From: a virus
IMG/VR virus record: IMGVR_UViG_3300037069_002783
Location: 1-49,735 of that record
Length of the DNA: 49,735 bases
Direction: 5' to 3' (one strand)
Both the position numbers and the translations under genes were made by a program. This document shows positions 1 to 49,735 of the stretch, piece by piece (positions within the stretch are counted from its first letter, which is position 1; every line of letters starts with the position of its first letter). Below the pieces are notes generated by a model. The model had not been told where the DNA came from and did not search any database. It worked only from the letters and a program-made list of their open reading frames with translations.

Positions 1-182
1 GTGTTGGCCACCAACGCCTGGTACTGACGAGTGTCCGGCGCGGTGACGATGGCGCCCGCGTTGTACCCGGTCAGGGCGCTCCACGTCAGGATGCTGGGGT
101 ACTCGGCGCAGGACAGCGCGTTGACGCCCGAGCCGGTGGGCGAGGCGATGAGCCAGGTCTGGTTGGCGATGGGCAGCGTCAC
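1..182 (-). CDS. Tail/fibre protein with carbohydrate-binding-like module (partial)
   Basis: This gene continues past the left edge of the window; only the first 60 or so residues are visible. The GTG start at 182 is chosen because GGGAGG lies about 7 bases upstream and the preceding gene ends just before it. The visible part contains TWSALTGYNAG followed by a valine and RQYQAL, which is the W...Y..G..V....YxA pattern of small chitin/carbohydrate-binding (CBM5/12-like) modules. The same pattern occurs in the gene upstream. Its position after the gpI-like gene at the end of the baseplate module suggests a receptor-binding or fibre component. Seen: open frame and motif. Inferred: sugar binding at the host surface. 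Confidence 0.65.
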   Translation of the reverse strand, partial: MTLPIANQTWLIASPTGSGVNALSCAEYPSILTWSALTGYNAGAIVTAPDTRQYQALVAN

Positions 183-184
183 GA

Positions 185-1834
185 TCAGCCTCCCAGGTAT
201 CCGGTGGCCAGGGTCATCGTGGTCAGCGGCGTCCAGGTGCCCATGCCGCCGGTCACCGGGTTCAGGTACGTGGTGTTGTCGGTGGAGGCGGCGGTGACGG
301 TCCACTGCGCCGCCGAAGTGGACGCGCCGGTGGGCGGATTGCCCGGGGGGTAGAGCACGGGGCTGCCGCTGATCGTCACCAGGGCGAACGCGAGGTTGTA
401 CGCGCTGGCGGAGGCGTTCTTGGCGGTGCACTGGAAGACGAAGGTGTGCGACCCGGCGGACAGCGCGGTGGGGAAGGTGGTGACGTTCCCGTAAATCAGG
501 GTGCTGGTGTAGTACATGTCGATCGACGGCCCGTAGGGCACCGCGGGCGGGTGGTAGCCGAAACCGCCGTGGACCGTGGCGAAGTGCGCGACCTGCACCG
601 CCGCCCCGTCAAGCGTCGCCGAGATGATCCCGTAGTCTGGGCCGGACGCGGTGGTGATAACCGCCTGGTAGGAGCCGTTGGCCAGGACAGTGAACGGGAC
701 GGTGATCGTCGCAGGGGCGGAGGCGGAGGTCTCCTTGACCACCGTCGTGCCGGTGACGCTCGTGGTGGCCAGCGCGTTGGGGGAACCGACCACCGAGTCG
801 GCGACGTAGTTGGCCTGGGTGATCGACAGGTTGAAGCCGGTGCAGGTGTAACGGGCGCCGAGGTAAACCACCTGGTCGCCCAGCTGGTAGGGCTCCGCGG
901 GGTTCCACGCCATCGCCGGGGGGCTCAGGAACGCGGACTGGTCCTGGGAGAGCATCAGGTTCGCGCCGGTGGCCACGTTCGCGGCCAGGCCGGTGGCCGC
1001 GGCGATGGTGTCGCGGATCCCGGCGGTGGTGCCGCGCTCCTGGTTGATCTTCGCGGCTTTGAGGGCGCGCAGCCGCTGGAAACGCGCGGACGCCCCGATC
1101 TCACTGCTCAGACCCAGGGTCGCGCTGATCTCGTAAAGGCGGTCCTGGCGGGTGGTGGTGACGTCGTAGACCTCAAGCAGGTCGTCCAGTTCGGTGTTGG
1201 CCTGCGCGAACCCGAAACCCAGGATGTCCAGGAACTGTGTCAGTTCACTGTCGACCGTGATCGTGTCGGTGGAGATGCCGGGCAGGATCTTGTAGGGGGA
1301 GGGGACCAGGGAGTCCAGCAGCGCGCCGTAGCCGTAGTCGCGCACCGCCAGGCAGGAGACCGACCCGGCCGGGCGGTAGAGGGTGGTCTCGCTGGTGGCC
1401 AGCCACACCGCGGAGTTCGTGCCCGGGGTCACGTTCGTGGTGATCGGCGCGACGCAGTACCACACCGACCCGCCGTAGCCGACCCGGTCCCCGGCCACAT
1501 AGGTCAGCGCCGCGGACCACGCCGTGAACGGGGAGGCGAGAAACAGGGTGTAGTACCAGTAGCCCGGCGGCAGGTCGACGTCGTCGTAGAGGGTGTGCGT
1601 GCCGGTGCTCGGCCACACCGCCAGGATCACCCCGTCGGTCACGGCGACCGGGTAGCCGTACTGGGAGCGCACCAGGGTCAGGCTCGTCCAGTCTGACAGG
1701 GGCGGGCTGTCCCAGGACAGGGTGACGCGCCCGTAGTCGCTCTGCACCGCGGCCAGGTTCGCCACCGTGTAGTCGATGTCCAGGTCGGTGCCGTAGAGGG
1801 CCTTGCCGTAGACGTCGACGCCGTAGGTGGCCAC
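185..1834 (-). CDS. gpI-like tail protein with carbohydrate-binding-like modules
   Basis: A 549-residue protein. The GTG start at 1834 has GGAG upstream, just after the stop of the preceding gene; the frame stays open further upstream but that stretch is a shadow of the preceding gene. The middle resembles the 'phage tail protein' domain of the P2 gpI type: a segment from LLDSLVPSPY, through an acidic ELTQFLDIL helix, to a conserved QERGTTAGIRDTI element near the end of the domain. This family links the baseplate wedge to tail fibres. Two segments (around FTAWSAALTYVAGDRVGYGG and AMAWNPAEPYQLGDQVVYLG) have the W...Y..GD.V.Y.G pattern of CBM5/12-like modules, and the C-terminal third is Ser/Thr/Gly-rich beta structure. 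Likely baseplate-to-fibre adaptor with sugar-binding arms. Confidence 0.75.
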   Translation of the reverse strand: MATYGVDVYGKALYGTDLDIDYTVANLAAVQSDYGRVTLSWDSPPLSDWTSLTLVRSQYGYPVAVTDGVILAVWPSTGTHTLYDDVDLPPGYWYYTLFLASPFTAWSAALTYVAGDRVGYGGSVWYCVAPITTNVTPGTNSAVWLATSETTLYRPAGSVSCLAVRDYGYGALLDSLVPSPYKILPGISTDTITVDSELTQFLDILGFGFAQANTELDDLLEVYDVTTTRQDRLYEISATLGLSSEIGASARFQRLRALKAAKINQERGTTAGIRDTIAAATGLAANVATGANLMLSQDQSAFLSPPAMAWNPAEPYQLGDQVVYLGARYTCTGFNLSITQANYVADSVVGSPNALATTSVTGTTVVKETSASAPATITVPFTVLANGSYQAVITTASGPDYGIISATLDGAAVQVAHFATVHGGFGYHPPAVPYGPSIDMYYTSTLIYGNVTTFPTALSAGSHTFVFQCTAKNASASAYNLAFALVTISGSPVLYPPGNPPTGASTSAAQWTVTAASTDNTTYLNPVTGGMGTWTPLTTMTLATGYLGG

Positions 1835-1836
1835 CT

Positions 1837-2607
1837 CTAGCTCACTCCGGGCAGCGCGCGGTTGTAGGTGGCCTGGATCGTCGCGGTACCCGAAAGGCCG
1901 CCGTTGTACTGGCCCAGCGCTACAGAGAACAGGTCGCCGTGGTGCAAAGCGCCGTGCCACGTGAAGTTCAGGTAATGCTCCATCACGTAGAAGGGCGCCC
2001 AGGGGTGCACGGAGGTCTGCGTGGCGGCGACCGCGCCGTTGATCGAGAGCTGGCACAGCACGCGCTGGAAGGCCATGGGGACCGGCAGGATGCCCATGAG
2101 GTTGTTGGCGTTCTGCGCGGCGTTCAACGCGAACACGTCGACGGGGCCGGAGAAGGCCACCGAGATGGTGTACCAGCCGCCCAGCACGCACAGCAGGTTG
2201 GCGCCGTGGCTCCACATGCCCCCGGGGTCCTGGCTCGGCGGGGTGGCCCAGGTGACGGTGGTGAAGTTGGTGGTGTTGCCCGCCGTCAGCGCCCCCGGGG
2301 TCACCCCGCCCTGCTGGAGCGAGAGCACGGGTGTGGACCACCCGTTGGACGCCGCGAACGACAGGATGTTGAGCTGGTCCTGGAGGGAGGTGAGGGTGGC
2401 TTCGTGGCTGTCCATGCGCTTGCCCAGCGAGGTGTAACCCACCGTGGGCTTACCGGTGGGCGCGTAGGTCAGCGGGTTGACGCCCACGGTGCGTTCGATC
2501 GCGCCGACCTCGTCCTGGAGGGCGTTGACGTCACCGGCGTCGATCGTGGTGATGTCGTCCTGCTTGAGGGTGAAGGTGCGCACCGCCCCGGGGTAGACCG
2601 CGGTCAT
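1837..2607 (-). CDS. Tail fibre-like protein
   Basis: A 256-residue protein starting at ATG 2607, whose first base is the last base of the preceding stop (TGATG), so translation is probably coupled to the gpJ gene. The N-terminal 45 residues (TFTLKQDD, then DAGDVNALQDEVGAIE and a GVNPLTY element) match the attachment region often seen in actinophage minor tail proteins, followed by a short helical stretch to about residue 85. The C-terminal half (GGWYTISVAF, NGAVAATQTS, GDLFSVALGQY) looks like a jelly-roll trimer of the C1q/TNF type, a common receptor-binding fold. Function as a short fibre is inferred from fold impression and location between gpJ and gpI genes. Confidence 0.65.
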   Translation of the reverse strand: MTAVYPGAVRTFTLKQDDITTIDAGDVNALQDEVGAIERTVGVNPLTYAPTGKPTVGYTSLGKRMDSHEATLTSLQDQLNILSFAASNGWSTPVLSLQQGGVTPGALTAGNTTNFTTVTWATPPSQDPGGMWSHGANLLCVLGGWYTISVAFSGPVDVFALNAAQNANNLMGILPVPMAFQRVLCQLSINGAVAATQTSVHPWAPFYVMEHYLNFTWHGALHHGDLFSVALGQYNGGLSGTATIQATYNRALPGVS

Positions 2608-4109
2608 CAGATGCCTCCGGTGGCGTTGAGGGTGAAGGTTCCCGCGGCCGGGCACTCCCACGCGCGGAAGAACGCGTCGAAGGTGCCGGACTGCGGTAAG
2701 TCGGCGCGCGCGTAGACCGGCACGTTGACCAAGGAGACCCCGGGCACCGCGTCAATGGCCGCGTATACGGCGGAAAGCGGCATGAGCATCCCGAAGTCGG
2801 TGTTGTCGGCGGAGAAGAGCGTCTGGAGGGCCTGGGTGACCGCGCCGAGGGTGACCGCGCGCGAATAGGTGGGCTGCACCACCAGCTGCACCGGGGCGGA
2901 GGGCGAGCCGATGTTGACCCCCACGACGCTGCCGCTCTGGATGTTCACGCTCATCCCGGCCATCGCGCGGGGGGCCACCGCGTTCTGGGCCGCGGTGATC
3001 AGCGCGGAGGTGGGTGCGGCGCGCTGGGCGGCCAGGATGTAGATGGTCACCGCCCCGGGACCGGACATCAGGGCGCTGGCCTTGGACACCGCCGGAACGG
3101 AGAGCGCGGCGTCGGCGTAGTCCTGCAAGGTCACGGCGCGCTGCTGGGTGCGCCACGCCCGCGGGGCGTTGATGCGCACCGAGGCCAGGGACTCGGGGTC
3201 CGCGCCGCCGGTGGTGGTGGAGGAGGAGGCCACCGTCACCCCGGGTACGGCGTGCGCCAGGTCGGTGATCGAACCGGAGGCCAGGTTGCCGTACGCGCCG
3301 CCGCCGATCTTGTAGCTGGCGGAGATCACCACGCCGGAGGGCGGGATCGCGCCGTTGACCCCGTCGCCGAACTCGATCAGGCTCGCGCCGTTGGCGTCGG
3401 TGCCCAGCGCGTAGACCTGGTCGGTGGGGCCTGCTTGCAAGAGGCTGTCGATCCGGTTCCACACGCTCGGCCCGGCGGGCAGCTGCACGATCAGGGTGAG
3501 GGTGTCGGGCAGCAGCGGAGAGGTCGGCAGGGTGAAGGACTGCCCGGCCACGCCGCTTGAGACATCCAGGTCCACCACGCTGAAGTTGGTGCTCGCCGGT
3601 ACGCCGATCGCCACGCTCAGGGTGTAAGTGCCCTGATCCGCGCCCTCGGTGACATTCGCCGTCACACTGCCGCCCGCGGGCGGGACCGTGGTGTCGCTGT
3701 CCAGTTCGAAGGTGACCACCCCGTCGATCGCGCTCTGGTAACCGGTGATCAGCGCGGTGCCCGCGGGCAGGAGGGTGGAGCTGCCCACCGCGGGGTCGGA
3801 GACCAGCGTGACGGTGCCGGTGGCGGCGATGGCGGGGGAGGGGACGTAGCCGATCAGCGCGGCCAGGTTCACGATGCTCGCGCGCTGGCTCGCGGTGGCC
3901 AGGAACGCCTCATTCGCGATGCGGTCCTGGTAGTAGGACAGGATGTCGCCGACGTAGCTGACCATGTCGGTCATCAAAACGCCGAAGTCCCCGGCCTCGC
4001 GCGCCGTCCACTGCGGCATCGTCAGCGCCGCGTACGCGAACAGGGACTGCTGGAAACCGGCGAAATCCTTGGATGTGTAATCAACGACGTTCGGCAGCGG
4101 CGTGGCCAC
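2607..4109 (-). CDS. Baseplate wedge protein, gpJ family
   Basis: A 500-residue protein resembling phage baseplate J (P2 gpJ / Mu gp47 / T4 gp6 group), which forms the baseplate wedge ring around the hub in contractile tails. The N-terminus (VDYTSKDFAGFQQSL, then GDFGVLMTDMVSYVGDILSYYQ, NEAFLATASQRASI and LAALIGYVP) is typical, with a beta domain after about residue 95 and a later SVRINAPRAWRTQQRAVTLQDY segment that is diagnostic of gpJ. GTG start at 4109 with GGGAGG about 9 bases upstream. It follows the gp25-like gene after an 82-base gap, the usual gp25-gpJ order. Confidence 0.93.
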   Translation of the reverse strand: MATPLPNVVDYTSKDFAGFQQSLFAYAALTMPQWTAREAGDFGVLMTDMVSYVGDILSYYQDRIANEAFLATASQRASIVNLAALIGYVPSPAIAATGTVTLVSDPAVGSSTLLPAGTALITGYQSAIDGVVTFELDSDTTVPPAGGSVTANVTEGADQGTYTLSVAIGVPASTNFSVVDLDVSSGVAGQSFTLPTSPLLPDTLTLIVQLPAGPSVWNRIDSLLQAGPTDQVYALGTDANGASLIEFGDGVNGAIPPSGVVISASYKIGGGAYGNLASGSITDLAHAVPGVTVASSSTTTGGADPESLASVRINAPRAWRTQQRAVTLQDYADAALSVPAVSKASALMSGPGAVTIYILAAQRAAPTSALITAAQNAVAPRAMAGMSVNIQSGSVVGVNIGSPSAPVQLVVQPTYSRAVTLGAVTQALQTLFSADNTDFGMLMPLSAVYAAIDAVPGVSLVNVPVYARADLPQSGTFDAFFRAWECPAAGTFTLNATGGI

Positions 4110-4191
4110 GCGTCGGTGCCTCCCGTCCCAATACGGCGGTTACGAGCAGGCTCCGAATATGGTGGTACTTACAACAGTCTAGAAGCGGGGC

Positions 4192-4617
4192 TCAGCGCGG
4201 TGTAGTGCTGGCGTAGTCGGTCACGTCCCCGCCCGAATCGATGAACACCGTGGCGTACCCGCCCGCCCGCCCCTGGGCGACGTCCGCGCGCGTGGCGTCG
4301 GCGAGCACGGCCGCGACGCCGGTGTTGGCCGGGTTCATCACCGGGGTCACCGACCTGAGCACCGCGCCGGGCTCGTAGACGCGCATCGCCTGGGTCAGCT
4401 CGTGCGCCAGCTGCGTGCCGCTCATCGGGTCGTTCCAGTCGAACAGGATCCGGGCGGTATCCACGCCGAACCCGGCGGCTGCCACCCGCGCGCCGGGCTG
4501 GGTGGAGGCCAGAGCGGTGACCCGGTCGCGCAGCTGCGAGGTGGCCGAGGGCTGGATGCGCACGGAGCCGGTCGCGTCGATGGCGAAGGGCAGCGCGGCG
4601 GCGACGGGCTGCGGCAT
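4192..4617 (-). CDS. Baseplate wedge protein, gp25/gpW family
   Basis: A 141-residue protein of the T4 gp25 / P2 gpW type, a sheath-initiator and wedge component that connects baseplate to sheath. The conserved core is visible: an N-terminal FAIDATGSVRI strand, a central LRDRVTALAST helix, a GARVAAAGFGVDTARILFDW segment containing the loop usual for the family, and a helical region LAHELTQAMRVYEPGAVL followed by a beta strand. ATG start at 4617 preceded by AAGGAGG. It lies between the spike and gpJ genes exactly as in Mu- and P2-type baseplates. Confidence 0.85.
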   Translation of the reverse strand: MPQPVAAALPFAIDATGSVRIQPSATSQLRDRVTALASTQPGARVAAAGFGVDTARILFDWNDPMSGTQLAHELTQAMRVYEPGAVLRSVTPVMNPANTGVAAVLADATRADVAQGRAGGYATVFIDSGGDVTDYASTTPR

Positions 4618-4627
4618 GGGGGCCTCC

Positions 4628-5200
4628 TTAGATCGTTGAGTAGGACAGCGGCAGGCACAGCGTCAGCGTGCCGGTGAAGGTGATCGTGGCGCCGTGCAGG
4701 GTGGCCGCGCCGGTGGTATCCAGCTTCAGTCCGCCCACCGCCGCCAGCGCGGAACCGGGGTAGTAGAGCACCGCGACGTTCAGCGGTGGGCCGCTGCTGG
4801 CCGGGGCCAGCGCGGCGGGCACGGTGAACAGCGCCGCGCCGTCGCCTTGCGGGGAGGTCGTGGTGGTGATGGCGCCGCGCCATTCGACCTTCCCGGCCGG
4901 GCCGGTGCGGTAGGAGGCACCCGCGCCCGACCATCCGGCCGCCAGCCACGCAGAAGGCACCGCGCTCCACGGCGACCAGGTGGCGGCGGCGTGGTACACC
5001 GGCTTGGAGGGGTCGCCGGTGTCGAAGCAGACCCACACGGTCGAGCCCACCGCCGGGGGCGGGCCGTAGGTGCGCGCCGTGGGCGCCGCCCAGGTGGACA
5101 CCGCGGACCCGGTGACCTGCGGTATGAGGACCTTGATGCGGCCTAGACCCAGGGGGTCGTTGCCGGTGACCACCTGCGCTTGGTAGACGGCGGCGTTCAC
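4628..5200 (-). CDS. Baseplate spike protein, gpV/gp5 OB-fold family
   Basis: A 190-residue protein. The GTG start at 5200 shares GTGA with the stop of the gpD-like gene. The N-terminal half (YQAQVVTGNDPLGLGRIKV, then WAAPTARTYGPPPAVGSTVWVCFD and DPSKPVYHA) is the OB-fold domain of Phage_base_V proteins, which tops the central membrane-piercing spike. The C-terminal region is rich in short beta strands and Gly/Ser/Thr and ends in a hydrophobic SYSTI tail; it may form the trimeric spike shaft. No lysozyme insertion of the T4 gp5 type is visible. The peptidoglycan hydrolase activity instead appears to sit in the tape measure protein. Confidence 0.88.
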   Translation of the reverse strand: MNAAVYQAQVVTGNDPLGLGRIKVLIPQVTGSAVSTWAAPTARTYGPPPAVGSTVWVCFDTGDPSKPVYHAAATWSPWSAVPSAWLAAGWSGAGASYRTGPAGKVEWRGAITTTTSPQGDGAALFTVPAALAPASSGPPLNVAVLYYPGSALAAVGGLKLDTTGAATLHGATITFTGTLTLCLPLSYSTI

Positions 5201-6414
5201 GAGGTGCCCCCGTAGCTGGCGGCGCGCCAGCGCCCCCCGAGAAGGAGCATGGCGCCGGGTGGGGGCGCCGCGGGGCGCGGAGTGCTCAGCGTCAACGCGT
5301 TCTCCTGGTCGCGTCCCAGTTCCAGGTCCGTGTGGTAGGTGTTGCGCAGCGCGGTGACCGGGTCCAGGGTGATGCGGTGCACGGCGCTGGTGATGCGCCA
5401 CGCTCCGCTCTCCGCGCCGGTCAGCGCGTCGCCCGCCAGGTTCACCGTGCGCCCCGGGCGCAGCGCGGTGTGCCCGTCCACCGTGGCGCTGGCCGCCACC
5501 CAGTAGCGGTGGTTGGCCGCGGACGCGGTGGCCACCGAGACGGCTTCGGCGTAGGAGGAGGCCACGGAACCGGTCACGACGCGGGTGAAGGCGGGGACGC
5601 TTGAGCCGGAGGGGGCGGTGCGCAGCGGGGTGGCCTTCGCGGTGGCCAGCTGCCCGGAGGCGGAACGCAGGGTACTGACCGTGTGCGCGGTGAGGTACGC
5701 CCCGGAGGGGTCGGTTTCCCCGGTGGTGGCGTGAAACGCCGAAAGGGTGTCCCACACCCCGGGGTGCGCGTCACGCCGGAAGAGCGGCGCGCTGGCGCCC
5801 ACGGGGGTCAGGCTCACGGCGGGGTCCACGAAATACAGCAGGCTGTTGTCGACCCAGCACTGGAAGCCGACCTGGCGGGCGAGATCCTGGAGGAAGGTGA
5901 AGTCGCTCTGCGCCGCCTGCGTCTTGGCGGGGAACAGCCGCGGGCACGCGGTGGTGTAGACCGCCAGCTGGTTGGCGGCGGCCACCTGACGGGCGATGGA
6001 GGAGGCGGTGGCCGAGAGATACGTGCGGCTGGTCGCGGACTGCATGACGTAGGACGCGCCGGTCAGGGTGTACTGCACCGGCAGTGTGGTGATGCCGGGA
6101 AGGTGGGAGACGGCCTGGGTGTGCAGCTGGCGGTGGGAGGCGACATAGCCGTAGAAGTCGTAGCTGTCCGCGCCGGAGGAGCCGTAGGTCAGGTGTACCG
6201 CCGCCCCGTCCGGGATGATCATGGATGAGGGTACTGACTGCTCCAGCACCGTGCGGTCCGCGGTGACGGGGGTCAGGATCGTCAGCTGCGCCACGGCGTG
6301 CTCCCCGGCGCACAGCCGGATCTGCGCGTCGATCGGCAGCCGGTGCGAGTCCAGCGCGGGATAGAGCACTTTGAGGGTGGGGCGGAACTGGGGCGCGGGC
6401 AGGTCACTGGTCAT
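5197..6414 (-). CDS. Baseplate hub protein, gpD/gp27-like
   Basis: A 405-residue protein resembling the late-control gpD / T4 gp27 / Mu gp44 hub family: an N-terminal beta domain (YPALDSHRLPIDAQIRLCAG), a repeated TYG.....YDFYGYV segment, a central LQDLARQVGFQCWVDNSLLYF region typical for gpD-like hubs, and a C-terminal GRTVNLAGDAL beta barrel. It forms the trimeric hub that receives the gpV spike on one side and the tail tube on the other. ATG 6414 overlaps the LysM gene by 11 bases, and its own stop overlaps the spike gene start, so hub, spike and LysM protein are probably made in a coupled way. Confidence 0.85.
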   Translation of the reverse strand: MTSDLPAPQFRPTLKVLYPALDSHRLPIDAQIRLCAGEHAVAQLTILTPVTADRTVLEQSVPSSMIIPDGAAVHLTYGSSGADSYDFYGYVASHRQLHTQAVSHLPGITTLPVQYTLTGASYVMQSATSRTYLSATASSIARQVAAANQLAVYTTACPRLFPAKTQAAQSDFTFLQDLARQVGFQCWVDNSLLYFVDPAVSLTPVGASAPLFRRDAHPGVWDTLSAFHATTGETDPSGAYLTAHTVSTLRSASGQLATAKATPLRTAPSGSSVPAFTRVVTGSVASSYAEAVSVATASAANHRYWVAASATVDGHTALRPGRTVNLAGDALTGAESGAWRITSAVHRITLDPVTALRNTYHTDLELGRDQENALTLSTPRPAAPPPGAMLLLGGRWRAASYGGTS

Positions 6415-6682
6415 TGGGGATCCTGATCACCGTGCCGGAGGGCACGAACAGCCAGTTGGCGATCTGCGGGTTGGCCTCGGCGAACAGCCACCACAGCGCC
6501 TCGCTGCCGTAGAAGCGGCGGGCCAGCAGGTCCACCCGGTCGTACTGACCCCAGGTGTAGTACTGCACGCGGTACACGGTGGGCGGCGGCACGCGCGCCA
6601 GGATCGTGGGGCGGGTGACCCCGGCGCCGTCGGTGACGGGGGTGACCTGGTTGCGGGTGTAGCGCGACGAAGAGGTGATCAT
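6404..6682 (-). CDS. LysM-like baseplate protein (gpX/gp53-like)
   Basis: A 92-residue protein starting at ATG 6682, overlapping the upstream stop (ATGA). The C-terminal half has the LysM-like pattern of contractile-tail baseplate proteins: TWGQYDRVDLLARRFYGSEA, then WWLFAEANPQI and VPSGTVIRIP. In phage and phage-like injection systems such proteins sit between tube, hub and wedge. The gene order tape measure - small tail protein - LysM - gpD hub - gpV spike - gp25 - gpJ supports the role. The longer frame upstream of this start is a shadow of the previous gene. Confidence 0.82.
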   Translation of the reverse strand: MITSSSRYTRNQVTPVTDGAGVTRPTILARVPPPTVYRVQYYTWGQYDRVDLLARRFYGSEALWWLFAEANPQIANWLFVPSGTVIRIPNDQ

Positions 6683-7440
6683 GACAGGTTCGGCAGGAGG
6701 GTGAAGGCGATGGCCACCGCGCACCGCATCGGCATCATGGACATGTTGAAATGCGTGTACTGAATATCGAGGCCTGAGATGTAGCCGTAGTAGGCGAGGT
6801 TGTCCTTCGCGAACGAGCTGCCGAAGTTGTTGTTGCTGAAGTACACCCACGAGGGGATCTGCATCATCGAGCCGTTCACGACGTTGGTGCGCGAGGTGCC
6901 CCCGCCGTCGACCCAGGTCTGGGTCACCGACGCACCCTGGATCCCGCAGACGCGGTACAGGGCGCGCACGTCCGCGAGCACGCCGATCTCCCGCGGGTCC
7001 TCGGTGGCGAAGGTGCCGTCCGGCTGCGGGATGCGGTCGGGGTAGGGCAGCAGGTTGGAGGGCAACAGCTGCTTCATGCTGTTCATCTCGTACGTACGGT
7101 CGAACAGCAGGCTGAAATTCAGCGCCGAGGACAGCCCGACCAGGTAGGTGCCGCTGTCATCCGGGTTGCGCTGGTACTGCGGCAGCGTCAGGGACGCCGC
7201 GCTCGCGTCGATGCCGTGGGTGACCTCCACGGTGCTCGGGTTGTACAAGAACGCGCACGCGTACACCGGTTGTATACGCCCGGTGTAGCTGGAGTGCTCC
7301 TGCTTGATGTAGCCGCGCGCCAGCGCGGAGTCGACATACGGGTAGAGCGCGCCGGGATTCTGGATGACCTGGTCGCCGATCAGCGGCAGGTTCATGATCC
7401 GGGCGTCGAACCCGGCTTGCTGGTACGCGCCGTCGATCAT
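6679..7440 (-). CDS. Tail/baseplate protein between tape measure and LysM gene
   Basis: A 253-residue protein with an ATG start immediately after the TAG of the tape measure gene, and GAAGGGA in the last codons of that gene as ribosome site. The sequence is beta-rich, with features such as LNFSLLFDRTYEMNS and a C-terminal DIQYTHFNMSMMPMRCAVAIAFTLLP. A strand with 'HF...M.P.R..V.i.f' near the C-terminus is common in tail proteins that precede LysM genes. In Mu this position holds the gp43-type protein; similarity to it was not established. Likely a tail-tube-to-baseplate adaptor; the specific role is inferred from synteny. Confidence 0.7.
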   Translation of the reverse strand: MIDGAYQQAGFDARIMNLPLIGDQVIQNPGALYPYVDSALARGYIKQEHSSYTGRIQPVYACAFLYNPSTVEVTHGIDASAASLTLPQYQRNPDDSGTYLVGLSSALNFSLLFDRTYEMNSMKQLLPSNLLPYPDRIPQPDGTFATEDPREIGVLADVRALYRVCGIQGASVTQTWVDGGGTSRTNVVNGSMMQIPSWVYFSNNNFGSSFAKDNLAYYGYISGLDIQYTHFNMSMMPMRCAVAIAFTLLPNLS

Positions 7441-10400
7441 CTACAGTCCCTTCGCCAGTGCGGCCAGGCGCGGGTCCTGGGTGATCGCGGTGACCAGCTG
7501 GCGGGCAGCCGCCGTGGCCGCCTGCGCGCTGGTGTTGGGCAAGGTGACGTTGATGGCGCCCGCGGCGAAGGAGAGCTGGAGCGTGCCGCCCCCGCCCCGG
7601 GCAGCGCTCTGCGACGCACCGGGGGAGTAGAGGGAGTTCTTCAGCAGCGCGTTGCGCACCGTGTCGGCGTCCGGCTTTTTCAGCACCATCTCGTCGCTGT
7701 GCAGGTACGCCGGGCCGTCCTGCGGTACTGACCAGGTGCCCTCCTTGTACCCGACGTAGGGACGCCCCGCCTTGACCGCCGCCACCCCGGGGACCTTGTC
7801 CAGGGAGCCGTAGCGCGAGGTGGCGTACCCGATGGCGGCCAGGATGTTGTCCACCGGGTTCCAGATGTCGGTGTGCCCGGCTTTCGCGTGCGAGGTGAAG
7901 GTGTCGGGGATGGTCTGCATCAACCCCTCGGAGGGGTGCCCCGAGGACTCGTTGCTGTCGGTCAGGTTGATGTTCCAGGGATCCCCGCCGCTCTCCCCCT
8001 GCGCGATGATCTTCAGGTCCGCGGCGTAGGACGCCGGGTACGCGCCGATCGCCAGCGCGGTACTGATCCAGGAACTGATCGAACCCGGCGGCCGTGCGCC
8101 GGTGGGGACCTTGTAGCTGCGCCCGGAGCGGCCCTTGACGGTGGTGAACACCTTGGGGTCCAGCGCCCCGCCGCCGGTGGTGGCCGCGTCGTTCACGGTG
8201 GCCGCGACGGCGCTCTGCGCGGCCACGGGCGCGGCGACCTTGGTGGACAGCGCCCTGGTGATGGCGTCGACCTCGTTGATCGAGCCGTTGGGGCCGACCA
8301 GCGCCGGACCGGAGAGGGACGCGCTCGCGCCGCTGGCGCTGTTGCCGCCCGCCGCCGCGTCGTTCTGCCCGGTGGCGTCCCCGGCGGAGGGCACCACGCG
8401 GCGCATCGTGGGAAACTCGTTCGGGCTGTAGGAACGCACCCGCACGTTCGCGCCCGTATGCGGCGCCTCCACCAGCTTGCCGCCGCCGACGCACATCGTC
8501 ACGTGTCCCGGCTCCGGGAACATCAGGTCCCCGGGGATCTCGCTGCCGGGCTTGACGGGGGAGCCGATGGTCATCTGCTCCTGGCTGGTGCGCGGGATCT
8601 TGATCCCGGCCGCGCCCCAGGAGGCCTGCGTCAGCCCGGAGCAGTCATAGGCGTCCGGGCCGGTGGCGCCCCACTGGTACGGCTTGCGCAGCTGCGCCTG
8701 CGTCAGAGCGAAGGAGACCGCGCGCGCGGCGGCCTGGGAACCGGCGCCGGTCGAACCGGGGGTGGGGGTGACCGAGGAGGGGCGCGCGCCGCCGCCGGTG
8801 GTGGAGGTGGTGCCGCCGCCCTGCCCGTAGGTGCCGCTGGCGCCGGGGGCCTGGTGGGTGTCCTTGTACCACTCCCACGCGGTGGTACCCAGCCCCCACA
8901 GTCCACCGGCGACCCCGCCGATGATCGTGCCCTCGGGGCCGAACGCGGAGCCGACCAGGGCGCCTCCGGCGGCGTCCGAGGCGGTGGTGCCGCCCATGCG
9001 CGCCAGTTCGCTGCCGGTGCTCGCGCCGGGCTTCGCGCCCGAGAGGCTCTGGCTGGCCTGCGTACCCAGGTAGGCGACGCCCGCGCCGACGCCCGCGCGC
9101 GCGGCCATCTGCAACATCGAGGAGCCGCCCGCCGCGGTGGCCGCGCCGCGCAGCCATCCGGCGCCCCCGCGCCATGCCGCCCCGCCCAGCGCGAGAGAGG
9201 CGATGTTGGTGCCGGTGCCCATCAATCCGTTGGCGATGCCGCCCGCGGTGCTGCCGCCCAGGCGCCCGGTGGTGTAGCCGCCCGCCAGAGCGCCCGCGCC
9301 GCCGGTAAGCCCCGGGAAGGAGGAGGCCCACCCGCCCGCGGTGCCCAGCGCGGTGCCCAGGCCCGTGGAGCTGAGGATCGTGTTGAGGACCTGGTTGAAG
9401 TCGGTGAGCAGCCCGACGCTGTCCTGGAGCGCGGAGTTGAACGAGCCGTAGTTGTCCGCGGTCCTGCTGGTCTGAGAGGCCTGGAGGTCTTTGATCTTCT
9501 GGACGGAGGTGGCGTTGATGCCGTATTTCGCCAGCTGCCCCTGCGCGCCCTTGTCCCCGCGGTCGGCCTGGTCGAGCAGGGTGTTGATCTGCTGCTGGGT
9601 GGCGCCGTGCTGCACGGCGTTGTTGACCTGCCCCAGGTAGCCGGTGAGCATGTCCACCGTGCCCGGCGCCCAGCCGGACTGCTGCGCGAGGTACTGAAGA
9701 TTCGCGTTCAGCGAGCCGCCCTGCCCGATCGCGGCGGTGAAGGTCTGGTTCGAGACGCTGGAGCGGCCCTGGAAGGTGCGGGAGAACGCGTTCTGCGCCA
9801 GGGAGCGCCAGTCGGCCTGCGCGCCGCCGGGGCCGATGCTGGCCTGGTAGCCCAGGGAGCGCAGCGCGAGGTTGGAACGCGGGGAGTAGATCGAGGACAG
9901 GGACTGCGCGGCCTGGGTCTGGGTGACATAGGGGTTGGTGTAGCCCAGCGCGTACAGGCCGGTTTGCGCCTGCTTCCACGCCGGGTTGGTGCTGCCGTCC
10001 GCGTTGAGCATGGTGCGGCCGGAGTAGTAGTTGAGCAGCTGCGCGGCGCTCTGCGCGTCGCCGGGGCTGGCCGCGGTGACGTTCAGGTTCTGGTTGTGCC
10101 CGCCGTAGATCGCCGAGACGGCGCCCTGCGCGGCTGCGGCGTACCCGCCGGGGGCCACCCCGGAGTTCAAGATCCCGTAGTAGGCGGCCTTGTCCATGGT
10201 CAGCACGTTGGGCGTGGTGCGCTGCGCGTAGTTGCCCAGGGCCTTGAAGGCGCCGGTGACCGCCATTCCGGCGGCCAGCCCCAGGGTGCTGACGCCCCCG
10301 CCGCCGCTGCCCGCGCCGCCCGCGGTACCCGCCGCGCCGCCACCGCCGCCTGCGCCCGCGCCACCGCGCTGGTAGGTGCCGATCGCCTGCCCGACGGAGC

Positions 10401-10716
10401 CGAGCACCGAGCCCATGGTGCGCATCGGCGCCCCGCTGGGCGCGCGCTGGGCGTACCCGCCCCCCGTCGCGCCGGAGGAGGTGTTGGTGGAGCGCGCGCC
10501 GGAGGAGGAGGTGGGCACGATGGCGCGGCGGAACTCGGTCGAGGCCTCACGCAGCAGCCCGCCCAGGCCGGTGACGAACCCGGACATGCCGCGGCCCATC
10601 GAGTCCGCGGTGCGTTGCAGGTCATTGAGGCCCAGGGAGTTGGCCGCCACCGGCTGCTCGGCGGCGGGTGCGGCGGGGGTCAGCCGCGGGTCGGGCACGA
10701 TGGGCTGCTCGGTCAC
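7441..10716 (-). CDS. Tape measure protein with NlpC/P60 and transglycosylase domains
   Basis: A 1091-residue protein. GTG start at 10716, with AAGGAGG upstream, overlapping the frameshift extension of the chaperone gene (GTGA). Residues 1-650 are Ala/Gly/Ser/Gln-rich with helical and small hydrophobic stretches, as in tape measures that set tail length and enter the envelope. Around residues 680-780 is an NlpC/P60-type peptidase: YDCSGL with candidate nucleophile Cys692, then PGDLMFPEPGHVTMCV with His738. Around residues 890-990 is a soluble lytic transglycosylase domain of actinobacterial type: GESGGDP with candidate catalytic Glu908, then HPSEGLMQTIPDTF and ATSRYG. The protein is probably both ruler and local cell-wall drill during DNA entry. 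Confidence 0.93.
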   Translation of the reverse strand: MTEQPIVPDPRLTPAAPAAEQPVAANSLGLNDLQRTADSMGRGMSGFVTGLGGLLREASTEFRRAIVPTSSSGARSTNTSSGATGGGYAQRAPSGAPMRTMGSVLGSVGQAIGTYQRGGAGAGGGGGAAGTAGGAGSGGGGVSTLGLAAGMAVTGAFKALGNYAQRTTPNVLTMDKAAYYGILNSGVAPGGYAAAAQGAVSAIYGGHNQNLNVTAASPGDAQSAAQLLNYYSGRTMLNADGSTNPAWKQAQTGLYALGYTNPYVTQTQAAQSLSSIYSPRSNLALRSLGYQASIGPGGAQADWRSLAQNAFSRTFQGRSSVSNQTFTAAIGQGGSLNANLQYLAQQSGWAPGTVDMLTGYLGQVNNAVQHGATQQQINTLLDQADRGDKGAQGQLAKYGINATSVQKIKDLQASQTSRTADNYGSFNSALQDSVGLLTDFNQVLNTILSSTGLGTALGTAGGWASSFPGLTGGAGALAGGYTTGRLGGSTAGGIANGLMGTGTNIASLALGGAAWRGGAGWLRGAATAAGGSSMLQMAARAGVGAGVAYLGTQASQSLSGAKPGASTGSELARMGGTTASDAAGGALVGSAFGPEGTIIGGVAGGLWGLGTTAWEWYKDTHQAPGASGTYGQGGGTTSTTGGGARPSSVTPTPGSTGAGSQAAARAVSFALTQAQLRKPYQWGATGPDAYDCSGLTQASWGAAGIKIPRTSQEQMTIGSPVKPGSEIPGDLMFPEPGHVTMCVGGGKLVEAPHTGANVRVRSYSPNEFPTMRRVVPSAGDATGQNDAAAGGNSASGASASLSGPALVGPNGSINEVDAITRALSTKVAAPVAAQSAVAATVNDAATTGGGALDPKVFTTVKGRSGRSYKVPTGARPPGSISSWISTALAIGAYPASYAADLKIIAQGESGGDPWNINLTDSNESSGHPSEGLMQTIPDTFTSHAKAGHTDIWNPVDNILAAIGYATSRYGSLDKVPGVAAVKAGRPYVGYKEGTWSVPQDGPAYLHSDEMVLKKPDADTVRNALLKNSLYSPGASQSAARGGGGTLQLSFAAGAINVTLPNTSAQAATAAARQLVTAITQDPRLAALAKGL

Positions 10717-10874
10717 TGCGCGCTGCTCCTCCTTTCCGCCTCGTAGCGGCCCAGCGCGATCCAGTGCTCCCGCTCGCGCTTTGTCAGGTTCTTTATCTCA
10801 GTGAGCGTCCAGCCGGGGTGCAGCTGGACGAGGATCTGGATCTGCTCGTAGACGGCGGGCAGCTGGCTAGCCGC
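10713..10874 (-). CDS. Tail assembly chaperone, frameshift-encoded C-terminal extension
   Basis: An open frame of about 54 codons, in another frame than the chaperone gene and overlapping its end. It reads from about AASQLPAVYEQ through LVQLHPGWTLTEIKNLTK to REREHWIALGRYEAERRSSAQ, and stops at TGA 10715-10713 overlapping the tape measure start. Between the preceding stop in this frame and its end there is no ATG, GTG or TTG codon, so it can hardly be started on its own. The 'T..EIKNLTKREREHWIALGRYE' pattern is typical of the second part (gpT) of tail assembly chaperones. The likely shift site is CTG TTT CGC at 10881-10873: a +1 slip on TTT to TTC joins the frames. Confidence 0.8.
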   Translation of the reverse strand, partial: AASQLPAVYEQIQILVQLHPGWTLTEIKNLTKREREHWIALGRYEAERRSSAQ

Positions 10875-11718
10875 GAAACAGATCGCCCGCGCTCAGGGGG
10901 ACAGGAACCTCCTGACCACACGCTTCGTGCACGATCGAGACGTCCTCGTAGCGCGGGCCGTAGGTGTTCGCCGTGATCGCGTCCAGCAGGGCCTTGCGGT
11001 CCGCCATCCCCAGCTCCCGGGCCAGCGCCATCGAGCCGGGCCGTACCGTGCGCGGGCCGTCGTCGAACTCGACCGCGACGATCACGCGCGAGAGCATCAG
11101 GGTGTTGCCCGCGGGGACCGTCAGCTCCTTGCCGTCGAAGGCCATCAGGTCCTCGCCGGTGGGCTGGCGCACGGTGGCCGTCGCGCCGCGCAGGGCCACC
11201 TCGAAGACCCGGCACGCGGGATCCTCGGGCCCGCGGATCTCGATGCGCCCCAGGTGCACGGTCAGATCCGAGCGCTCCCCGCACTCCGGGCAGCGGAACC
11301 CGGGCAGTTTGAGCTGGTCGCCGTAGGTGGCGATGCGGATGAGCAGCAGCAGCGTTTCGCGGTCGGCCACGGTCAGGGAGCGCAGCAGCTCGCGAGTGGC
11401 CTTCTTGCCACCCACGCTCACCGTGCCCTGGGTGATGATCGCGTCGCTCCAGCGCAGGTAGCTGCCCGACGCGCGCGCCAGGACCTCCTCGTCCGCGCCG
11501 GTCAGCTCCCGTACCTCGGCCTCCCGGTGCGCCACGCCGTCCACCACCACGCCGAAGGGCACGCGCGTGGTGGTGTCCGGGGGCATCGCGAGCTTGGGTT
11601 CCTCGCTGGGGCCGAACGCGCGCTCGATCGCCGCCCCGATGCCCGAGGGGTCGGCCGCCGCGCTGAACGCGGTGGCATCGCCCCCCAGGGCGTCGAAGCT
11701 GCCGTAGTCGTATTCCAT
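10867..11718 (-). CDS. Tail assembly chaperone / T4 gp26-like protein
   Basis: A 283-residue protein just upstream of the tape measure and downstream of the tube gene, the standard place of tail assembly chaperones. Seen in the sequence: an acidic N-terminus, a VRELTGADEEVLAR segment, a helical ELLRSLTVADRETLLLLIRIATYG stretch, then a CPECG knuckle and a C-terminal HEACG pair that could bind zinc. This pattern resembles the T4_baseplate (gp26/gp51-like) family that serves as the G part of G/GT chaperones. ATG start at 11718, downstream of the tube gene. Its last codons hold the probable frameshift site that makes a longer GT-like product. Confidence 0.8.
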   Translation of the reverse strand: MEYDYGSFDALGGDATAFSAAADPSGIGAAIERAFGPSEEPKLAMPPDTTTRVPFGVVVDGVAHREAEVRELTGADEEVLARASGSYLRWSDAIITQGTVSVGGKKATRELLRSLTVADRETLLLLIRIATYGDQLKLPGFRCPECGERSDLTVHLGRIEIRGPEDPACRVFEVALRGATATVRQPTGEDLMAFDGKELTVPAGNTLMLSRVIVAVEFDDGPRTVRPGSMALARELGMADRKALLDAITANTYGPRYEDVSIVHEACGQEVPVPLSAGDLFRG

Positions 11719-11740
11719 GCCGGTTCCTTGTCAGTGCTGA

Positions 11741-12328
11741 TCAGTTGGGCGGGGAGACCGAGTCGCCGGAGCCGGGCTTCGTCGCGAAGTTCACGCCCCA
11801 GCCCTCGTGGGCCAAAGTCATCTGCGAAACCAGGAACCCGTTCCCTGCGGCGTCAAGGTCCGTAAATGAAACCTGCGTAGGCCAAGCGTTGTAGATACGG
11901 AACGCTGCCTTGACTGCGGCATTAGCCGTGGTCACAGGGTGGTCGATGACCAGGATGTCGATGTTCGAGCGGAAGTCCTGGTCGTTGCTCCAGCTGCCAG
12001 TACCCTGCTGCACGGTGAACATGGCCTTGATCCAGTCCAGTGCCGGAGCATCCCCGAGGATGACGCCCTTCTGCAAAACGATCGGTCCAAAATCGCTCTG
12101 ACCTGGCATCTTCTGGGTAGTTACGTTGTAAGCACCTTGACGGTAAGCAATGATGTCCGTCTGCATCCCGAGCCCGGACACGCTCATGAAACCGATCGGA
12201 ACCGGCGTCGCCGAACCACCACTGCCGAAGACAGGGTGGTTAATTATGACGTGGAATTTAAAGTTCCTGAGAGGATCCGTGGCGTAATTCGCCAGGCTCG
12301 GGCTCTGTGTGACCGTGTTGGTGGCCAT
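11741..12328 (-). CDS. Tail tube protein (gp19 family)
   Basis: A 195-residue protein with the T4 gp19-type tube signature: DPLRNFKFHVIINHP, then GFMSVSGLGMQTDIIAYRQGA, KMPGQSDFGPIVLQKG and a W....F. segment, ending with a strand EGWGVNF. It polymerises into the inner tube inside the sheath. ATG start at 12328 with a purine-rich GGGAGGGGGAG ribosome site. Codon use differs from neighbours: many T- or A-ending codons such as CGT, GGT, GCT and AAA, as also seen in the capsid gene, probably reflecting high expression. The leader can fold so that the ribosome site is paired (see separate feature). Confidence 0.93.
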   Translation of the reverse strand: MATNTVTQSPSLANYATDPLRNFKFHVIINHPVFGSGGSATPVPIGFMSVSGLGMQTDIIAYRQGAYNVTTQKMPGQSDFGPIVLQKGVILGDAPALDWIKAMFTVQQGTGSWSNDQDFRSNIDILVIDHPVTTANAAVKAAFRIYNAWPTQVSFTDLDAAGNGFLVSQMTLAHEGWGVNFATKPGSGDSVSPPN

Positions 12329-12375
12329 CTGCTCCCCCTCCCTGGGGGGTCATGCGACGATCAAGCAGCCAGGGG
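12329..12375 (-). promoter_or_regulatory. Possible RBS-sequestering hairpin before tail tube gene
   Basis: In the 52-base gap between sheath and tube genes, the minus strand carries CCCCCC followed by AGGGA and then GGGGGAG just before the ATG. The C-tract can pair with the G-tract that forms the ribosome site. A second upstream segment CCCCCTGG can alternatively pair with CCAGGG of the same element. Two exclusive structures are thus possible. Regulation of tube translation is an inference from the sequence alone. Confidence 0.4.
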
Positions 12376-12380
12376 GCGGG

Positions 12381-13913
12381 TTACGGCAGGTTGCTGGCAA
12401 CCTGCGTCGTGGAGTCGAACAGGCCGATCGAGATCACCACGTACTCGGCGGGCGCCGCCAAAGCCACGCCCACGGACACGTTGACCTGGCCGACGGAGGA
12501 GGTGGCGGGAGTGTTGTTCGTCGAGTCGCAGACCACCCAGTACGCCGTGGAGGCCTGCGTGGAGGCGAAGTACCCGGCCTGCATCAGCGCGGAGAGCTGC
12601 TGATTGACCGTGGAGGAGATCTTGTTCCACAGGATGTAGTTGTTCGGCTCCGCGACGGCGAACTGGAGACCACGCTTGAGCAGGTTCTCCACGTACATCA
12701 GCGTCCTGCGGATCGAGATGTACCGCGACGGCATCCCATAATTCAAGGTACGTACACCCATGATGCAGTACCCGTACTGGGGCACCTGCCGGATGATGTT
12801 GATCCCGGCGGTGTTGAGGCTGTCGAGGTCCGCGGCCTGGAAGACCGTGTCCACCCCGACCACACCCGCCAGCGCGGTGGAGATGCCCGCCGGGGTCTGG
12901 TACGTGCCGGTGGCCGTATCCGTGCTCGCGTACTGCCCCAGCACCGCGCCGCCCGGCGGCAGGGTGCGCACCGCGCCCACCGCGAGCGAGCTGGGGTCGT
13001 TGGTCAGCAGCCACGGACCGTACACCGCGGCGTAGGAGGTCTGCGTCCAGGGCGTACCGGATCCGGCGTTGGGGGCGAGGGCCGCGTACGCGGCCACCGT
13101 GGCGGCATAGGTGGTGGAGGCCTGCGGCGCGTCCACCACCATGAACACGTTGCCCTGCGCCGCCGCCCACGAGGTCAGGGAGTTGATGGTCGCCGCGGCG
13201 CTCACGCCGGGCAGGTTCAGGTTGAAGATGCCCTGCACCACGGCCAGCTGCTGCGCGGCGGTGACCAGGTTGATGTTGCCCGCGGTGCCGTCCGCTCCGG
13301 AGGCCAGGGGGGTGTTGGCCTGCACCGCGGGGGTCTGCGCCGTCGTCCACGGGGTCACCGCGGAGACGTAGGCGATGGAGATCACCTGGGAGCCGGTGAT
13401 CGGGGAGTTGACCAGGGCGACGATGTTGCGCGGGTCGGACGGGTTGAAGGTGACCGCGACGTAACGCTCCACCACGTTGCTGGTGGTGCCCAGCGCCACG
13501 CTCAGGTCGAAGAACCCGGAGGTGCCGTTGGCCGTCACGGTCAGGAAGATGTTGTTGCCGAACGCGCCGACCGACTTGGCCGTGATCGTCGCCAGCTGGG
13601 CCGGGGTGCCCTGGGTGTCGTTCAGCGTGATGTGGGCGGCCACGGCGTCCGAGGCGACGCCCCGGATCACGTAGCAGCCGTTGCCGCCGTTGGCGAAGTA
13701 GGAGTACACGGCGAAGGGCAGCAGGTCCCCGCCGCTGCCGAAGCCGTTGTACAGAGAGGCGAACTGGGACCAGGAGGTCACCAGCGTAGGAGTGCTCGGC
13801 CCGAAGCTCGCCGTGCCGCAGAAGACCGCCAGGGCGGCGCCGCTGTCGGCGGTTGCGGTCGGCAGGGCGGTGAGGGACTCCTGGATGTAGACGCCTGGGC
13901 GCCCGAGGCTCAT
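12381..13913 (-). CDS. Tail sheath protein
   Basis: A 510-residue protein with the hallmark N-terminus MSLGRPGVYIQESL of phage contractile sheaths, a middle region of variable beta/alpha domains, and a conserved C-terminal part: GINIIRQVPQYGYCIMGVRTL, then YISIRRTLMYVENLLKRGLQF and EPNNYILWNKISSTV. These match the Phage_sheath_1 core, which supplies the strands for inter-subunit donation and contraction. It directly precedes the tube gene, as in T4 and Mu. Its presence establishes that the phage has a contractile (myovirus-type) tail. Confidence 0.97.
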   Translation of the reverse strand: MSLGRPGVYIQESLTALPTATADSGAALAVFCGTASFGPSTPTLVTSWSQFASLYNGFGSGGDLLPFAVYSYFANGGNGCYVIRGVASDAVAAHITLNDTQGTPAQLATITAKSVGAFGNNIFLTVTANGTSGFFDLSVALGTTSNVVERYVAVTFNPSDPRNIVALVNSPITGSQVISIAYVSAVTPWTTAQTPAVQANTPLASGADGTAGNINLVTAAQQLAVVQGIFNLNLPGVSAAATINSLTSWAAAQGNVFMVVDAPQASTTYAATVAAYAALAPNAGSGTPWTQTSYAAVYGPWLLTNDPSSLAVGAVRTLPPGGAVLGQYASTDTATGTYQTPAGISTALAGVVGVDTVFQAADLDSLNTAGINIIRQVPQYGYCIMGVRTLNYGMPSRYISIRRTLMYVENLLKRGLQFAVAEPNNYILWNKISSTVNQQLSALMQAGYFASTQASTAYWVVCDSTNNTPATSSVGQVNVSVGVALAAPAEYVVISIGLFDSTTQVASNLP

Positions 13914-13923
13914 AGCAACTCCT

Positions 13924-14553
13924 TCATATCGACGTGACCGTCAGGTCGACGGAGGTAGCCGGTGCCGGTTCGTCGATCGGTGCCCAGATCAGCTCGGCGG
14001 TGGTGCGCACGCGCCAGGTGGCGCGCAGCAGGCGTTTGCCCTGCTCGTCGAGCACGGCGTCGGTTTGCGGGCCGCCGAGCACGTCCAGGCGGCGCACGGT
14101 GTTGTCCTGCGGCACGACCAGGTAGCCGTAGCGGGGCGGCAGGTAGTCGAACGAGGTCAACATGGTGGTCAACGCTGTGAGATGCAGCGCTTTACGACAC
14201 AGCAGGGTGACGGAGTAGTCCACGAACATCGGGATCGGGAACTCGCTCCAGTACGGCGAGCCCGCCATCCCCGGCGCCCCGGGATAGGGCCGGTAGCCCT
14301 CGGGCACGTAGGGGATGCGGATGTAGCCGGTATGCGCGCGCGAGGGATCGAAGACCTCGTCGACGCGGTCGATGATGATCAACGGGAAGCTCTGGTCGGC
14401 GTACGCGTTCTCCGGCGCCCGAAAACGCACCGTCACCGGCCGCGCGTCGTTGGTGGCGTCCGAGACGCTCAGGCCTTGCAGCTTGGTCTTGACCGCGGCG
14501 TCCTCGTTGAGGAAAAGAGGCATCAGCGCCGCCTGGCGGAGGCGTTCGCGCAT
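13924..14553 (-). CDS. Neck / tail-terminator-like protein
   Basis: A 209-residue protein, ATG 14553, with AGGAGG 13 bases upstream. Visible: FPLIIIDRVDEVFDPSRAHTGYIR, GSPYWSEFPIPMFVDYSVTLLCRKALH, and a C-terminal RRLDVLGGPQTDAVLDEQGKR segment. I do not recognise a named family with certainty. The position immediately upstream of the sheath gene is where tail terminator or neck proteins of contractile phages are usually coded, and the size fits. The gene heads a transcription unit: a copy of the repeated TAACAC motif and a structured region lie upstream. Confidence 0.6.
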   Translation of the reverse strand: MRERLRQAALMPLFLNEDAAVKTKLQGLSVSDATNDARPVTVRFRAPENAYADQSFPLIIIDRVDEVFDPSRAHTGYIRIPYVPEGYRPYPGAPGMAGSPYWSEFPIPMFVDYSVTLLCRKALHLTALTTMLTSFDYLPPRYGYLVVPQDNTVRRLDVLGGPQTDAVLDEQGKRLLRATWRVRTTAELIWAPIDEPAPATSVDLTVTSI

Positions 14554-14607
14554 GCGTACACGGCTGCCTCCTACGATGCGGTATATGCGGATGTCCTGCG
14601 CATTACC

Positions 14608-14638
14608 AGCATCGATGCAAACAACAGCCGAGTGTTAG
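14608..14638 (-). promoter_or_regulatory. Candidate late promoter (motif copy 1)
   Basis: Minus-strand CTAACAC, then 18 bases after TAACAC the hexamer GATGCT, which fits NANNNT. This copy lies 55 bases before the start codon at 14553, somewhat farther than the others. The 11-base core at 14630-14640 is identical to that before the portal gene. Confidence 0.5.
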
Positions 14639-14639
14639 T

Positions 14640-14735
14640 GCCATTACGTAAGAGGCGCCTCTGGCCCGGATTTGAACCCTGTCGCGCGGCGCTGCTAGCC
14701 TCTGGCCTCGATGCGGATCACACTCCCGCATCGTG
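14640..14735 (-). ncRNA. Structured intergenic RNA-like element with tRNA T-arm-like segment
   Basis: Between the neck genes there are about 100 non-coding bases with unusual structure: a perfect 10-base palindrome GAGGCGCCTC (14652-14661); two direct copies of GCCTCTGGCC (14657-14666 and 14698-14707); a perfect 7-bp hairpin GATGCGG/CCGCATC (14710-14732); and on the minus strand GGGTTCAAATCC, the consensus of a tRNA T-loop (14668-14679). The stems for a complete tRNA do not form: the T-stem has mismatches and no acceptor partner was found. It could be a tRNA remnant, an attachment-site relic or a small regulatory RNA. Only the motifs are observed. Confidence 0.3.
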
Positions 14736-14738
14736 GGG

Positions 14739-14781
14739 GTGCCCACCCGGCCGCACAGATCCACAAAAGCCGGGTGGGCAC
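14739..14781 (-). terminator. Strong hairpin terminator after 14783-15313 gene
   Basis: Perfect 13-bp inverted repeat GTGCCCACCCGGC (14739-14751) and GCCGGGTGGGCAC (14769-14781) with a 17-base loop, two bases after the stop codon of the minus-strand gene. No U-tract follows, as is common for hairpin terminators in actinobacteria. Confidence 0.75.
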
Positions 14782-14782
14782 T

Positions 14783-15313
14783 TTAATTCAGCGCATCGGG
14801 ATCCACCGCGTACGCGGCGAACTGCGCGTCGTTGACCAGCTCGTCGGCCTTGGTCTGCACGGCGGTGATCGACACGATCAGGTCCGCGCGCTTGATCTGC
14901 CCCAGCGCGGTGATCTGCGTGATCCCGAAGACCTTCTCGTCATAGGTGATGCGGTCCCTGACATACGCGTTGGTGCGCACGTCCTGACGGGTCAGCCCGA
15001 CGCGGGCGAGCTGGCGGAACCCCGCGGTCACCTGAAGCGTGTCCACGCTGTAAAGACCCTGCGTACCCCCGGCGGTGTCCTGCCCCTGGGTGTGCACCAC
15101 GTGCAGCACCGGCACCGAGAACGGGCCGTGGAACACCTTGCCCACGCCGGTGGACTCGTCGTAGACGTCATCCTCCACCGACAGCTCGTGGTGGAAGCGC
15201 CAGTAGTCCACGATGTCACCTGCGAGGGACTGGTAGCCGCGCAGGCCCTTCTCGATGCTGCGCGTCTCCGCCCCGATACTGAAGCGGCCTCGCTTGAAGT
15301 CCAGGCGCCCCAC
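14783..15313 (-). CDS. Head-tail connector / neck protein, unknown family
   Basis: A 176-residue protein of mixed composition, with FKRGRFSIGAETRSIEKGL at the N-terminus, DDVYDESTGVGKVFHGPFSVPVL in the middle and a C-terminal helical region ending in DPDALN. No family was recognised with confidence. It starts four bases after the preceding gene ends and is the last gene before a strong hairpin terminator. Its place between connector genes and the sheath gene suggests a neck or tail-completion protein. The ATG start overlaps no other gene; GGGGC-type spacing precedes it. Confidence 0.6.
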   Translation of the reverse strand: MGRLDFKRGRFSIGAETRSIEKGLRGYQSLAGDIVDYWRFHHELSVEDDVYDESTGVGKVFHGPFSVPVLHVVHTQGQDTAGGTQGLYSVDTLQVTAGFRQLARVGLTRQDVRTNAYVRDRITYDEKVFGITQITALGQIKRADLIVSITAVQTKADELVNDAQFAAYAVDPDALN

Positions 15314-15316
15314 GGC

Positions 15317-16144
15317 CTACCACCAGCCCCCGGTCGTACCGGGGTCGGGGATCGCGGAGGTGTCGTCGTCGCGGTGGTCGATCTCCGGCAGCAGCCGCTG
15401 CGGCAGCGAGTAGTCGTCGTACTCGCGCTCCTTATACAAGGGCACGAATCTTCCGGTGGTACGCGAGACGCGGCGCAAGGTGCCCATCTCGATCCGGTAG
15501 AACCCGACGTTGAGCTGCTCGCACAGTTCCTTGTACCGCGCGGAGACCGCGTCGATCATGCTCATCAACTGCGCGAAACGCTGCCCGCGTCCCACATGCG
15601 TGCCCTCGACCGTGTTGATGTCGATGTCCGAGCTGGCGTCGGTGGCCATCGCCCACAGGGCGTTGACGGTCGCCAGCAGCGCGAGGGGAAGGAACTCGAT
15701 CTCCGGCAGCGTGGTCAGCGTCATCGGAGTCTCGACATACCGGATGAACCCGCTCGCGTCGCGGTCGCGTAGAGTCGTACGCCGGTTCGCGCAGTGCATC
15801 AGCACGGCCTCGTTCACGAACGTCTCCAGCTCGGTGTCGCTGAAGGCGCCTTGCGCCAGGCCCGCCACGATGAGGGTGGCGTTGTCCGGCAGCGGGTTGT
15901 ACGCGCCCAGCAGCAGGATCCGGCCGACCTCGCTCAGCAGCGTGTAGTCCCGGTCCGCCACCAGGGGCGTGGACACCCCGCCGAAGACATAGGTGACCTG
16001 CGCCTCGATGATCGAGGACTCGCTCAGGTCGAATTCGCCGACCTCGCCCAGGCCGCCGAACGCGTCACGAAACGGCGTGGAAAGGTCCCCCAGTTCCGCG
16101 CGTACGCGGTCCACGACCTGCTGGACGGTGACCGGTGGGCTCAT
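15317..16144 (-). CDS. Head-tail connector-like virion protein
   Basis: A 275-residue protein beginning VTVQQVVDRVRAELGDLSTP, a helical segment resembling adaptor (gp6/gp15-like) proteins, followed by beta regions (EAQVTYVFGGV, LLSEVGRILLL) and a long helical segment FVNEAVLMHCANRRTTLRDR and GQRFAQLMSMIDAVSARYKE. The helical bundle plus beta part fits a connector or neck protein. The C-terminus is acidic and ends GTTGGWW. Function is inferred from location between capsid and sheath genes. Confidence 0.55.
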   Translation of the reverse strand: MSPPVTVQQVVDRVRAELGDLSTPFRDAFGGLGEVGEFDLSESSIIEAQVTYVFGGVSTPLVADRDYTLLSEVGRILLLGAYNPLPDNATLIVAGLAQGAFSDTELETFVNEAVLMHCANRRTTLRDRDASGFIRYVETPMTLTTLPEIEFLPLALLATVNALWAMATDASSDIDINTVEGTHVGRGQRFAQLMSMIDAVSARYKELCEQLNVGFYRIEMGTLRRVSRTTGRFVPLYKEREYDDYSLPQRLLPEIDHRDDDTSAIPDPGTTGGWW

Positions 16145-16151
16145 GGCTCAC

Positions 16152-16595
16152 CTACGCCACGGTCATCGTCAGCGCGCCGACCGGCAGCTGGAGGCTGGAG
16201 TTCTGCGGCGCGGAGCCGGGGGTGTCCAAAGTCCAGAGCATCAGCGGGGTACCGGAGGTGCCGGTGGACACGGTCACCAGCGCGCACATGGTGGCCGCGG
16301 GGCCGATCCCGGACGCGCCGGTGAACGGCCCCCACAGCACGGCGGTGGAGTTCGCGATCTGATACACGCTGGCGCCGTTGAGCGCGGCGGCGCCCCAGGA
16401 GACCGTCTGCCGCGCGTACCCGGCGGCCGAGACCTCCGGGTAGGTCGCGAGGGAGGAGGCGTTGGACGGGGTCGCGGTGAGCAGCATGAGGTAGGTGGAG
16501 CGGGCAATCGCGCCGACGATCAGCGTGGTGTCCATGGTGCCCGAGAGGTAGTCCAGGGCGAGTTGGGCGCCGACCGGCGTGAAGTTCCCGCTCAT
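16152..16595 (-). CDS. Capsid-decorating or head-fibre-like structural protein
   Basis: A 147-residue, beta-rich protein with low charge. Features: GAQLALDYLSGTMDTT, STYLMLLTATPSNAS, EVSAAGYARQTVSWGAAA, then NSTAVLWGPFTGASG, ALVTVSTGTSGTP and a final LTMTVA strand. The combination YARQ.V.WG plus GPFT is common in small structural proteins of actinophages that lie between capsid and tail genes, often called head fibre or minor structural proteins. No enzymatic motif is seen. ATG start with a short gap to the upstream gene. Confidence 0.6.
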   Translation of the reverse strand: MSGNFTPVGAQLALDYLSGTMDTTLIVGAIARSTYLMLLTATPSNASSLATYPEVSAAGYARQTVSWGAAALNGASVYQIANSTAVLWGPFTGASGIGPAATMCALVTVSTGTSGTPLMLWTLDTPGSAPQNSSLQLPVGALTMTVA

Positions 16596-16598
16596 GTC

Positions 16599-16835
16599 TC
16601 AGTCCTTGTTCTGCGGGTGGACGGCGGCGCGCACGAAGGCGTCCTTCGCCTCAAGCAGCTTGTGCAGGCCGTGGGTGAGCATCGGGCCGTCCAGGCGCGC
16701 CGCCATCTCGTGCGCCAGGTCGTGCACGGGCTTGGAGACGGCCGCAAGGTGCTCGGGCAGGTGCCCGAAGGAGAAGTGCTGGAGGACCTCGGCCACCGCC
16801 GGGTGGTGTGCCTTCTGGGACGTGGGTTCGCTCAC
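16599..16835 (-). CDS. acb2: Acb2-like cyclic-nucleotide sponge (candidate anti-CBASS)
   Basis: A 78-residue, largely helical protein; GTG 16835 overlaps the stop of the upstream gene (GTGA), so the longer frame upstream is a shadow. The sequence has HPAVAEVLQH, FSFGHLPEHL, then a VSKPVHDLAHEMAARLDGP helix and the C-terminal LHKLLEAKDAFVRAAV. That arrangement (HP...., F.HLP..L..VS....LA, then L.KLLEAKDA.VRA) matches my knowledge of the Acb2/Tad1 hairpin family, which binds CBASS cyclic di- and trinucleotides and thereby blocks immune signalling. In Pseudomonas phages acb2 also lies in the virion gene cluster. Family assignment is by pattern recognition; the host CBASS target is not known. Confidence 0.72.
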   Translation of the reverse strand: MSEPTSQKAHHPAVAEVLQHFSFGHLPEHLAAVSKPVHDLAHEMAARLDGPMLTHGLHKLLEAKDAFVRAAVHPQNKD

Positions 16836-17092
16836 AGCTGGCCTTCCTTCTGCGCGGGCAGGTTCAGGGGCTTGATGGTCAGGTTCAGAGCGCCGCTGTA
16901 CTGGTCGAGGTGGCCGTTGGACTCCACCAGCAGGCCGCCGGGGTACCGACTTTCCAAGTGCTTGCCGATCAGGTCGATGACGGCCTGAAGCTGGGCGGGC
17001 TCGTTCTTCCACGCGATGTGCTGGGCGAGCTGGGCGTCGAGCTGCTGGCGCACCTGCTCGCGGGTGCCCGCGGCGGTCAGGGAGAAGGTCAT
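16832..17092 (-). CDS. Small helical protein in connector cluster
   Basis: An 86-residue protein, ATG 17092, overlapping the preceding stop by 4 bases (ATGA). Residues 5-50 are helical (TAAGTREQVRQQLDAQLAQH, then QLQAVIDLIGKHLES), followed by a beta segment GGLLVESNGHLDQYSGALNL. Its own stop overlaps the Acb2-like gene. I do not recognise the family. The pattern 'TREQVRQQLDAQ...' followed by a GHLD..SG..N strand region is seen in small actinophage and actinobacterial proteins of unknown role. Confidence 0.6.
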   Translation of the reverse strand: MTFSLTAAGTREQVRQQLDAQLAQHIAWKNEPAQLQAVIDLIGKHLESRYPGGLLVESNGHLDQYSGALNLTIKPLNLPAQKEGQL

Positions 17093-17394
17093 GTGATCTC
17101 CCCGGGCAGGTAGCTCCAGGTGTAGGGGCCTTCGCCCTCGGACATGGAGGTCACCCACAGGTCGGCGTCGTTGCCGTCGATGTGCACCTTGAGGTTCGCG
17201 CTGGAACCCCAGTTGCGTACGACCACCGCGGCGCAGGTGTCGCCGACGTTCAGGGTGTTGCCCACATGCGGGCTGGTGCGCGCCTGCGTGACGCGCAGTA
17301 CGTCATTGGGTCCCAGCCGGTACTGCACCGGCAGGCCCACCTGCGGCCCGGCGGGCTGCGGCGGCACCGGGGAGGGGACGGCGCTCTCGGTCAC
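17089..17394 (-). CDS. Small unknown protein in connector cluster
   Basis: A 101-residue protein with a Pro-rich first 20 residues and a beta-rich remainder (LGPNDVLRVTQART, CAAVVVRNWGSSANLKVHIDG, ADLWVTSMSEGEGPYTW). GTG start at 17394 overlapping the stop of the upstream gene. It is one of four tightly overlapping genes between capsid and Acb2-like genes. No family was recognised. The WVTSMSEGEGPYTWS end suggests a small beta barrel. Confidence 0.6.
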   Translation of the reverse strand: MTESAVPSPVPPQPAGPQVGLPVQYRLGPNDVLRVTQARTSPHVGNTLNVGDTCAAVVVRNWGSSANLKVHIDGNDADLWVTSMSEGEGPYTWSYLPGEIT

Positions 17395-17669
17395 GAAATG
17401 TCCTCGAAGTCTGCGTGGAAGCGGCTAAGCGGCACACCGATGCGCCGCGCGTGCGGGGCGGTGGTCCAGCCGGTCTCGGCCGGTACCTGGCCCTCGTAGG
17501 CGTGGATGAGGATGACCACCGGTTCGGAGCTGGTCTGCACACCGGCAACGCCGGGCTCTGCGACCTCGGCCACCGTGAACGCGGAGCCCGCGTCCAGGGC
17601 GTGCTCGCCGTCGCCGATCTGCTCGCGGCAGCGCACCCGGTCCCCGACCGCCGGAGCGCTCAGTGCCAC
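17391..17669 (-). CDS. Small beta-rich unknown protein
   Basis: A 92-residue protein, GTG start 17669, overlapping the upstream gene by 10 bases and the downstream gene by 4. It has a VGDRVRCREQIGDGEHALDA segment and a VVILIHAYEGQVPAET strand. This resembles small SH3-like barrel proteins, but no family was recognised. The overlaps indicate co-translation with its neighbours. Confidence 0.55.
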   Translation of the reverse strand: MALSAPAVGDRVRCREQIGDGEHALDAGSAFTVAEVAEPGVAGVQTSSEPVVILIHAYEGQVPAETGWTTAPHARRIGVPLSRFHADFEDIS

Positions 17670-18010
17670 ACGAACCCCTTGTCATCAAGGTGGTCCGCGA
17701 AGTCGCTGGGCAGCTTGTAGGTGCGCCCGGCCTCGAAGTCGTAGCTGGTTCCGGCGCCGTAGGTGACCTTCTCCAGGTCCGTGTTGATGCGCACGGTGCG
17801 GTGCGGCTGGCGCACCTCGACCGGTCCGGAGGGCTCGGGCGCGCTGGGCGGGGAGACGTAGTCCACGACCTCGCCCTTGACCTCGGCCTGGGCCTGCTGC
17901 GTCATCGTGATCTCCGCGGCGCGCTCCTGCGCGGCCTCGTCGCGCTCCTTGGCGAGGCGGTCGGCCTCACGGCCGGTGAAATCCTGCGGGCGGCGCCTGC
18001 TCGGCGGCAT
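17660..18010 (-). CDS. Unknown protein after major capsid gene
   Basis: A 116-residue protein. Residues 10-45 are a charged helix (READRLAKERDEAAQERAAE), the middle is Pro-rich, and the last 50 residues are beta-rich (RTVRINTDLEKVTYG, then YDFEAGRTYKLPSDFADHL, ending GFVWH). The C-terminal 'Y.FE.GR.YKLP...A..L...G.V' pattern occurs in small actinophage head proteins just after the capsid gene. ATG 18010 with AGGAG upstream. Likely a small head or connector component. Confidence 0.6.
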   Translation of the reverse strand: MPPSRRRPQDFTGREADRLAKERDEAAQERAAEITMTQQAQAEVKGEVVDYVSPPSAPEPSGPVEVRQPHRTVRINTDLEKVTYGAGTSYDFEAGRTYKLPSDFADHLDDKGFVWH

Positions 18011-18051
18011 GTCGGCTCCTGTGTGTTCTGCGAGTCAGATGAGCGGACAGT

Positions 18052-18076
18052 GGCGGCGGGGTTCCGTCCCGCCGCC
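18052..18076 (-). terminator. Hairpin after major capsid gene
   Basis: Perfect 9-bp inverted repeat GGCGGCGGG / CCCGCCGCC with a 7-base loop, 35 bases after the capsid stop codon. No U-tract. It may act as a partial terminator or a mRNA-stabilising 3' end that sets a high ratio of capsid to downstream mRNA. Confidence 0.6.
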
Positions 18077-18110
18077 GCATATCCATGCGTACTTTTGGCC
18101 CTCTAGCGGG

Positions 18111-19091
18111 CTAGTTGGTCTGGACCACGACAACCGAGTTGTCGGTGATCAGGCCCATTCCGAGGATCGCGTACCAAGCCAGTGCATGTTCACGTCCGAA
18201 GTCCAAAACGCCGCCATCGCGCAATTCCACTGGTAGAGAGATCGCGTGACCGAAGGCGTTGTCCCCAAGGAAGGAAGCCGAGTACACCTGCTGCGAGGCG
18301 GTGTTAGTAGCTTGAGATACTTGGGTGGTCTCGATGAAGACTACGTCGTAGAGGCGGCCAATCTCTCCGAGCATAAAGTTCCCCGGGGCCGCATACTTAG
18401 TCACTTCGATAAATTCGGGCTGTTCACGCAAATGCCGCGACTGGTGAGGATGCGTGAAACCTACGTACGTTTCCCCTATTCTGGGGACATTTTTGACCGC
18501 GAGGGTCTCGACCACGTCGCGGATCGCTGCCGGGGACAGGTAGTACCCGCCGGTCAGCCCGTTCGTGGAGGTGCCCACGGTGCCGAAGTCGTACGGCGAC
18601 TTGTTGGTGATCGTGCCGGACGGGTTGCTGTACCCGAACAGCAGCGAGGACGCCGTCAGAATCGTTGACTGGGCTAGGCCGTCGAGGTACTGCGCCATGT
18701 TGCGTCCGAGCAAACGGGACGCCGAGGCCATAACGTCATCAAACGATGCATTCAGGAGCAATTCGGTCACAGCGACGGCGTATCCGTGCTCGGCAACTGT
18801 GATCGAGAACTGCGACGCCGTCAGCGCGTTGGTGCTCATGCGCACACCCTCGACGAGCTGCGAAGCAGCGCCCAGGTTGTTGTAACGCATGAAGTTGATG
18901 GTCAAACCGGGCGAAACGCCCAGTTCGGTCTTCTTCACAGCAAACTGCTCGAATCGCAAGATCGGCATTGCCTGGAAGAGGATCTCTTTGGACCAGATTG
19001 TCTGGATTGCCTGGCTCAGCTGGCTGTTGGAGCCCGAGTAGTTCGTCGGGCTGCCGCTGAGATTCGGCGTACCGGTAATGGCATTGGCCAT
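18111..19091 (-). CDS. Major capsid protein, N4-gp56 family
   Basis: A 326-residue protein with the pattern of N4-gp56-type capsid proteins: IQTIWSKEILFQAMPILRFE, then FAVKKTELGVSPGLTINFMR, LVEGVRMSTNALTASQFSIT, a GYAVAVTELLLNASFDDV helix, LLGRNMAQYLDGL, and later YVGFTHPHQSRHLREQPEF with FMLGEIGRLYDVVFIET. It forms the HK97-fold shell. ATG start just after the scaffold stop. Codon choice differs from most neighbours (many CGT, GGT, TTT and AAG), in line with very high expression. A 9-bp hairpin follows the gene. Confidence 0.9.
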   Translation of the reverse strand: MANAITGTPNLSGSPTNYSGSNSQLSQAIQTIWSKEILFQAMPILRFEQFAVKKTELGVSPGLTINFMRYNNLGAASQLVEGVRMSTNALTASQFSITVAEHGYAVAVTELLLNASFDDVMASASRLLGRNMAQYLDGLAQSTILTASSLLFGYSNPSGTITNKSPYDFGTVGTSTNGLTGGYYLSPAAIRDVVETLAVKNVPRIGETYVGFTHPHQSRHLREQPEFIEVTKYAAPGNFMLGEIGRLYDVVFIETTQVSQATNTASQQVYSASFLGDNAFGHAISLPVELRDGGVLDFGREHALAWYAILGMGLITDNSVVVVQTN

Positions 19092-19124
19092 GGCCGACTA
19101 GCTCCTATCTCGGGCTGCGCGCGC

Positions 19125-19940
19125 CTAGCCGTAGAGGCCCGTGGTGCGCACGTGGTTGGAGGCTGCCGCGAGTAGTTGCTGCCGATACGCGCTGTACTCG
19201 TCCATGGACATCGCGGAGATGTCCTGGGGGCTCAGCGTGCGAGTTGCCGGGTCCGTGTCCAAAGGGCCGATGTTCGGGCGTCCGGTGGGGGACACCCCGC
19301 GCAGGTTGGCCTGACGTGCCTGCGCCGCTGCCGCGGTCAGTGCCTCGACGATCGCGGCGGACTTGGCTGTGAGCCGCTCGATCGAGGCGTCGATCTCTTC
19401 CCTGCTGTTGCCGGTCACCATGTCGAGCAGCTCCGGGGCGATCTTCTCCCGGTTCGCCTCGACCTGGGCCTGGGTGTACTGCCGCAGTTCGTTGAACGCG
19501 CGCTCCTTCTCGAAGATCGCGCGCTCCTCGGCCCGCTGGCGCTCCATCGCTTCCAGCTGCGCCGCCCAGCGCTCGGACTCCGCCTTGACGAAGTCCTTGG
19601 CCGACATCTCGGCCTCTTCCCTGGCCTTGCGCGCGGCCTCAGCGTCCTGCTTCGCCTTGGCCACCGCCTCGGCCTCGGCCCGGCGCTCCTCCTCCATCGC
19701 GGCGAGCTTCGACTGGAGCGTGCTGAGCGTCTCGGACTGCTCGTTGAGCCGTCCGTAGAGCTTGTCGCGCTCGTCCTGGCGCGCCTTGTTCAGGGCGCTC
19801 TCGTCGAAGAGCTTCGCCGGGGGCGGAGGGGTGGGGACCTGGACCGCCGGGATGGTGATGCTCCCGCTGGTGTTGGTCGCCGTCGTCGTGGTGTTGGGCT
19901 GGAGGTGAAGCTGGGTCGTGCTGGTGTTCTCGCCGCTCAC
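19125..19940 (-). CDS. Capsid scaffold protein
   Basis: A 271-residue protein between portal and major capsid genes. Residues 45-165 are a long, highly charged helix with coiled-coil character (KARQDERDKLYGRLNEQSET, MEEERRAEAEAVAKAKQDAE, REEAEMSAKDFVKAESERW), typical of internal scaffolds that are removed from the procapsid. The first 45 residues are Thr/Pro-rich and the C-terminus (DPATRTLSPQDISAMSMDEY) may bind the capsid protein. GTG start at 19940 three bases after the portal stop. No protease domain is seen in it. Confidence 0.85.
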   Translation of the reverse strand: MSGENTSTTQLHLQPNTTTTATNTSGSITIPAVQVPTPPPPAKLFDESALNKARQDERDKLYGRLNEQSETLSTLQSKLAAMEEERRAEAEAVAKAKQDAEAARKAREEAEMSAKDFVKAESERWAAQLEAMERQRAEERAIFEKERAFNELRQYTQAQVEANREKIAPELLDMVTGNSREEIDASIERLTAKSAAIVEALTAAAAQARQANLRGVSPTGRPNIGPLDTDPATRTLSPQDISAMSMDEYSAYRQQLLAAASNHVRTTGLYG

Positions 19941-19943
19941 GTG

Positions 19944-21644
19944 TCACGTCTCCGAAGCATTATTGGTGTCCGGATTTCGCCGCTGGGCGAGCTTGGTGCC
20001 AGCGGAGAGTGCCACGAGTTCGTCTTGAATCTGTTTCGTGTCCTTGCTCAGTCCCCCCACGCCCGGAAGACCGGGCAGGGAAGCCTGTGGGGCGCCGCCA
20101 GAGTCCTGCGGCGGGGGCGGCGGGGGTTCCACCCCCTCTGGGGGCAGTCCCGTCATGCTGAGGATAACACTTGATATCTGCGCCTTTAGAAGGTCAATGG
20201 CACCTTGTTGCTTCGCCTCTTCCATTTGCTCATCGAAGATCTCCGCGAGCATGTCGGTGGGGAACTCCTCGCCCAGGTAGCGCAGCGCGCCACGCTTGGA
20301 GGTCAGTCCCAGCTGGAGCTGAACCATCAGCTCGTTGAGCAGCACCAGGCGGTCGACCGGCAGCGGCGGCGGGAAGTCGCACTCGCTGCGGTAGATCAGC
20401 GGATCGGTGGGGTCCAGCTCGTCGGCCTGGCTCGGGTCGGTGCGCAGCCCCTCGGTGTCCGGGTTGTAGACCAGCGTCTCCGGCTCGAACATGAACAGGG
20501 TGCGCAGCGCGAGACCGTTGATGCGCGCGAATCCGGCGGAGTACTGGATGATCTTGCGGTGGTAGCGCAACATCATGGGTTGATATTGGATGCTTAACGC
20601 GACGCCGCTCGTGTTGCTCACCGGCTGCGCCTGGCCGAGCGCGTTCTCCGGCACCCCGGTCATCTCGTGCATCGAGGACTTGAGGAACTGGAGGTACTCG
20701 ATCGCCCACTCAAGATCGATGTTGTTCTCAAGGTTGTAGACCTTGGCGTCCTTGGGCAGGCCTCCCCAGACCTTCCTCGGACCTTTTTCTAAATTACTTG
20801 CTTTGGCACCGCTGATGATCGTCACGGGCGCCGCGTGATAGTCGATAATCTCGCTTATGTTCGTAGCTTGTTCGTTGAACTCGCGGTTGATCGAGATGAT
20901 GTCCGAGATGTCGGACAGACCCCACGGGCTGCCGGGCACCTCGATGTTCGTGATCGGCACGACGGGGATCTCACCGAGACCGTTGGGGTGACGGTCGATC
21001 AACTCGTCGTTGATGTACTCCTCGACCCAGTCGTCCGTAATTATCTCAGTGTACGTATATACTTGCCTTGTTCCTTCTGTGGAAGTACCCCAGAAGCGGT
21101 ATTTCAGCTTGAAACGGACAAGTCGGTCAGGATCATGGGGATGATATTCAGGGAATGCGAACGTCGGGTTGATCGCGAGGATGCGCACCCGGCCGGGGTG
21201 CAGCATGCCGGAGGAGTCCTTCCACGACTTCTCGTAGGCGACCTTGATGAACACATCCCCGCACACCCCGCCAAGCTCCCCGATCTGCATCAGGAGCTTG
21301 TCCTTGACGTTATCGACCTCCCACACGCGCTTGAGCAGCGCGGGCACGATGTGCTCGAAGGCCTTGTCGGTGGCGAAGTGCACACCACGGCTGAATGTGA
21401 AGGCAGTGATGAACCGGGAGAAGGCGGCGCAGTAGTTGAAGGTGAGCTGCGTCTCACCGGCCTCGCGCCGGTAACCCCAGTGATGGCCCAGGAACCAAGC
21501 CAAATTCGAAGCGTAACGGTTCAGTCGCGGTCCGTGTACCTCAAATTCTTCATCAGCCAGTTCAACTAAACCTAATGGCGAGATGGCGACCGTCAGGTCG
21601 GATGCCGCGGCCCGCATAGAGGGGCTGGGGAACGACATAGACAC
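19944..21644 (-). CDS. Portal protein
   Basis: A 566-residue protein resembling SPP1 gp6-type portals: a helical N-terminus with LAWFLGHHWGY, GGVCGDVFIKVAYEKSW, the NPTFAFPEYHPHDPDRLVRF wing segment, GEIPVVPITNIEVPGSPWGL, a SMHEMTGVPENALG segment just before the crown region, and Pro-rich C-terminal PPEGVEPPPP. It forms the dodecameric entry for DNA. ATG 21644 follows a copy of the repeated promoter motif. Base composition is patchy: AT-richer stretches occur at about 20765-20880, 21035-21160 and 21490-21590. Three Leu codons (24, 26 and 285) are TTA, very rare in streptomycetes. Confidence 0.92.
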   Translation of the reverse strand: MSMSFPSPSMRAAASDLTVAISPLGLVELADEEFEVHGPRLNRYASNLAWFLGHHWGYRREAGETQLTFNYCAAFSRFITAFTFSRGVHFATDKAFEHIVPALLKRVWEVDNVKDKLLMQIGELGGVCGDVFIKVAYEKSWKDSSGMLHPGRVRILAINPTFAFPEYHPHDPDRLVRFKLKYRFWGTSTEGTRQVYTYTEIITDDWVEEYINDELIDRHPNGLGEIPVVPITNIEVPGSPWGLSDISDIISINREFNEQATNISEIIDYHAAPVTIISGAKASNLEKGPRKVWGGLPKDAKVYNLENNIDLEWAIEYLQFLKSSMHEMTGVPENALGQAQPVSNTSGVALSIQYQPMMLRYHRKIIQYSAGFARINGLALRTLFMFEPETLVYNPDTEGLRTDPSQADELDPTDPLIYRSECDFPPPLPVDRLVLLNELMVQLQLGLTSKRGALRYLGEEFPTDMLAEIFDEQMEEAKQQGAIDLLKAQISSVILSMTGLPPEGVEPPPPPPQDSGGAPQASLPGLPGVGGLSKDTKQIQDELVALSAGTKLAQRRNPDTNNASET

Positions 21645-21680
21645 CGCAGGCCCCTCCTCTCGACGACTTGATCTACAACT

Positions 21681-21711
21681 AGGGTTATCGCGCCCTGCGC
21701 GAGAGTGTTAG
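21681..21711 (-). promoter_or_regulatory. Candidate late promoter (motif copy 2, portal)
   Basis: Minus-strand CTAACAC (the TAA is also the stop of the preceding gene), then 18 bases after TAACAC the hexamer AACCCT. The portal start codon is 37 bases downstream of the hexamer. Confidence 0.55.
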
Positions 21712-22826
21712 TGGCCCACCTGGCGGTGCATCTGTTGGATCAGCTCATGACTGCCGGTGTGCAGCAGCGCGTGGAACTCCTCAGAGGCGTGCTTGAGCCG
21801 TTCACGCCGTTCGCGCAGCGGATCGCGCCCGCCGTGCTGCGCTGGGGCCTTCTCCTCCGGCGGCTTGGCCGCTTCCTGTGCCTTGATCTGCGCGATGCCG
21901 ATGCGCGCGTGACCACCGCGCACCGCTTCACGGGACTGCTCAGCGCGCGCATGCGCGGCCAAGGCCTCGTTCTCGGCGCGCTTGCGCGCATCGTCGGTCT
22001 CCGCGCGCGCCTGCTTGGCGTGGGCGATGGAGACCTTCTCGTCGGCGAAGTGCGCCTTCTCGACGTTCGCGTGTTGGGCGACCTTCTCGCGATGCGCGGC
22101 GACCTGCGCCTGGGCCATCTGATAGGTGGGGTGCTGCCTGCCCCTGTTCGGGTCGGCCGCGATCTTCTCGGCCTCGTGCTGCGCCTCCAGCACGTTCGCC
22201 GCCGCCGCCGCCCGCGCTACACCGGCGCGGTTGGCCAGGTGCCGGTGGTGCGAGGCCTCCTCCATGTGCCGCTCCGCCTCGGGGTTCTTGCCAGTCCCCG
22301 AGGAGGCAGCCGCCTGCTCCGGATGCGCTTCCAGCGCCTTGCGCATCTCGGCGGCCTTCGCCGCGTGCGCAACCGCGCCGCGTGTGTCACCGCGCGTGAT
22401 GGCGTTGCGGTGCTCCCGCTCGTGGAAGGTGGCCAGCGTCCGCAGCTGATCCGCGTTGTGCATGGGCTGCGGCTTCGGCTTCGGCGCGGGCTTCGGCGCG
22501 CGCGCCGGTCCCTGGTGCAGATGCGCGTGCGCAGCGGCGTACGCGTCGGCATGGGATGGCGCCGGTTGTGCCGGTTGTGATGGTGCCGCGCGCCGCGCAC
22601 CCGACGGGGGGGTGGCGGGTGCCTTCTTCGCAGCAGCGCGCGGCGGCTTGGGAGACGGTGCAGGAGCGGACTTCGCCGCCTTTTGCGGGCGCGCCGAAGG
22701 CGCCTGCGGCTGACCGGCGGTCAGCGTACGCAGACGCTCCTCGTGGTGTTCACGCGCATCGGGAGTCAGGTCCGCCCGCTTCAGGACGTTCCTGGTCCAC
22801 TCGATGGCCCGATCGTTCTGCGCCAT
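21708..22826 (-). CDS. Ala-rich helical protein of unknown function
   Basis: A 372-residue protein, ATG 22826; the frame upstream is a shadow. Residues 40-125 are a Pro/Ala/Lys-rich linker. From about 126 it is strongly helical with many Ala, His, Glu and Arg residues (LRTLATFHEREHRNAITRGD, AERHMEEASHHRHLANRAGV, EALAAHARAEQSREAV). The His content is unusual. It sits directly upstream of the portal gene, where some phages have ejection or capsid-interior proteins, but no family is recognised. Whether it enters the virion is not known. Confidence 0.6.
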   Translation of the reverse strand: MAQNDRAIEWTRNVLKRADLTPDAREHHEERLRTLTAGQPQAPSARPQKAAKSAPAPSPKPPRAAAKKAPATPPSGARRAAPSQPAQPAPSHADAYAAAHAHLHQGPARAPKPAPKPKPQPMHNADQLRTLATFHEREHRNAITRGDTRGAVAHAAKAAEMRKALEAHPEQAAASSGTGKNPEAERHMEEASHHRHLANRAGVARAAAAANVLEAQHEAEKIAADPNRGRQHPTYQMAQAQVAAHREKVAQHANVEKAHFADEKVSIAHAKQARAETDDARKRAENEALAAHARAEQSREAVRGGHARIGIAQIKAQEAAKPPEEKAPAQHGGRDPLRERRERLKHASEEFHALLHTGSHELIQQMHRQVGH

Positions 22827-22834
22827 CGGCGTGC

Positions 22835-23227
22835 TCAGTCGTTGATGACTTCGGCGGCGGTGCGGTTCTGGTGCTTGCCGTTGCGCACGACAGCCTCGTA
22901 CTTGACCTCGGCCGCGTTCGAGGTGCCGTGCGCGAACTCGCCCAGGAACGAGGGCGCGTCCGGCCACGCCGCGGAGCCCAGGTGTGCGCGCTCGCGCATC
23001 GTCTCCGCGGCGGGCTTCTCGTACACGTTCGCGTTGTGGTTCGGGCGACCCGGTGCGGTCTTGTAACCCTGCATGGCGCCCTTGACCAGCTCGGCCGGAA
23101 CGTCTGTGTCAGTGGTGATGCCCTCTTGGAAGCGCAAGACGCCGCGCCGCTCCGGGTTCGAGGTCTGGAGAGACTCGAAGTGCGTCGGCGCACGCTCTTC
23201 GAACTGCGGAGACGGGGACAGTCCCAT
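22835..23227 (-). CDS. Unknown protein preceding the Ala-rich helical gene
   Basis: A 130-residue protein, ATG 23227, with AGCAGGAGG upstream. Visible: TNPERRGVLRFQEGITTDTD, then VPAELVKGAMQGYKTAPGRPNHN, FLGEFAHGTSNAAEVKYE and VVRNGKHQNRTAAEVIND. No family is recognised. Location two genes before the portal and a candidate late promoter upstream suggest a minor virion or assembly role. Confidence 0.6.
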   Translation of the reverse strand: MGLSPSPQFEERAPTHFESLQTSNPERRGVLRFQEGITTDTDVPAELVKGAMQGYKTAPGRPNHNANVYEKPAAETMRERAHLGSAAWPDAPSFLGEFAHGTSNAAEVKYEAVVRNGKHQNRTAAEVIND

Positions 23228-23255
23228 GAGATAAACCTCCTGCTAGGCCTACCTC

Positions 23256-23286
23256 ATTGTCGGCACGCATCGCGGTGATGTGTTAG
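23256..23286 (-). promoter_or_regulatory. Candidate late promoter (motif copy 3)
   Basis: Minus-strand CTAACAC with the TAA being the stop of the membrane protein gene, then 18 bases after TAACAC the hexamer GACAAT. The start codon at 23227 is 29 bases downstream of the hexamer. Confidence 0.55.
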
Positions 23287-23603
23287 TCACGCTCGCGCGG
23301 CGCCAGCGCGTCACGCTGCACCGTCCAGATCACCGCCAGCCGCCAGAGAGTCACCGCCGAGACCAGCAGCAGGGTCGCGCCGTAGTACCAGGTGAACCAG
23401 CCATCACGCGTGAAGTGCAGGCCGAAGACCTGGCGCAGCGCCGAGGGCAACAGCGCCAGCAGCAGCGCCACATCCAGCGAGGCGACCGCGCGCCCCACCG
23501 GATTGCGCCACCAGGGAGCCAGCACGCTGTAGCCGACCAGGAACACGACGGTGGTCAAGAACGCCGTCAGCGCAGCGATGTTGTCGAAGCTAGCGGCGCT
23601 CAT
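23283..23603 (-). CDS. Three-helix membrane protein, possible holin
   Basis: A 106-residue protein with three predicted membrane segments (about residues 10-30, 38-57 and 72-95) and a charged C-terminus (VQRDALAPRERD). The start at ATG 23603 lies inside the end of the previous gene, with GGGAGAAAACC upstream. Small three-helix proteins near coiled-coil membrane partners are often holins, but no endolysin gene lies beside it. A structural or membrane-disturbing role is equally possible. Confidence 0.6.
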   Translation of the reverse strand: MSAASFDNIAALTAFLTTVVFLVGYSVLAPWWRNPVGRAVASLDVALLLALLPSALRQVFGLHFTRDGWFTWYYGATLLLVSAVTLWRLAVIWTVQRDALAPRERD

Positions 23604-23817
23604 GGTTTTCTCCCGCCTCACGCAGCATCGTGGCGATGCGCGCCCCGAAATTGTTCTCCGCGCGCAGCCTGCGTAGCTGGGCGCTGAGATCGTGCACCTC
23701 CGACGCGCGGCTGCGCGTGTCCGCCAGCAGCTGCTCGCTCTTGCGTACCGCGGCGGCGGCCAGGTGCTGGTTTTCCTGATCGACGTGCGTGCGGTGCTTA
23801 CGGCGCAGCAGTCGCAT
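23590..23817 (-). CDS. Small coiled-coil protein
   Basis: A 75-residue protein without a membrane segment: basic N-terminus (MRLLRRKHRTHVDQ), then a heptad-like helix ending in REAGENHERR. It overlaps the preceding gene by 20 bases and the following by 14, so the four genes 23283-24414 form one coupled cassette. No family is recognised; it may pair with the membrane proteins of the cassette. Confidence 0.55.
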   Translation of the reverse strand: MRLLRRKHRTHVDQENQHLAAAAVRKSEQLLADTRSRASEVHDLSAQLRRLRAENNFGARIATMLREAGENHERR

Positions 23818-24133
23818 CCGGGCTCACCTCGATTTTGAGCGCCTCCGGCTCGACCGAGGGCAGCGAGCTAAGCACCTGGGTCGTCGCGCGCGCGACCTCC
23901 ATCAGCTCGCCGACATGCGCGTCCGCCATGTGCCGGGAAATAAGGAGGTTTTCATATGCCCGCTGCCACGTGCGTGACTCGCGCTCAAGCGCCTCGATGT
24001 GCCGGTTGCGGTCATCGAGCCGGTCGCGCATCGTGCGGCGCGGCACGAGCTGGCCGGTGAGGATCAGCAGCACGATGACGCACACCAGCACCGCCGCGCT
24101 GGCCTGGAGTTCCGAAAGCCCGAATACGGTCAT
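23798..24133 (-). CDS. Membrane-anchored coiled-coil protein
   Basis: A 111-residue protein with one N-terminal membrane helix (about residues 10-30, ASAAVLVCVIVLLILTGQLV) followed by a basic stretch and a helix with coiled-coil character (LDDRNRHIEALERESRTWQR). ATG 24133 overlaps the preceding gene by 4 bases. The plan of one anchor plus coiled coil resembles spanin- or holin-associated proteins, but this is by architecture only. Confidence 0.58.
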   Translation of the reverse strand: MTVFGLSELQASAAVLVCVIVLLILTGQLVPRRTMRDRLDDRNRHIEALERESRTWQRAYENLLISRHMADAHVGELMEVARATTQVLSSLPSVEPEALKIEVSPDATAAP

Positions 24134-24414
24134 CCGCGTTCCTGCCGTTCGGCGTGCGCGGCCAGCACCTGCGCGTGCGTGGGGCTGTTGTCGGGATGGT
24201 GCTTGCGGCAGACCATGTACCCGGTGCCCGCCACCGGGTGGCGCCCGACGCGCCAGCAGCGGCGCACGTGACAGTTGTGCTTGCGCACGATGGCCAGCAT
24301 GCTGCCGACGAGGACCACCTCACCGATGTCGGAGGCGAATCCGCTCCAGAACGCATACCAGGGGCCTGATACGTTGTCCACGCCGAGGACGTGCAGGAGT
24401 GAGCGCCAGATCAC
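24130..24414 (-). CDS. Small membrane protein with His/Cys-rich tail
   Basis: A 94-residue protein, GTG 24414 overlapping the stop of the HNH-like gene. A membrane segment spans about residues 28-45 (SDIGEVVLVGSMLAIV), followed by HNCHVRRCWRVGRHP, a CRKHHPDNSPT motif and a helical tail. This type (a membrane helix and then C..WR.G.HPV.GTG...CRKHHP) recurs in streptomycete phages. Function unknown; Cys and His residues suggest metal binding. Confidence 0.62.
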   Translation of the reverse strand: MIWRSLLHVLGVDNVSGPWYAFWSGFASDIGEVVLVGSMLAIVRKHNCHVRRCWRVGRHPVAGTGYMVCRKHHPDNSPTHAQVLAAHAERQERG

Positions 24415-24854
24415 GAAACGTCCTTCGCGGCCACGAACTCGACGGCCGCCGGTTGACCGGCGCGGTGCCAGCGCAGCGTCTCCCATAGCGCGGCCGGTAC
24501 GACGTGCACGCCGTAGTGGGTGCGGTGGTGCGCGGCGCAGAGCACTTCGAGGTTGCCGGGAGACTCGATCCAGGCCGCGAAGTCGTCGTCGCTGGCGAAG
24601 TGCAGACCGAACGCGGCCTCGACCTTCTGCGGGTCGGCGCCGTTCTGCTGACTGAACTCCACATGCATGTGGTGCAGCTCAGGCTGCCCGCTGCACAGAT
24701 CGTCGTTCAGCGCGCACTTCCACAGCCCCTGTCGCTTCAGGCGCGCCTTGGCCGCCTCGAACAGGTGGTAGTGCGGGTCGTCCTCACGGGGAGAGTGCTC
24801 GGGGACGTGCGCGAGCAGATGAATCGTCAGCTTCTGGTCGTGCGCGGCAGTCAC
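24411..24854 (-). CDS. HNH-like protein
   Basis: A 147-residue protein. The GTG start at 24854 is preferred over an upstream frame extension because GGGGAG lies 6 bases before it. The core has paired ligands: CALNDDLCSG followed by ELHHMHVEF, and later NLEVLCAAHHRTHYGVHV. A CxxHH element after an HH pair is typical of HNH nucleases of the ββα-metal type that sit beside terminases and assist packaging in many phages. Its position two genes downstream of the large terminase supports this. Confidence 0.68.
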   Translation of the reverse strand: MTAAHDQKLTIHLLAHVPEHSPREDDPHYHLFEAAKARLKRQGLWKCALNDDLCSGQPELHHMHVEFSQQNGADPQKVEAAFGLHFASDDDFAAWIESPGNLEVLCAAHHRTHYGVHVVPAALWETLRWHRAGQPAAVEFVAAKDVS

Positions 24855-24886
24855 GGTGTCTCCCCGGCGGTAGCGTCCCTCCCACC

Positions 24887-24917
24887 AGCGTAAGAAGACA
24901 CAGAACATGAGTGTTAA
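24887..24917 (-). promoter_or_regulatory. Candidate late promoter (motif copy 4)
   Basis: Minus-strand TTAACAC, then 18 bases after TAACAC the hexamer TACGCT (TANNNT). The start codon at 24854 lies 33 bases farther. It follows directly after two hairpins. Confidence 0.55.
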
Positions 24918-24976
24918 GCCGCTTAGTCAGCGGCACGAAGAGAGGCGGTCCCCGCTCCAACAGGAACCGCCTCTTC
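24918..24976 (-). terminator. Tandem hairpins after 25037-25456 gene
   Basis: Minus-strand AGAGGCGGT ... ACCGCCTCT, a 9-bp stem with a 16-base loop that can extend past one mismatch, is followed by a smaller GCCGC/GCGGC hairpin. Together they lie between the gene ending at 25037 and the candidate promoter before the HNH-like gene, so they probably insulate the two units. Confidence 0.6.
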
Positions 24977-25036
24977 ATGCGCCCGGTGCGTGCCTGACAG
25001 AGCGACTCCGGGTGCGACGCGCTCATTTTACACGCG

Positions 25037-25456
25037 TCAGCGGTTCCAGACCGCCAGGAACGCCGAGACCGTGAAGGTCGGCGAGCCGGTGCCGCCGACG
25101 GTCAGTCCGAGGCGACCGGCCGGGTACACCACACCCGCGGCGACCGCGGTGTAGACCACGCCAGTGGCGGCAAGCGCGGTGGTGGTCAGCGCGGCCGTGG
25201 GGTTGTAGCTCGTGCCGCCGTCCACCGACTCGAACAGGCCCACGGTCAGGGTCGGCGAGGTGCCGCCGGTCAGCGCGGTGATGTTGACGATCAGCTTCAC
25301 CTTGGAGGCGACCGTCATGTACGGCAGCGTGAAATACGGCGTGTTGTCGGTGGCGGTGACGCTCGCACCCGAGAGCAGAGTCTGGACGTAGGCGTCCTGA
25401 AACGCGCCGATGTTGGCGTCGATCGAGTTGTTGGCCAGAGTCAAGGCGACGGTCAT
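25037..25456 (-). CDS. Beta-rich small protein near terminase
   Basis: A 139-residue protein, ATG 25456, with GGAAGG upstream. Beta-rich: LTLANNSIDANIGAFQDAYV at the N-terminus, then YFTLPYMTVASKVKLIVN, GLFESVDGGTSYNPTAAL and a strand-rich C-terminus ending AFLAVWNR. It resembles small beta-sandwich head or fibre proteins. A short AACCCGCC element resembling the repeated promoter motif lies upstream but without a clear second box. Function not recognised. Confidence 0.6.
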   Translation of the reverse strand: MTVALTLANNSIDANIGAFQDAYVQTLLSGASVTATDNTPYFTLPYMTVASKVKLIVNITALTGGTSPTLTVGLFESVDGGTSYNPTAALTTTALAATGVVYTAVAAGVVYPAGRLGLTVGGTGSPTFTVSAFLAVWNR

Positions 25457-25647
25457 GGGGGTCCTTCCGTGGATCGTCCTCAAACCACGAGTGATCTACG
25501 GAGAGGCGGGTTAGTCGCTGGGTCGCTCGATCCCATCGTAGACAACGTCTTGATGTGACAGGTAGCGTGGCTTGCACCCAGAGACCAACTGTGGTGGAGT
25601 ACTCCCGGCCTCCCTGGAGACCGGATACACATCTCTAGTCGGGATGA

Positions 25648-25678
25648 GCGAAGACCCTCGTAGCCGCGGGGGTCTTCG
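25648..25678 (-). terminator. Hairpin terminator after terminase gene
   Basis: Perfect 10-bp inverted repeat GCGAAGACCC / GGGTCTTCGC starting five bases after the terL stop codon on the minus strand. On the plus strand it is followed by TTT. It separates the terminase mRNA from the next gene. Confidence 0.72.
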
Positions 25679-25682
25679 CGTT

Positions 25683-27257
25683 TCACCGGCCGAAGAAATC
25701 CCGGCTCTCCTCGACTTCCGGCATCACCGCGTCAGCGGTGAGCGCCACGGCGTTGGCGAGGGAGTCCACGTAGTCGTCGTGCGCCTCCGCCGCCTTGGGC
25801 GCGGCGACGATGATGTTCGGCCCCTCGTAGCGCAGCTCCGCGTCCTCCATCTGCGCCCGAAAGCGCCGCCAGGTACGCAGCCGCCGCGTCTTGGCGTGGC
25901 CCGGCCAGGCGATGTTGCCCGCCGACATCAGGTTCATCAGGTGCTTCCACCTCTTGGACTGCGCGCCGCGGTCCGAGGGCATGTCGATCACATCCACTCC
26001 GGGTAGCAGGACACGAAGACGCGAGGCCACCACGTCACCGACGCCGCCGGAGTCGATGCCGACGGCCAGCACGCTGTAATTGGCCAGGAACTCGACGATC
26101 CGGAAGTACTGGACCTCCCAGTCCAGGCCTGTCAAGTCGAGCCAATTAAGCACTCGATGTTCGTAGTTTCCGAACTCGTCCGGGTAGTTCCAGTTCACCC
26201 ACACGATCGTGACCACGGTGCTGTCCTGCTTGCGGGCGCAGTCGATGCCGACCAGGCAGGGGGAGCGGTGGTAGGACTGGACGATCTGCATGGAGGTGTC
26301 CGACAGCTCGTCCATGCGCTCTGACGTGGTGAACTGCCCCTGCTCCAACAGCCAGATCAGCCGGTACGACAGCTTGAACTCGTCACTGTCCTCGCCGATG
26401 CGCAGGATTTCCTTGGAGACGAATTTCTTGTAGTTGATATTGGACTTGGCGACCAGCTTCCAGTCGGCCTCGAAGTGGTTCACCCGCCCGCGCCGGGATC
26501 CGGCGGTACGCCGGTTGTGCATGATCTGCCGGTAGAAGACACCCTTGGTGTACGTCGGGGTACCGGTCCACACCATCGTCGCGTTCGTAGACGCACCCAT
26601 GGGTGTAATGGACTTGTTGACCACGCGCTCGTCGGCGTCCTGGGCTTCGTCGATCAAGATCAGGTGGTATGTGCGGCCCTCGATTTTCGCCCGTGGATGA
26701 CAAGTCGTTTTGCGCACCAGCGAGCCGGAGCGCACCAGGCGAAGCTCCCGGCCCTTGGCGATGATCTTCTCGTCGATCTCCGGGTCCGCCATGATCTCCA
26801 GCGCCCGGTCGGAGGTCAGGCGCTCCACGATCCGGCCGTAGAGGTTGTCAGCCTGCTCATCCACAGGAGCGAACGCGCCGACCCACATGCCCTCGGCGAA
26901 CTTGCCCAGCAGGTCCGGGAACGCCTTCGCGAGCAGCGGAAAGAAGATCATGCACGCGGCGACGACGTTAGCTACAGTCTCTGATTTGCCGGATTGGCGA
27001 CTGAACAGGGCAGTGATGGTCTCGCCGTCGCCGATCACCAGGGACTCGATCACGCGCTTGGCGAAGACCGTCTGGTAGGGGCGCAGCGGGTGGCCGGACA
27101 GTTCGTCGACGACCAGGAGCATGCGCGCCACGATGTGGTCGACGGCCTCCTGGGAGAGCGGGTCGAGGATGACCTCGGACGCCAGACGGGCGGCGCGTTC
27201 AGCGAGCGTCTCGTCGCTGTACTCGCGCACCATCCCCTCTAGAAGCGCCTCGTCCAT
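25683..27257 (-). CDS. terL: Terminase large subunit
   Basis: A 524-residue packaging motor. The ATPase part has a SRQSGKS P-loop (86-92), Walker B LILIDEAQ with catalytic Asp203-Glu204, and coupling motif TGTP (231-234). The C-terminal nuclease half has an RNase-H-like arrangement: VGID at Asp339, VGIDSGG at Asp402, and HDDYVDSLANAV with Asp494/495 and Asp498. ATG 27257 is preceded by AAGGCGG. The gene heads the virion module and is followed by a hairpin; a candidate promoter lies 33-60 bases upstream. No small terminase subunit was recognised in the window. Confidence 0.95.
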   Translation of the reverse strand: MDEALLEGMVREYSDETLAERAARLASEVILDPLSQEAVDHIVARMLLVVDELSGHPLRPYQTVFAKRVIESLVIGDGETITALFSRQSGKSETVANVVAACMIFFPLLAKAFPDLLGKFAEGMWVGAFAPVDEQADNLYGRIVERLTSDRALEIMADPEIDEKIIAKGRELRLVRSGSLVRKTTCHPRAKIEGRTYHLILIDEAQDADERVVNKSITPMGASTNATMVWTGTPTYTKGVFYRQIMHNRRTAGSRRGRVNHFEADWKLVAKSNINYKKFVSKEILRIGEDSDEFKLSYRLIWLLEQGQFTTSERMDELSDTSMQIVQSYHRSPCLVGIDCARKQDSTVVTIVWVNWNYPDEFGNYEHRVLNWLDLTGLDWEVQYFRIVEFLANYSVLAVGIDSGGVGDVVASRLRVLLPGVDVIDMPSDRGAQSKRWKHLMNLMSAGNIAWPGHAKTRRLRTWRRFRAQMEDAELRYEGPNIIVAAPKAAEAHDDYVDSLANAVALTADAVMPEVEESRDFFGR

Positions 27258-27289
27258 GCCACCGCCTTCTCAAGCCCCGGATACTTTCG

Positions 27290-27320
27290 AGGCTACGAGC
27301 GACTTGCCGCAGGGTGTTAG
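27290..27320 (-). promoter_or_regulatory. Candidate late promoter (motif copy 5, terminase)
   Basis: Minus-strand CTAACAC, then 18 bases after TAACAC the hexamer TAGCCT, which also fits the actinobacterial -10 pattern TAGNNT. The terL start codon is 33 bases past the hexamer. Confidence 0.6.
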
Positions 27321-27348
27321 GGCGCACGCCATGGCGCTGAGCTGCGTA

Positions 27349-27356
27349 TATACTCC
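27349..27356 (+). promoter_or_regulatory. Possible -10 box of divergent plus-strand promoter
   Basis: GTATATACTCC about 28 bases before the GTG at 27382 holds a -10-like TATACT. No convincing -35 box at the usual spacing was found. The 124-base gap is divergent between terL and the first plus-strand gene, so a promoter is expected here. Confidence 0.35.
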
Positions 27357-27381
27357 AGGGATTCGGAGCTTGGAGGTAACA

Positions 27382-27648
27382 GTGATTACAGGGATTGCCG
27401 GGCTGCCCGAGGAACTTAACCCGCAGCTGGTCAAGCGCTACCCCAAGCACGGTAGCCGCGTCGAGACTCACGTCATCAGCATCAAGGGCGCGCCGGGCAC
27501 CTACGAGTACGTGTTCATGGATTACCTCGTGCGCGAGGGCCGGTACGCGGTCGGTGGCTACATCCTGCCGACAAGCGTGTTCGAAGCGATGGCTTCAGAC
27601 TTGGGCGAACGGCGCATGCGGCCACGCCCTCGGAAGCGCCAACTGTGA
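27382..27648 (+). CDS. Unknown small protein, first of plus-strand operon
   Basis: An 88-residue protein starting at GTG 27382 with TTGGAGG 6 bases before it; the longer upstream frame is a shadow of terL. Visible: GIAGLPEELNPQLVKRYPKH, a beta strand region THVISIKGAPGTYEYVFMDY and a basic C-terminus RRMRPRPRKRQL. Not recognised. It overlaps the following zinc-ribbon gene (GTGA), suggesting a small regulatory pair. Confidence 0.65.
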   Translation: MITGIAGLPEELNPQLVKRYPKHGSRVETHVISIKGAPGTYEYVFMDYLVREGRYAVGGYILPTSVFEAMASDLGERRMRPRPRKRQL

Positions 27649-27878
27649 AGAAACTGGACGTCTACTGCTCGACGTGCAGCAGACCCTTGGGCGAAGGCCT
27701 CCCGCGTCGACGATACTTCTGTGACGAAGCGTGCGAGATGCTCTTCCCCGGCCTGCACGGCGTACGCGACGCACTCATCAGGGAACTGGTGCACAGCGCC
27801 GCACGCTCCAACGAGCAGATCGCCCGGATGCTCGGCGTCTCGGAGGCGACCGTACGGCGCGTCATCGCAGGGAAATAG
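27645..27878 (+). CDS. Zinc-ribbon and helix-turn-helix protein
   Basis: A 77-residue protein, GTG 27645. The N-terminus has CSTC and C..AC pairs (VYCSTCSRPLGEG, then RRYFCDEACEM), typical for a small zinc knuckle. The C-terminal 30 residues (SNEQIARMLGVSEATVRRVI) form a helix-turn-helix like that of sigma-70 region 4 or small repressors. It is probably a DNA-binding regulator, coded opposite and close to the terminase promoter. Confidence 0.7.
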   Translation: MKKLDVYCSTCSRPLGEGLPRRRYFCDEACEMLFPGLHGVRDALIRELVHSAARSNEQIARMLGVSEATVRRVIAGK

Positions 27879-27915
27879 GAGTACTCTGGTAGCAGCATTG
27901 GGGAGGGACGTTGCT

Positions 27916-28134
27916 ATGGCACGCTTTTTGAGGCACGTCGCGTACTGGTTCGCAGCCTTCGCGCTCGGCGCCGCGGCCAAGGAGCGCAGTGACGTACGTC
28001 GCGCGCAGAACCCGCTCCTGGAGAGCGCGTGGACCGGCATCAAGTTCGTACTGGTCATCGAGCTGCTGGTGTGGCTCCTCATGTTCCAGGGCGCGCACAC
28101 CGTATACATGTGGTTCGACTCGCTGATGAATTAG
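27916..28134 (+). CDS. Small membrane protein
   Basis: A 72-residue protein, ATG 27916, with GGGAGG upstream. Two hydrophobic segments: VAYWFAAFALGAAA near the N-terminus and IKFVLVIELLVWLLMFQGAH near residue 40-60. Its TAG stop overlaps the TAA stop of the convergent gene (28131) in the four bases TTAG. Possible small holin-like or membrane-modulating protein; no family assigned. Confidence 0.6.
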   Translation: MARFLRHVAYWFAAFALGAAAKERSDVRRAQNPLLESAWTGIKFVLVIELLVWLLMFQGAHTVYMWFDSLMN

Positions 28135-28367
28135 AGCCGGAACTTACCGCTCAGCCGCTCCCGTAGACCGGCCACCAGCGCGGCCTTCGCCCGCAGGTGC
28201 CCCTCGACCTCTTTGAGCGCCTCGGGGGAGCGGGTCTGGGTGAACACCTTCCAGGACTGAGTCAGCGAGTTGATCTCCTGGTCCATCCAGCCGACCATCT
28301 GCGCCTCGTTCATCTGGCTCACCCGCTTGCGCATCCGCGCGTCCTTGAGCCCTTCAAGCAGCCTCAT
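28131..28367 (-). CDS. Small helical protein
   Basis: A 78-residue charged helical protein (MRLLEGLKDARMRKRVSQMN, then AQMVGWMDQEINSLTQSWKV and AKAALVAGLRERL). ATG 28367 overlaps the stop of the preceding gene (ATGA), so it is coupled. The longer frame upstream is a shadow. Not recognised. Confidence 0.6.
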   Translation of the reverse strand: MRLLEGLKDARMRKRVSQMNEAQMVGWMDQEINSLTQSWKVFTQTRSPEALKEVEGHLRAKAALVAGLRERLSGKFRL

Positions 28368-28633
28368 GCATGCTCCTCGATCAGTGTGCGAACATCCGAT
28401 TCGATCTTCTCGTGGCCGCGGAAGCCGATCGACTCCAGCGCCTGGACCTCGTCCTCGAAACCGGTCTCCCGCCACCACCCCAGCACCAGCGCCCGGCGCC
28501 TGGGGATGCGCACCACCAGGGCGCGCGGATCGGCGCGATACGGCGGATCCATGTCCTGACAGCGCTGCCGGTAGACCAGCGGGAATCCCGGCAGCACCCG
28601 GGTGACCTCAAGCAGGGGACGCGGCCGTCTCAC
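28364..28633 (-). CDS. Unknown small protein
   Basis: An 89-residue protein. GTG 28633 overlaps the KTSC gene stop (GTGA). Visible: RPRPLLEVTRVLPGFPLVYR, then ALVVRIPRRRALVLGWWRET and a helical acidic tail IESDVRTLIEEHA. No family recognised. Confidence 0.58.
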   Translation of the reverse strand: MRRPRPLLEVTRVLPGFPLVYRQRCQDMDPPYRADPRALVVRIPRRRALVLGWWRETGFEDEVQALESIGFRGHEKIESDVRTLIEEHA

Positions 28634-29220
28634 TCCGGGTCCGCCTGAAAGAACCGCGTCGGGCGAAACGCCTCGTCCACCGACGCGTACGGGTAGGAGT
28701 CCAGCACCCGGTCGATGAACCGGCCGGGCGACGCACTGCGCTGAAGGTTGCGCCACACATTGCGCGGCACGTTGTAGTACTCGTACACCGCGCCCTGCGG
28801 GAAGCGGGAGTCCGCGCCGACACGAAAGCGCACCCGCACCGTCTGCGAACGCGAGTCGTACCCGGCGGCCTCCGCACGCGGACGGCGCGGGTTGCTCGGA
28901 CCCTCCGGCCGATCCGGGTGCTTGAGTGTCATCGAGGACTGCGCGCGCAGATCCTGGGTGAACAGGATCGAATCATCCCCGCGGATCGCCTCGACGATCC
29001 CGCGCTCGGTGCGCCGCCGCTCCTTCTGGATCGCGCGGCTCTGCTCGCGCGCGACGATCTCGCGTTGCGTCTCGACCGGAAACTGACGGATCGGGCGCCC
29101 GCTACCCGGCTGCCCGAACGGGCCGGAACCCACGTGCTTCTCCCACGCCGCACCGGCGATACCCCGCGACTGGCGGCGCGGAGCCTGGATCGGCGGAATG
29201 GAGTTGCGGCGCCGGGCCAT
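28630..29220 (-). CDS. KTSC-domain protein
   Basis: A 196-residue protein. The first 90 residues are basic and helical (VETQREIVAREQSRAIQKER). The C-terminal region from about 118 has AGYDSRSQTVRVRFRVG, then GAVYEYYNVPRNVWRNLQRS and SPGRFIDRVLDSYPY, which fits the KTSC domain (a small domain named after lysyl-tRNA synthetase C-terminal similarity, found in phages; role unknown). ATG 29220. The gene lies second in a minus-strand operon led by the candidate promoter at 29415-29445. Confidence 0.68.
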   Translation of the reverse strand: MARRRNSIPPIQAPRRQSRGIAGAAWEKHVGSGPFGQPGSGRPIRQFPVETQREIVAREQSRAIQKERRRTERGIVEAIRGDDSILFTQDLRAQSSMTLKHPDRPEGPSNPRRPRAEAAGYDSRSQTVRVRFRVGADSRFPQGAVYEYYNVPRNVWRNLQRSASPGRFIDRVLDSYPYASVDEAFRPTRFFQADPE

Positions 29221-29223
29221 GAC

Positions 29224-29388
29224 TCAGCCCCGCCGGATCTGCGGACGGGTCGCGTTGTACCGGCGCATGCACCCCGCGCAGTACGCGATCGGACTGTGTA
29301 CGCCCCCGCCGTCCACGGTTTCGACCGCGGGCTCATCCGGGTGGTTGAAGCACATCTGCGTCTCGTCCGGTGCCTTCGCTCTCGGCAT
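29224..29388 (-). CDS. Small zinc-finger-like protein
   Basis: A 54-residue protein. ATG 29388 is preceded by GAAGGGG. It has a MCFNHPDEP pair and a later YCAGCMRRYNA pair, thus a Cys-His-Cys-Cys arrangement able to bind one zinc ion, and a basic C-terminus RPQIRRG. The start of the KTSC gene follows its stop by three bases. Role unknown; small zinc proteins of this kind often bind nucleic acids or host proteins. Confidence 0.65.
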   Translation of the reverse strand: MPRAKAPDETQMCFNHPDEPAVETVDGGGVHSPIAYCAGCMRRYNATRPQIRRG

Positions 29389-29414
29389 CACGACCCCTTC
29401 CTACGGTTACATTC

Positions 29415-29445
29415 ACCGTAGGATGAGGCCGCCGCCGGGTGTTAC
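29415..29445 (-). promoter_or_regulatory. Candidate late promoter (motif copy 6)
   Basis: Minus-strand GTAACAC (the TAA is the stop of the preceding gene), then 18 bases after TAACAC the hexamer TACGGT (TANNNT). The start codon at 29388 is 27 bases past it. Confidence 0.55.
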
Positions 29446-29822
29446 TGCGGCAGCTTCACCAGACCGGCCGCACTCGGCCGCCCGAAGCCCTGTGGGCGCA
29501 TCCGCGCATCCTGCACCCGAGCCATCAGGTCATTGACGCGCTCGATCCCCAGCAGCAGCGCCACGTCATAGAGCGCCACCAGATCCTGGGCCAGCGCAAC
29601 GGCGACACGTTCGAACCCGGTCAGCAGCACCTCATCGCTCGCACCGGACTCCAGATCCATCAGCAGCGCGCACAGCTTCGCGGAACGCGTCGCCGACACC
29701 TCATCCAGCGCCGCCGTCACCCGGGTCAACAGGGAGACCGCACGCATACGGTCATTGAGATCCATCGGCTCCACGCCGTACTGCGTCTGAAACGCCGCGG
29801 AACCCCGCATCGGCTCGTACAC
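29442..29822 (-). CDS. Helical unknown protein
   Basis: A 126-residue protein, GTG 29822, with AGGGAG 4 bases before. It is mostly helical and hydrophobic: RMRAVSLLTRVTAALDEVSA, then LCALLMDLESGASDEVLL and VAVALAQDLVALYDVALLLG. There is no clear membrane span. It lies in a minus-strand group with the 29862 and 30377 genes. Not recognised. Confidence 0.58.
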   Translation of the reverse strand: MYEPMRGSAAFQTQYGVEPMDLNDRMRAVSLLTRVTAALDEVSATRSAKLCALLMDLESGASDEVLLTGFERVAVALAQDLVALYDVALLLGIERVNDLMARVQDARMRPQGFGRPSAAGLVKLPQ

Positions 29823-29861
29823 ACGCGCTCCCTAGACCACAGCAGTTCTCCTGCTGCGAAC

Positions 29862-30338
29862 CTACGGCCGCGCCGCGTCCCGATGTGATGGCCGCGAAGC
29901 CTCCCGGTTCTCCGCCACCCGCCGCAGAACCAGCGCCTCCTGCGCCGGATCGAACACCTTCCCGGCCCGCACCCGCTCAAGCAGCGCGGCCGGACCGAGC
30001 TGGCACACCAGCTCATCCCACACCGCTAAGCCAGGCGCACTGATAGGGCCGGACTTCCCCGCCAGCGCACCGTTGCCGGACAGCTTCAGTCCGGTGCGCA
30101 CATCCGACACGTCCCACACACTGCCTCCCTCGGCCACCCGAGGCGGGCGCGCGCGCCACTTCACCACCCGCGCGTCCGAGAGGAACGTCAGCAGCAGCTC
30201 GCTCTCACACTCGGGACACAGCGGCGCCTCATACGAACTTTCGTTCACCGCTACATAGGTACCGCGTGCATCCGGGACCGGCTTTCCACAGTACTCGCCA
30301 CCAGGTTTCTTCCTGCCGCACGAGCCATCGGGCGCCAT
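29862..30338 (-). CDS. Zinc-ribbon protein of unknown function
   Basis: A 158-residue protein. ATG 30338 is preferred to a GTG two codons upstream because AGGAG sits 7 bases before it. The N-terminus carries four Cys in two pairs (GSCGRKKPGGEYCGKPV, then LCPECESELLL), a likely zinc ribbon. The middle has WDVSDVRTGLKLSGNGAL and the C-terminus is helical with many Arg. It resembles nucleic-acid-binding small proteins, but no family was assigned. Confidence 0.6.
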   Translation of the reverse strand: MAPDGSCGRKKPGGEYCGKPVPDARGTYVAVNESSYEAPLCPECESELLLTFLSDARVVKWRARPPRVAEGGSVWDVSDVRTGLKLSGNGALAGKSGPISAPGLAVWDELVCQLGPAALLERVRAGKVFDPAQEALVLRRVAENREASRPSHRDAARP

Positions 30339-30376
30339 CGACACTCCTACACGAGGGGTAAATCTGAGCTACGAGA

Positions 30377-30559
30377 CTACCAAGCGCTCTGCCAGCAGCT
30401 ACACCCCTTCGTAAAATCGTCCGGCGACCGCTTCCCCACCGGGAACCGGCACCGCTCGCACACCGGCAGCGTCAACTTCCCCTCCGCCAGCAACTGCCGT
30501 ATCGCAAGATCAAGCTCGGCATCCTCGATCTCATCCCACCCCAGCGACTGCTTCGCCAT
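30377..30559 (-). CDS. Small Cys-rich protein
   Basis: A 60-residue protein, ATG 30559 with AAGGAGG upstream. N-terminal acidic helix (WDEIEDAELDLAIRQLLAEG), then VCERCRFPVG and KGCSCWQSAW: four Cys suited for zinc. It is the first gene of a minus-strand group facing the plus-strand gene at 30738 across 178 bases. In that gap I see no repeats and no clear promoter boxes. Confidence 0.6.
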   Translation of the reverse strand: MAKQSLGWDEIEDAELDLAIRQLLAEGKLTLPVCERCRFPVGKRSPDDFTKGCSCWQSAW

Positions 30560-30737
30560 GAGACCTCCTTGGTGCCCGCGCACGATTCTGGTGATCACCC
30601 TGCACTACGAACGTGTGCTCACAACAGCGAATGCGCGCCATTGGGCCGTCCGAGTGACGAGCGACGAAACATTTCCCATCGCAGGTGTCTGTCGTTAACT
30701 TCGGTCACCGGCAGTGCACGCACGAACGGGAGACGTG

Positions 30738-31130
30738 ATGACCGGCTTCAGAGAGTTCCTGGACCTAGAGGAGAACCTCACCAGAACCGCCCTCGTCCTG
30801 CGGGAGAACGCCCTGCGCGCCGCGAATGACGTGGACGACGACCGGCTCTGCTGCTGGCAGACCGAAAAGGTGGGCGGCCAACTGCAAGTCGTCGAGGTGC
30901 GCACGAACAACACCGGCGCGACCGAGATGGCGATCGTCACAGTGCCCACCGACGGTAGCTTCGCCGAGCACATCGCCGCAACGCACCCGCGCGCGATGCT
31001 CGCGCTCGCGCAACTGCTGGAGCACCAAGCCCAGCGCTTGATGGGCACACCGGCCATCGGCCTGGGCTCTCTACTGGACAGGGACCTCAAAGCCTTCGTC
31101 GACGCCTTCGACGTCGATCTTCATGACTAG
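30738..31130 (+). CDS. DUF6221-like small protein
   Basis: A 130-residue protein, ATG 30738, with GGGAG upstream. Pattern: an N-terminal helix FREFLDLEENLTRTALVL, a CCWQ segment, a beta region, and SFAEHIAATHPRAMLALAQL. This resembles the streptomycete DUF6221 proteins, where a similar AEHIA...P.R.LA..EA motif occurs; function unknown. It leads a plus-strand operon to 33255 in which most genes overlap by 4 bases. Confidence 0.6.
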   Translation: MTGFREFLDLEENLTRTALVLRENALRAANDVDDDRLCCWQTEKVGGQLQVVEVRTNNTGATEMAIVTVPTDGSFAEHIAATHPRAMLALAQLLEHQAQRLMGTPAIGLGSLLDRDLKAFVDAFDVDLHD

Positions 31131-31443
31131 GCCGGACACGTGCCCGCACTGCGGCGTGAGCCTGCTGGGCGAACCGATCGACCCGGCGAAGATCTGGACA
31201 CCCGAAGAATGGGCGCTGCCCTGGGCACAGCGCCCCGCGAACAAGTTCTACGCACCAGGCTCGACGCACTTCCGGCGCGACCTGGCATATGAGGACCATG
31301 ACGTGTACGACGGAGTCCTCTACTACATGTGTCCGGACTGCGACGGCGCGTGGCACTTTTGGACTAAAGCCGATGGAGCGCGTTACCGGGCCGCACAGGA
31401 GGCCGTTGACCACCACAACCGGCACCGAAGGACAACTCAGTGA
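31123..31443 (+). CDS. Zinc-ribbon protein
   Basis: A 106-residue protein, ATG 31123, overlapping the preceding gene by 8 bases. N-terminal CPHCG and later CPDCDGAWHFW form a clear zinc ribbon split by about 60 residues. The insert is rich in Trp and Pro (IWTPEEWALPWAQRPANKFY). Such split zinc ribbons often occur in small phage regulators or host-enzyme binders. Not recognised further. Confidence 0.65.
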   Translation: MTRPDTCPHCGVSLLGEPIDPAKIWTPEEWALPWAQRPANKFYAPGSTHFRRDLAYEDHDVYDGVLYYMCPDCDGAWHFWTKADGARYRAAQEAVDHHNRHRRTTQ

Positions 31444-31859
31444 ACGAACCTCGTAACCGCATCCTTCGCATACGCGACAACGACGAGCTGCTGCGCGCCA
31501 TGAGCCCCGCACAGCGACGCGAATTTCACCACCAGATACGCCGACTCGACGAGATGGCCGAGCACTGGGCATGGATCGACGAACTCGAAGGCGACCTTGA
31601 GCTTGCTCTGGCCGCCGCAGCCGAAGGCGTCTTCAACTGGCCGCAGCGCGAGCCGCACAGCCTCACCTACGACATCGCCACCGACCTGGGGACCCTGCGC
31701 TGCGCCGCCCAGGAAGCACCCCCAGGCGAGGGCCTGCACGTGGTCACCTTCGCAGACCTCGAAGTCGCCCAGAACCGCCTGATGCAGGAGCTTGCGGACT
31801 ACTACGACACCCACGACGCCGTCACCGGCCGACGTTTCGAGAAGGAGACGCACGCATGA
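31440..31859 (+). CDS. Acidic helical unknown protein
   Basis: A 139-residue protein. GTG 31440 overlaps the upstream stop. It is helical and acidic (MSPAQRREFHHQIRRLDEMA, IDELEGDLELALAAAAEGVF, FADLEVAQNRLMQELADYYD). No family recognised. The following gene overlaps it by four bases. Confidence 0.6.
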   Translation: MNEPRNRILRIRDNDELLRAMSPAQRREFHHQIRRLDEMAEHWAWIDELEGDLELALAAAAEGVFNWPQREPHSLTYDIATDLGTLRCAAQEAPPGEGLHVVTFADLEVAQNRLMQELADYYDTHDAVTGRRFEKETHA

Positions 31860-32044
31860 GCCAGGGTGACATCCCCACCCCGCAACAGATCGCAGAGATC
31901 GAAGACTACGACAAACGCGTCACCGAGAACCTCTCCCTGCCGCAACGCCACCGGCGCACGCTGCTGGGCTGGGTCAACGCGCTGCTTGAGGAGAACCGGA
32001 GACTATCCGAGCGCAACCACCAGCTGCCCAACGGAGGCCAGTGA
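31856..32044 (+). CDS. Small helical unknown protein
   Basis: A 62-residue protein, ATG 31856, overlapping its neighbours by 4 bases on both sides. One helix with QIAEIEDYDKRVTENLSLPQ and a C-terminal LGWVNALLEENRRLSERNHQ stretch with coiled-coil character. Unknown role. Confidence 0.58.
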   Translation: MSQGDIPTPQQIAEIEDYDKRVTENLSLPQRHRRTLLGWVNALLEENRRLSERNHQLPNGGQ

Positions 32045-32787
32045 TGCCACCGATGGGACCCCAGGAGCTTGCTGACTTACGCTACGCCGTGGACGACCCG
32101 GCGGCGGAAAACCAGATGTGGCCCAGCAGCGTCGTACGCGCCCTGATCAAGGAGATCGACCGCGTCACCGCGCTGTTCGACGGCCAGGACGACGACCTGG
32201 ACCGCTTCATCCGCCACCAGGTCGCCGGTGACCGGCGCTTCGCGGTGGAATACCTGCACTCCGGCGCCTGCGCCAAGCTGCGCGCCGTACGCCACCGCCA
32301 CCAGCCCTTGCAGGGGCCGGACGGCCTGTACTGCGCGTGGTGCTCGCACATCGCGGGCCTGCGCGTGGACTACCCCTGCGACACGCTCCTGGACATCGGA
32401 CCGGAGGACGATCTGGAAACCCTCGCCGCCACCCGCGGCCAGGGTGCGCCTCGTGCACGCGCAATTGCAGCGATGTCCACGCCGGAGCGCCTCGTCGACG
32501 GCATCGACCTGAGCCGCACCTACATGGACCGCGATGGCGTCAAGTGGTGCTGCATCGGCTGGTTCCAGCCCTGGGGCCAGGAGCGGTGGTTCCCGATGAT
32601 GAGCACCATGACCGGCCGCCACCCCGACTACGTCCTGGACACCCTGCTGCACGTACGCGGTCCCCTGACGGTGGTCAGCGAGCCGGTGCAGACGATCGTG
32701 ACCGGCGCATGGCAGCCACCCGCCGCCGAGATCCTCGTCTTCTCCTCGATCAGCGCCGGAATCGAGGAGACGACGGAGCAGCGGTGA
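32041..32787 (+). CDS. Unknown protein with internal Cys pair
   Basis: A 248-residue protein; GTG 32041 overlaps the preceding gene, while ATG 32044 is a nearby alternative start. The N-terminal half has FIRHQVAGDRRFAVEYLHSG, then YCAWCSH (a CxxC pair) and YPCDTL, resembling actinobacterial small proteins with a helix and a zinc site. The C-terminal half has WCCIGWFQPWGQERWFPMMS, rich in Trp. No family was assigned. Confidence 0.6.
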   Translation: MMPPMGPQELADLRYAVDDPAAENQMWPSSVVRALIKEIDRVTALFDGQDDDLDRFIRHQVAGDRRFAVEYLHSGACAKLRAVRHRHQPLQGPDGLYCAWCSHIAGLRVDYPCDTLLDIGPEDDLETLAATRGQGAPRARAIAAMSTPERLVDGIDLSRTYMDRDGVKWCCIGWFQPWGQERWFPMMSTMTGRHPDYVLDTLLHVRGPLTVVSEPVQTIVTGAWQPPAAEILVFSSISAGIEETTEQR

Positions 32788-33005
32788 TGTACGCCGAACG
32801 CAAGATGACCGACGCGCGCGCACGCGGGGACACCCGCGCCGAACAGTACTGGCGGCACGTGGCGCAGGTCATCGACTCCTGCCCGCCGCTGACCGCGCGC
32901 CGCAAGGCCGACCTGTACCTCATCCTGGGAAGCGCAGACAAGCGCCCGGTGGTGCGGGAAGCTGGAGACGCACAGCCCTTGCCACGACGAAGGAGAGCAC
33001 CATGA
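32787..33005 (+). CDS. Small helical protein before FxSxx peptides
   Basis: A 72-residue protein. ATG 32787 (GTG 32784 is an alternative) overlaps the upstream stop. YAERKMTDARARGDTRAEQY is followed by WRHVAQVIDSCPPLTARRKA and a LYLIL segment. The pattern 'YW..V......PPLT......L' is common in streptomycete small proteins of unknown role. The C-terminus is basic (LPRRRRAP) and its stop overlaps the first FxSxx peptide gene. Confidence 0.6.
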   Translation: MYAERKMTDARARGDTRAEQYWRHVAQVIDSCPPLTARRKADLYLILGSADKRPVVREAGDAQPLPRRRRAP

Positions 33006-33112
33006 ACGAGACGATCACCAGTACCGTGCGCAACATCCGCAGGGTCCCGCTGGGCGAACTCGCAGGAGGCGGTGCGCCTCCGGCCGATGGCGCGTTCAAC
33101 TCATCGATCTAG
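33002..33112 (+). CDS. FxSxx-COOH-type RiPP precursor peptide 1
   Basis: A 36-residue peptide; ATG 33002 with AAGGAG 7 bases before it and a 4-base overlap with the upstream gene. The leader-like part STVRNIRRVPLGELAGG is followed by a C-terminal AFNSSI, so that Phe32 and Ser34 form the FxS followed by two last residues. FxSxx-COOH peptides of actinobacteria are substrates of a radical SAM/SPASM enzyme (FxsB) that makes a cyclophane between the aromatic residue and the residue two on. The C-terminal motif and the 'VPL.EL' leader match. No FxsB-like gene is in the window; a host enzyme could act. Family assignment is by motif. Confidence 0.78.
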   Translation: MNETITSTVRNIRRVPLGELAGGGAPPADGAFNSSI

Positions 33113-33120
33113 GAGCCCAC

Positions 33121-33255
33121 ATGGACACCGCACAGCCCCCCACCGAGTCCGCATCCGGGGAATCCAGCGTCCTGGCCACCAGAGTCCGCGACATGCGCCG
33201 CGTCTCGCTACGGGTCGCCCCATCCAGTACCGGCGACTTCCAAAGCTCGATTTAG
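33121..33255 (+). CDS. FxSxx-COOH-type RiPP precursor peptide 2
   Basis: A 44-residue peptide eight bases after the first; ATG 33121 with GGAG just after the preceding stop. It is paralogous to peptide 1: TRVRDMRRVSLRVAP corresponds to STVRNIRRVPLGELA, and the end is GDFQSSI, placing Phe40-Ser42 as FxS with two final residues. The two copies differ in leader and core, so duplication is old or under diversifying use. This is the last gene of the operon and is followed by a repeat pair and a hairpin terminator. Confidence 0.78.
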   Translation: MDTAQPPTESASGESSVLATRVRDMRRVSLRVAPSSTGDFQSSI

Positions 33256-33280
33256 AGGCTGCTGGCGAGAACACCGCGCC

Positions 33281-33354
33281 GGACAGGTGACCGGAAGGTA
33301 AATTCTGCCTCTAGCCGCCCGTAAGAGCGCAGGCCGGACGGTAGACCGGAAAAT
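33281..33354 (+). repeat. Direct repeat pair downstream of FxSxx genes
   Basis: Two related segments: 33281-33303 (GGACAGGTGACCGGAAGG then TAAAT) and 33336-33354 (GGACGGTAGACCGGAAAATA), 55 bases apart, each preceded by GCC. Shared core: GGAC.GGT..ACCGGAA..TA. An imperfect TGGCG/CGCCA hairpin lies just after. Possible protein-binding sites; no gene is coded in 33256-33448. Confidence 0.5.
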
Positions 33355-33448
33355 ACCCGCCAGTTGGCGGTATACGCCACCGCGCGCCAGCGTTAGCATC
33401 GCAAGCGTGTTCGGGCACACCTTGGTAAGTCCCTTATGGCAGCAGGAA

Positions 33449-33475
33449 GCCGGGGCGTTTTCAACGCGCCCCGGC
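33449..33475. terminator. Bidirectional hairpin terminator
   Basis: Perfect 9-bp stem GCCGGGGCG / CGCCCCGGC with loop TTTTCAACG between the convergent ends of the FxSxx operon and the minus-strand gene that stops at 33491. It suits termination in both directions. Confidence 0.72.
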
Positions 33476-33490
33476 CTCGTCGTACTGCTA

Positions 33491-33958
33491 TTACGCTGCC
33501 GCGTCGTAGCCCAACTGGCGCAAGCCTTTGGGCCGTCTGAAGCCAACGCTCTGCGCTACGGGGATCACCGAACTCTCCACCACGAGTTCAGCCCGGTTGA
33601 ATCCCACGGCACGCAGCGCCTTCTCGACGCACAGCAGCCCGATCGCGCCCGCCTGGTAGAGGCTGGTGGCCTTCACGTCAATGGAGATCACCAGCCTCCC
33701 GGTGCGCGGCGGCACCGGAAAGGTCTCCTCGACCGTAGGCGCCATCAAGGCGAGCCGCTGCGCCTCGTCCATGGGCTCGGCGTCCTGCGGGTCGACCACG
33801 GCCAGAGGGACCGCGTAGCGCGGTTCCGGCTCGACGCGCTCGACCTTGAAGATGCCGGTTCGCGGGTCCCTGGCGAGTGCCGCCTCGATTTTCGCGACGT
33901 CGGAGAGTTTGCTCGGGCCTTTGGAATCTACGACCGTGACGGTCGCAAACGTGCTCAC
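33491..33958 (-). CDS. Unknown protein with Asp/Val-rich core
   Basis: A 155-residue protein. GTG 33958 overlaps the stop of the upstream gene (GTGA); the frame upstream is its shadow. Visible: TVTVVDSKGPSKLSDVAKIE, GIFKVERVEPEPRYAVPLAV and GRLVISIDVKATSLYQAGAI, with a C-terminal RAVGFNRAELVVESS. Mixed alpha/beta; no family was recognised. A small two-gene minus-strand operon flanked by the terminator above and the non-coding region. Confidence 0.6.
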   Translation of the reverse strand: MSTFATVTVVDSKGPSKLSDVAKIEAALARDPRTGIFKVERVEPEPRYAVPLAVVDPQDAEPMDEAQRLALMAPTVEETFPVPPRTGRLVISIDVKATSLYQAGAIGLLCVEKALRAVGFNRAELVVESSVIPVAQSVGFRRPKGLRQLGYDAAA

Positions 33959-34254
33959 TCTGGCACCTCCCATAGCTGGAAACGGACTGATGAAAGTCCC
34001 AGCCAGGGGGAGTGCCCGAACGCTGCCTCCAGACTGGGTGCGAGCGCATGGATTCCCGAGGGGGCCGTGTGCTCGTGCAGCACGTACGTGGCGTCGACGT
34101 CGCATACGTGCGGATCCTCCAGGAACTGATATTCCTCAGCTCCAGGCGTATTTCGAAGGACCTGCCGCAGTACTGCGATCTCATGCGGACTCACGGCCAA
34201 ACCACCCCCGCCGCGCAGGCTGATCCGCGCGGCAAGCAATCTCTTCTCGTTCAT
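33955..34254 (-). CDS. Unknown protein, first gene left of the non-coding region
   Basis: A 99-residue protein; ATG 34254 is chosen, although the ribosome site (GGAAATCGGG) is weak. A GTG at 34296 would add 14 residues. Visible: LLAARISLRGGGGLAVSPHE, then VLRQVLRNTPGAEEYQFLED and a C-terminal LSSVRFQLWEVPE strand. No family recognised. Confidence 0.55.
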   Translation of the reverse strand: MNEKRLLAARISLRGGGGLAVSPHEIAVLRQVLRNTPGAEEYQFLEDPHVCDVDATYVLHEHTAPSGIHALAPSLEAAFGHSPWLGLSSVRFQLWEVPE

Positions 34255-34882
34255 ATCGCCCGATTTCCGAGCTTGCGCCCCTCCACGCCGTGACACACGG
34301 CGTCTTCTGCCTCCCAGCCCCGACGCTTGCGCTCCGCAGGCTTCCGTGGACGCACACTAGCGCTCTCGTGCACGCGGCGCTTGCAAATGCGCAAACTCGC
34401 CACAGCACCTTTATCCGAGCCGACGCCGATGTCCGGCGCCGTCCCGGCTCGATAGGGCATCCGCACACACCCCCTTCACCGATCATGTTCCGTTGTGTCG
34501 CACCAGGACGCGTAAATCAGCACCGCGCCCCGGCCACCACGCCAGATTACCCTCCGCAGGCACTTTGTCGAGGGGTTGGAGGACTGTGCCGGACACGCAA
34601 TCTGTTGTTTGCATCCTGTGACATGCACTGACGCCCCGCAAATCGTACATACCAGCGAAAAATAGGCCTCGAAATAGCTACGGGGGTCCCTATATCGCCT
34701 TGTCGACAATGACGAACCGCTACGGCTCATGACGCACGGCTATTCCAGCCGGTCAGCGCCGTACGTACCTACTGAACGGCCCCATCCGTACTGATTTTTG
34801 GTGCACCCCCCTCCAACTTGCGGGAGTTGCCAGGCCCCCTTGTCAAGGCCTTGATCATTAAAGGTGGGAGGGGGTCAATATC

Positions 34883-35068
34883 TTGACACATAACAACGCG
34901 CGTACATGCTGCTACGTGTACACCGAGCCGTATATACACAGCACCGACGAGCTGACCAGGGCCGTAGGCTGGTATGTCCCTTTTGGTATCATGAAAACAC
35001 ACGTTTTCATGTATGCTGACCAGGGGAAACGTCATTTTGAGCGTTGTCAATGGGCTCTCAGGATGTGA
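34883..35068 (+). CDS. Doubtful 61-residue ORF in the non-coding region
   Basis: A TTG-started ORF with GGGAGGGGG about 9 bases upstream. The product is rich in Tyr, His and Cys (TCCYVYTEPYIHSTDELT, then KRHFERCQWALRM). Its codons show no GC bias at third positions, unlike all confirmed genes nearby, and it contains the 9-bp hairpin at 34990-35011. It could be a recently acquired gene, but a chance ORF is more likely. Confidence 0.2.
   Translation: MTHNNARTCCYVYTEPYIHSTDELTRAVGWYVPFGIMKTHVFMYADQGKRHFERCQWALRM
34990..35011. repeat. 9-bp inverted repeat
   Basis: CATGAAAAC, loop ACAC, GTTTTCATG: perfect dyad in the non-coding region. AT-rich dyads like this are typical operator or origin elements. 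Confidence 0.5.
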
Positions 35069-35108
35069 GACACGAAAAAGAGGCCTCTGCGACAGCTGTT
35101 GATAGCAA

Positions 35109-35420
35109 CCCATGTACTAGTTACGCCCATGTACGCAGGTGGACACAGACCATGAAGTAAATCAACCACTTGAGAGGCCTGGCGTACCAAGGGGGTAGGT
35201 GGCCGGGTAGTTGTTATCGCTGGTCCACGTGTCCACCCATGTATGTCTCTCTATGCCTCTGTACCTATAGGAAGCTGTGGACACACTTGTACGGGGCGCG
35301 CGATTATTTTTCCCCTTACAGGTCCTAGGGTGATGTAAGGCTGTGTATGTACGGGGTAGCGTGTAGTGGTGTGTCAGGGCGGGGGATTACCGGATTGGCG
35401 CGCGGTATTATCGGATTACC
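35109..35420 (+). repeat. Cluster of iteron-like repeats and DnaA-box-like sites
   Basis: CCCATGTA at 35109-35116, 35126-35133 and 35236-35243; GTGTCCAC cores at 35229-35237 and, on the minus strand, at 35139-35147 and 35276-35284 (the last, GTGTCCACA, differs at one position from the streptomycete DnaA box TTGTCCACA); TGTACGGGG at 35288-35296 and 35348-35356; GGATTACC at 35384-35391 and 35413-35420. All fall within about 310 bases. This density supports a replication origin. Confidence 0.5.
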
Positions 35421-35526
35421 TGCGAGACATGCTGTTGCCACCGTCTGTCTCTATGTGTTGTCAGTGGACTAGGCAACATATTGACTAGCGCGCGAATTTT
35501 CGCCCTTAGCGCGCCGCGCGGCTTAC

Positions 35527-35715
35527 CTGGCAGGGGAGCGCTTAGCCTGGCTTGCCTCGACACGGGCATACGAGCCGCTGTAAACGCTTTTGATCATGTT
35601 CCCGGTATCTCTGGACCAAAAATACATTTGATGTTGCTAGCGAGGCTGTGAGCGGCTCTCGCGCGCGCACGCGTACGCGCGTGCGCAGCGGGGGAGGGTG
35701 CTGGCAGGGGAGCGC
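35527..35715 (+). repeat. 15-bp direct repeat
   Basis: CTGGCAGGGGAGCGC at 35527-35541 and again, identical, at 35701-35715, flanking the alternating purine/pyrimidine tract. Possible recombination or protein-binding site. Confidence 0.55.
35660..35687. other. 28-base alternating purine/pyrimidine tract (Z-DNA-prone)
   Basis: From 35660 to 35687 every step alternates pyrimidine and purine, mostly CG and CA/TG steps, and the central part is nearly self-complementary around GCGTACGC. Such tracts adopt Z-DNA or cruciform structure under negative supercoiling. No gene covers it. Confidence 0.6.
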
Positions 35716-35808
35716 ACTTTCGCGAGCCCGCCGCGCGCCCCCACAAATACAAATTTCGCACGTAAATTAGGACACGTGTCATGGGGTTGTCACAGAACTT
35801 GACGTCGC

Positions 35809-35872
35809 AATGCTCTGCGACGCCTCCATTTTACCGACGCTTGTCGGTAAATAGTTCGCAGGTCAGAGCATT
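35809..35872. repeat. Nested inverted repeats
   Basis: Outer arms AATGCTCTG (35809-35817) and CAGAGCATT (35864-35872) enclose a second perfect dyad TTTACCGA (35830-35837) / TCGGTAAA (35844-35851). The outer 3' arm runs into TTTTT, so a plus-strand transcript could end here; it could also be an operator upstream of the gene at 36025. Confidence 0.5.
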
Positions 35873-36024
35873 TTTAGGCATGATCCAAAAATTGCCTCTT
35901 GCGCTCCACTGGGCACGCGTGCCAATGTTCTCGTTGTCGGGCCGCAAGGGAACGGGCCAGGCGAGACAACCAAATGCACGGCCGCTCGTAAGGGTGTGAG
36001 CTGTGCCATAGCTAAGGAGTGACC

Positions 36025-36864
36025 ATGCCTAGGACAGGCAAGGGCACGCGCAACCGTCAGAAGATGGCGGAACTTGCGACCGTCAAGGCCGTAAACGCGC
36101 GCTACTCCACTCACGAGACAGCCGCTCGTATTGAGCGCGCGGTCTTGCGAGCGACCGGGGAGCGGATTCCCTCACGCGCTGTCTTCAGCGCCATGGGCAT
36201 CCGGCCGGTTGAGGGAATGGCGTCGCGCGGCCAATGGCTGACGCAGCGCGCCATGAGTGAGTCGGTCTCGACCGGAGCGCCTGACGACCGCGAGTTTCCA
36301 CGCGGAACGGCGCACACGGTGGCGTCTGTCGAGCCTGCCAGTAAGGCGGGAACGGCGACGCTACGCAACCGGGCGATTCCGCAGATCACGGTGGCGACAC
36401 TGCGCCGGGAACTACGGAACGCTACGCGCCGCCTCACTGAGGCGGAGCTGTTGATCGCCAAATGGGAGATCGACGATTCGATCATCTTCCTGGCGATTTT
36501 CATCGGGATGCAAGATCGCTACCTCGCGACCGGTGACTATCAGGCATTCATTCGCGAAGTCGATCAACTCGACCTTGCGCGGGAAGCGTCAGGCTACTGG
36601 GCGCAGCACATGCTCTCCGACGTGCGCGCCGGGCAGGCTACGGCTGACCGCGTACGCGCCGCGATTGACGCTCTGCGCCGTAACGACGTGCGCAACGGTC
36701 GCGCGCCGCTGAAAGTGGCGGATTGCAAGCTGTGGGAGTCGCACACTCCCGAGCCGGTCAAGGTCACGCGCGCCGCGCCGGTCGCAGTATTCACCGCGCC
36801 GGTCGAAGATCACGCGCAAGAGATCATGCACGCTAACCCGTACTTCACGCGCGGCGACGCGTAG
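36025..36864 (+). CDS. Unknown protein leading the right arm
   Basis: A 279-residue protein, ATG 36025 with AAGGAG 6 bases before it. Residues 1-25 are basic (MPRTGKGTRNRQKMAELATV), the next 70 contain a helical RIERAVLRATGERIPSRAVF segment, and 120-230 are helical (VATLRRELRNATRRLTEAEL, AKWEIDDSIIFLAIFIGMQD). No enzyme motif is recognised. Being the first gene after the candidate origin with a basic N-terminus, it might be a DNA-binding replication or early protein, but this is only by position. Followed by a strong terminator. Confidence 0.65.
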   Translation: MPRTGKGTRNRQKMAELATVKAVNARYSTHETAARIERAVLRATGERIPSRAVFSAMGIRPVEGMASRGQWLTQRAMSESVSTGAPDDREFPRGTAHTVASVEPASKAGTATLRNRAIPQITVATLRRELRNATRRLTEAELLIAKWEIDDSIIFLAIFIGMQDRYLATGDYQAFIREVDQLDLAREASGYWAQHMLSDVRAGQATADRVRAAIDALRRNDVRNGRAPLKVADCKLWESHTPEPVKVTRAAPVAVFTAPVEDHAQEIMHANPYFTRGDA

Positions 36865-36870
36865 ACAGGA

Positions 36871-36896
36871 GGCGCCCTACGGGGCGCCTTCTCTTT
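36871..36896 (+). terminator. Intrinsic terminator with UNCG-type loop
   Basis: GGCGCCC, loop TACG, GGGCGCC, followed by TTCTCTTTT. The C(UACG)G tetraloop is of the very stable UNCG class. Clear terminator for the gene ending at 36864. Confidence 0.88.
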
Positions 36897-36913
36897 TGCC
36901 CGAGTGCGCTGAT

Positions 36914-36950
36914 GAGGGTCGCTCCCCGCACGGAGCGGCCCTCTTTCGTT
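36914..36950 (+). terminator. Second hairpin terminator
   Basis: GAGGGTCGCTCC pairs with GGAGCGGCCCTC (one G-U pair) over a 6-base loop and is followed by TTTCGTT. It comes 26 bases after the first terminator and before the next gene. Confidence 0.7.
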
Positions 36951-36971
36951 CGCTCGGACAAGGGGTTTGAC

Positions 36972-37127
36972 ATGGGTGTGATCGTCTACAGCACGTCATC
37001 GGACGGCAATGTGACGCCGTTGCACGGTGACAGGTCATGGCGCGACGAGGCCATGGCGCGCGGGATCGCCGCCGGGTTCGCGCCTGAGCAGGTAGACGCG
37101 GTCTTGAAGCGTTACCGCTCTGCGTAA
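36972..37127 (+). CDS. 51-residue unknown protein
   Basis: ATG 36972 with AAGGGG upstream. Visible: VIVYSTSSDGNVTPLHGDRS, then a helical WRDEAMARGIAAGFAPEQVD and a LKRYRSA tail. Not recognised; flanked by hairpins on both sides, so probably monocistronic. Confidence 0.58.
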   Translation: MGVIVYSTSSDGNVTPLHGDRSWRDEAMARGIAAGFAPEQVDAVLKRYRSA

Positions 37128-37145
37128 CACGCATGTGTCTTGGTG

Positions 37146-37170
37146 AGCGCGGAAATCCACAATCCGCGCT
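37146..37170 (+). terminator. Hairpin after 36972 gene
   Basis: Perfect 8-bp stem AGCGCGGA / TCCGCGCT with a 9-base loop and no U-tract, 19 bases after the stop codon. Confidence 0.55.
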
Positions 37171-37224
37171 TGCCGAAATCCGTGAATGTGTTGCGAATAA
37201 ATCGGTGCTCATTGGAGGGCGAAA

Positions 37225-37395
37225 ATGGAAATCGACGACGGCCCGTCCATCACGTTCATGCGGCGCACGTTGGCCGAAGTGATCGGCGCATGGTTGGGAG
37301 ACGTGACCACGGCGCAGATCAAGGCCGCTTACGCGGCGTACACCGGAGCGGCTTTTATGCCGGTTCGCCAGCTCCGCGAAATCCTCGGAGCGTAG
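37225..37395 (+). CDS. 56-residue unknown protein
   Basis: ATG 37225 with TTGGAGGG 5 bases before. EIDDGPSITFMRRTLAEVIG is followed by a short helical AWLGDVTTAQIKAAYAAYTG and PVRQLREILGA. It may form two or three helices. The next gene starts four bases after its stop. No family recognised. Confidence 0.6.
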   Translation: MEIDDGPSITFMRRTLAEVIGAWLGDVTTAQIKAAYAAYTGAAFMPVRQLREILGA

Positions 37396-37399
37396 CCAC

Positions 37400-37582
37400 A
37401 TGGCGCGACGTACCGAGTGTCAGACGCCGGACGCGCAGTATCACACGCGCATCGGCGCAACGACGGTCGAAGTGCGCGTGGAGCTTCCGCGCGCTCTCGA
37501 TCTGGACGAGGAAGGCGCGAAGCTGCTTGAGGACAACTTGCACAATGCGCTCGAATTGGTCCTCGCGCGGTATTTCGCCTGA
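37400..37582 (+). CDS. 60-residue unknown protein
   Basis: ATG 37400, with its ribosome site (GGAG) in the last codons of the preceding gene. A beta segment (AQYHTRIGATTVEVRVELPR) is followed by a helix (LDEEGAKLLEDNLHNALELV). This strand-strand-helix plan suggests a small dimeric protein; not recognised. Confidence 0.6.
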   Translation: MARRTECQTPDAQYHTRIGATTVEVRVELPRALDLDEEGAKLLEDNLHNALELVLARYFA

Positions 37583-37598
37583 GCAAATCCGCGTCGGC

Positions 37599-37629
37599 GC
37601 GGGCACGGAATCCGCACTTCCGTGCCCGC
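37599..37629 (+). terminator. 12-bp hairpin
   Basis: Perfect GCGGGCACGGAA / TTCCGTGCCCGC with a 7-base loop, 16 bases after a stop codon. No U-tract. One of several very stable stem-loops that separate units of the right arm. Confidence 0.65.
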
Positions 37630-37687
37630 TCCAATGCGTTGCTCCGTGAATGCGACGCAGAATATCCGCTACCGGAAAGGTTTTTCT

Positions 37688-37819
37688 GTGACCAAGCGCG
37701 TCCTCGTGCAAGACATCTGCGATTTCTTCGGCATCGAGCGGTCCGAGTGGGACAAGCTTCCGCCACGGTACAAGACCGAGCTGCGCGCGGACTTCGGCGA
37801 CGGCTCGCTGACCTACTAG
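37688..37819 (+). CDS. 43-residue unknown protein
   Basis: GTG 37688 with GAAAGG upstream. TKRVLVQDICDFFGIERSEW resembles a small helix-turn-helix-like or UBA-like helical pair; the rest (LPPRYKTELRADFGDGSLTY) is short. Too small for secure assignment. A strong hairpin follows. Confidence 0.55.
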   Translation: MTKRVLVQDICDFFGIERSEWDKLPPRYKTELRADFGDGSLTY

Positions 37820-37830
37820 GTCGCACACAC

Positions 37831-37867
37831 GTCCCGCCTCGGCATGAGAGGGGAGCCGGGGCGGGAC
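37831..37867 (+). terminator. 13-bp hairpin with one mismatch
   Basis: GTCCCGCCTCGGC and GCCGGGGCGGGAC over an 11-base loop, 11 bases after the stop of the 37688 gene. Confidence 0.65.
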
Positions 37868-37882
37868 ACGGGGGTTAACCTG

Positions 37883-37896
37883 TCAGGAATCGATGA
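37883..37896 (+). promoter_or_regulatory. Repeated 14-base leader element, copy 1
   Basis: TCAGGAATCGATGA, 24 bases from the GTG at 37907. An identical copy at 38226 lies the same 24 bases before another GTG start. Confidence 0.5.
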
Positions 37897-37906
37897 GAGG
37901 AGCGCT

Positions 37907-38221
37907 GTGGACGAGCGGAAATACGCTGATCCGGCAGCGGCGAAAGCCGCGCTCGAAAAGCTGGCCGAAAATCGGGGAGTGATCGAGAGCTGGGAGCTGA
38001 CGACGCAGCAGCTCTCCGAGATCGCCGCGACTCTGGCGTGGGGCTACATCTCGTTCGACCCGCATGAAGCGGCGGCGTACTACGCCAGACTCGGGGAGCA
38101 GGACTTGCGACGTGAGTCGATCGAGGCACTGAGCTGGTTCATGGTCGGCCGCAGCGGCAGCGATGAGCAAATGGCGCTGGGCCGAGCGCTCAGGTGGGCC
38201 GAGGGATGGGCCAACCACTAG
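37907..38221 (+). CDS. 104-residue acidic helical protein
   Basis: GTG 37907, with GAGAGGAG upstream inside the repeated leader. Visible: AAAKAALEKLAENRGVIESW, a TTQQLSEIAATLAWGYISFD segment and LRRESIEALSWFMVGRSGSD, ending WAEGWANH. Two-helix repeats are likely. No family recognised. Confidence 0.6.
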   Translation: MDERKYADPAAAKAALEKLAENRGVIESWELTTQQLSEIAATLAWGYISFDPHEAAAYYARLGEQDLRRESIEALSWFMVGRSGSDEQMALGRALRWAEGWANH

Positions 38222-38225
38222 CCTT

Positions 38226-38239
38226 TCAGGAATCGATGA
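38226..38239 (+). promoter_or_regulatory. Repeated 14-base leader element, copy 2
   Basis: TCAGGAATCGATGA, 24 bases from the GTG at 38250; it begins 5 bases after the stop of the preceding gene. Confidence 0.5.
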
Positions 38240-38249
38240 AGGGAATCGG

Positions 38250-38615
38250 GTGCAAGTAAGCAAGGGTTGGCAGCGCGGCTTTCAGAGCGTGGTCACGCCG
38301 CCGGAGGGTGAACTGCCTGACCGCGCGCACGGCCGGATCTTCGTTGACTACTCAGAGCTGTACGAAGACCAGATCCGCTGTCTCGCGCGGCGCTTTAAGA
38401 TCACACTCGCGGAGGCTGAGGCGCGGCTCGACGTCACTTCGGCCTGGTCGGGTGATCGAACGCCCGGCTATACGGTAGACGGATGGACGTTCACCGATCG
38501 AGAGGTGATCTTCAACAAGGATCTATCCCTCTTGATCTACGCCGACGAGATCGCGCCTCCGCGTGCCACCCTGCGGACTGAGGAGAGCGCGCGCAGGTTC
38601 CACGAGTCCGGCTGA
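38250..38615 (+). CDS. 121-residue unknown protein
   Basis: GTG 38250 with GAAGGG upstream in the repeated leader. Visible: KGWQRGFQSVVTPPEGELPD, YSELYEDQIRCLARRFKITL, then YTVDGWTFTDREVIFNKDLS. A helix of about 20 residues is followed by beta strands. Not recognised. Its leader shares 14 identical bases with the 37907 gene, but the proteins are not alike. Confidence 0.6.
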   Translation: MQVSKGWQRGFQSVVTPPEGELPDRAHGRIFVDYSELYEDQIRCLARRFKITLAEAEARLDVTSAWSGDRTPGYTVDGWTFTDREVIFNKDLSLLIYADEIAPPRATLRTEESARRFHESG

Positions 38616-38628
38616 CCCGGAGAGCACC

Positions 38629-38656
38629 GGGAACACGGGCGGCGATCCGTGTTCCC
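38629..38656 (+). terminator. 10-bp hairpin
   Basis: Perfect GGGAACACGG / CCGTGTTCCC with an 8-base loop, 14 bases after a stop codon. Confidence 0.62.
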
Positions 38657-38686
38657 TGTAGTCCCTGCGGTCGATAGGAGGATCAA

Positions 38687-39061
38687 ATGCCTGAGATGGA
38701 TATGGCCGGTGCGATCCGCGCCATTCTCAAGGGCGAGGCTGAGCCGGTCGTCAGAGACGGCGTGCTCGTGGGATTGGTGATGGACATCGAGGAGCCTCAC
38801 GGTCGGCGAATCGAGCCGGAAGAGCGCGAGGGGGCACAGGAGCAATGCGCGCCCAGTAAATCGCAGTGGGTCGTGACCGTGATCTACGGGAGACTTCCCC
38901 CGGTTGGCGGCGACACGGACTACGACAACGGCTATTACTGGGACGAGCCGGGGGATGCGGAAATCGCCTCGCTCGTGCCGGATGGTTACGAGCTGCTGGA
39001 GTCCAAGATCCTACGCACGGCCGGTCACCCGGACGGCGCGCAAACCGAGGAGTCTGAATGA
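38687..39061 (+). CDS. 124-residue acidic unknown protein
   Basis: ATG 38687 with AGGAGG upstream. Visible: IRAILKGEAEPVVRDGVLVG, a beta segment SQWVVTVIYGRLPPVGG, and acidic DYDNGYYWDEPGDAEIASLV. It overlaps the next gene by 4 bases. Not recognised. Confidence 0.6.
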   Translation: MPEMDMAGAIRAILKGEAEPVVRDGVLVGLVMDIEEPHGRRIEPEEREGAQEQCAPSKSQWVVTVIYGRLPPVGGDTDYDNGYYWDEPGDAEIASLVPDGYELLESKILRTAGHPDGAQTEESE

Positions 39062-39438
39062 GCACGCCGCTGGCTGCGCGACGCGCGCTGGCCAAAACGC
39101 ATCGACAGGTCAAGGAGATCCAAGAGCTTCTGGAGGACGAAAAGGTCCACCTCGGCGACATGGTGATCACCGACGCGATGCACGTGATCTCCAAGCTTTA
39201 CGCGGATCGGTGCTTCCCGCTCGCGTTAGAGCACGGCGTGCCGCTGCGGGAGATCACCTCTGCGGTAGCCAACGCGGTGCAAGGTGCCGGGCACATCGCG
39301 TGTGCACGTCTCATCGTCCAGTCGAACGGAAACCTCCTGCGCGTGCCCGAGGAGCGCGAGAAGGCGCATGAGTGCATCCGCTTCGCCGCCGGTCGGATCA
39401 ATCGGATGATGCTTCTCGTCGACGCGCACAAGCCATAG
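39058..39438 (+). CDS. 126-residue helical unknown protein with TTA codon
   Basis: ATG 39058 overlapping the preceding stop. Mostly helical: HRQVKEIQELLEDEKVHLGD, VISKLYADRCFPLALEHGVP, then EREKAHECIRFAAGRINRMM. The Leu codon in CFPLALEHG is TTA, rare in streptomycetes, where it needs the bldA tRNA. No family recognised. Confidence 0.6.
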   Translation: MSTPLAARRALAKTHRQVKEIQELLEDEKVHLGDMVITDAMHVISKLYADRCFPLALEHGVPLREITSAVANAVQGAGHIACARLIVQSNGNLLRVPEEREKAHECIRFAAGRINRMMLLVDAHKP

Positions 39439-39449
39439 GAGAGCTGATC

Positions 39450-39761
39450 ATGGGTGTACGGCAGCGCATGGAAGAGATCGGCGAGTCCGCGGCGATCAAG
39501 GAGGTCATGGACTCCGGCAAGCCGCTCGACAGTGACGCGGCGCGGATCATCGCGGGCTGGTGGCATGGCGGTCAGTCATCGGGGCTGTACTCGTTCAGCT
39601 CGTCCGGGCACGTCTCCGCGCGAGCGCTCAGCGAGACCTACGCCGATATCGCCAAGTGCGAGAAAAATGACCAGAAGGCCGAGATCCCCGCGCTGTGCGC
39701 GCTGGCTGAACACCTGCGCATCGCGCTGGGTCCGGTCACGGAAGACGACGAGGAAGAGTGA
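39450..39761 (+). CDS. 103-residue unknown protein
   Basis: ATG 39450 with ATAGGAGAG upstream. Helical with SAAIKEVMDSGKPLDSDAAR, a Gly/Ser-rich GLYSFSSSGHVSARALSETY, then PALCALAEHLRIALGP and an acidic tail. The 'GWWHGGQSSGLYSFSSSG' segment resembles small actinobacterial proteins of unknown function. Coupled to the next gene. Confidence 0.6.
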   Translation: MGVRQRMEEIGESAAIKEVMDSGKPLDSDAARIIAGWWHGGQSSGLYSFSSSGHVSARALSETYADIAKCEKNDQKAEIPALCALAEHLRIALGPVTEDDEEE

Positions 39762-40054
39762 TGATCGGCACCGTGACCACGGCCGGTCTTCTCGACCGAT
39801 GGCTTGAGTCACGCGCTGTCCTGCGGCTACTCGACGAGGCAGAGCACCCGGATATCGTCGATAAATACGGCCGCGTCTGGACGTGGATGGACGGCGAGGT
39901 ATATCGGCACGAGGGAATGGCCTGGCCGAAATGGGCCTTCGATGACCCCGACAGCTACGGTCTGCCGTCCCCCGAACTCGCCAACAATCCGAACTACCAG
40001 CTCTGCGAGATCTGTCGGCAGGCTTGGCCGAAACCCGAGCCGAACAAGGAGTAG
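39761..40054 (+). CDS. 97-residue unknown protein
   Basis: ATG 39761 with GTG 39758 as overlapping alternative. TTAGLLDRWLESRAVLRLLD is followed by YGRVWTWMDGEVYRHEGMAW, a Trp-rich beta stretch, and a CEICRQAW motif near the C-terminus. The CxxC could bind metal with other ligands. No family recognised. Confidence 0.58.
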   Translation: MIGTVTTAGLLDRWLESRAVLRLLDEAEHPDIVDKYGRVWTWMDGEVYRHEGMAWPKWAFDDPDSYGLPSPELANNPNYQLCEICRQAWPKPEPNKE

Positions 40055-40056
40055 AG

Positions 40057-40548
40057 ATGCCACAGGATATCGAGCTTCCCCATGACCGATTCGGCCGCAG
40101 GCGGGATACGGTCCACACGTTCAAGCCGAACACCGGCGCAACCCTCTGCGGAGTGCAGGCGTCCGTACCGAGCGACGTATGGCTCGCTCCGCGCGAGGGC
40201 GGGCCGGGCCACATGTGCGTGGAGTGCGACCGAATTTTCCGAGAGGAGAACGACGGTAAGTGGGCGCGTCCCCCCTTCGAGAGTCCGCAGGAGTTGGAAA
40301 CGCGGGCCGCCAACCTGGCCCGCGTTTCCGTAGGGACGATCGTCCGCGTCTCCTATCGCGTATTCGACTTCCCGACCAATGACGGCTACTGCCCGGCGCG
40401 CGTCGTGGAAATCGCGTCCGAGGACGGCGTGCTCGTCGTGCTTCTAGAAGAGGCACCGTACTTCCTCACCGAGCGCGAGCGTGTCTATGCCGCGCACAAG
40501 GTCGGCAAGACGTACCGCGTCAACGCCGAGCGCGTCAAAATCAGCTGA
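40057..40548 (+). CDS. 163-residue protein with Cys pair and beta C-terminus
   Basis: ATG 40057 with AAGGAG upstream. N-terminal half: HTFKPNTGATLCGV then GHMCVECDRIFREE, a C...H.C..C arrangement of a small zinc site. C-terminal half: VGTIVRVSYRVFDFPTNDGY, VVEIASEDGVLVVLLEEAPY, a beta barrel-like part ending in VNAERVKIS. Not recognised. A 55-base structured element follows. Confidence 0.6.
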   Translation: MPQDIELPHDRFGRRRDTVHTFKPNTGATLCGVQASVPSDVWLAPREGGPGHMCVECDRIFREENDGKWARPPFESPQELETRAANLARVSVGTIVRVSYRVFDFPTNDGYCPARVVEIASEDGVLVVLLEEAPYFLTERERVYAAHKVGKTYRVNAERVKIS

Positions 40549-40554
40549 TCAGCT

Positions 40555-40609
40555 AGCCCCCGTAGAGCCGTGCATTCGGCCCATCCCGGTATAAGGCCGG
40601 ACGGGGGCT
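40555..40609 (+). terminator. Branched hairpin element
   Basis: Outer 9-bp stem AGCCCCCGT / ACGGGGGCT encloses two shorter stems (GCCG/CGGC and GGCC/GGCC) and is followed by CTTTC. It is a terminator or a small structured RNA between two genes. Confidence 0.55.
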
Positions 40610-40652
40610 CTTTCATGCCCGAAATCGATCCGGATAACCGAGAGGGAAATCC

Positions 40653-41021
40653 ATGGACCTGAATGGCAAGCTTCTGCGCGCGGTTTTGGAGAGCGTCGTG
40701 CGCGAACTCGACGACGACGCGATCACCACCCTGCAAAACCACGGGATCAAGGGCTCGCCGGGCGACGAGTGCGGCTGCCCGGTCGCCAACTACGTGCGCC
40801 AGCGGCTCGAAGCGCTCTACGACACCGCGCGCACCGGCCGCTACGTGGTCGTGTCCGTCTACTTCGACCTGCTCGAAGCGAACGTCTACAGCCGCAGCGA
40901 ATGGCTCGACGGTGCGACGATCCACGACGTGCACAACGACATGGGCGCGTTCGCGTTCGTCCACCGCTTCGACCAGCGCGCGAGGATCGAGGCCAGCCCG
41001 TACGCCGCGCTGGTCAGCTGA
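40653..41021 (+). CDS. 122-residue unknown protein
   Basis: ATG 40653 with GAGAGGG upstream. LNGKLLRAVLESVVRELDDD, a CGCPVANYVRQRLEALYDTA segment and a beta part YVVVSVYFDLLEANVY. Alpha/beta; not recognised. An earlier frame on this stretch is a shadow. Confidence 0.58.
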   Translation: MDLNGKLLRAVLESVVRELDDDAITTLQNHGIKGSPGDECGCPVANYVRQRLEALYDTARTGRYVVVSVYFDLLEANVYSRSEWLDGATIHDVHNDMGAFAFVHRFDQRARIEASPYAALVS

Positions 41022-41073
41022 CCGGCGAGTACTGTCGGACGCGGCCGGTAGCTTCGGCCTGAGAGGAGCTGAG

Positions 41074-41343
41074 ATGGACTACGACTACATGCGCGCGTGG
41101 CAGCGCGCCGAGTGCAACGGAACCTCGATCGCCGATGAGTGGGACCGCAGCTGGACCGGCGCGGAACTGGCCGAGTTCAATTCGGACGACCCGGATCAGG
41201 TGGAGATCATGCGGGACGTGATCGAGATCGATGCGAGGACCGACAGGGACGTGCGCGTCAAGCAGCTTCAGCGGCGCAACAAGGCGCTGTGCGCGCGGCT
41301 TGAAGAGATCGACCCGGACTTCGACCCGGACGAGGTGATCTAG
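41074..41343 (+). CDS. 89-residue acidic unknown protein
   Basis: ATG 41074 with GAGAGGAG upstream. MDYDYMRAWQRAECNGTSIA, then GAELAEFNSDDPDQVEIMRD and a charged helix VRVKQLQRRNKALCARLEEI. Highly acidic C-terminus (DPDFDPDEVI). Such acidic small phage proteins can mimic DNA, but that is only a suggestion. Coupled to the following gene. Confidence 0.58.
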   Translation: MDYDYMRAWQRAECNGTSIADEWDRSWTGAELAEFNSDDPDQVEIMRDVIEIDARTDRDVRVKQLQRRNKALCARLEEIDPDFDPDEVI

Positions 41344-41573
41344 TGTTCGTGATCAGTTACCCGGTCTGCGAGAGCTATTTCGCGACCAAGGAGACAACCG
41401 GCAAGTTCTTCCTTCAGTGGGACCGGGACACCGGCGAGTTCATGATGGGTGTCAACACGCCCGGCAGCGGTCTGCGCGCGGTCGCCAATCCGAAGTACCA
41501 GTCCGCGAAGACTCAGAAGGAAGCGCGCAAGCTCGCCGAGCAGTTCTACGCGGAAGCCGAGGAGGAGGAATAA
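41343..41573 (+). CDS. 76-residue unknown protein
   Basis: GTG 41343, whose first base is the last of the preceding TAG. FVISYPVCESYFATKETTGK, then FLQWDRDTGEFMMGVNTPGS and an acidic helical tail. Unknown; beta then helix. Confidence 0.55.
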   Translation: MFVISYPVCESYFATKETTGKFFLQWDRDTGEFMMGVNTPGSGLRAVANPKYQSAKTQKEARKLAEQFYAEAEEEE

Positions 41574-41576
41574 GCG

Positions 41577-41801
41577 ATGGCCGATGTATTCGTCTACGAG
41601 ACCATGCCGGGCGACGTATTCGCGGTGAGGGTCGGCGACAACATCGTGGCGACGATGCGCGAGGCCGACGAGGGCGTGATGGCCTGGTACCCGGCGGAGT
41701 CCAGCGAGCCGGAGTACGTGAACATGGAGGACCTGCGGGCGCGCTGTGACGCGCTCGGCACCTTCCGTGGGTTCTTCCCGCTCTCTGATACGGAGGACTG
41801 A
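41577..41801 (+). CDS. 74-residue unknown protein
   Basis: ATG 41577 with GGAGGAGGAA in the end of the preceding gene. Beta-rich (DVFVYETMPGDVFAVRVGDN), acidic. Its last codons (SDTED) contain the GGAGGA that serves as ribosome site for the next gene. Not recognised. Confidence 0.55.
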   Translation: MADVFVYETMPGDVFAVRVGDNIVATMREADEGVMAWYPAESSEPEYVNMEDLRARCDALGTFRGFFPLSDTED

Positions 41802-41804
41802 CTA

Positions 41805-42248
41805 ATGACCGATAAAATCGCGGGCTGGCCGGAGCCGGTCGAAATCGGCGGACACATGGTCAAGCGGTCGAACGGCGACCTGAACGACCGCCAGGCGGTC
41901 TTCACGTGCGTGGACTGCGGTGTGTCGCAGACCGGTGGTGTCCAAGTCTTCTGGTCGGGCTTCGACGGCTGCGCAGACCGGCCGGAGAGCCTGAACGGTA
42001 TCTCCCTGAACCGCAACGAGGGTGAGCCGGAGCCGACGGCCCTGGAGGCTCGCGAGAACTGGCGCTACTTCGCACGGCGTGTCGGACAGCTCCCGCACGT
42101 CGAGGACTTCGCCCCTGTCGACAACAGCGACACGGTGTGCGCAACCTTCACCTTCAAGGGCCAGCCTTACGAGCTGCGCTACAACCAGCGTGGCTCACAC
42201 GGCGCCCACCACATCCACGCGGTCAAGATCGAGGAGGGATCAGCGTGA
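41805..42248 (+). CDS. 147-residue unknown protein with Cys pair
   Basis: ATG 41805. KRSNGDLNDRQAVFTCVDCG holds a CxxC; NWRYFARRVGQLPHVEDF is helical; the C-terminus FTFKGQPYELRYNQRGSHGA is beta-rich with HH near the end. Overlaps the following gene by 4 bases. No family recognised. Confidence 0.58.
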   Translation: MTDKIAGWPEPVEIGGHMVKRSNGDLNDRQAVFTCVDCGVSQTGGVQVFWSGFDGCADRPESLNGISLNRNEGEPEPTALEARENWRYFARRVGQLPHVEDFAPVDNSDTVCATFTFKGQPYELRYNQRGSHGAHHIHAVKIEEGSA

Positions 42249-42496
42249 CCGACACGCCCGAAGAAAATACCCGCTGGGTTTACGTGTGGGTGTCGAACGA
42301 CCCGGACGAGACCATCTACTTCGAGGCGCTGCGCATCGCCAAAACCGGCGACACGGACAAGCTCCGTGAGTTCATCGTGGACACGCTGCGCGGTGCCAAG
42401 GAGGAGACCAGCGCCTGGTACATCAACAAGGAGATGACTGACGCCGACTTCGAAACGGTCGATTGGGAGGAGATCCGCGCCGACCTGGTGGCCTGA
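42245..42496 (+). CDS. 83-residue acidic unknown protein
   Basis: GTG 42245 overlapping the preceding stop. Visible: WVYVWVSNDPDETIYFEALR and a helix DKLREFIVDTLRGAKEETSA, acidic throughout. A GC-rich partial hairpin (42506-42542) follows. Not recognised. Confidence 0.56.
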   Translation: MTDTPEENTRWVYVWVSNDPDETIYFEALRIAKTGDTDKLREFIVDTLRGAKEETSAWYINKEMTDADFETVDWEEIRADLVA

Positions 42497-42576
42497 CCGA
42501 GTGAGCGCGGGGCCGGAATACGCATGCCCGGCACCGTGCCCGCTTTATCAAGCCCGCGATTTGATAGGAGCAAGAG

Positions 42577-42861
42577 ATGGCCAGCGGTACCGAAGCGATG
42601 AGCGTGTGGCTGAGCAATGACCGCAGGTACGTCGGCGAAGCGCGGGAGGTGTGGAGAGACAACCTCCAGGAGTTCGAGGGGGTTCCCACTCTGAGCGCTG
42701 CCGGGGAAGCGCTCGGCGACTGGTTCGAGGAGACCCTGATGGGTCTGTTCCCCGCCGCGAACGACGAGCAGCACGGCATGCTCAACCAGTTCCTCACCCT
42801 GGTCAGTCACAGCGTCGACTGGGCCAAGGTCGGCGAAATGATCTCACTCTCGGAGGACTGA
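42577..42861 (+). CDS. 94-residue unknown protein
   Basis: ATG 42577 with ATAGGAG upstream. MSVWLSNDRRYVGEAREVWR and a long helical, acidic stretch ALGDWFEETLMGLFPAANDE, ending SVDWAKVGEMISLSED. The pattern is seen in other phage small proteins, but no function is known to me. Confidence 0.56.
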   Translation: MASGTEAMSVWLSNDRRYVGEAREVWRDNLQEFEGVPTLSAAGEALGDWFEETLMGLFPAANDEQHGMLNQFLTLVSHSVDWAKVGEMISLSED

Positions 42862-42863
42862 GC

Positions 42864-43190
42864 ATGACTCATTACAAAGGGCAGCAGGATCACGACCTGC
42901 ACAACGAGGACGGCTCACACCGCAGCACACCACCGAGCGCGCTAGGCCGAGTCCTCGAAGCGTATGAGCCGCGAATTCGCAGGCACCTGGCAAAGCACGC
43001 CGAAACGACCGAGTGGTTCATGATCACATGGCAGGCCGACGACGGCCAGGGCATGTTCCACGCGCTCAGGGGCACGTACGCGGAGGCCGAGGCGTGGGCC
43101 ACGTCCACGCTTGCCGTGCCCTACCGGATGATCACCTCGGACACCGAAGTCGTCGCTGCCTTCGGTCGCCGCAAATACGAGGAGGACTGA
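42864..43190 (+). CDS. 108-residue unknown protein
   Basis: ATG 42864 after GAGGACTGAGC, a spacer that recurs before the next gene; the ribosome site lies in the last Glu-Asp codons of the preceding gene. EWFMITWQADDGQGMFHALR, then YAEAEAWATSTLAVPYRMIT. Alpha/beta. Not recognised. Confidence 0.56.
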   Translation: MTHYKGQQDHDLHNEDGSHRSTPPSALGRVLEAYEPRIRRHLAKHAETTEWFMITWQADDGQGMFHALRGTYAEAEAWATSTLAVPYRMITSDTEVVAAFGRRKYEED

Positions 43191-43192
43191 GC

Positions 43193-43591
43193 ATGCCCGA
43201 ATACACCGTCGATCAAATCCGCGAAGCGTGGGACCACGTCCACCACGAAGACGAGCCGGTGACCGAACTGGAGGGTGTGCTCAGCGAGGTCTACCGCACG
43301 GTGGGCGAGGACACCGAGACAGTGCAGGCCACGCTCGCGTTCATGTTCGAGAAGGAGCCGGAGCCGTACACGGCTACGACGCTCCGCGCCTATGCCAAGC
43401 GGTTCGAGGTCAGCTACAAGGACCACAAGGAGCTGGCCGATCAGACGTTGACGGACCTGATCGGCGCCGAGATCGAGCGGTTCCTGACCTACATCGACCT
43501 GGACCGCCTCGGCGCGGACCTGGCCGACGATGATCAGGCCCACTACTTCGAGTACGAGGGCCGGATCTACTACTTCGGCAGCCCGGCCTGA
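43193..43591 (+). CDS. 132-residue acidic protein
   Basis: ATG 43193 after the same GAGGACTGAGC spacer. Largely helical and acidic (TVDQIREAWDHVHHEDEPVT, ELEGVLSEVYRTVGEDTETV), ending in LADDDQAHYFEYEGRIYYFG. The end resembles that of ArdA-type DNA-mimic antirestriction proteins, but overall similarity is too weak to call. Acidic composition is compatible with a DNA-mimic. Confidence 0.55.
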   Translation: MPEYTVDQIREAWDHVHHEDEPVTELEGVLSEVYRTVGEDTETVQATLAFMFEKEPEPYTATTLRAYAKRFEVSYKDHKELADQTLTDLIGAEIERFLTYIDLDRLGADLADDDQAHYFEYEGRIYYFGSPA

Positions 43592-43605
43592 TCGTGTCTA
43601 GCGCG

Positions 43606-43635
43606 CGGTCGTCAGTCTGCGATGCCTGACGGCCG
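43606..43635 (+). terminator. 10-bp hairpin with G-U pair
   Basis: CGGTCGTCAG and CTGACGGCCG with a 10-base loop, 15 bases after a stop codon. Confidence 0.55.
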
Positions 43636-43678
43636 TCCGGTCTTACACGGCAAGGAACCATCGAGAGGAGCAACGCTC

Positions 43679-44065
43679 ATGGATGACGTCTATATCGGGA
43701 TCGCGCTCGACGGTGATTTCGAGCCGGGCAACTACGCCGACAACCAGGCCGAGATCGACGAGGCCGTGGCGAAGATCAACGCGGGGGAGTGGGCCGCGTA
43801 CAAGATCGGCGTGCTGGACGGCGAGGGCAACATCATCGACGTCATGGGCGGCGTCGTAGCAGACGCGGGTTACGAAGGCCGCTACGAGTCGCCGGAGAGA
43901 ATCCAGCACGGCTACTTGCGCGCGACCGCGCGAAGCCTGCTCGGCGACGAGCCCGGAATGCACGACGGACACCCGGTCGGCGCGTGCTCCGGCTGCGACA
44001 CCGCCACCGACCCGTGGTACAGCCGCGACGAGAACGGCCACATGAAAGGCAGGGAGAACGCATGA
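43679..44065 (+). CDS. 128-residue unknown protein with Cys pair
   Basis: ATG 43679 with GAGAGGAG upstream. VYIGIALDGDFEPGNYADNQ, a helical ATARSLLGDEPG segment, and GACSGCDTATDPWYSRDENG near the C-terminus, with a CxxC pair. Its stop overlaps the next gene. Not recognised. Confidence 0.56.
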   Translation: MDDVYIGIALDGDFEPGNYADNQAEIDEAVAKINAGEWAAYKIGVLDGEGNIIDVMGGVVADAGYEGRYESPERIQHGYLRATARSLLGDEPGMHDGHPVGACSGCDTATDPWYSRDENGHMKGRENA

Positions 44066-44643
44066 ACGACAGGATCGATGACGACTGGTGGATCGAGAGC
44101 CCGGTTCCCGGCCTGCGCTTCAAGGTCACGCTGGAGTCAGACGAGGAGCTTGACCCCACCGCGTACGAGGACGGAGAGTTCACGCCGGAGCAGATCAAGG
44201 CATACGAGGACGACCTGTGGGAGTACGTGATCGTCCAGGTCACCCCCGTCTACCACGGCAGCGCAATCGCCGAGTGCAGCGCCTCACTCAGTGGCGTGAA
44301 CTGCGGGTTCTTCGACCCCGGCGGCGAGCGCATCGGCAGAGAAAAACTGGCGCTGTACCCGGTCGCCGATCTGGTCAAGGAGGCGACGCGCAACCTGGGC
44401 ACCAACAAGCTCGACATCGAGATCATGTCCGAGCGCCAGGCCGCCGAAGCTCACGAGTTGCGCGCCCAGCAGCTCAACGAGCTGCGTACGGAGCTGAAGA
44501 TGCCGAGGGAAACCGGAGAGCGCGTGCTCTGCGAGGCGCACAAGGGCATCCACGTGGAGTCCCCGGAGTGCGTGTACCCGCATCTCGTCGCGCCGCAAGG
44601 GCCGCAGCCGCAGGTCGGCCACCCCTACCGGGTAACGGACTAA
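44062..44643 (+). CDS. 193-residue unknown protein
   Basis: ATG 44062 overlapping the preceding stop (ATGA). N-terminal beta-rich, acidic half (WWIESPVPGLRFKVTLESDE, WEYVIVQVTPVYHGSAIAEC); C-terminal helical half (AAEAHELRAQQLNELRTELK) and a final CEAHKGIHVESPECVYPHLV with two Cys and His. No family was assigned. Confidence 0.58.
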   Translation: MNDRIDDDWWIESPVPGLRFKVTLESDEELDPTAYEDGEFTPEQIKAYEDDLWEYVIVQVTPVYHGSAIAECSASLSGVNCGFFDPGGERIGREKLALYPVADLVKEATRNLGTNKLDIEIMSERQAAEAHELRAQQLNELRTELKMPRETGERVLCEAHKGIHVESPECVYPHLVAPQGPQPQVGHPYRVTD

Positions 44644-44655
44644 GGAGGTCGCGCG

Positions 44656-44958
44656 ATGGCTGACAGCCAGCAAGAAGCGATCGACGAGGAGATCGCGAAG
44701 CTCGAAGCGGCGAGGGCTGCGCGTGAGGCGCTGATCAACGATCCCGAATACCAGCGCATCCGCAAGCTCTACCAGAACCTCGCCGATGCGCTCGACGCAC
44801 TCGACGAGGCGGGGGAGCGCATCGGCGATGAAGAAGGCTACGCGCTGTATATCCACGGAAAATCATTCATCGTGGGCAGCCGCGGAGTCACCGAGAACGC
44901 GGAGCGCTGGCGTCGCTACATGGCCGTGAAAAACAGGGAGGCGAAGCGCAATGGCTGA
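44656..44958 (+). CDS. 100-residue helical protein
   Basis: ATG 44656 with AAGGAGG upstream. It is predominantly helical with coiled-coil character (QEAIDEEIAKLEAARAAREA, YQNLADALDALDEAGERIGD) and a C-terminal beta pair YALYIHGKSFIVGSRG. It overlaps the next gene by 8 bases. Unknown. Confidence 0.56.
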   Translation: MADSQQEAIDEEIAKLEAARAAREALINDPEYQRIRKLYQNLADALDALDEAGERIGDEEGYALYIHGKSFIVGSRGVTENAERWRRYMAVKNREAKRNG

Positions 44959-45931
44959 CCCGCAATGGATCGGCGAAGAGATCATGGACTGCGACATGGC
45001 CGCGCCGGAGTCGATGGCCGGGCCGATGTACTCGCGCCGGTTCCACCTGCCCGCGCCGGTAGACGGCGTGCACGCGCTGATCACGGTCGGTTTCTACTGC
45101 CGTGACCTGTGGCAGAACGGCGGCGAGCCGATCGAGTTCGATCAGATCACGCTCACGGAGCCGCCGCCAGCCAGCGAGCGCTACTGCATCGAACAGCAGA
45201 TCGAATTCATGCGCTGCCGCGATCCGCAGAACCCTGGCGATACAGAGGAGTGGTGCGACTACGTGTACCGCTCCTCGTGGTTCGCCCGTGCCGAGCCGTT
45301 CCCGGAAGAGCAGATCAAGGCTCTGATGGAGAACTTCAAGCCGGAGTACATCGAGTGGGACGGCTCGCAGCTGGCCAGTTGGATCGAATCGGTCAGCTGC
45401 GTCGAGCCCGTCGAGGACGAGAACTGGGAGCGGCGACTGCTCACCCCCGATCTCCTGGCCGCCGTGCGCGAGATCCTGTGGCAGCGCGACGACGGCATGA
45501 ACAACGACGAGTGGCTCGCGACCACGTTCGAGTTCGAAGACTGCGATGCGTGCGGTCTGGGCGCCAAGGCTCACAAGGTCGGCCCGGACCCGCTCGGCAA
45601 CCGGCACGCCTGGTGCAACATCGGCACCGATCCGGCGTTCGCCATCAAGATCGCGCGGGAGAACGCCGAGAGGGGCGACACCACGAAGGCGGCGAACGGC
45701 TTCTCGGAGGAGGATCTGCGAGCCGAGCGCTTCGAGAGCGCTATACGCGCGATCGGCGAGCCTGGGTCACCTGCATGCCCGTTCCAACGCGCCCTCACCT
45801 ATAGAACGTGGGCGGTCGCCGATGACCCGGAGCAGTCCGAGTTCGGCAAGCAGAAGCTTGCCGCGGAGCTGGACTGGATCGCAGGGATCATCTCAGGCGA
45901 GGGCATCAAGGACGGCAGGCTCCTGGGATGA
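44951..45931 (+). CDS. 326-residue unknown protein, largest of the right arm
   Basis: ATG 44951. Acidic, with several Cys and His (MDCDMAAPESMAGPMYSRRF, EFMRCRDPQNPGDTEEWCDY, FEFEDCDACGLGAKAHKVGP, then a HAWC). The mid-region is helical (LTPDLLAAVREILWQRDDG). The CDACG..A..H....HAWC arrangement suggests a zinc site. The C-terminal part (ERFESAIRAIGEPGSPACPF, then ELDWIAGIISGEG) is helical. No known family. Overlaps the next gene by 4 bases. Confidence 0.6.
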   Translation: MADPQWIGEEIMDCDMAAPESMAGPMYSRRFHLPAPVDGVHALITVGFYCRDLWQNGGEPIEFDQITLTEPPPASERYCIEQQIEFMRCRDPQNPGDTEEWCDYVYRSSWFARAEPFPEEQIKALMENFKPEYIEWDGSQLASWIESVSCVEPVEDENWERRLLTPDLLAAVREILWQRDDGMNNDEWLATTFEFEDCDACGLGAKAHKVGPDPLGNRHAWCNIGTDPAFAIKIARENAERGDTTKAANGFSEEDLRAERFESAIRAIGEPGSPACPFQRALTYRTWAVADDPEQSEFGKQKLAAELDWIAGIISGEGIKDGRLLG

Positions 45932-46128
45932 GCACCCACGACCCCAACGCGCGCGTGGTGGTGATGCAGATCCCCGGTGTCTTCAAGCACTCGGAGGACC
46001 CCGCGAAGCACGACATGGAGCTGCATTGCTCCACGTGCGGGCAGGCGCTCTGCGACGTCCAGGACGGCGATGACGCGTGGATACTCGTGCTCACCGCGCT
46101 CGACCACACCTGCAAGATCGAGGAGTAA
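45928..46128 (+). CDS. 66-residue zinc-knuckle-like protein
   Basis: ATG 45928 overlapping the preceding stop. VVVMQIPGVFKHSEDPAKHD then HCSTCGQALC and HTCK near the end give a C..C...C..HxC set. A small zinc-binding protein is likely; its target is unknown. Confidence 0.58.
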   Translation: MSTHDPNARVVVMQIPGVFKHSEDPAKHDMELHCSTCGQALCDVQDGDDAWILVLTALDHTCKIEE

Positions 46129-46133
46129 CCGGC

Positions 46134-46352
46134 GTGAAGAAAATCACCGAGGCCGAGTGGGCGGAGATCGTCCACGACAGGCTCGCGGCGCAGCCGGAGC
46201 TGGCCGCCGTCACCGTTGCGGCGATGCAGGAGGGAATCCTCACCGCCAACAATCGCCTGCGCGAACGCGTGGCCGAGCTGAGCATGATCCTGCTCGCTTC
46301 GACCAGGCCCAAGCCGGGTCAAGTTCGGCGCAAGCGCGATGTGATCGTGTGA
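46134..46352 (+). CDS. 72-residue helical protein
   Basis: GTG 46134 with GGAGTAACC upstream. KKITEAEWAEIVHDRLAAQP and VAAMQEGILTANNRLRERVA form helices; a basic tail (KPGQVRRKRDVIV) ends the protein. Not recognised. Confidence 0.56.
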   Translation: MKKITEAEWAEIVHDRLAAQPELAAVTVAAMQEGILTANNRLRERVAELSMILLASTRPKPGQVRRKRDVIV

Positions 46353-46358
46353 GCGATC

Positions 46359-46421
46359 ATGGCCAGCACCGTGTACGGCTCCAAGTGGTCCGACGAGGCG
46401 ATAGCGAAGGAGAGCAAGTGA
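46359..46421 (+). CDS. Possible 20-residue minigene
   Basis: ATG 46359 to TGA 46421, overlapping the next start by GTGA. It codes a small peptide ending AIAKESK. No good ribosome site precedes it. The AAGGAG in its end serves the next gene. Could be a coupling leader peptide or chance. Confidence 0.25.
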   Translation: MASTVYGSKWSDEAIAKESK

Positions 46422-46663
46422 CTGACAAGCTTCCGAACGTCGGTGACCAGCACGAGTTCCGCAAGCTCTCCGGCTACGTTCTGTATCAAGAGCGGCCCTG
46501 GGAATGCCGCCCCGCCTGCGTGTGCGGCGGATGCAACGGCACCGAGACGGTTTCGACCGAGACCATCACCGAGCGCATCCACTGGGGAGACAACTCCGTG
46601 GAGGTCGTCGGCGAGCGTGGTTCACGCGCGACCTTGGTCCCCCCTCACGGTGACATCTGCTAG
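46418..46663 (+). CDS. 81-residue Cys-rich protein
   Basis: GTG 46418 with AAGGAG 7 bases upstream. Cys-rich centre (ECRPACVCGGCNG), followed by a beta region with acidic and basic residues (RIHWGDNSVEVVGERGSRAT). Four Cys within 13 residues could form a zinc or redox knuckle. No family recognised. A 7-bp hairpin follows. Confidence 0.57.
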   Translation: MTDKLPNVGDQHEFRKLSGYVLYQERPWECRPACVCGGCNGTETVSTETITERIHWGDNSVEVVGERGSRATLVPPHGDIC

Positions 46664-46666
46664 CCA

Positions 46667-46686
46667 GCGCGGACTCGAATCCGCGC
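46667..46686 (+). terminator. 7-bp hairpin after 46418 gene
   Basis: GCGCGGA, loop CTCGAA, TCCGCGC, four bases after the stop codon. Confidence 0.5.
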
Positions 46687-46718
46687 CGGGCACGAGAACA
46701 ACGAGCGAAGGAGGATTG

Positions 46719-47108
46719 ATGGGAAGCTACGAGCTACTCGATGAGACCGTGGAAATTCCGAATTACGTTCTAGGCCCACTGCTCGACGACATGGCCGCTC
46801 TGTCCGTGGGTTGGCATCAGGAGGTCAAAGCGAAAACGACCGTAACCGACGTCACCCCGCGCACGGCGAGCTTGGTTCTCGCGATCGACGACACCGAATA
46901 CACGGTCGGCTACGGCGAGCTGATCAAAGCGTTCGAGGGAGTGCTGGGCGAGCTTCGCAGCTACCCCGCAGCCGTGCTCGCCGACGGATACACGCTCCAA
47001 GTCGCGAACTGCATCGCCAACAAGGACGCCAGCGAGATCAAGACAGACGAGCTGCTGGAGGATCTGCTCCGGCTCGCCCTCGAAGCCGCAGGATGGAAGG
47101 AGCGCTGA
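46719..47108 (+). CDS. 129-residue unknown protein
   Basis: ATG 46719 with AAGGAGG upstream. SYELLDETVEIPNYVLGPLL, a helical ALSVGWHQEVKAKTTV, a beta TASLVLAIDDTEYTVGYGEL and an acidic ending helix. Not recognised. The next gene begins just one base past its stop. Confidence 0.57.
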   Translation: MGSYELLDETVEIPNYVLGPLLDDMAALSVGWHQEVKAKTTVTDVTPRTASLVLAIDDTEYTVGYGELIKAFEGVLGELRSYPAAVLADGYTLQVANCIANKDASEIKTDELLEDLLRLALEAAGWKER

Positions 47109-47109
47109 C

Positions 47110-47478
47110 ATGGGCTACAAACTGAGCGAGATCAAGGACTTCGAGACGGTCTGCTTCCTCGACCGGGCGACCCACACGCTCAACCCGGTGACCTCGGCGC
47201 TCATCCAGAACGACGTCGGCATCACCAGGATCACCGCGATGAACTCTCAGGAGACCTTCCACCGGTTCTGCCTGCTCGCCGTCATCTGCGGCGCGCCAAT
47301 GGTGCGCGGGGACGGCTCGGAGTGGTTCATCACGCAAGACGACGTCGTCGCGCACATCGGCCTCGTCACCGGCTGGCGTCCGCTCACCGCGGCCGGATTC
47401 CGCAAGGCGCTCTTCGAGACGCTGGAGGAGAAGGCAAAGCAACTGCGTATCAAATACCGAACGAAGGTGATGGTCTGA
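47110..47478 (+). CDS. 122-residue alpha/beta unknown protein
   Basis: ATG 47110. Visible: KLSEIKDFETVCFLDRATHT, then TFHRFCLLAVICGAPMVRGD, WFITQDDVVAHIGLVTGWRP and a basic helix ending LRIKYRTKVMV. The next gene (75 residues) ends with the similar LSIQYRSKVVS, hinting at a shared C-terminal element in two neighbours. No family recognised. Confidence 0.57.
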   Translation: MGYKLSEIKDFETVCFLDRATHTLNPVTSALIQNDVGITRITAMNSQETFHRFCLLAVICGAPMVRGDGSEWFITQDDVVAHIGLVTGWRPLTAAGFRKALFETLEEKAKQLRIKYRTKVMV

Positions 47479-47705
47479 TGAGCGGCTACGCGAGCATGGC
47501 CGAGGTGCGCGAGGTGATCAAGAGCACCCTCGAAATGGAGGGACGCGACCCGCGCGACTACAACATCACGGGGATCGCCCGCGACGCCTTCTACCCCCGT
47601 GGCTCACGTTACGGCTACGGCGCGCACGACGAGGCGACCTGGCGCGCAGCGGTGGAGAAGGCCAGGCGGTTGAGTATCCAGTACCGCTCGAAGGTGGTGT
47701 CTTGA
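47478..47705 (+). CDS. 75-residue unknown protein
   Basis: ATG 47478 overlapping the preceding stop by one base (TGATG). SMAEVREVIKSTLEMEGRDP, a DYNITGIARDAFYPRGSRYG segment and a C-terminal helix with LSIQYRSKVVS, similar in its last ten residues to the preceding protein. Unknown. Confidence 0.56.
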   Translation: MSGYASMAEVREVIKSTLEMEGRDPRDYNITGIARDAFYPRGSRYGYGAHDEATWRAAVEKARRLSIQYRSKVVS

Positions 47706-48241
47706 GCCGTCCTCGACGTAGCCCGTCCGAGGCGCTGCTGGCGAACATGCAGCGCGTGCGGGACCTCGCGGCCACGGGCAAGAACGTCACTGAGATCGGC
47801 AGGGCGCTGGGCTGCACGCATCAGTACGTGCAGCACCTGCTCAACGCCATGCCGGACGGGCAGCATGTACGTGACCTGATGCGCAAGAACAAAGACAGTG
47901 CACGCGAAGCACGCCGGGCCGCTCAAAAACCGCCTCCTGCCCCGCCGTTCGTCCCCTCGGGAGAAGAGATCGCCCGCTTCAAGCTGGCGGTCATGATGGC
48001 GCGCCGGTTCAGAGGCACGAGCGACACGGACGACCCTGTCTGGAAGGCGCGAGAGCAGCGCGACCAAATCCTCGTCGCGTGGCACGAGAAGCGAGTACCG
48101 CTACGCGAGGTGGCCCGCTTCGGCGACGTGTCGGAGGACGCCGTGAAGCTCTGGCACGGGAGGTTGATCAGAGAAGGAAGAATGCCCCGGATGGACCGTG
48201 CATCGGGACGCCGAGACCACAAGGAGAATGAACCCGTATGA
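47702..48241 (+). CDS. DNA-binding protein with two helix-turn-helix-like segments
   Basis: A 179-residue protein starting at TTG 47702, which overlaps the preceding stop, with AAGGTGG upstream. Residues 20-45 (LAATGKNVTEIGRALGCTHQ then YVQHLL) form one helix-turn-helix; a second lies near 135-155 (VPLREVARFGDVSEDAVKLW). The linker is basic and Pro/Ala-rich. Two DNA-binding units on one chain suggest a regulator of phage or host transcription. Coupled to the next gene. Confidence 0.66.
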   Translation: MSRPRRSPSEALLANMQRVRDLAATGKNVTEIGRALGCTHQYVQHLLNAMPDGQHVRDLMRKNKDSAREARRAAQKPPPAPPFVPSGEEIARFKLAVMMARRFRGTSDTDDPVWKAREQRDQILVAWHEKRVPLREVARFGDVSEDAVKLWHGRLIREGRMPRMDRASGRRDHKENEPV

Positions 48242-48630
48242 CCGACTTCAACATCAGCGACTTGTCCTGCCAGTGGAGCGCGCGGCACAAGGGCTCGGAC
48301 GCACCGCAACCGGCAGTCACCTTCCTCCCGCACCCGCAACTCGGTGCGGTCGAGGTCTGCGCCCTGTGCTACCAGATGTTCTCCGACGCACCCGCGCAGA
48401 ACATCTCCGCGAAGGTCACGCGCCTGACCGCGAACAACGTCGCCGCCCTGCAAGAGCTGCTCGCCCCGCAGATCAAGGACAAGACGATCGAGGTGGGCGC
48501 GACGACGGCGATCTTCCACATGCGAAACCCGGCGCCGTTCCTGCGCGCCGTCAGCGCCAAGCTCCCCACGCGGGGACACCCGCGCGCCAGCCTGCACGCC
48601 GTCGCACGCAAGCTCGGCGCGCTCGCCTAG
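48238..48630 (+). CDS. 130-residue unknown protein with CxxC
   Basis: ATG 48238 overlapping the preceding stop. SDLSCQWSARHKGSDAP, a VEVCALCYQMF CxxC pair, and a basic C-terminus with TRGHPRASLHAVARK. May carry a split zinc site. Followed by an intrinsic terminator. Confidence 0.57.
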   Translation: MTDFNISDLSCQWSARHKGSDAPQPAVTFLPHPQLGAVEVCALCYQMFSDAPAQNISAKVTRLTANNVAALQELLAPQIKDKTIEVGATTAIFHMRNPAPFLRAVSAKLPTRGHPRASLHAVARKLGALA

Positions 48631-48652
48631 CGTCACCCGCTTAGCCCACGTC

Positions 48653-48682
48653 AGGCCGCTTCAACACCGAGGCGGCCTTTTT
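48653..48682 (+). terminator. Intrinsic terminator
   Basis: AGGCCGC / GCGGCCT 7-bp stem with a 12-base loop followed by TTTTT. Clear terminator of the operon ending at 48630. Confidence 0.85.
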
Positions 48683-48774
48683 CGTGCCCTGACACACGAT
48701 CACCCGTTTGCACTAGCGCCCTACCGCGCGACCCCAACCTGATCCGAGAGTGAAAGAGAACAAGGGAGGACCCT

Positions 48775-49395
48775 TTGCCGCTCGATACCTTCGTCGACGC
48801 CAGTCGCGCACCGCGCACCGGCTCGCTGCACAAGTACATGCCGGGCCTGATGCGTGAACTCGGCGACGGCTGGACCTACGACGACACTCCCGTGGACGGC
48901 AGCGTACGCGTCACCAACGGCCGCGTGACCATCAAGCTGGACGACGTAGGCCGGGGCATGCTGGAGGTCAAGGCGATCATGCCGGACGAGTTCACCCCCG
49001 CGCCCACCTTCTCCCGCCTGTTCACCACGCCACCGTGGCAGATCGCCCAACGCATCCTCACCGAGACGCTGCCCGAGTACGCGCAGCTGACCAGCGAGGA
49101 CGAGCAGCACCAGGAGGACGAGGAGCGCTGGGAGCACTACGCCCGCGAAGCGCTCACGCAGGTCGGCGTCCGCTTGGGGATGCCCGCGCGCATCGAGGTG
49201 AACCGCGATCCGGGCCTGAGTATGACCTCGATCTTCCCGCGCTCGGTCGGCGACTCGCTGCGCATCACCGCCCAGCCCGGCGCCGCACCGACCCTCCAGA
49301 TCAACGTCCCCACGCTGGCGCAGCTGGACCCGTACGTGGACGCGTTCGCAGGCCTCGCCGACACGCCGGAGCCCGCGGAGCAGGTCGAAGCCTGA
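48775..49395 (+). CDS. 206-residue unknown protein
   Basis: TTG 48775 with GGGAGG 6 bases upstream. Visible: GSLHKYMPGLMRELGDGWTY, VTNGRVTIKLDDVGRGMLEV, an acidic helix SEDEQHQEDEERWEHYAREA, and later VGDSLRITAQPGAAPTLQIN. Alpha/beta; no family recognised. Its stop overlaps the next start. Confidence 0.6.
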   Translation: MPLDTFVDASRAPRTGSLHKYMPGLMRELGDGWTYDDTPVDGSVRVTNGRVTIKLDDVGRGMLEVKAIMPDEFTPAPTFSRLFTTPPWQIAQRILTETLPEYAQLTSEDEQHQEDEERWEHYAREALTQVGVRLGMPARIEVNRDPGLSMTSIFPRSVGDSLRITAQPGAAPTLQINVPTLAQLDPYVDAFAGLADTPEPAEQVEA

Positions 49396-49637
49396 TGAAG
49401 GGCTATCTCTACGTCGCCGTCCGCGAGACCCGTGTCTTCCGTGTCGCCATCGGCGAGCCGCAGGAGCAGGAGATCCCGCCGGAGCTGATGGACAAGACGC
49501 TCAAGGCGGAACAGGTCGGGAAGATCCTCGGTGTCGACGACTTCGAGGAAAACTACTGGGACTACATCGACACACAGAACGACTACAGCACCGACCCGGA
49601 CGCGGAGATCCTGCACTACAGCGCGGAACACCGCTAG
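49395..49637 (+). CDS. 80-residue acidic unknown protein
   Basis: ATG 49395, overlapping the preceding stop by one base (TGATG). Beta N-terminus (YLYVAVRETRVFRVAIGEPQ), then acidic DDFEENYWDYIDTQNDYSTD. No family recognised. An intrinsic terminator follows. Confidence 0.57.
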   Translation: MKGYLYVAVRETRVFRVAIGEPQEQEIPPELMDKTLKAEQVGKILGVDDFEENYWDYIDTQNDYSTDPDAEILHYSAEHR

Positions 49638-49651
49638 TCCCCACCCATAGT

Positions 49652-49688
49652 CCAGCGCTCCCGGCGACCCCACGCGGCGGGAGCGCTT
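49652..49688 (+). terminator. Intrinsic terminator
   Basis: AGCGCTCCCG / CGGGAGCGCT, 10-bp perfect stem with a 14-base loop followed by TTTT. It ends the two-gene unit 48775-49637. Confidence 0.87.
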
Positions 49689-49706
49689 TTCCATGAAAGG
49701 AACCTG

Positions 49707-49735
49707 ATGCTCGAAGACCTGATCAGCTCGCTTCC
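49707..49735 (+). CDS. Start of a further gene (partial)
   Basis: ATG 49707 with GAAAGG 6 bases before, starting right after the terminator. Only MLEDLISSL is visible before the window ends. No function can be inferred. Confidence 0.5.

Follow-up and report, generated by a model that had tools for sequence, protein, structure and literature searches.

We analysed a 49,735-base IMG/VR virus record (G000; "the window" below denotes this whole stretch) and observed that a plus-strand operon at positions 30714-33255 ends in two coupled small genes, P1 and P2. P1 (33002-33112, + strand) encodes a 36-residue FxSxx-like precursor with the C-terminus AFNSSI (MNETITSTVRNIRRVPLGELAGGGAPPADGAFNSSI), and P2 (33121-33255, + strand) encodes its tandem paralogue of 44 residues, ending in DFQSSI (MDTAQPPTESASGESSVLATRVRDMRRVSLRVAPSSTGDFQSSI). 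In both, F-x-S-x-x stands directly before the stop codon. The two adjacent genes, their lengths and their C-termini are exactly as a sequence-only reading of this DNA had claimed, and the ribosome sites that it had credited to both genes were located as AAGGAG for P1 (32990-32995, 6 nt upstream of the ATG) and AGGAG for P2 (33111-33115). The P1 ATG overlaps the stop of the 72-residue gene immediately 5' of it (32787-33005, + strand; ATGA), which is preceded in the operon by a 248-residue gene of no known family (32041-32787, + strand). Since P1 starts inside the upstream stop and the P2 ribosome site lies over the P1 stop codon, both P1 and P2 look translated.

The two peptides have V-R-[ND]-x-R-R-V-x-L and a very C-terminal F-x-S-S-I ([NQ] at x) in common, in agreement with the earlier description of a common leader with VRN/VRD, RRV and a Leu element. 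In P1, the leader element TVRNIRRVPLGEL (33023-33061, + strand) matches the FxsA leaders TSDIRDLRDVPLSLV and STVKDRRVPLAKI and the phage leader SSIRDLRDVPLAEL; its counterpart in P2, VRDMRRVSL (33184-33210, + strand), is degenerate. The P1 core F32-N33-S34-S35-I36 (33095-33109, + strand) is a predicted Phe-Ser cyclophane site, and the corresponding core in P2 is F40-Q41-S42-S43-I44 (33238-33252, + strand; for the chemistry of both, see PMC11002830). An FxSxx end is found in 4 of the 647 open reading frames (ORFs) of at least 20 residues in the window, and two of these four are the adjacent pair P1/P2.

We compared both peptides with FxsA precursors (NCBIfam TIGR04268; SjiA family NF040585). 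They share with FxsA a short leader, an [IV]RDhRxV[PS]L-like element and the exact C-terminal F-x-S-x-x, but they fall below the curated cut-off, are shorter, tandem and phage-borne, and have no FxsB alongside. Against TIGR04268, P1 scored 13.7 bits with its leader part only matched, short of the 28-bit cut-off, and P2 gave no match; neither is a formal member of the family. We also built a position-specific profile from the 12-residue leader block and the last six residues of FxsA precursors, with no window sequences in training. Scanned over 22,765 ORFs from 2.15 Mb, with the element-borne L185 then included in the training set, the profile gave 37.0 for P1 and 17.8 for P2, while seven training peptides among these ORFs scored 36-46. 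The top unrelated ORF, without an FxS end, reached 20.9, so that P1 lies above all unrelated ORFs. With L185 left out and the profile made from 15 chromosomal peptides, P1 scored 33.6 and P2 18.3; left-out chromosomal FxsA peptides ranged from 2.0 to 39.4 in this test, the majority falling at 24-39. None of 20,000 composition shuffles reached the observed profile score, for P1 or for P2. The FxsA-type leader score was clear for P1 (15-18) and weak for P2 (3.6-3.9).

By these scores P1 appears as FxsA-like as genuine members, and its identity as an FxSxx precursor, as first proposed, is well supported by profile, leader and core. P2 is fairly supported as an FxSxx-type precursor, a tandem paralogue with a degenerate leader, because of its core and its kinship to P1; both stay below the curated TIGR04268 cut-off, and a lack of similarity to the FxSxx models was among the outcomes that the sequence-only reading had named as counting against it. 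That shortfall is what would favour a chance resemblance, with the FxSSI ends of two small phage proteins being a coincidence. The profile scores, the shuffles and the end-to-end similarity of P1 to the peptide of an unrelated phage (below) argue against such a coincidence, and we consider it quite improbable. Direct searches were less informative: tblastn at E ≤ 10 found nothing for P1 or P2 in phage records or for P1 in plasmids, the peptides being near the length limit of this search, and a two-peptide P1/P2 alignment run against viral and bacterial collections gave pattern matches, none of them confirmed. The matches listed for the same alignment in 395 actinobacterial genomes read as chance.

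The window contains sheath, baseplate J, portal, capsid and terminase genes. Its terminase, portal, capsid, sheath and baseplate genes are related to those of BRock-like actinophages and stand in the same order. The terminase shows ~57% identity to its counterparts in the Streptomyces phages BRock and GiJojo and their relatives (112-116 kb), and 93% identity to that of the closest relative, a 108.8 kb record (G001). As close relatives measure 105-115 kb, the window probably covers less than half of the genome of a contractile, BRock-like actinophage of ~110 kb. Related terminases (61-70% identical) also occur inside Streptomyces, Nonomuraea, Herbidospora and Terracoccus genomes (L121-L130), which indicates that this large phage group has prophage-like members. 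Elsewhere in the window, a putative tail protein (185-2341, - strand) has two carbohydrate-binding CBM5/12 stretches, and a 1091-residue protein of the tail region (7441-10716, - strand) combines NlpC/P60 peptidase and SLT transglycosylase domains.

In G001, homologues of both genes upstream of P1 are kept and are followed by a different small gene (L096:6884-7186) at the P1-P2 position, which suggests that the operon end is a hot spot for accessory genes. No FxSxx peptide was found in G001. The conservation of the C-terminal motif that the sequence-only reading had looked for in related phages did not materialise, as the P1/P2 pair had no match in forty related records, G001 and 39 others, in a search that carried no positive control; profile runs over the fetched pieces agree with its absence. 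Judged by its absence from the closest relative, the pair is accessory cargo.

Next, we scanned IMG/VR with a gapped DNA pattern consisting of Pro-Leu-[Gly/Ala]-x-[Leu/Ile], 21-81 bases, and Phe-[NQHK]-Ser-[Ser/Ala]-[ILV]-stop, in which frame was not demanded. This pattern matched the window once, whereas 100 shuffles contained no match. Two versions of it gave ten matches in IMG/VR and a third gave one; all 11 were in frame, and FxSxx-like peptides were recognised in ten of them, spread over seven further phage lineages (L231/234/237/238; L232; L233; L235; L236; L240; L266). The match in L239 (38% GC, AKLNPLFKSAI) was rejected as chance. A hit in Arthrobacter phage VroomVroom was discarded for want of an FxS end. 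The number of lineages is a lower bound, as the scans detect only certain codons and one leader form; a scan with a D-L-R leader pattern had no matches, which leaves the phage census incomplete.

Portal, terminase, capsid or tape-measure genes are present in six of the seven lineages, and in L266 the peptide gene adjoins phage genes for Ro-like RNA-binding and RNase H proteins in a 108 kb contig. The tested peptide-bearing contigs have no homologues in common with the window beyond two scattered matches, and the carriers are thus different phages. The L232 peptide MTGSAVSSIRDLRDVPLAELAAVPVHVLAPEHAPEKPACFQSSI, from an unrelated 98 kb phage, can be aligned end to end with P1 (E 1e-7, as a single comparison). 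Two unrelated FxSxx-carrying phages share a gene (L241:14497-15162 and L262:18954-19637; 55-58% identical) that carries a DRSGS[IM] motif and lies no more than ~0.6 kb from the peptide gene. It is vWA-like by eye and belongs to PHROG 7371, of unknown function; no homologue was found in the other fetched loci. vWA proteins are also part of VMAP systems, which are linked to FxSxx peptides.

We found no report of phage-encoded FxSxx precursors among the open-licence PMC articles searched, and the first reading had likewise been aware of no such precursor in a phage. The scans overturn this uniqueness, with FxSxx-like genes in seven other lineages and one mobile element. By the pattern matches, at least eight phage lineages, this phage included, carry such genes, and their occurrence is neither chance nor unique. 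The genes could have been captured from host FxsA loci and be carried as passive passengers without present function, as the sporadic distribution and a closest relative without the pair might suggest. This is unlikely in view of the tandem arrangement, the coupled translation, the ribosome sites and the recurrence with intact motifs in eight phage lineages.

FxSxx cyclophane peptides are common in actinobacteria. Among 198 surveyed genomes of the class, TIGR04268 matches above the cut-off occurred in 23, with 25 matches in total, of which one (L186) was discounted as false because it lies inside a long helicase-like frame in a genome without FxsB. Counted from coordinates, FxsB is located within ~7 kb of 23 of the 24 true matches in these sampled actinobacterial genomes. 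One FxsA subtype (STVKDRRVPLAKI...FNSAL and similar) stands immediately before a long FxsB, with FxsC and FxsT next in line, and another FxsA, in G201, reads TSDIRDLRDVPLSLV...AAFNSSI; the leader and core of P1 match such bacterial FxsA peptides adjoining FxsB. When a narrower pattern was run over 347 genomes from a single actinobacterial order, its one match was taken as chance.

The sole orphan among the 24 is an element-borne copy in G201 (METTLETGVPDLRDTPLGELTGVEAILARVLGEDRRVEVAAFNSSV, L215:19436-19576), which passes the TIGR04268 cut-off at 32.0 bits. As read from the sequences, it is placed between siphovirus-like prophage genes and recombinase/FtsK-like genes. Like P1 and P2 it is an orphan FxSxx precursor, here adjoining prophage genes, but it is a single copy, is recognised by TIGR04268, and resides in a genome with two FxsB genes, one of which has a look-alike FxsA.

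Phage records, in turn, lacked the maturase. TIGR04269 (FxsB) had no match in the window, in 21 related phage records or in nine peptide-bearing viral contigs, and no FxsB-type radical SAM gene lies near the precursors in the window or in the phage relatives. PF04055 (radical SAM), positive in 14 of 14 control genomes, had none in 21 viral records, the L266 contig among them. The window itself was thus confirmed, by both models, to be free of a radical SAM gene, as had been stated from its letters; being a genome fragment, it proves little by this absence alone. With less than half of the expected genome in the window, the rest of it might supply a radical SAM enzyme that matures P1 and P2. 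The 21 viral records, however, are mostly 82-123 kb long, include carriers of such peptides and contain no radical SAM domain, which makes a phage-encoded maturase very improbable. FxsB scored above its cut-off in five of ten genomes with related prophages, and the other five were without it. Because FxsB is present in these five and no radical SAM gene was found in the phage records, use of a host enzyme by the phage is plausible.

These data lead us to propose that P1 and P2 are orphan FxSxx-COOH-type precursors carried as accessory cargo, which would act in trans as substrate mimics, most likely in counter-defence; we give this reading a probability of roughly 0.45. During infection, the P1 and P2 leaders would dock on the host radical SAM/SPASM enzyme FxsB, which would join Phe to the Ser two residues on, or would at least be occupied by the phage peptides. 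In the reaction of MscB, a three-residue cyclophane-forming enzyme, C-beta of Ser becomes bonded to C4 of Phe (PMC11002830), and by this chemistry the bond is expected at F32-S34 in P1 and F40-S42 in P2. P1 and P2 share the Phe-x-Ser link with triceptides, the products of MscB-type cyclophane enzymes (PMC11002830), as a prediction only. As competitors or imitations of the host's own FxsA product, the phage peptides would then weaken its FxS system, which comprises FxsB, a TIR-like protein (FxsC) and FxsT, an NTPase/TPR protein.

Actinobacterial FxsB-FxsC-FxsT systems (TIGR04269, NF040588/TIGR04276 and NF040586) would supply the presumed partner of leader and core. They differ from the phage arrangement, in which the substrate alone is phage-borne and the other three components (enzyme, TIR-like protein, NTPase/TPR protein) are encoded by the host. 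For a phage with nothing but the substrate, the simplest role would be to compete for host FxsB or to imitate its product. According to a proposal in PMC7159879, FxSxx peptides belong to peptide-processing systems inside conflict systems of actinobacteria that use TIR and AP-ATPase effectors. In Streptomyces, intracellular lanthipeptides give protection from phage (reviewed in PMC12360287). FxsB and FxsC are not among the PADLOC families, and FxsB weakly matches viperin. The one FxS component with a match to a PADLOC candidate family is FxsT, whose N-terminus (L189:11823-15770) matches PDC-M28B as well as a KGGVGR ATPase model. FxS systems are not known from any experiment to defend against phage.

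Every phage copy retains the core F[NQ]S[SA][IV] intact and identical to host cores, a constancy that is partly built in, as the discovery pattern demanded such a core. That the core is kept, and not the leader alone, is no less compatible with an active product than with a decoy, and indicates that being modified or recognised matters. The main rival is accordingly that P1 and P2 are true precursors whose host-matured products are themselves active, as a signal, in superinfection exclusion or as a toxin against competitors, with no decoy involved. An intact core exceeds what a leader decoy would need, but the share of its constancy imposed by the pattern weakens this point, and the surroundings of P1 and P2 in the window contain no recognised gene for a transporter, a protease or immunity. 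We regard active matured products as a real though doubtful alternative to substrate mimicry.

On the substrate-mimic reading, the wider distribution may reflect a recurrent phage strategy, by which phages supply a host radical SAM maturase with stand-alone decoys or mimics of its substrate and so disarm a TIR/NTPase-linked peptide conflict system of the host; this generalisation is tentative, and we lean against it at present. If it were true, FxS would be an anti-phage system and the phage peptides its natural inhibitors. Substrate-only carriage by at least eight phage lineages would also be an independent pointer to a role of FxSxx peptides in phage conflict. At a few dozen residues, peptides like P1 and P2 may serve as ready-made probes for FxsB, both in vitro and in infection.
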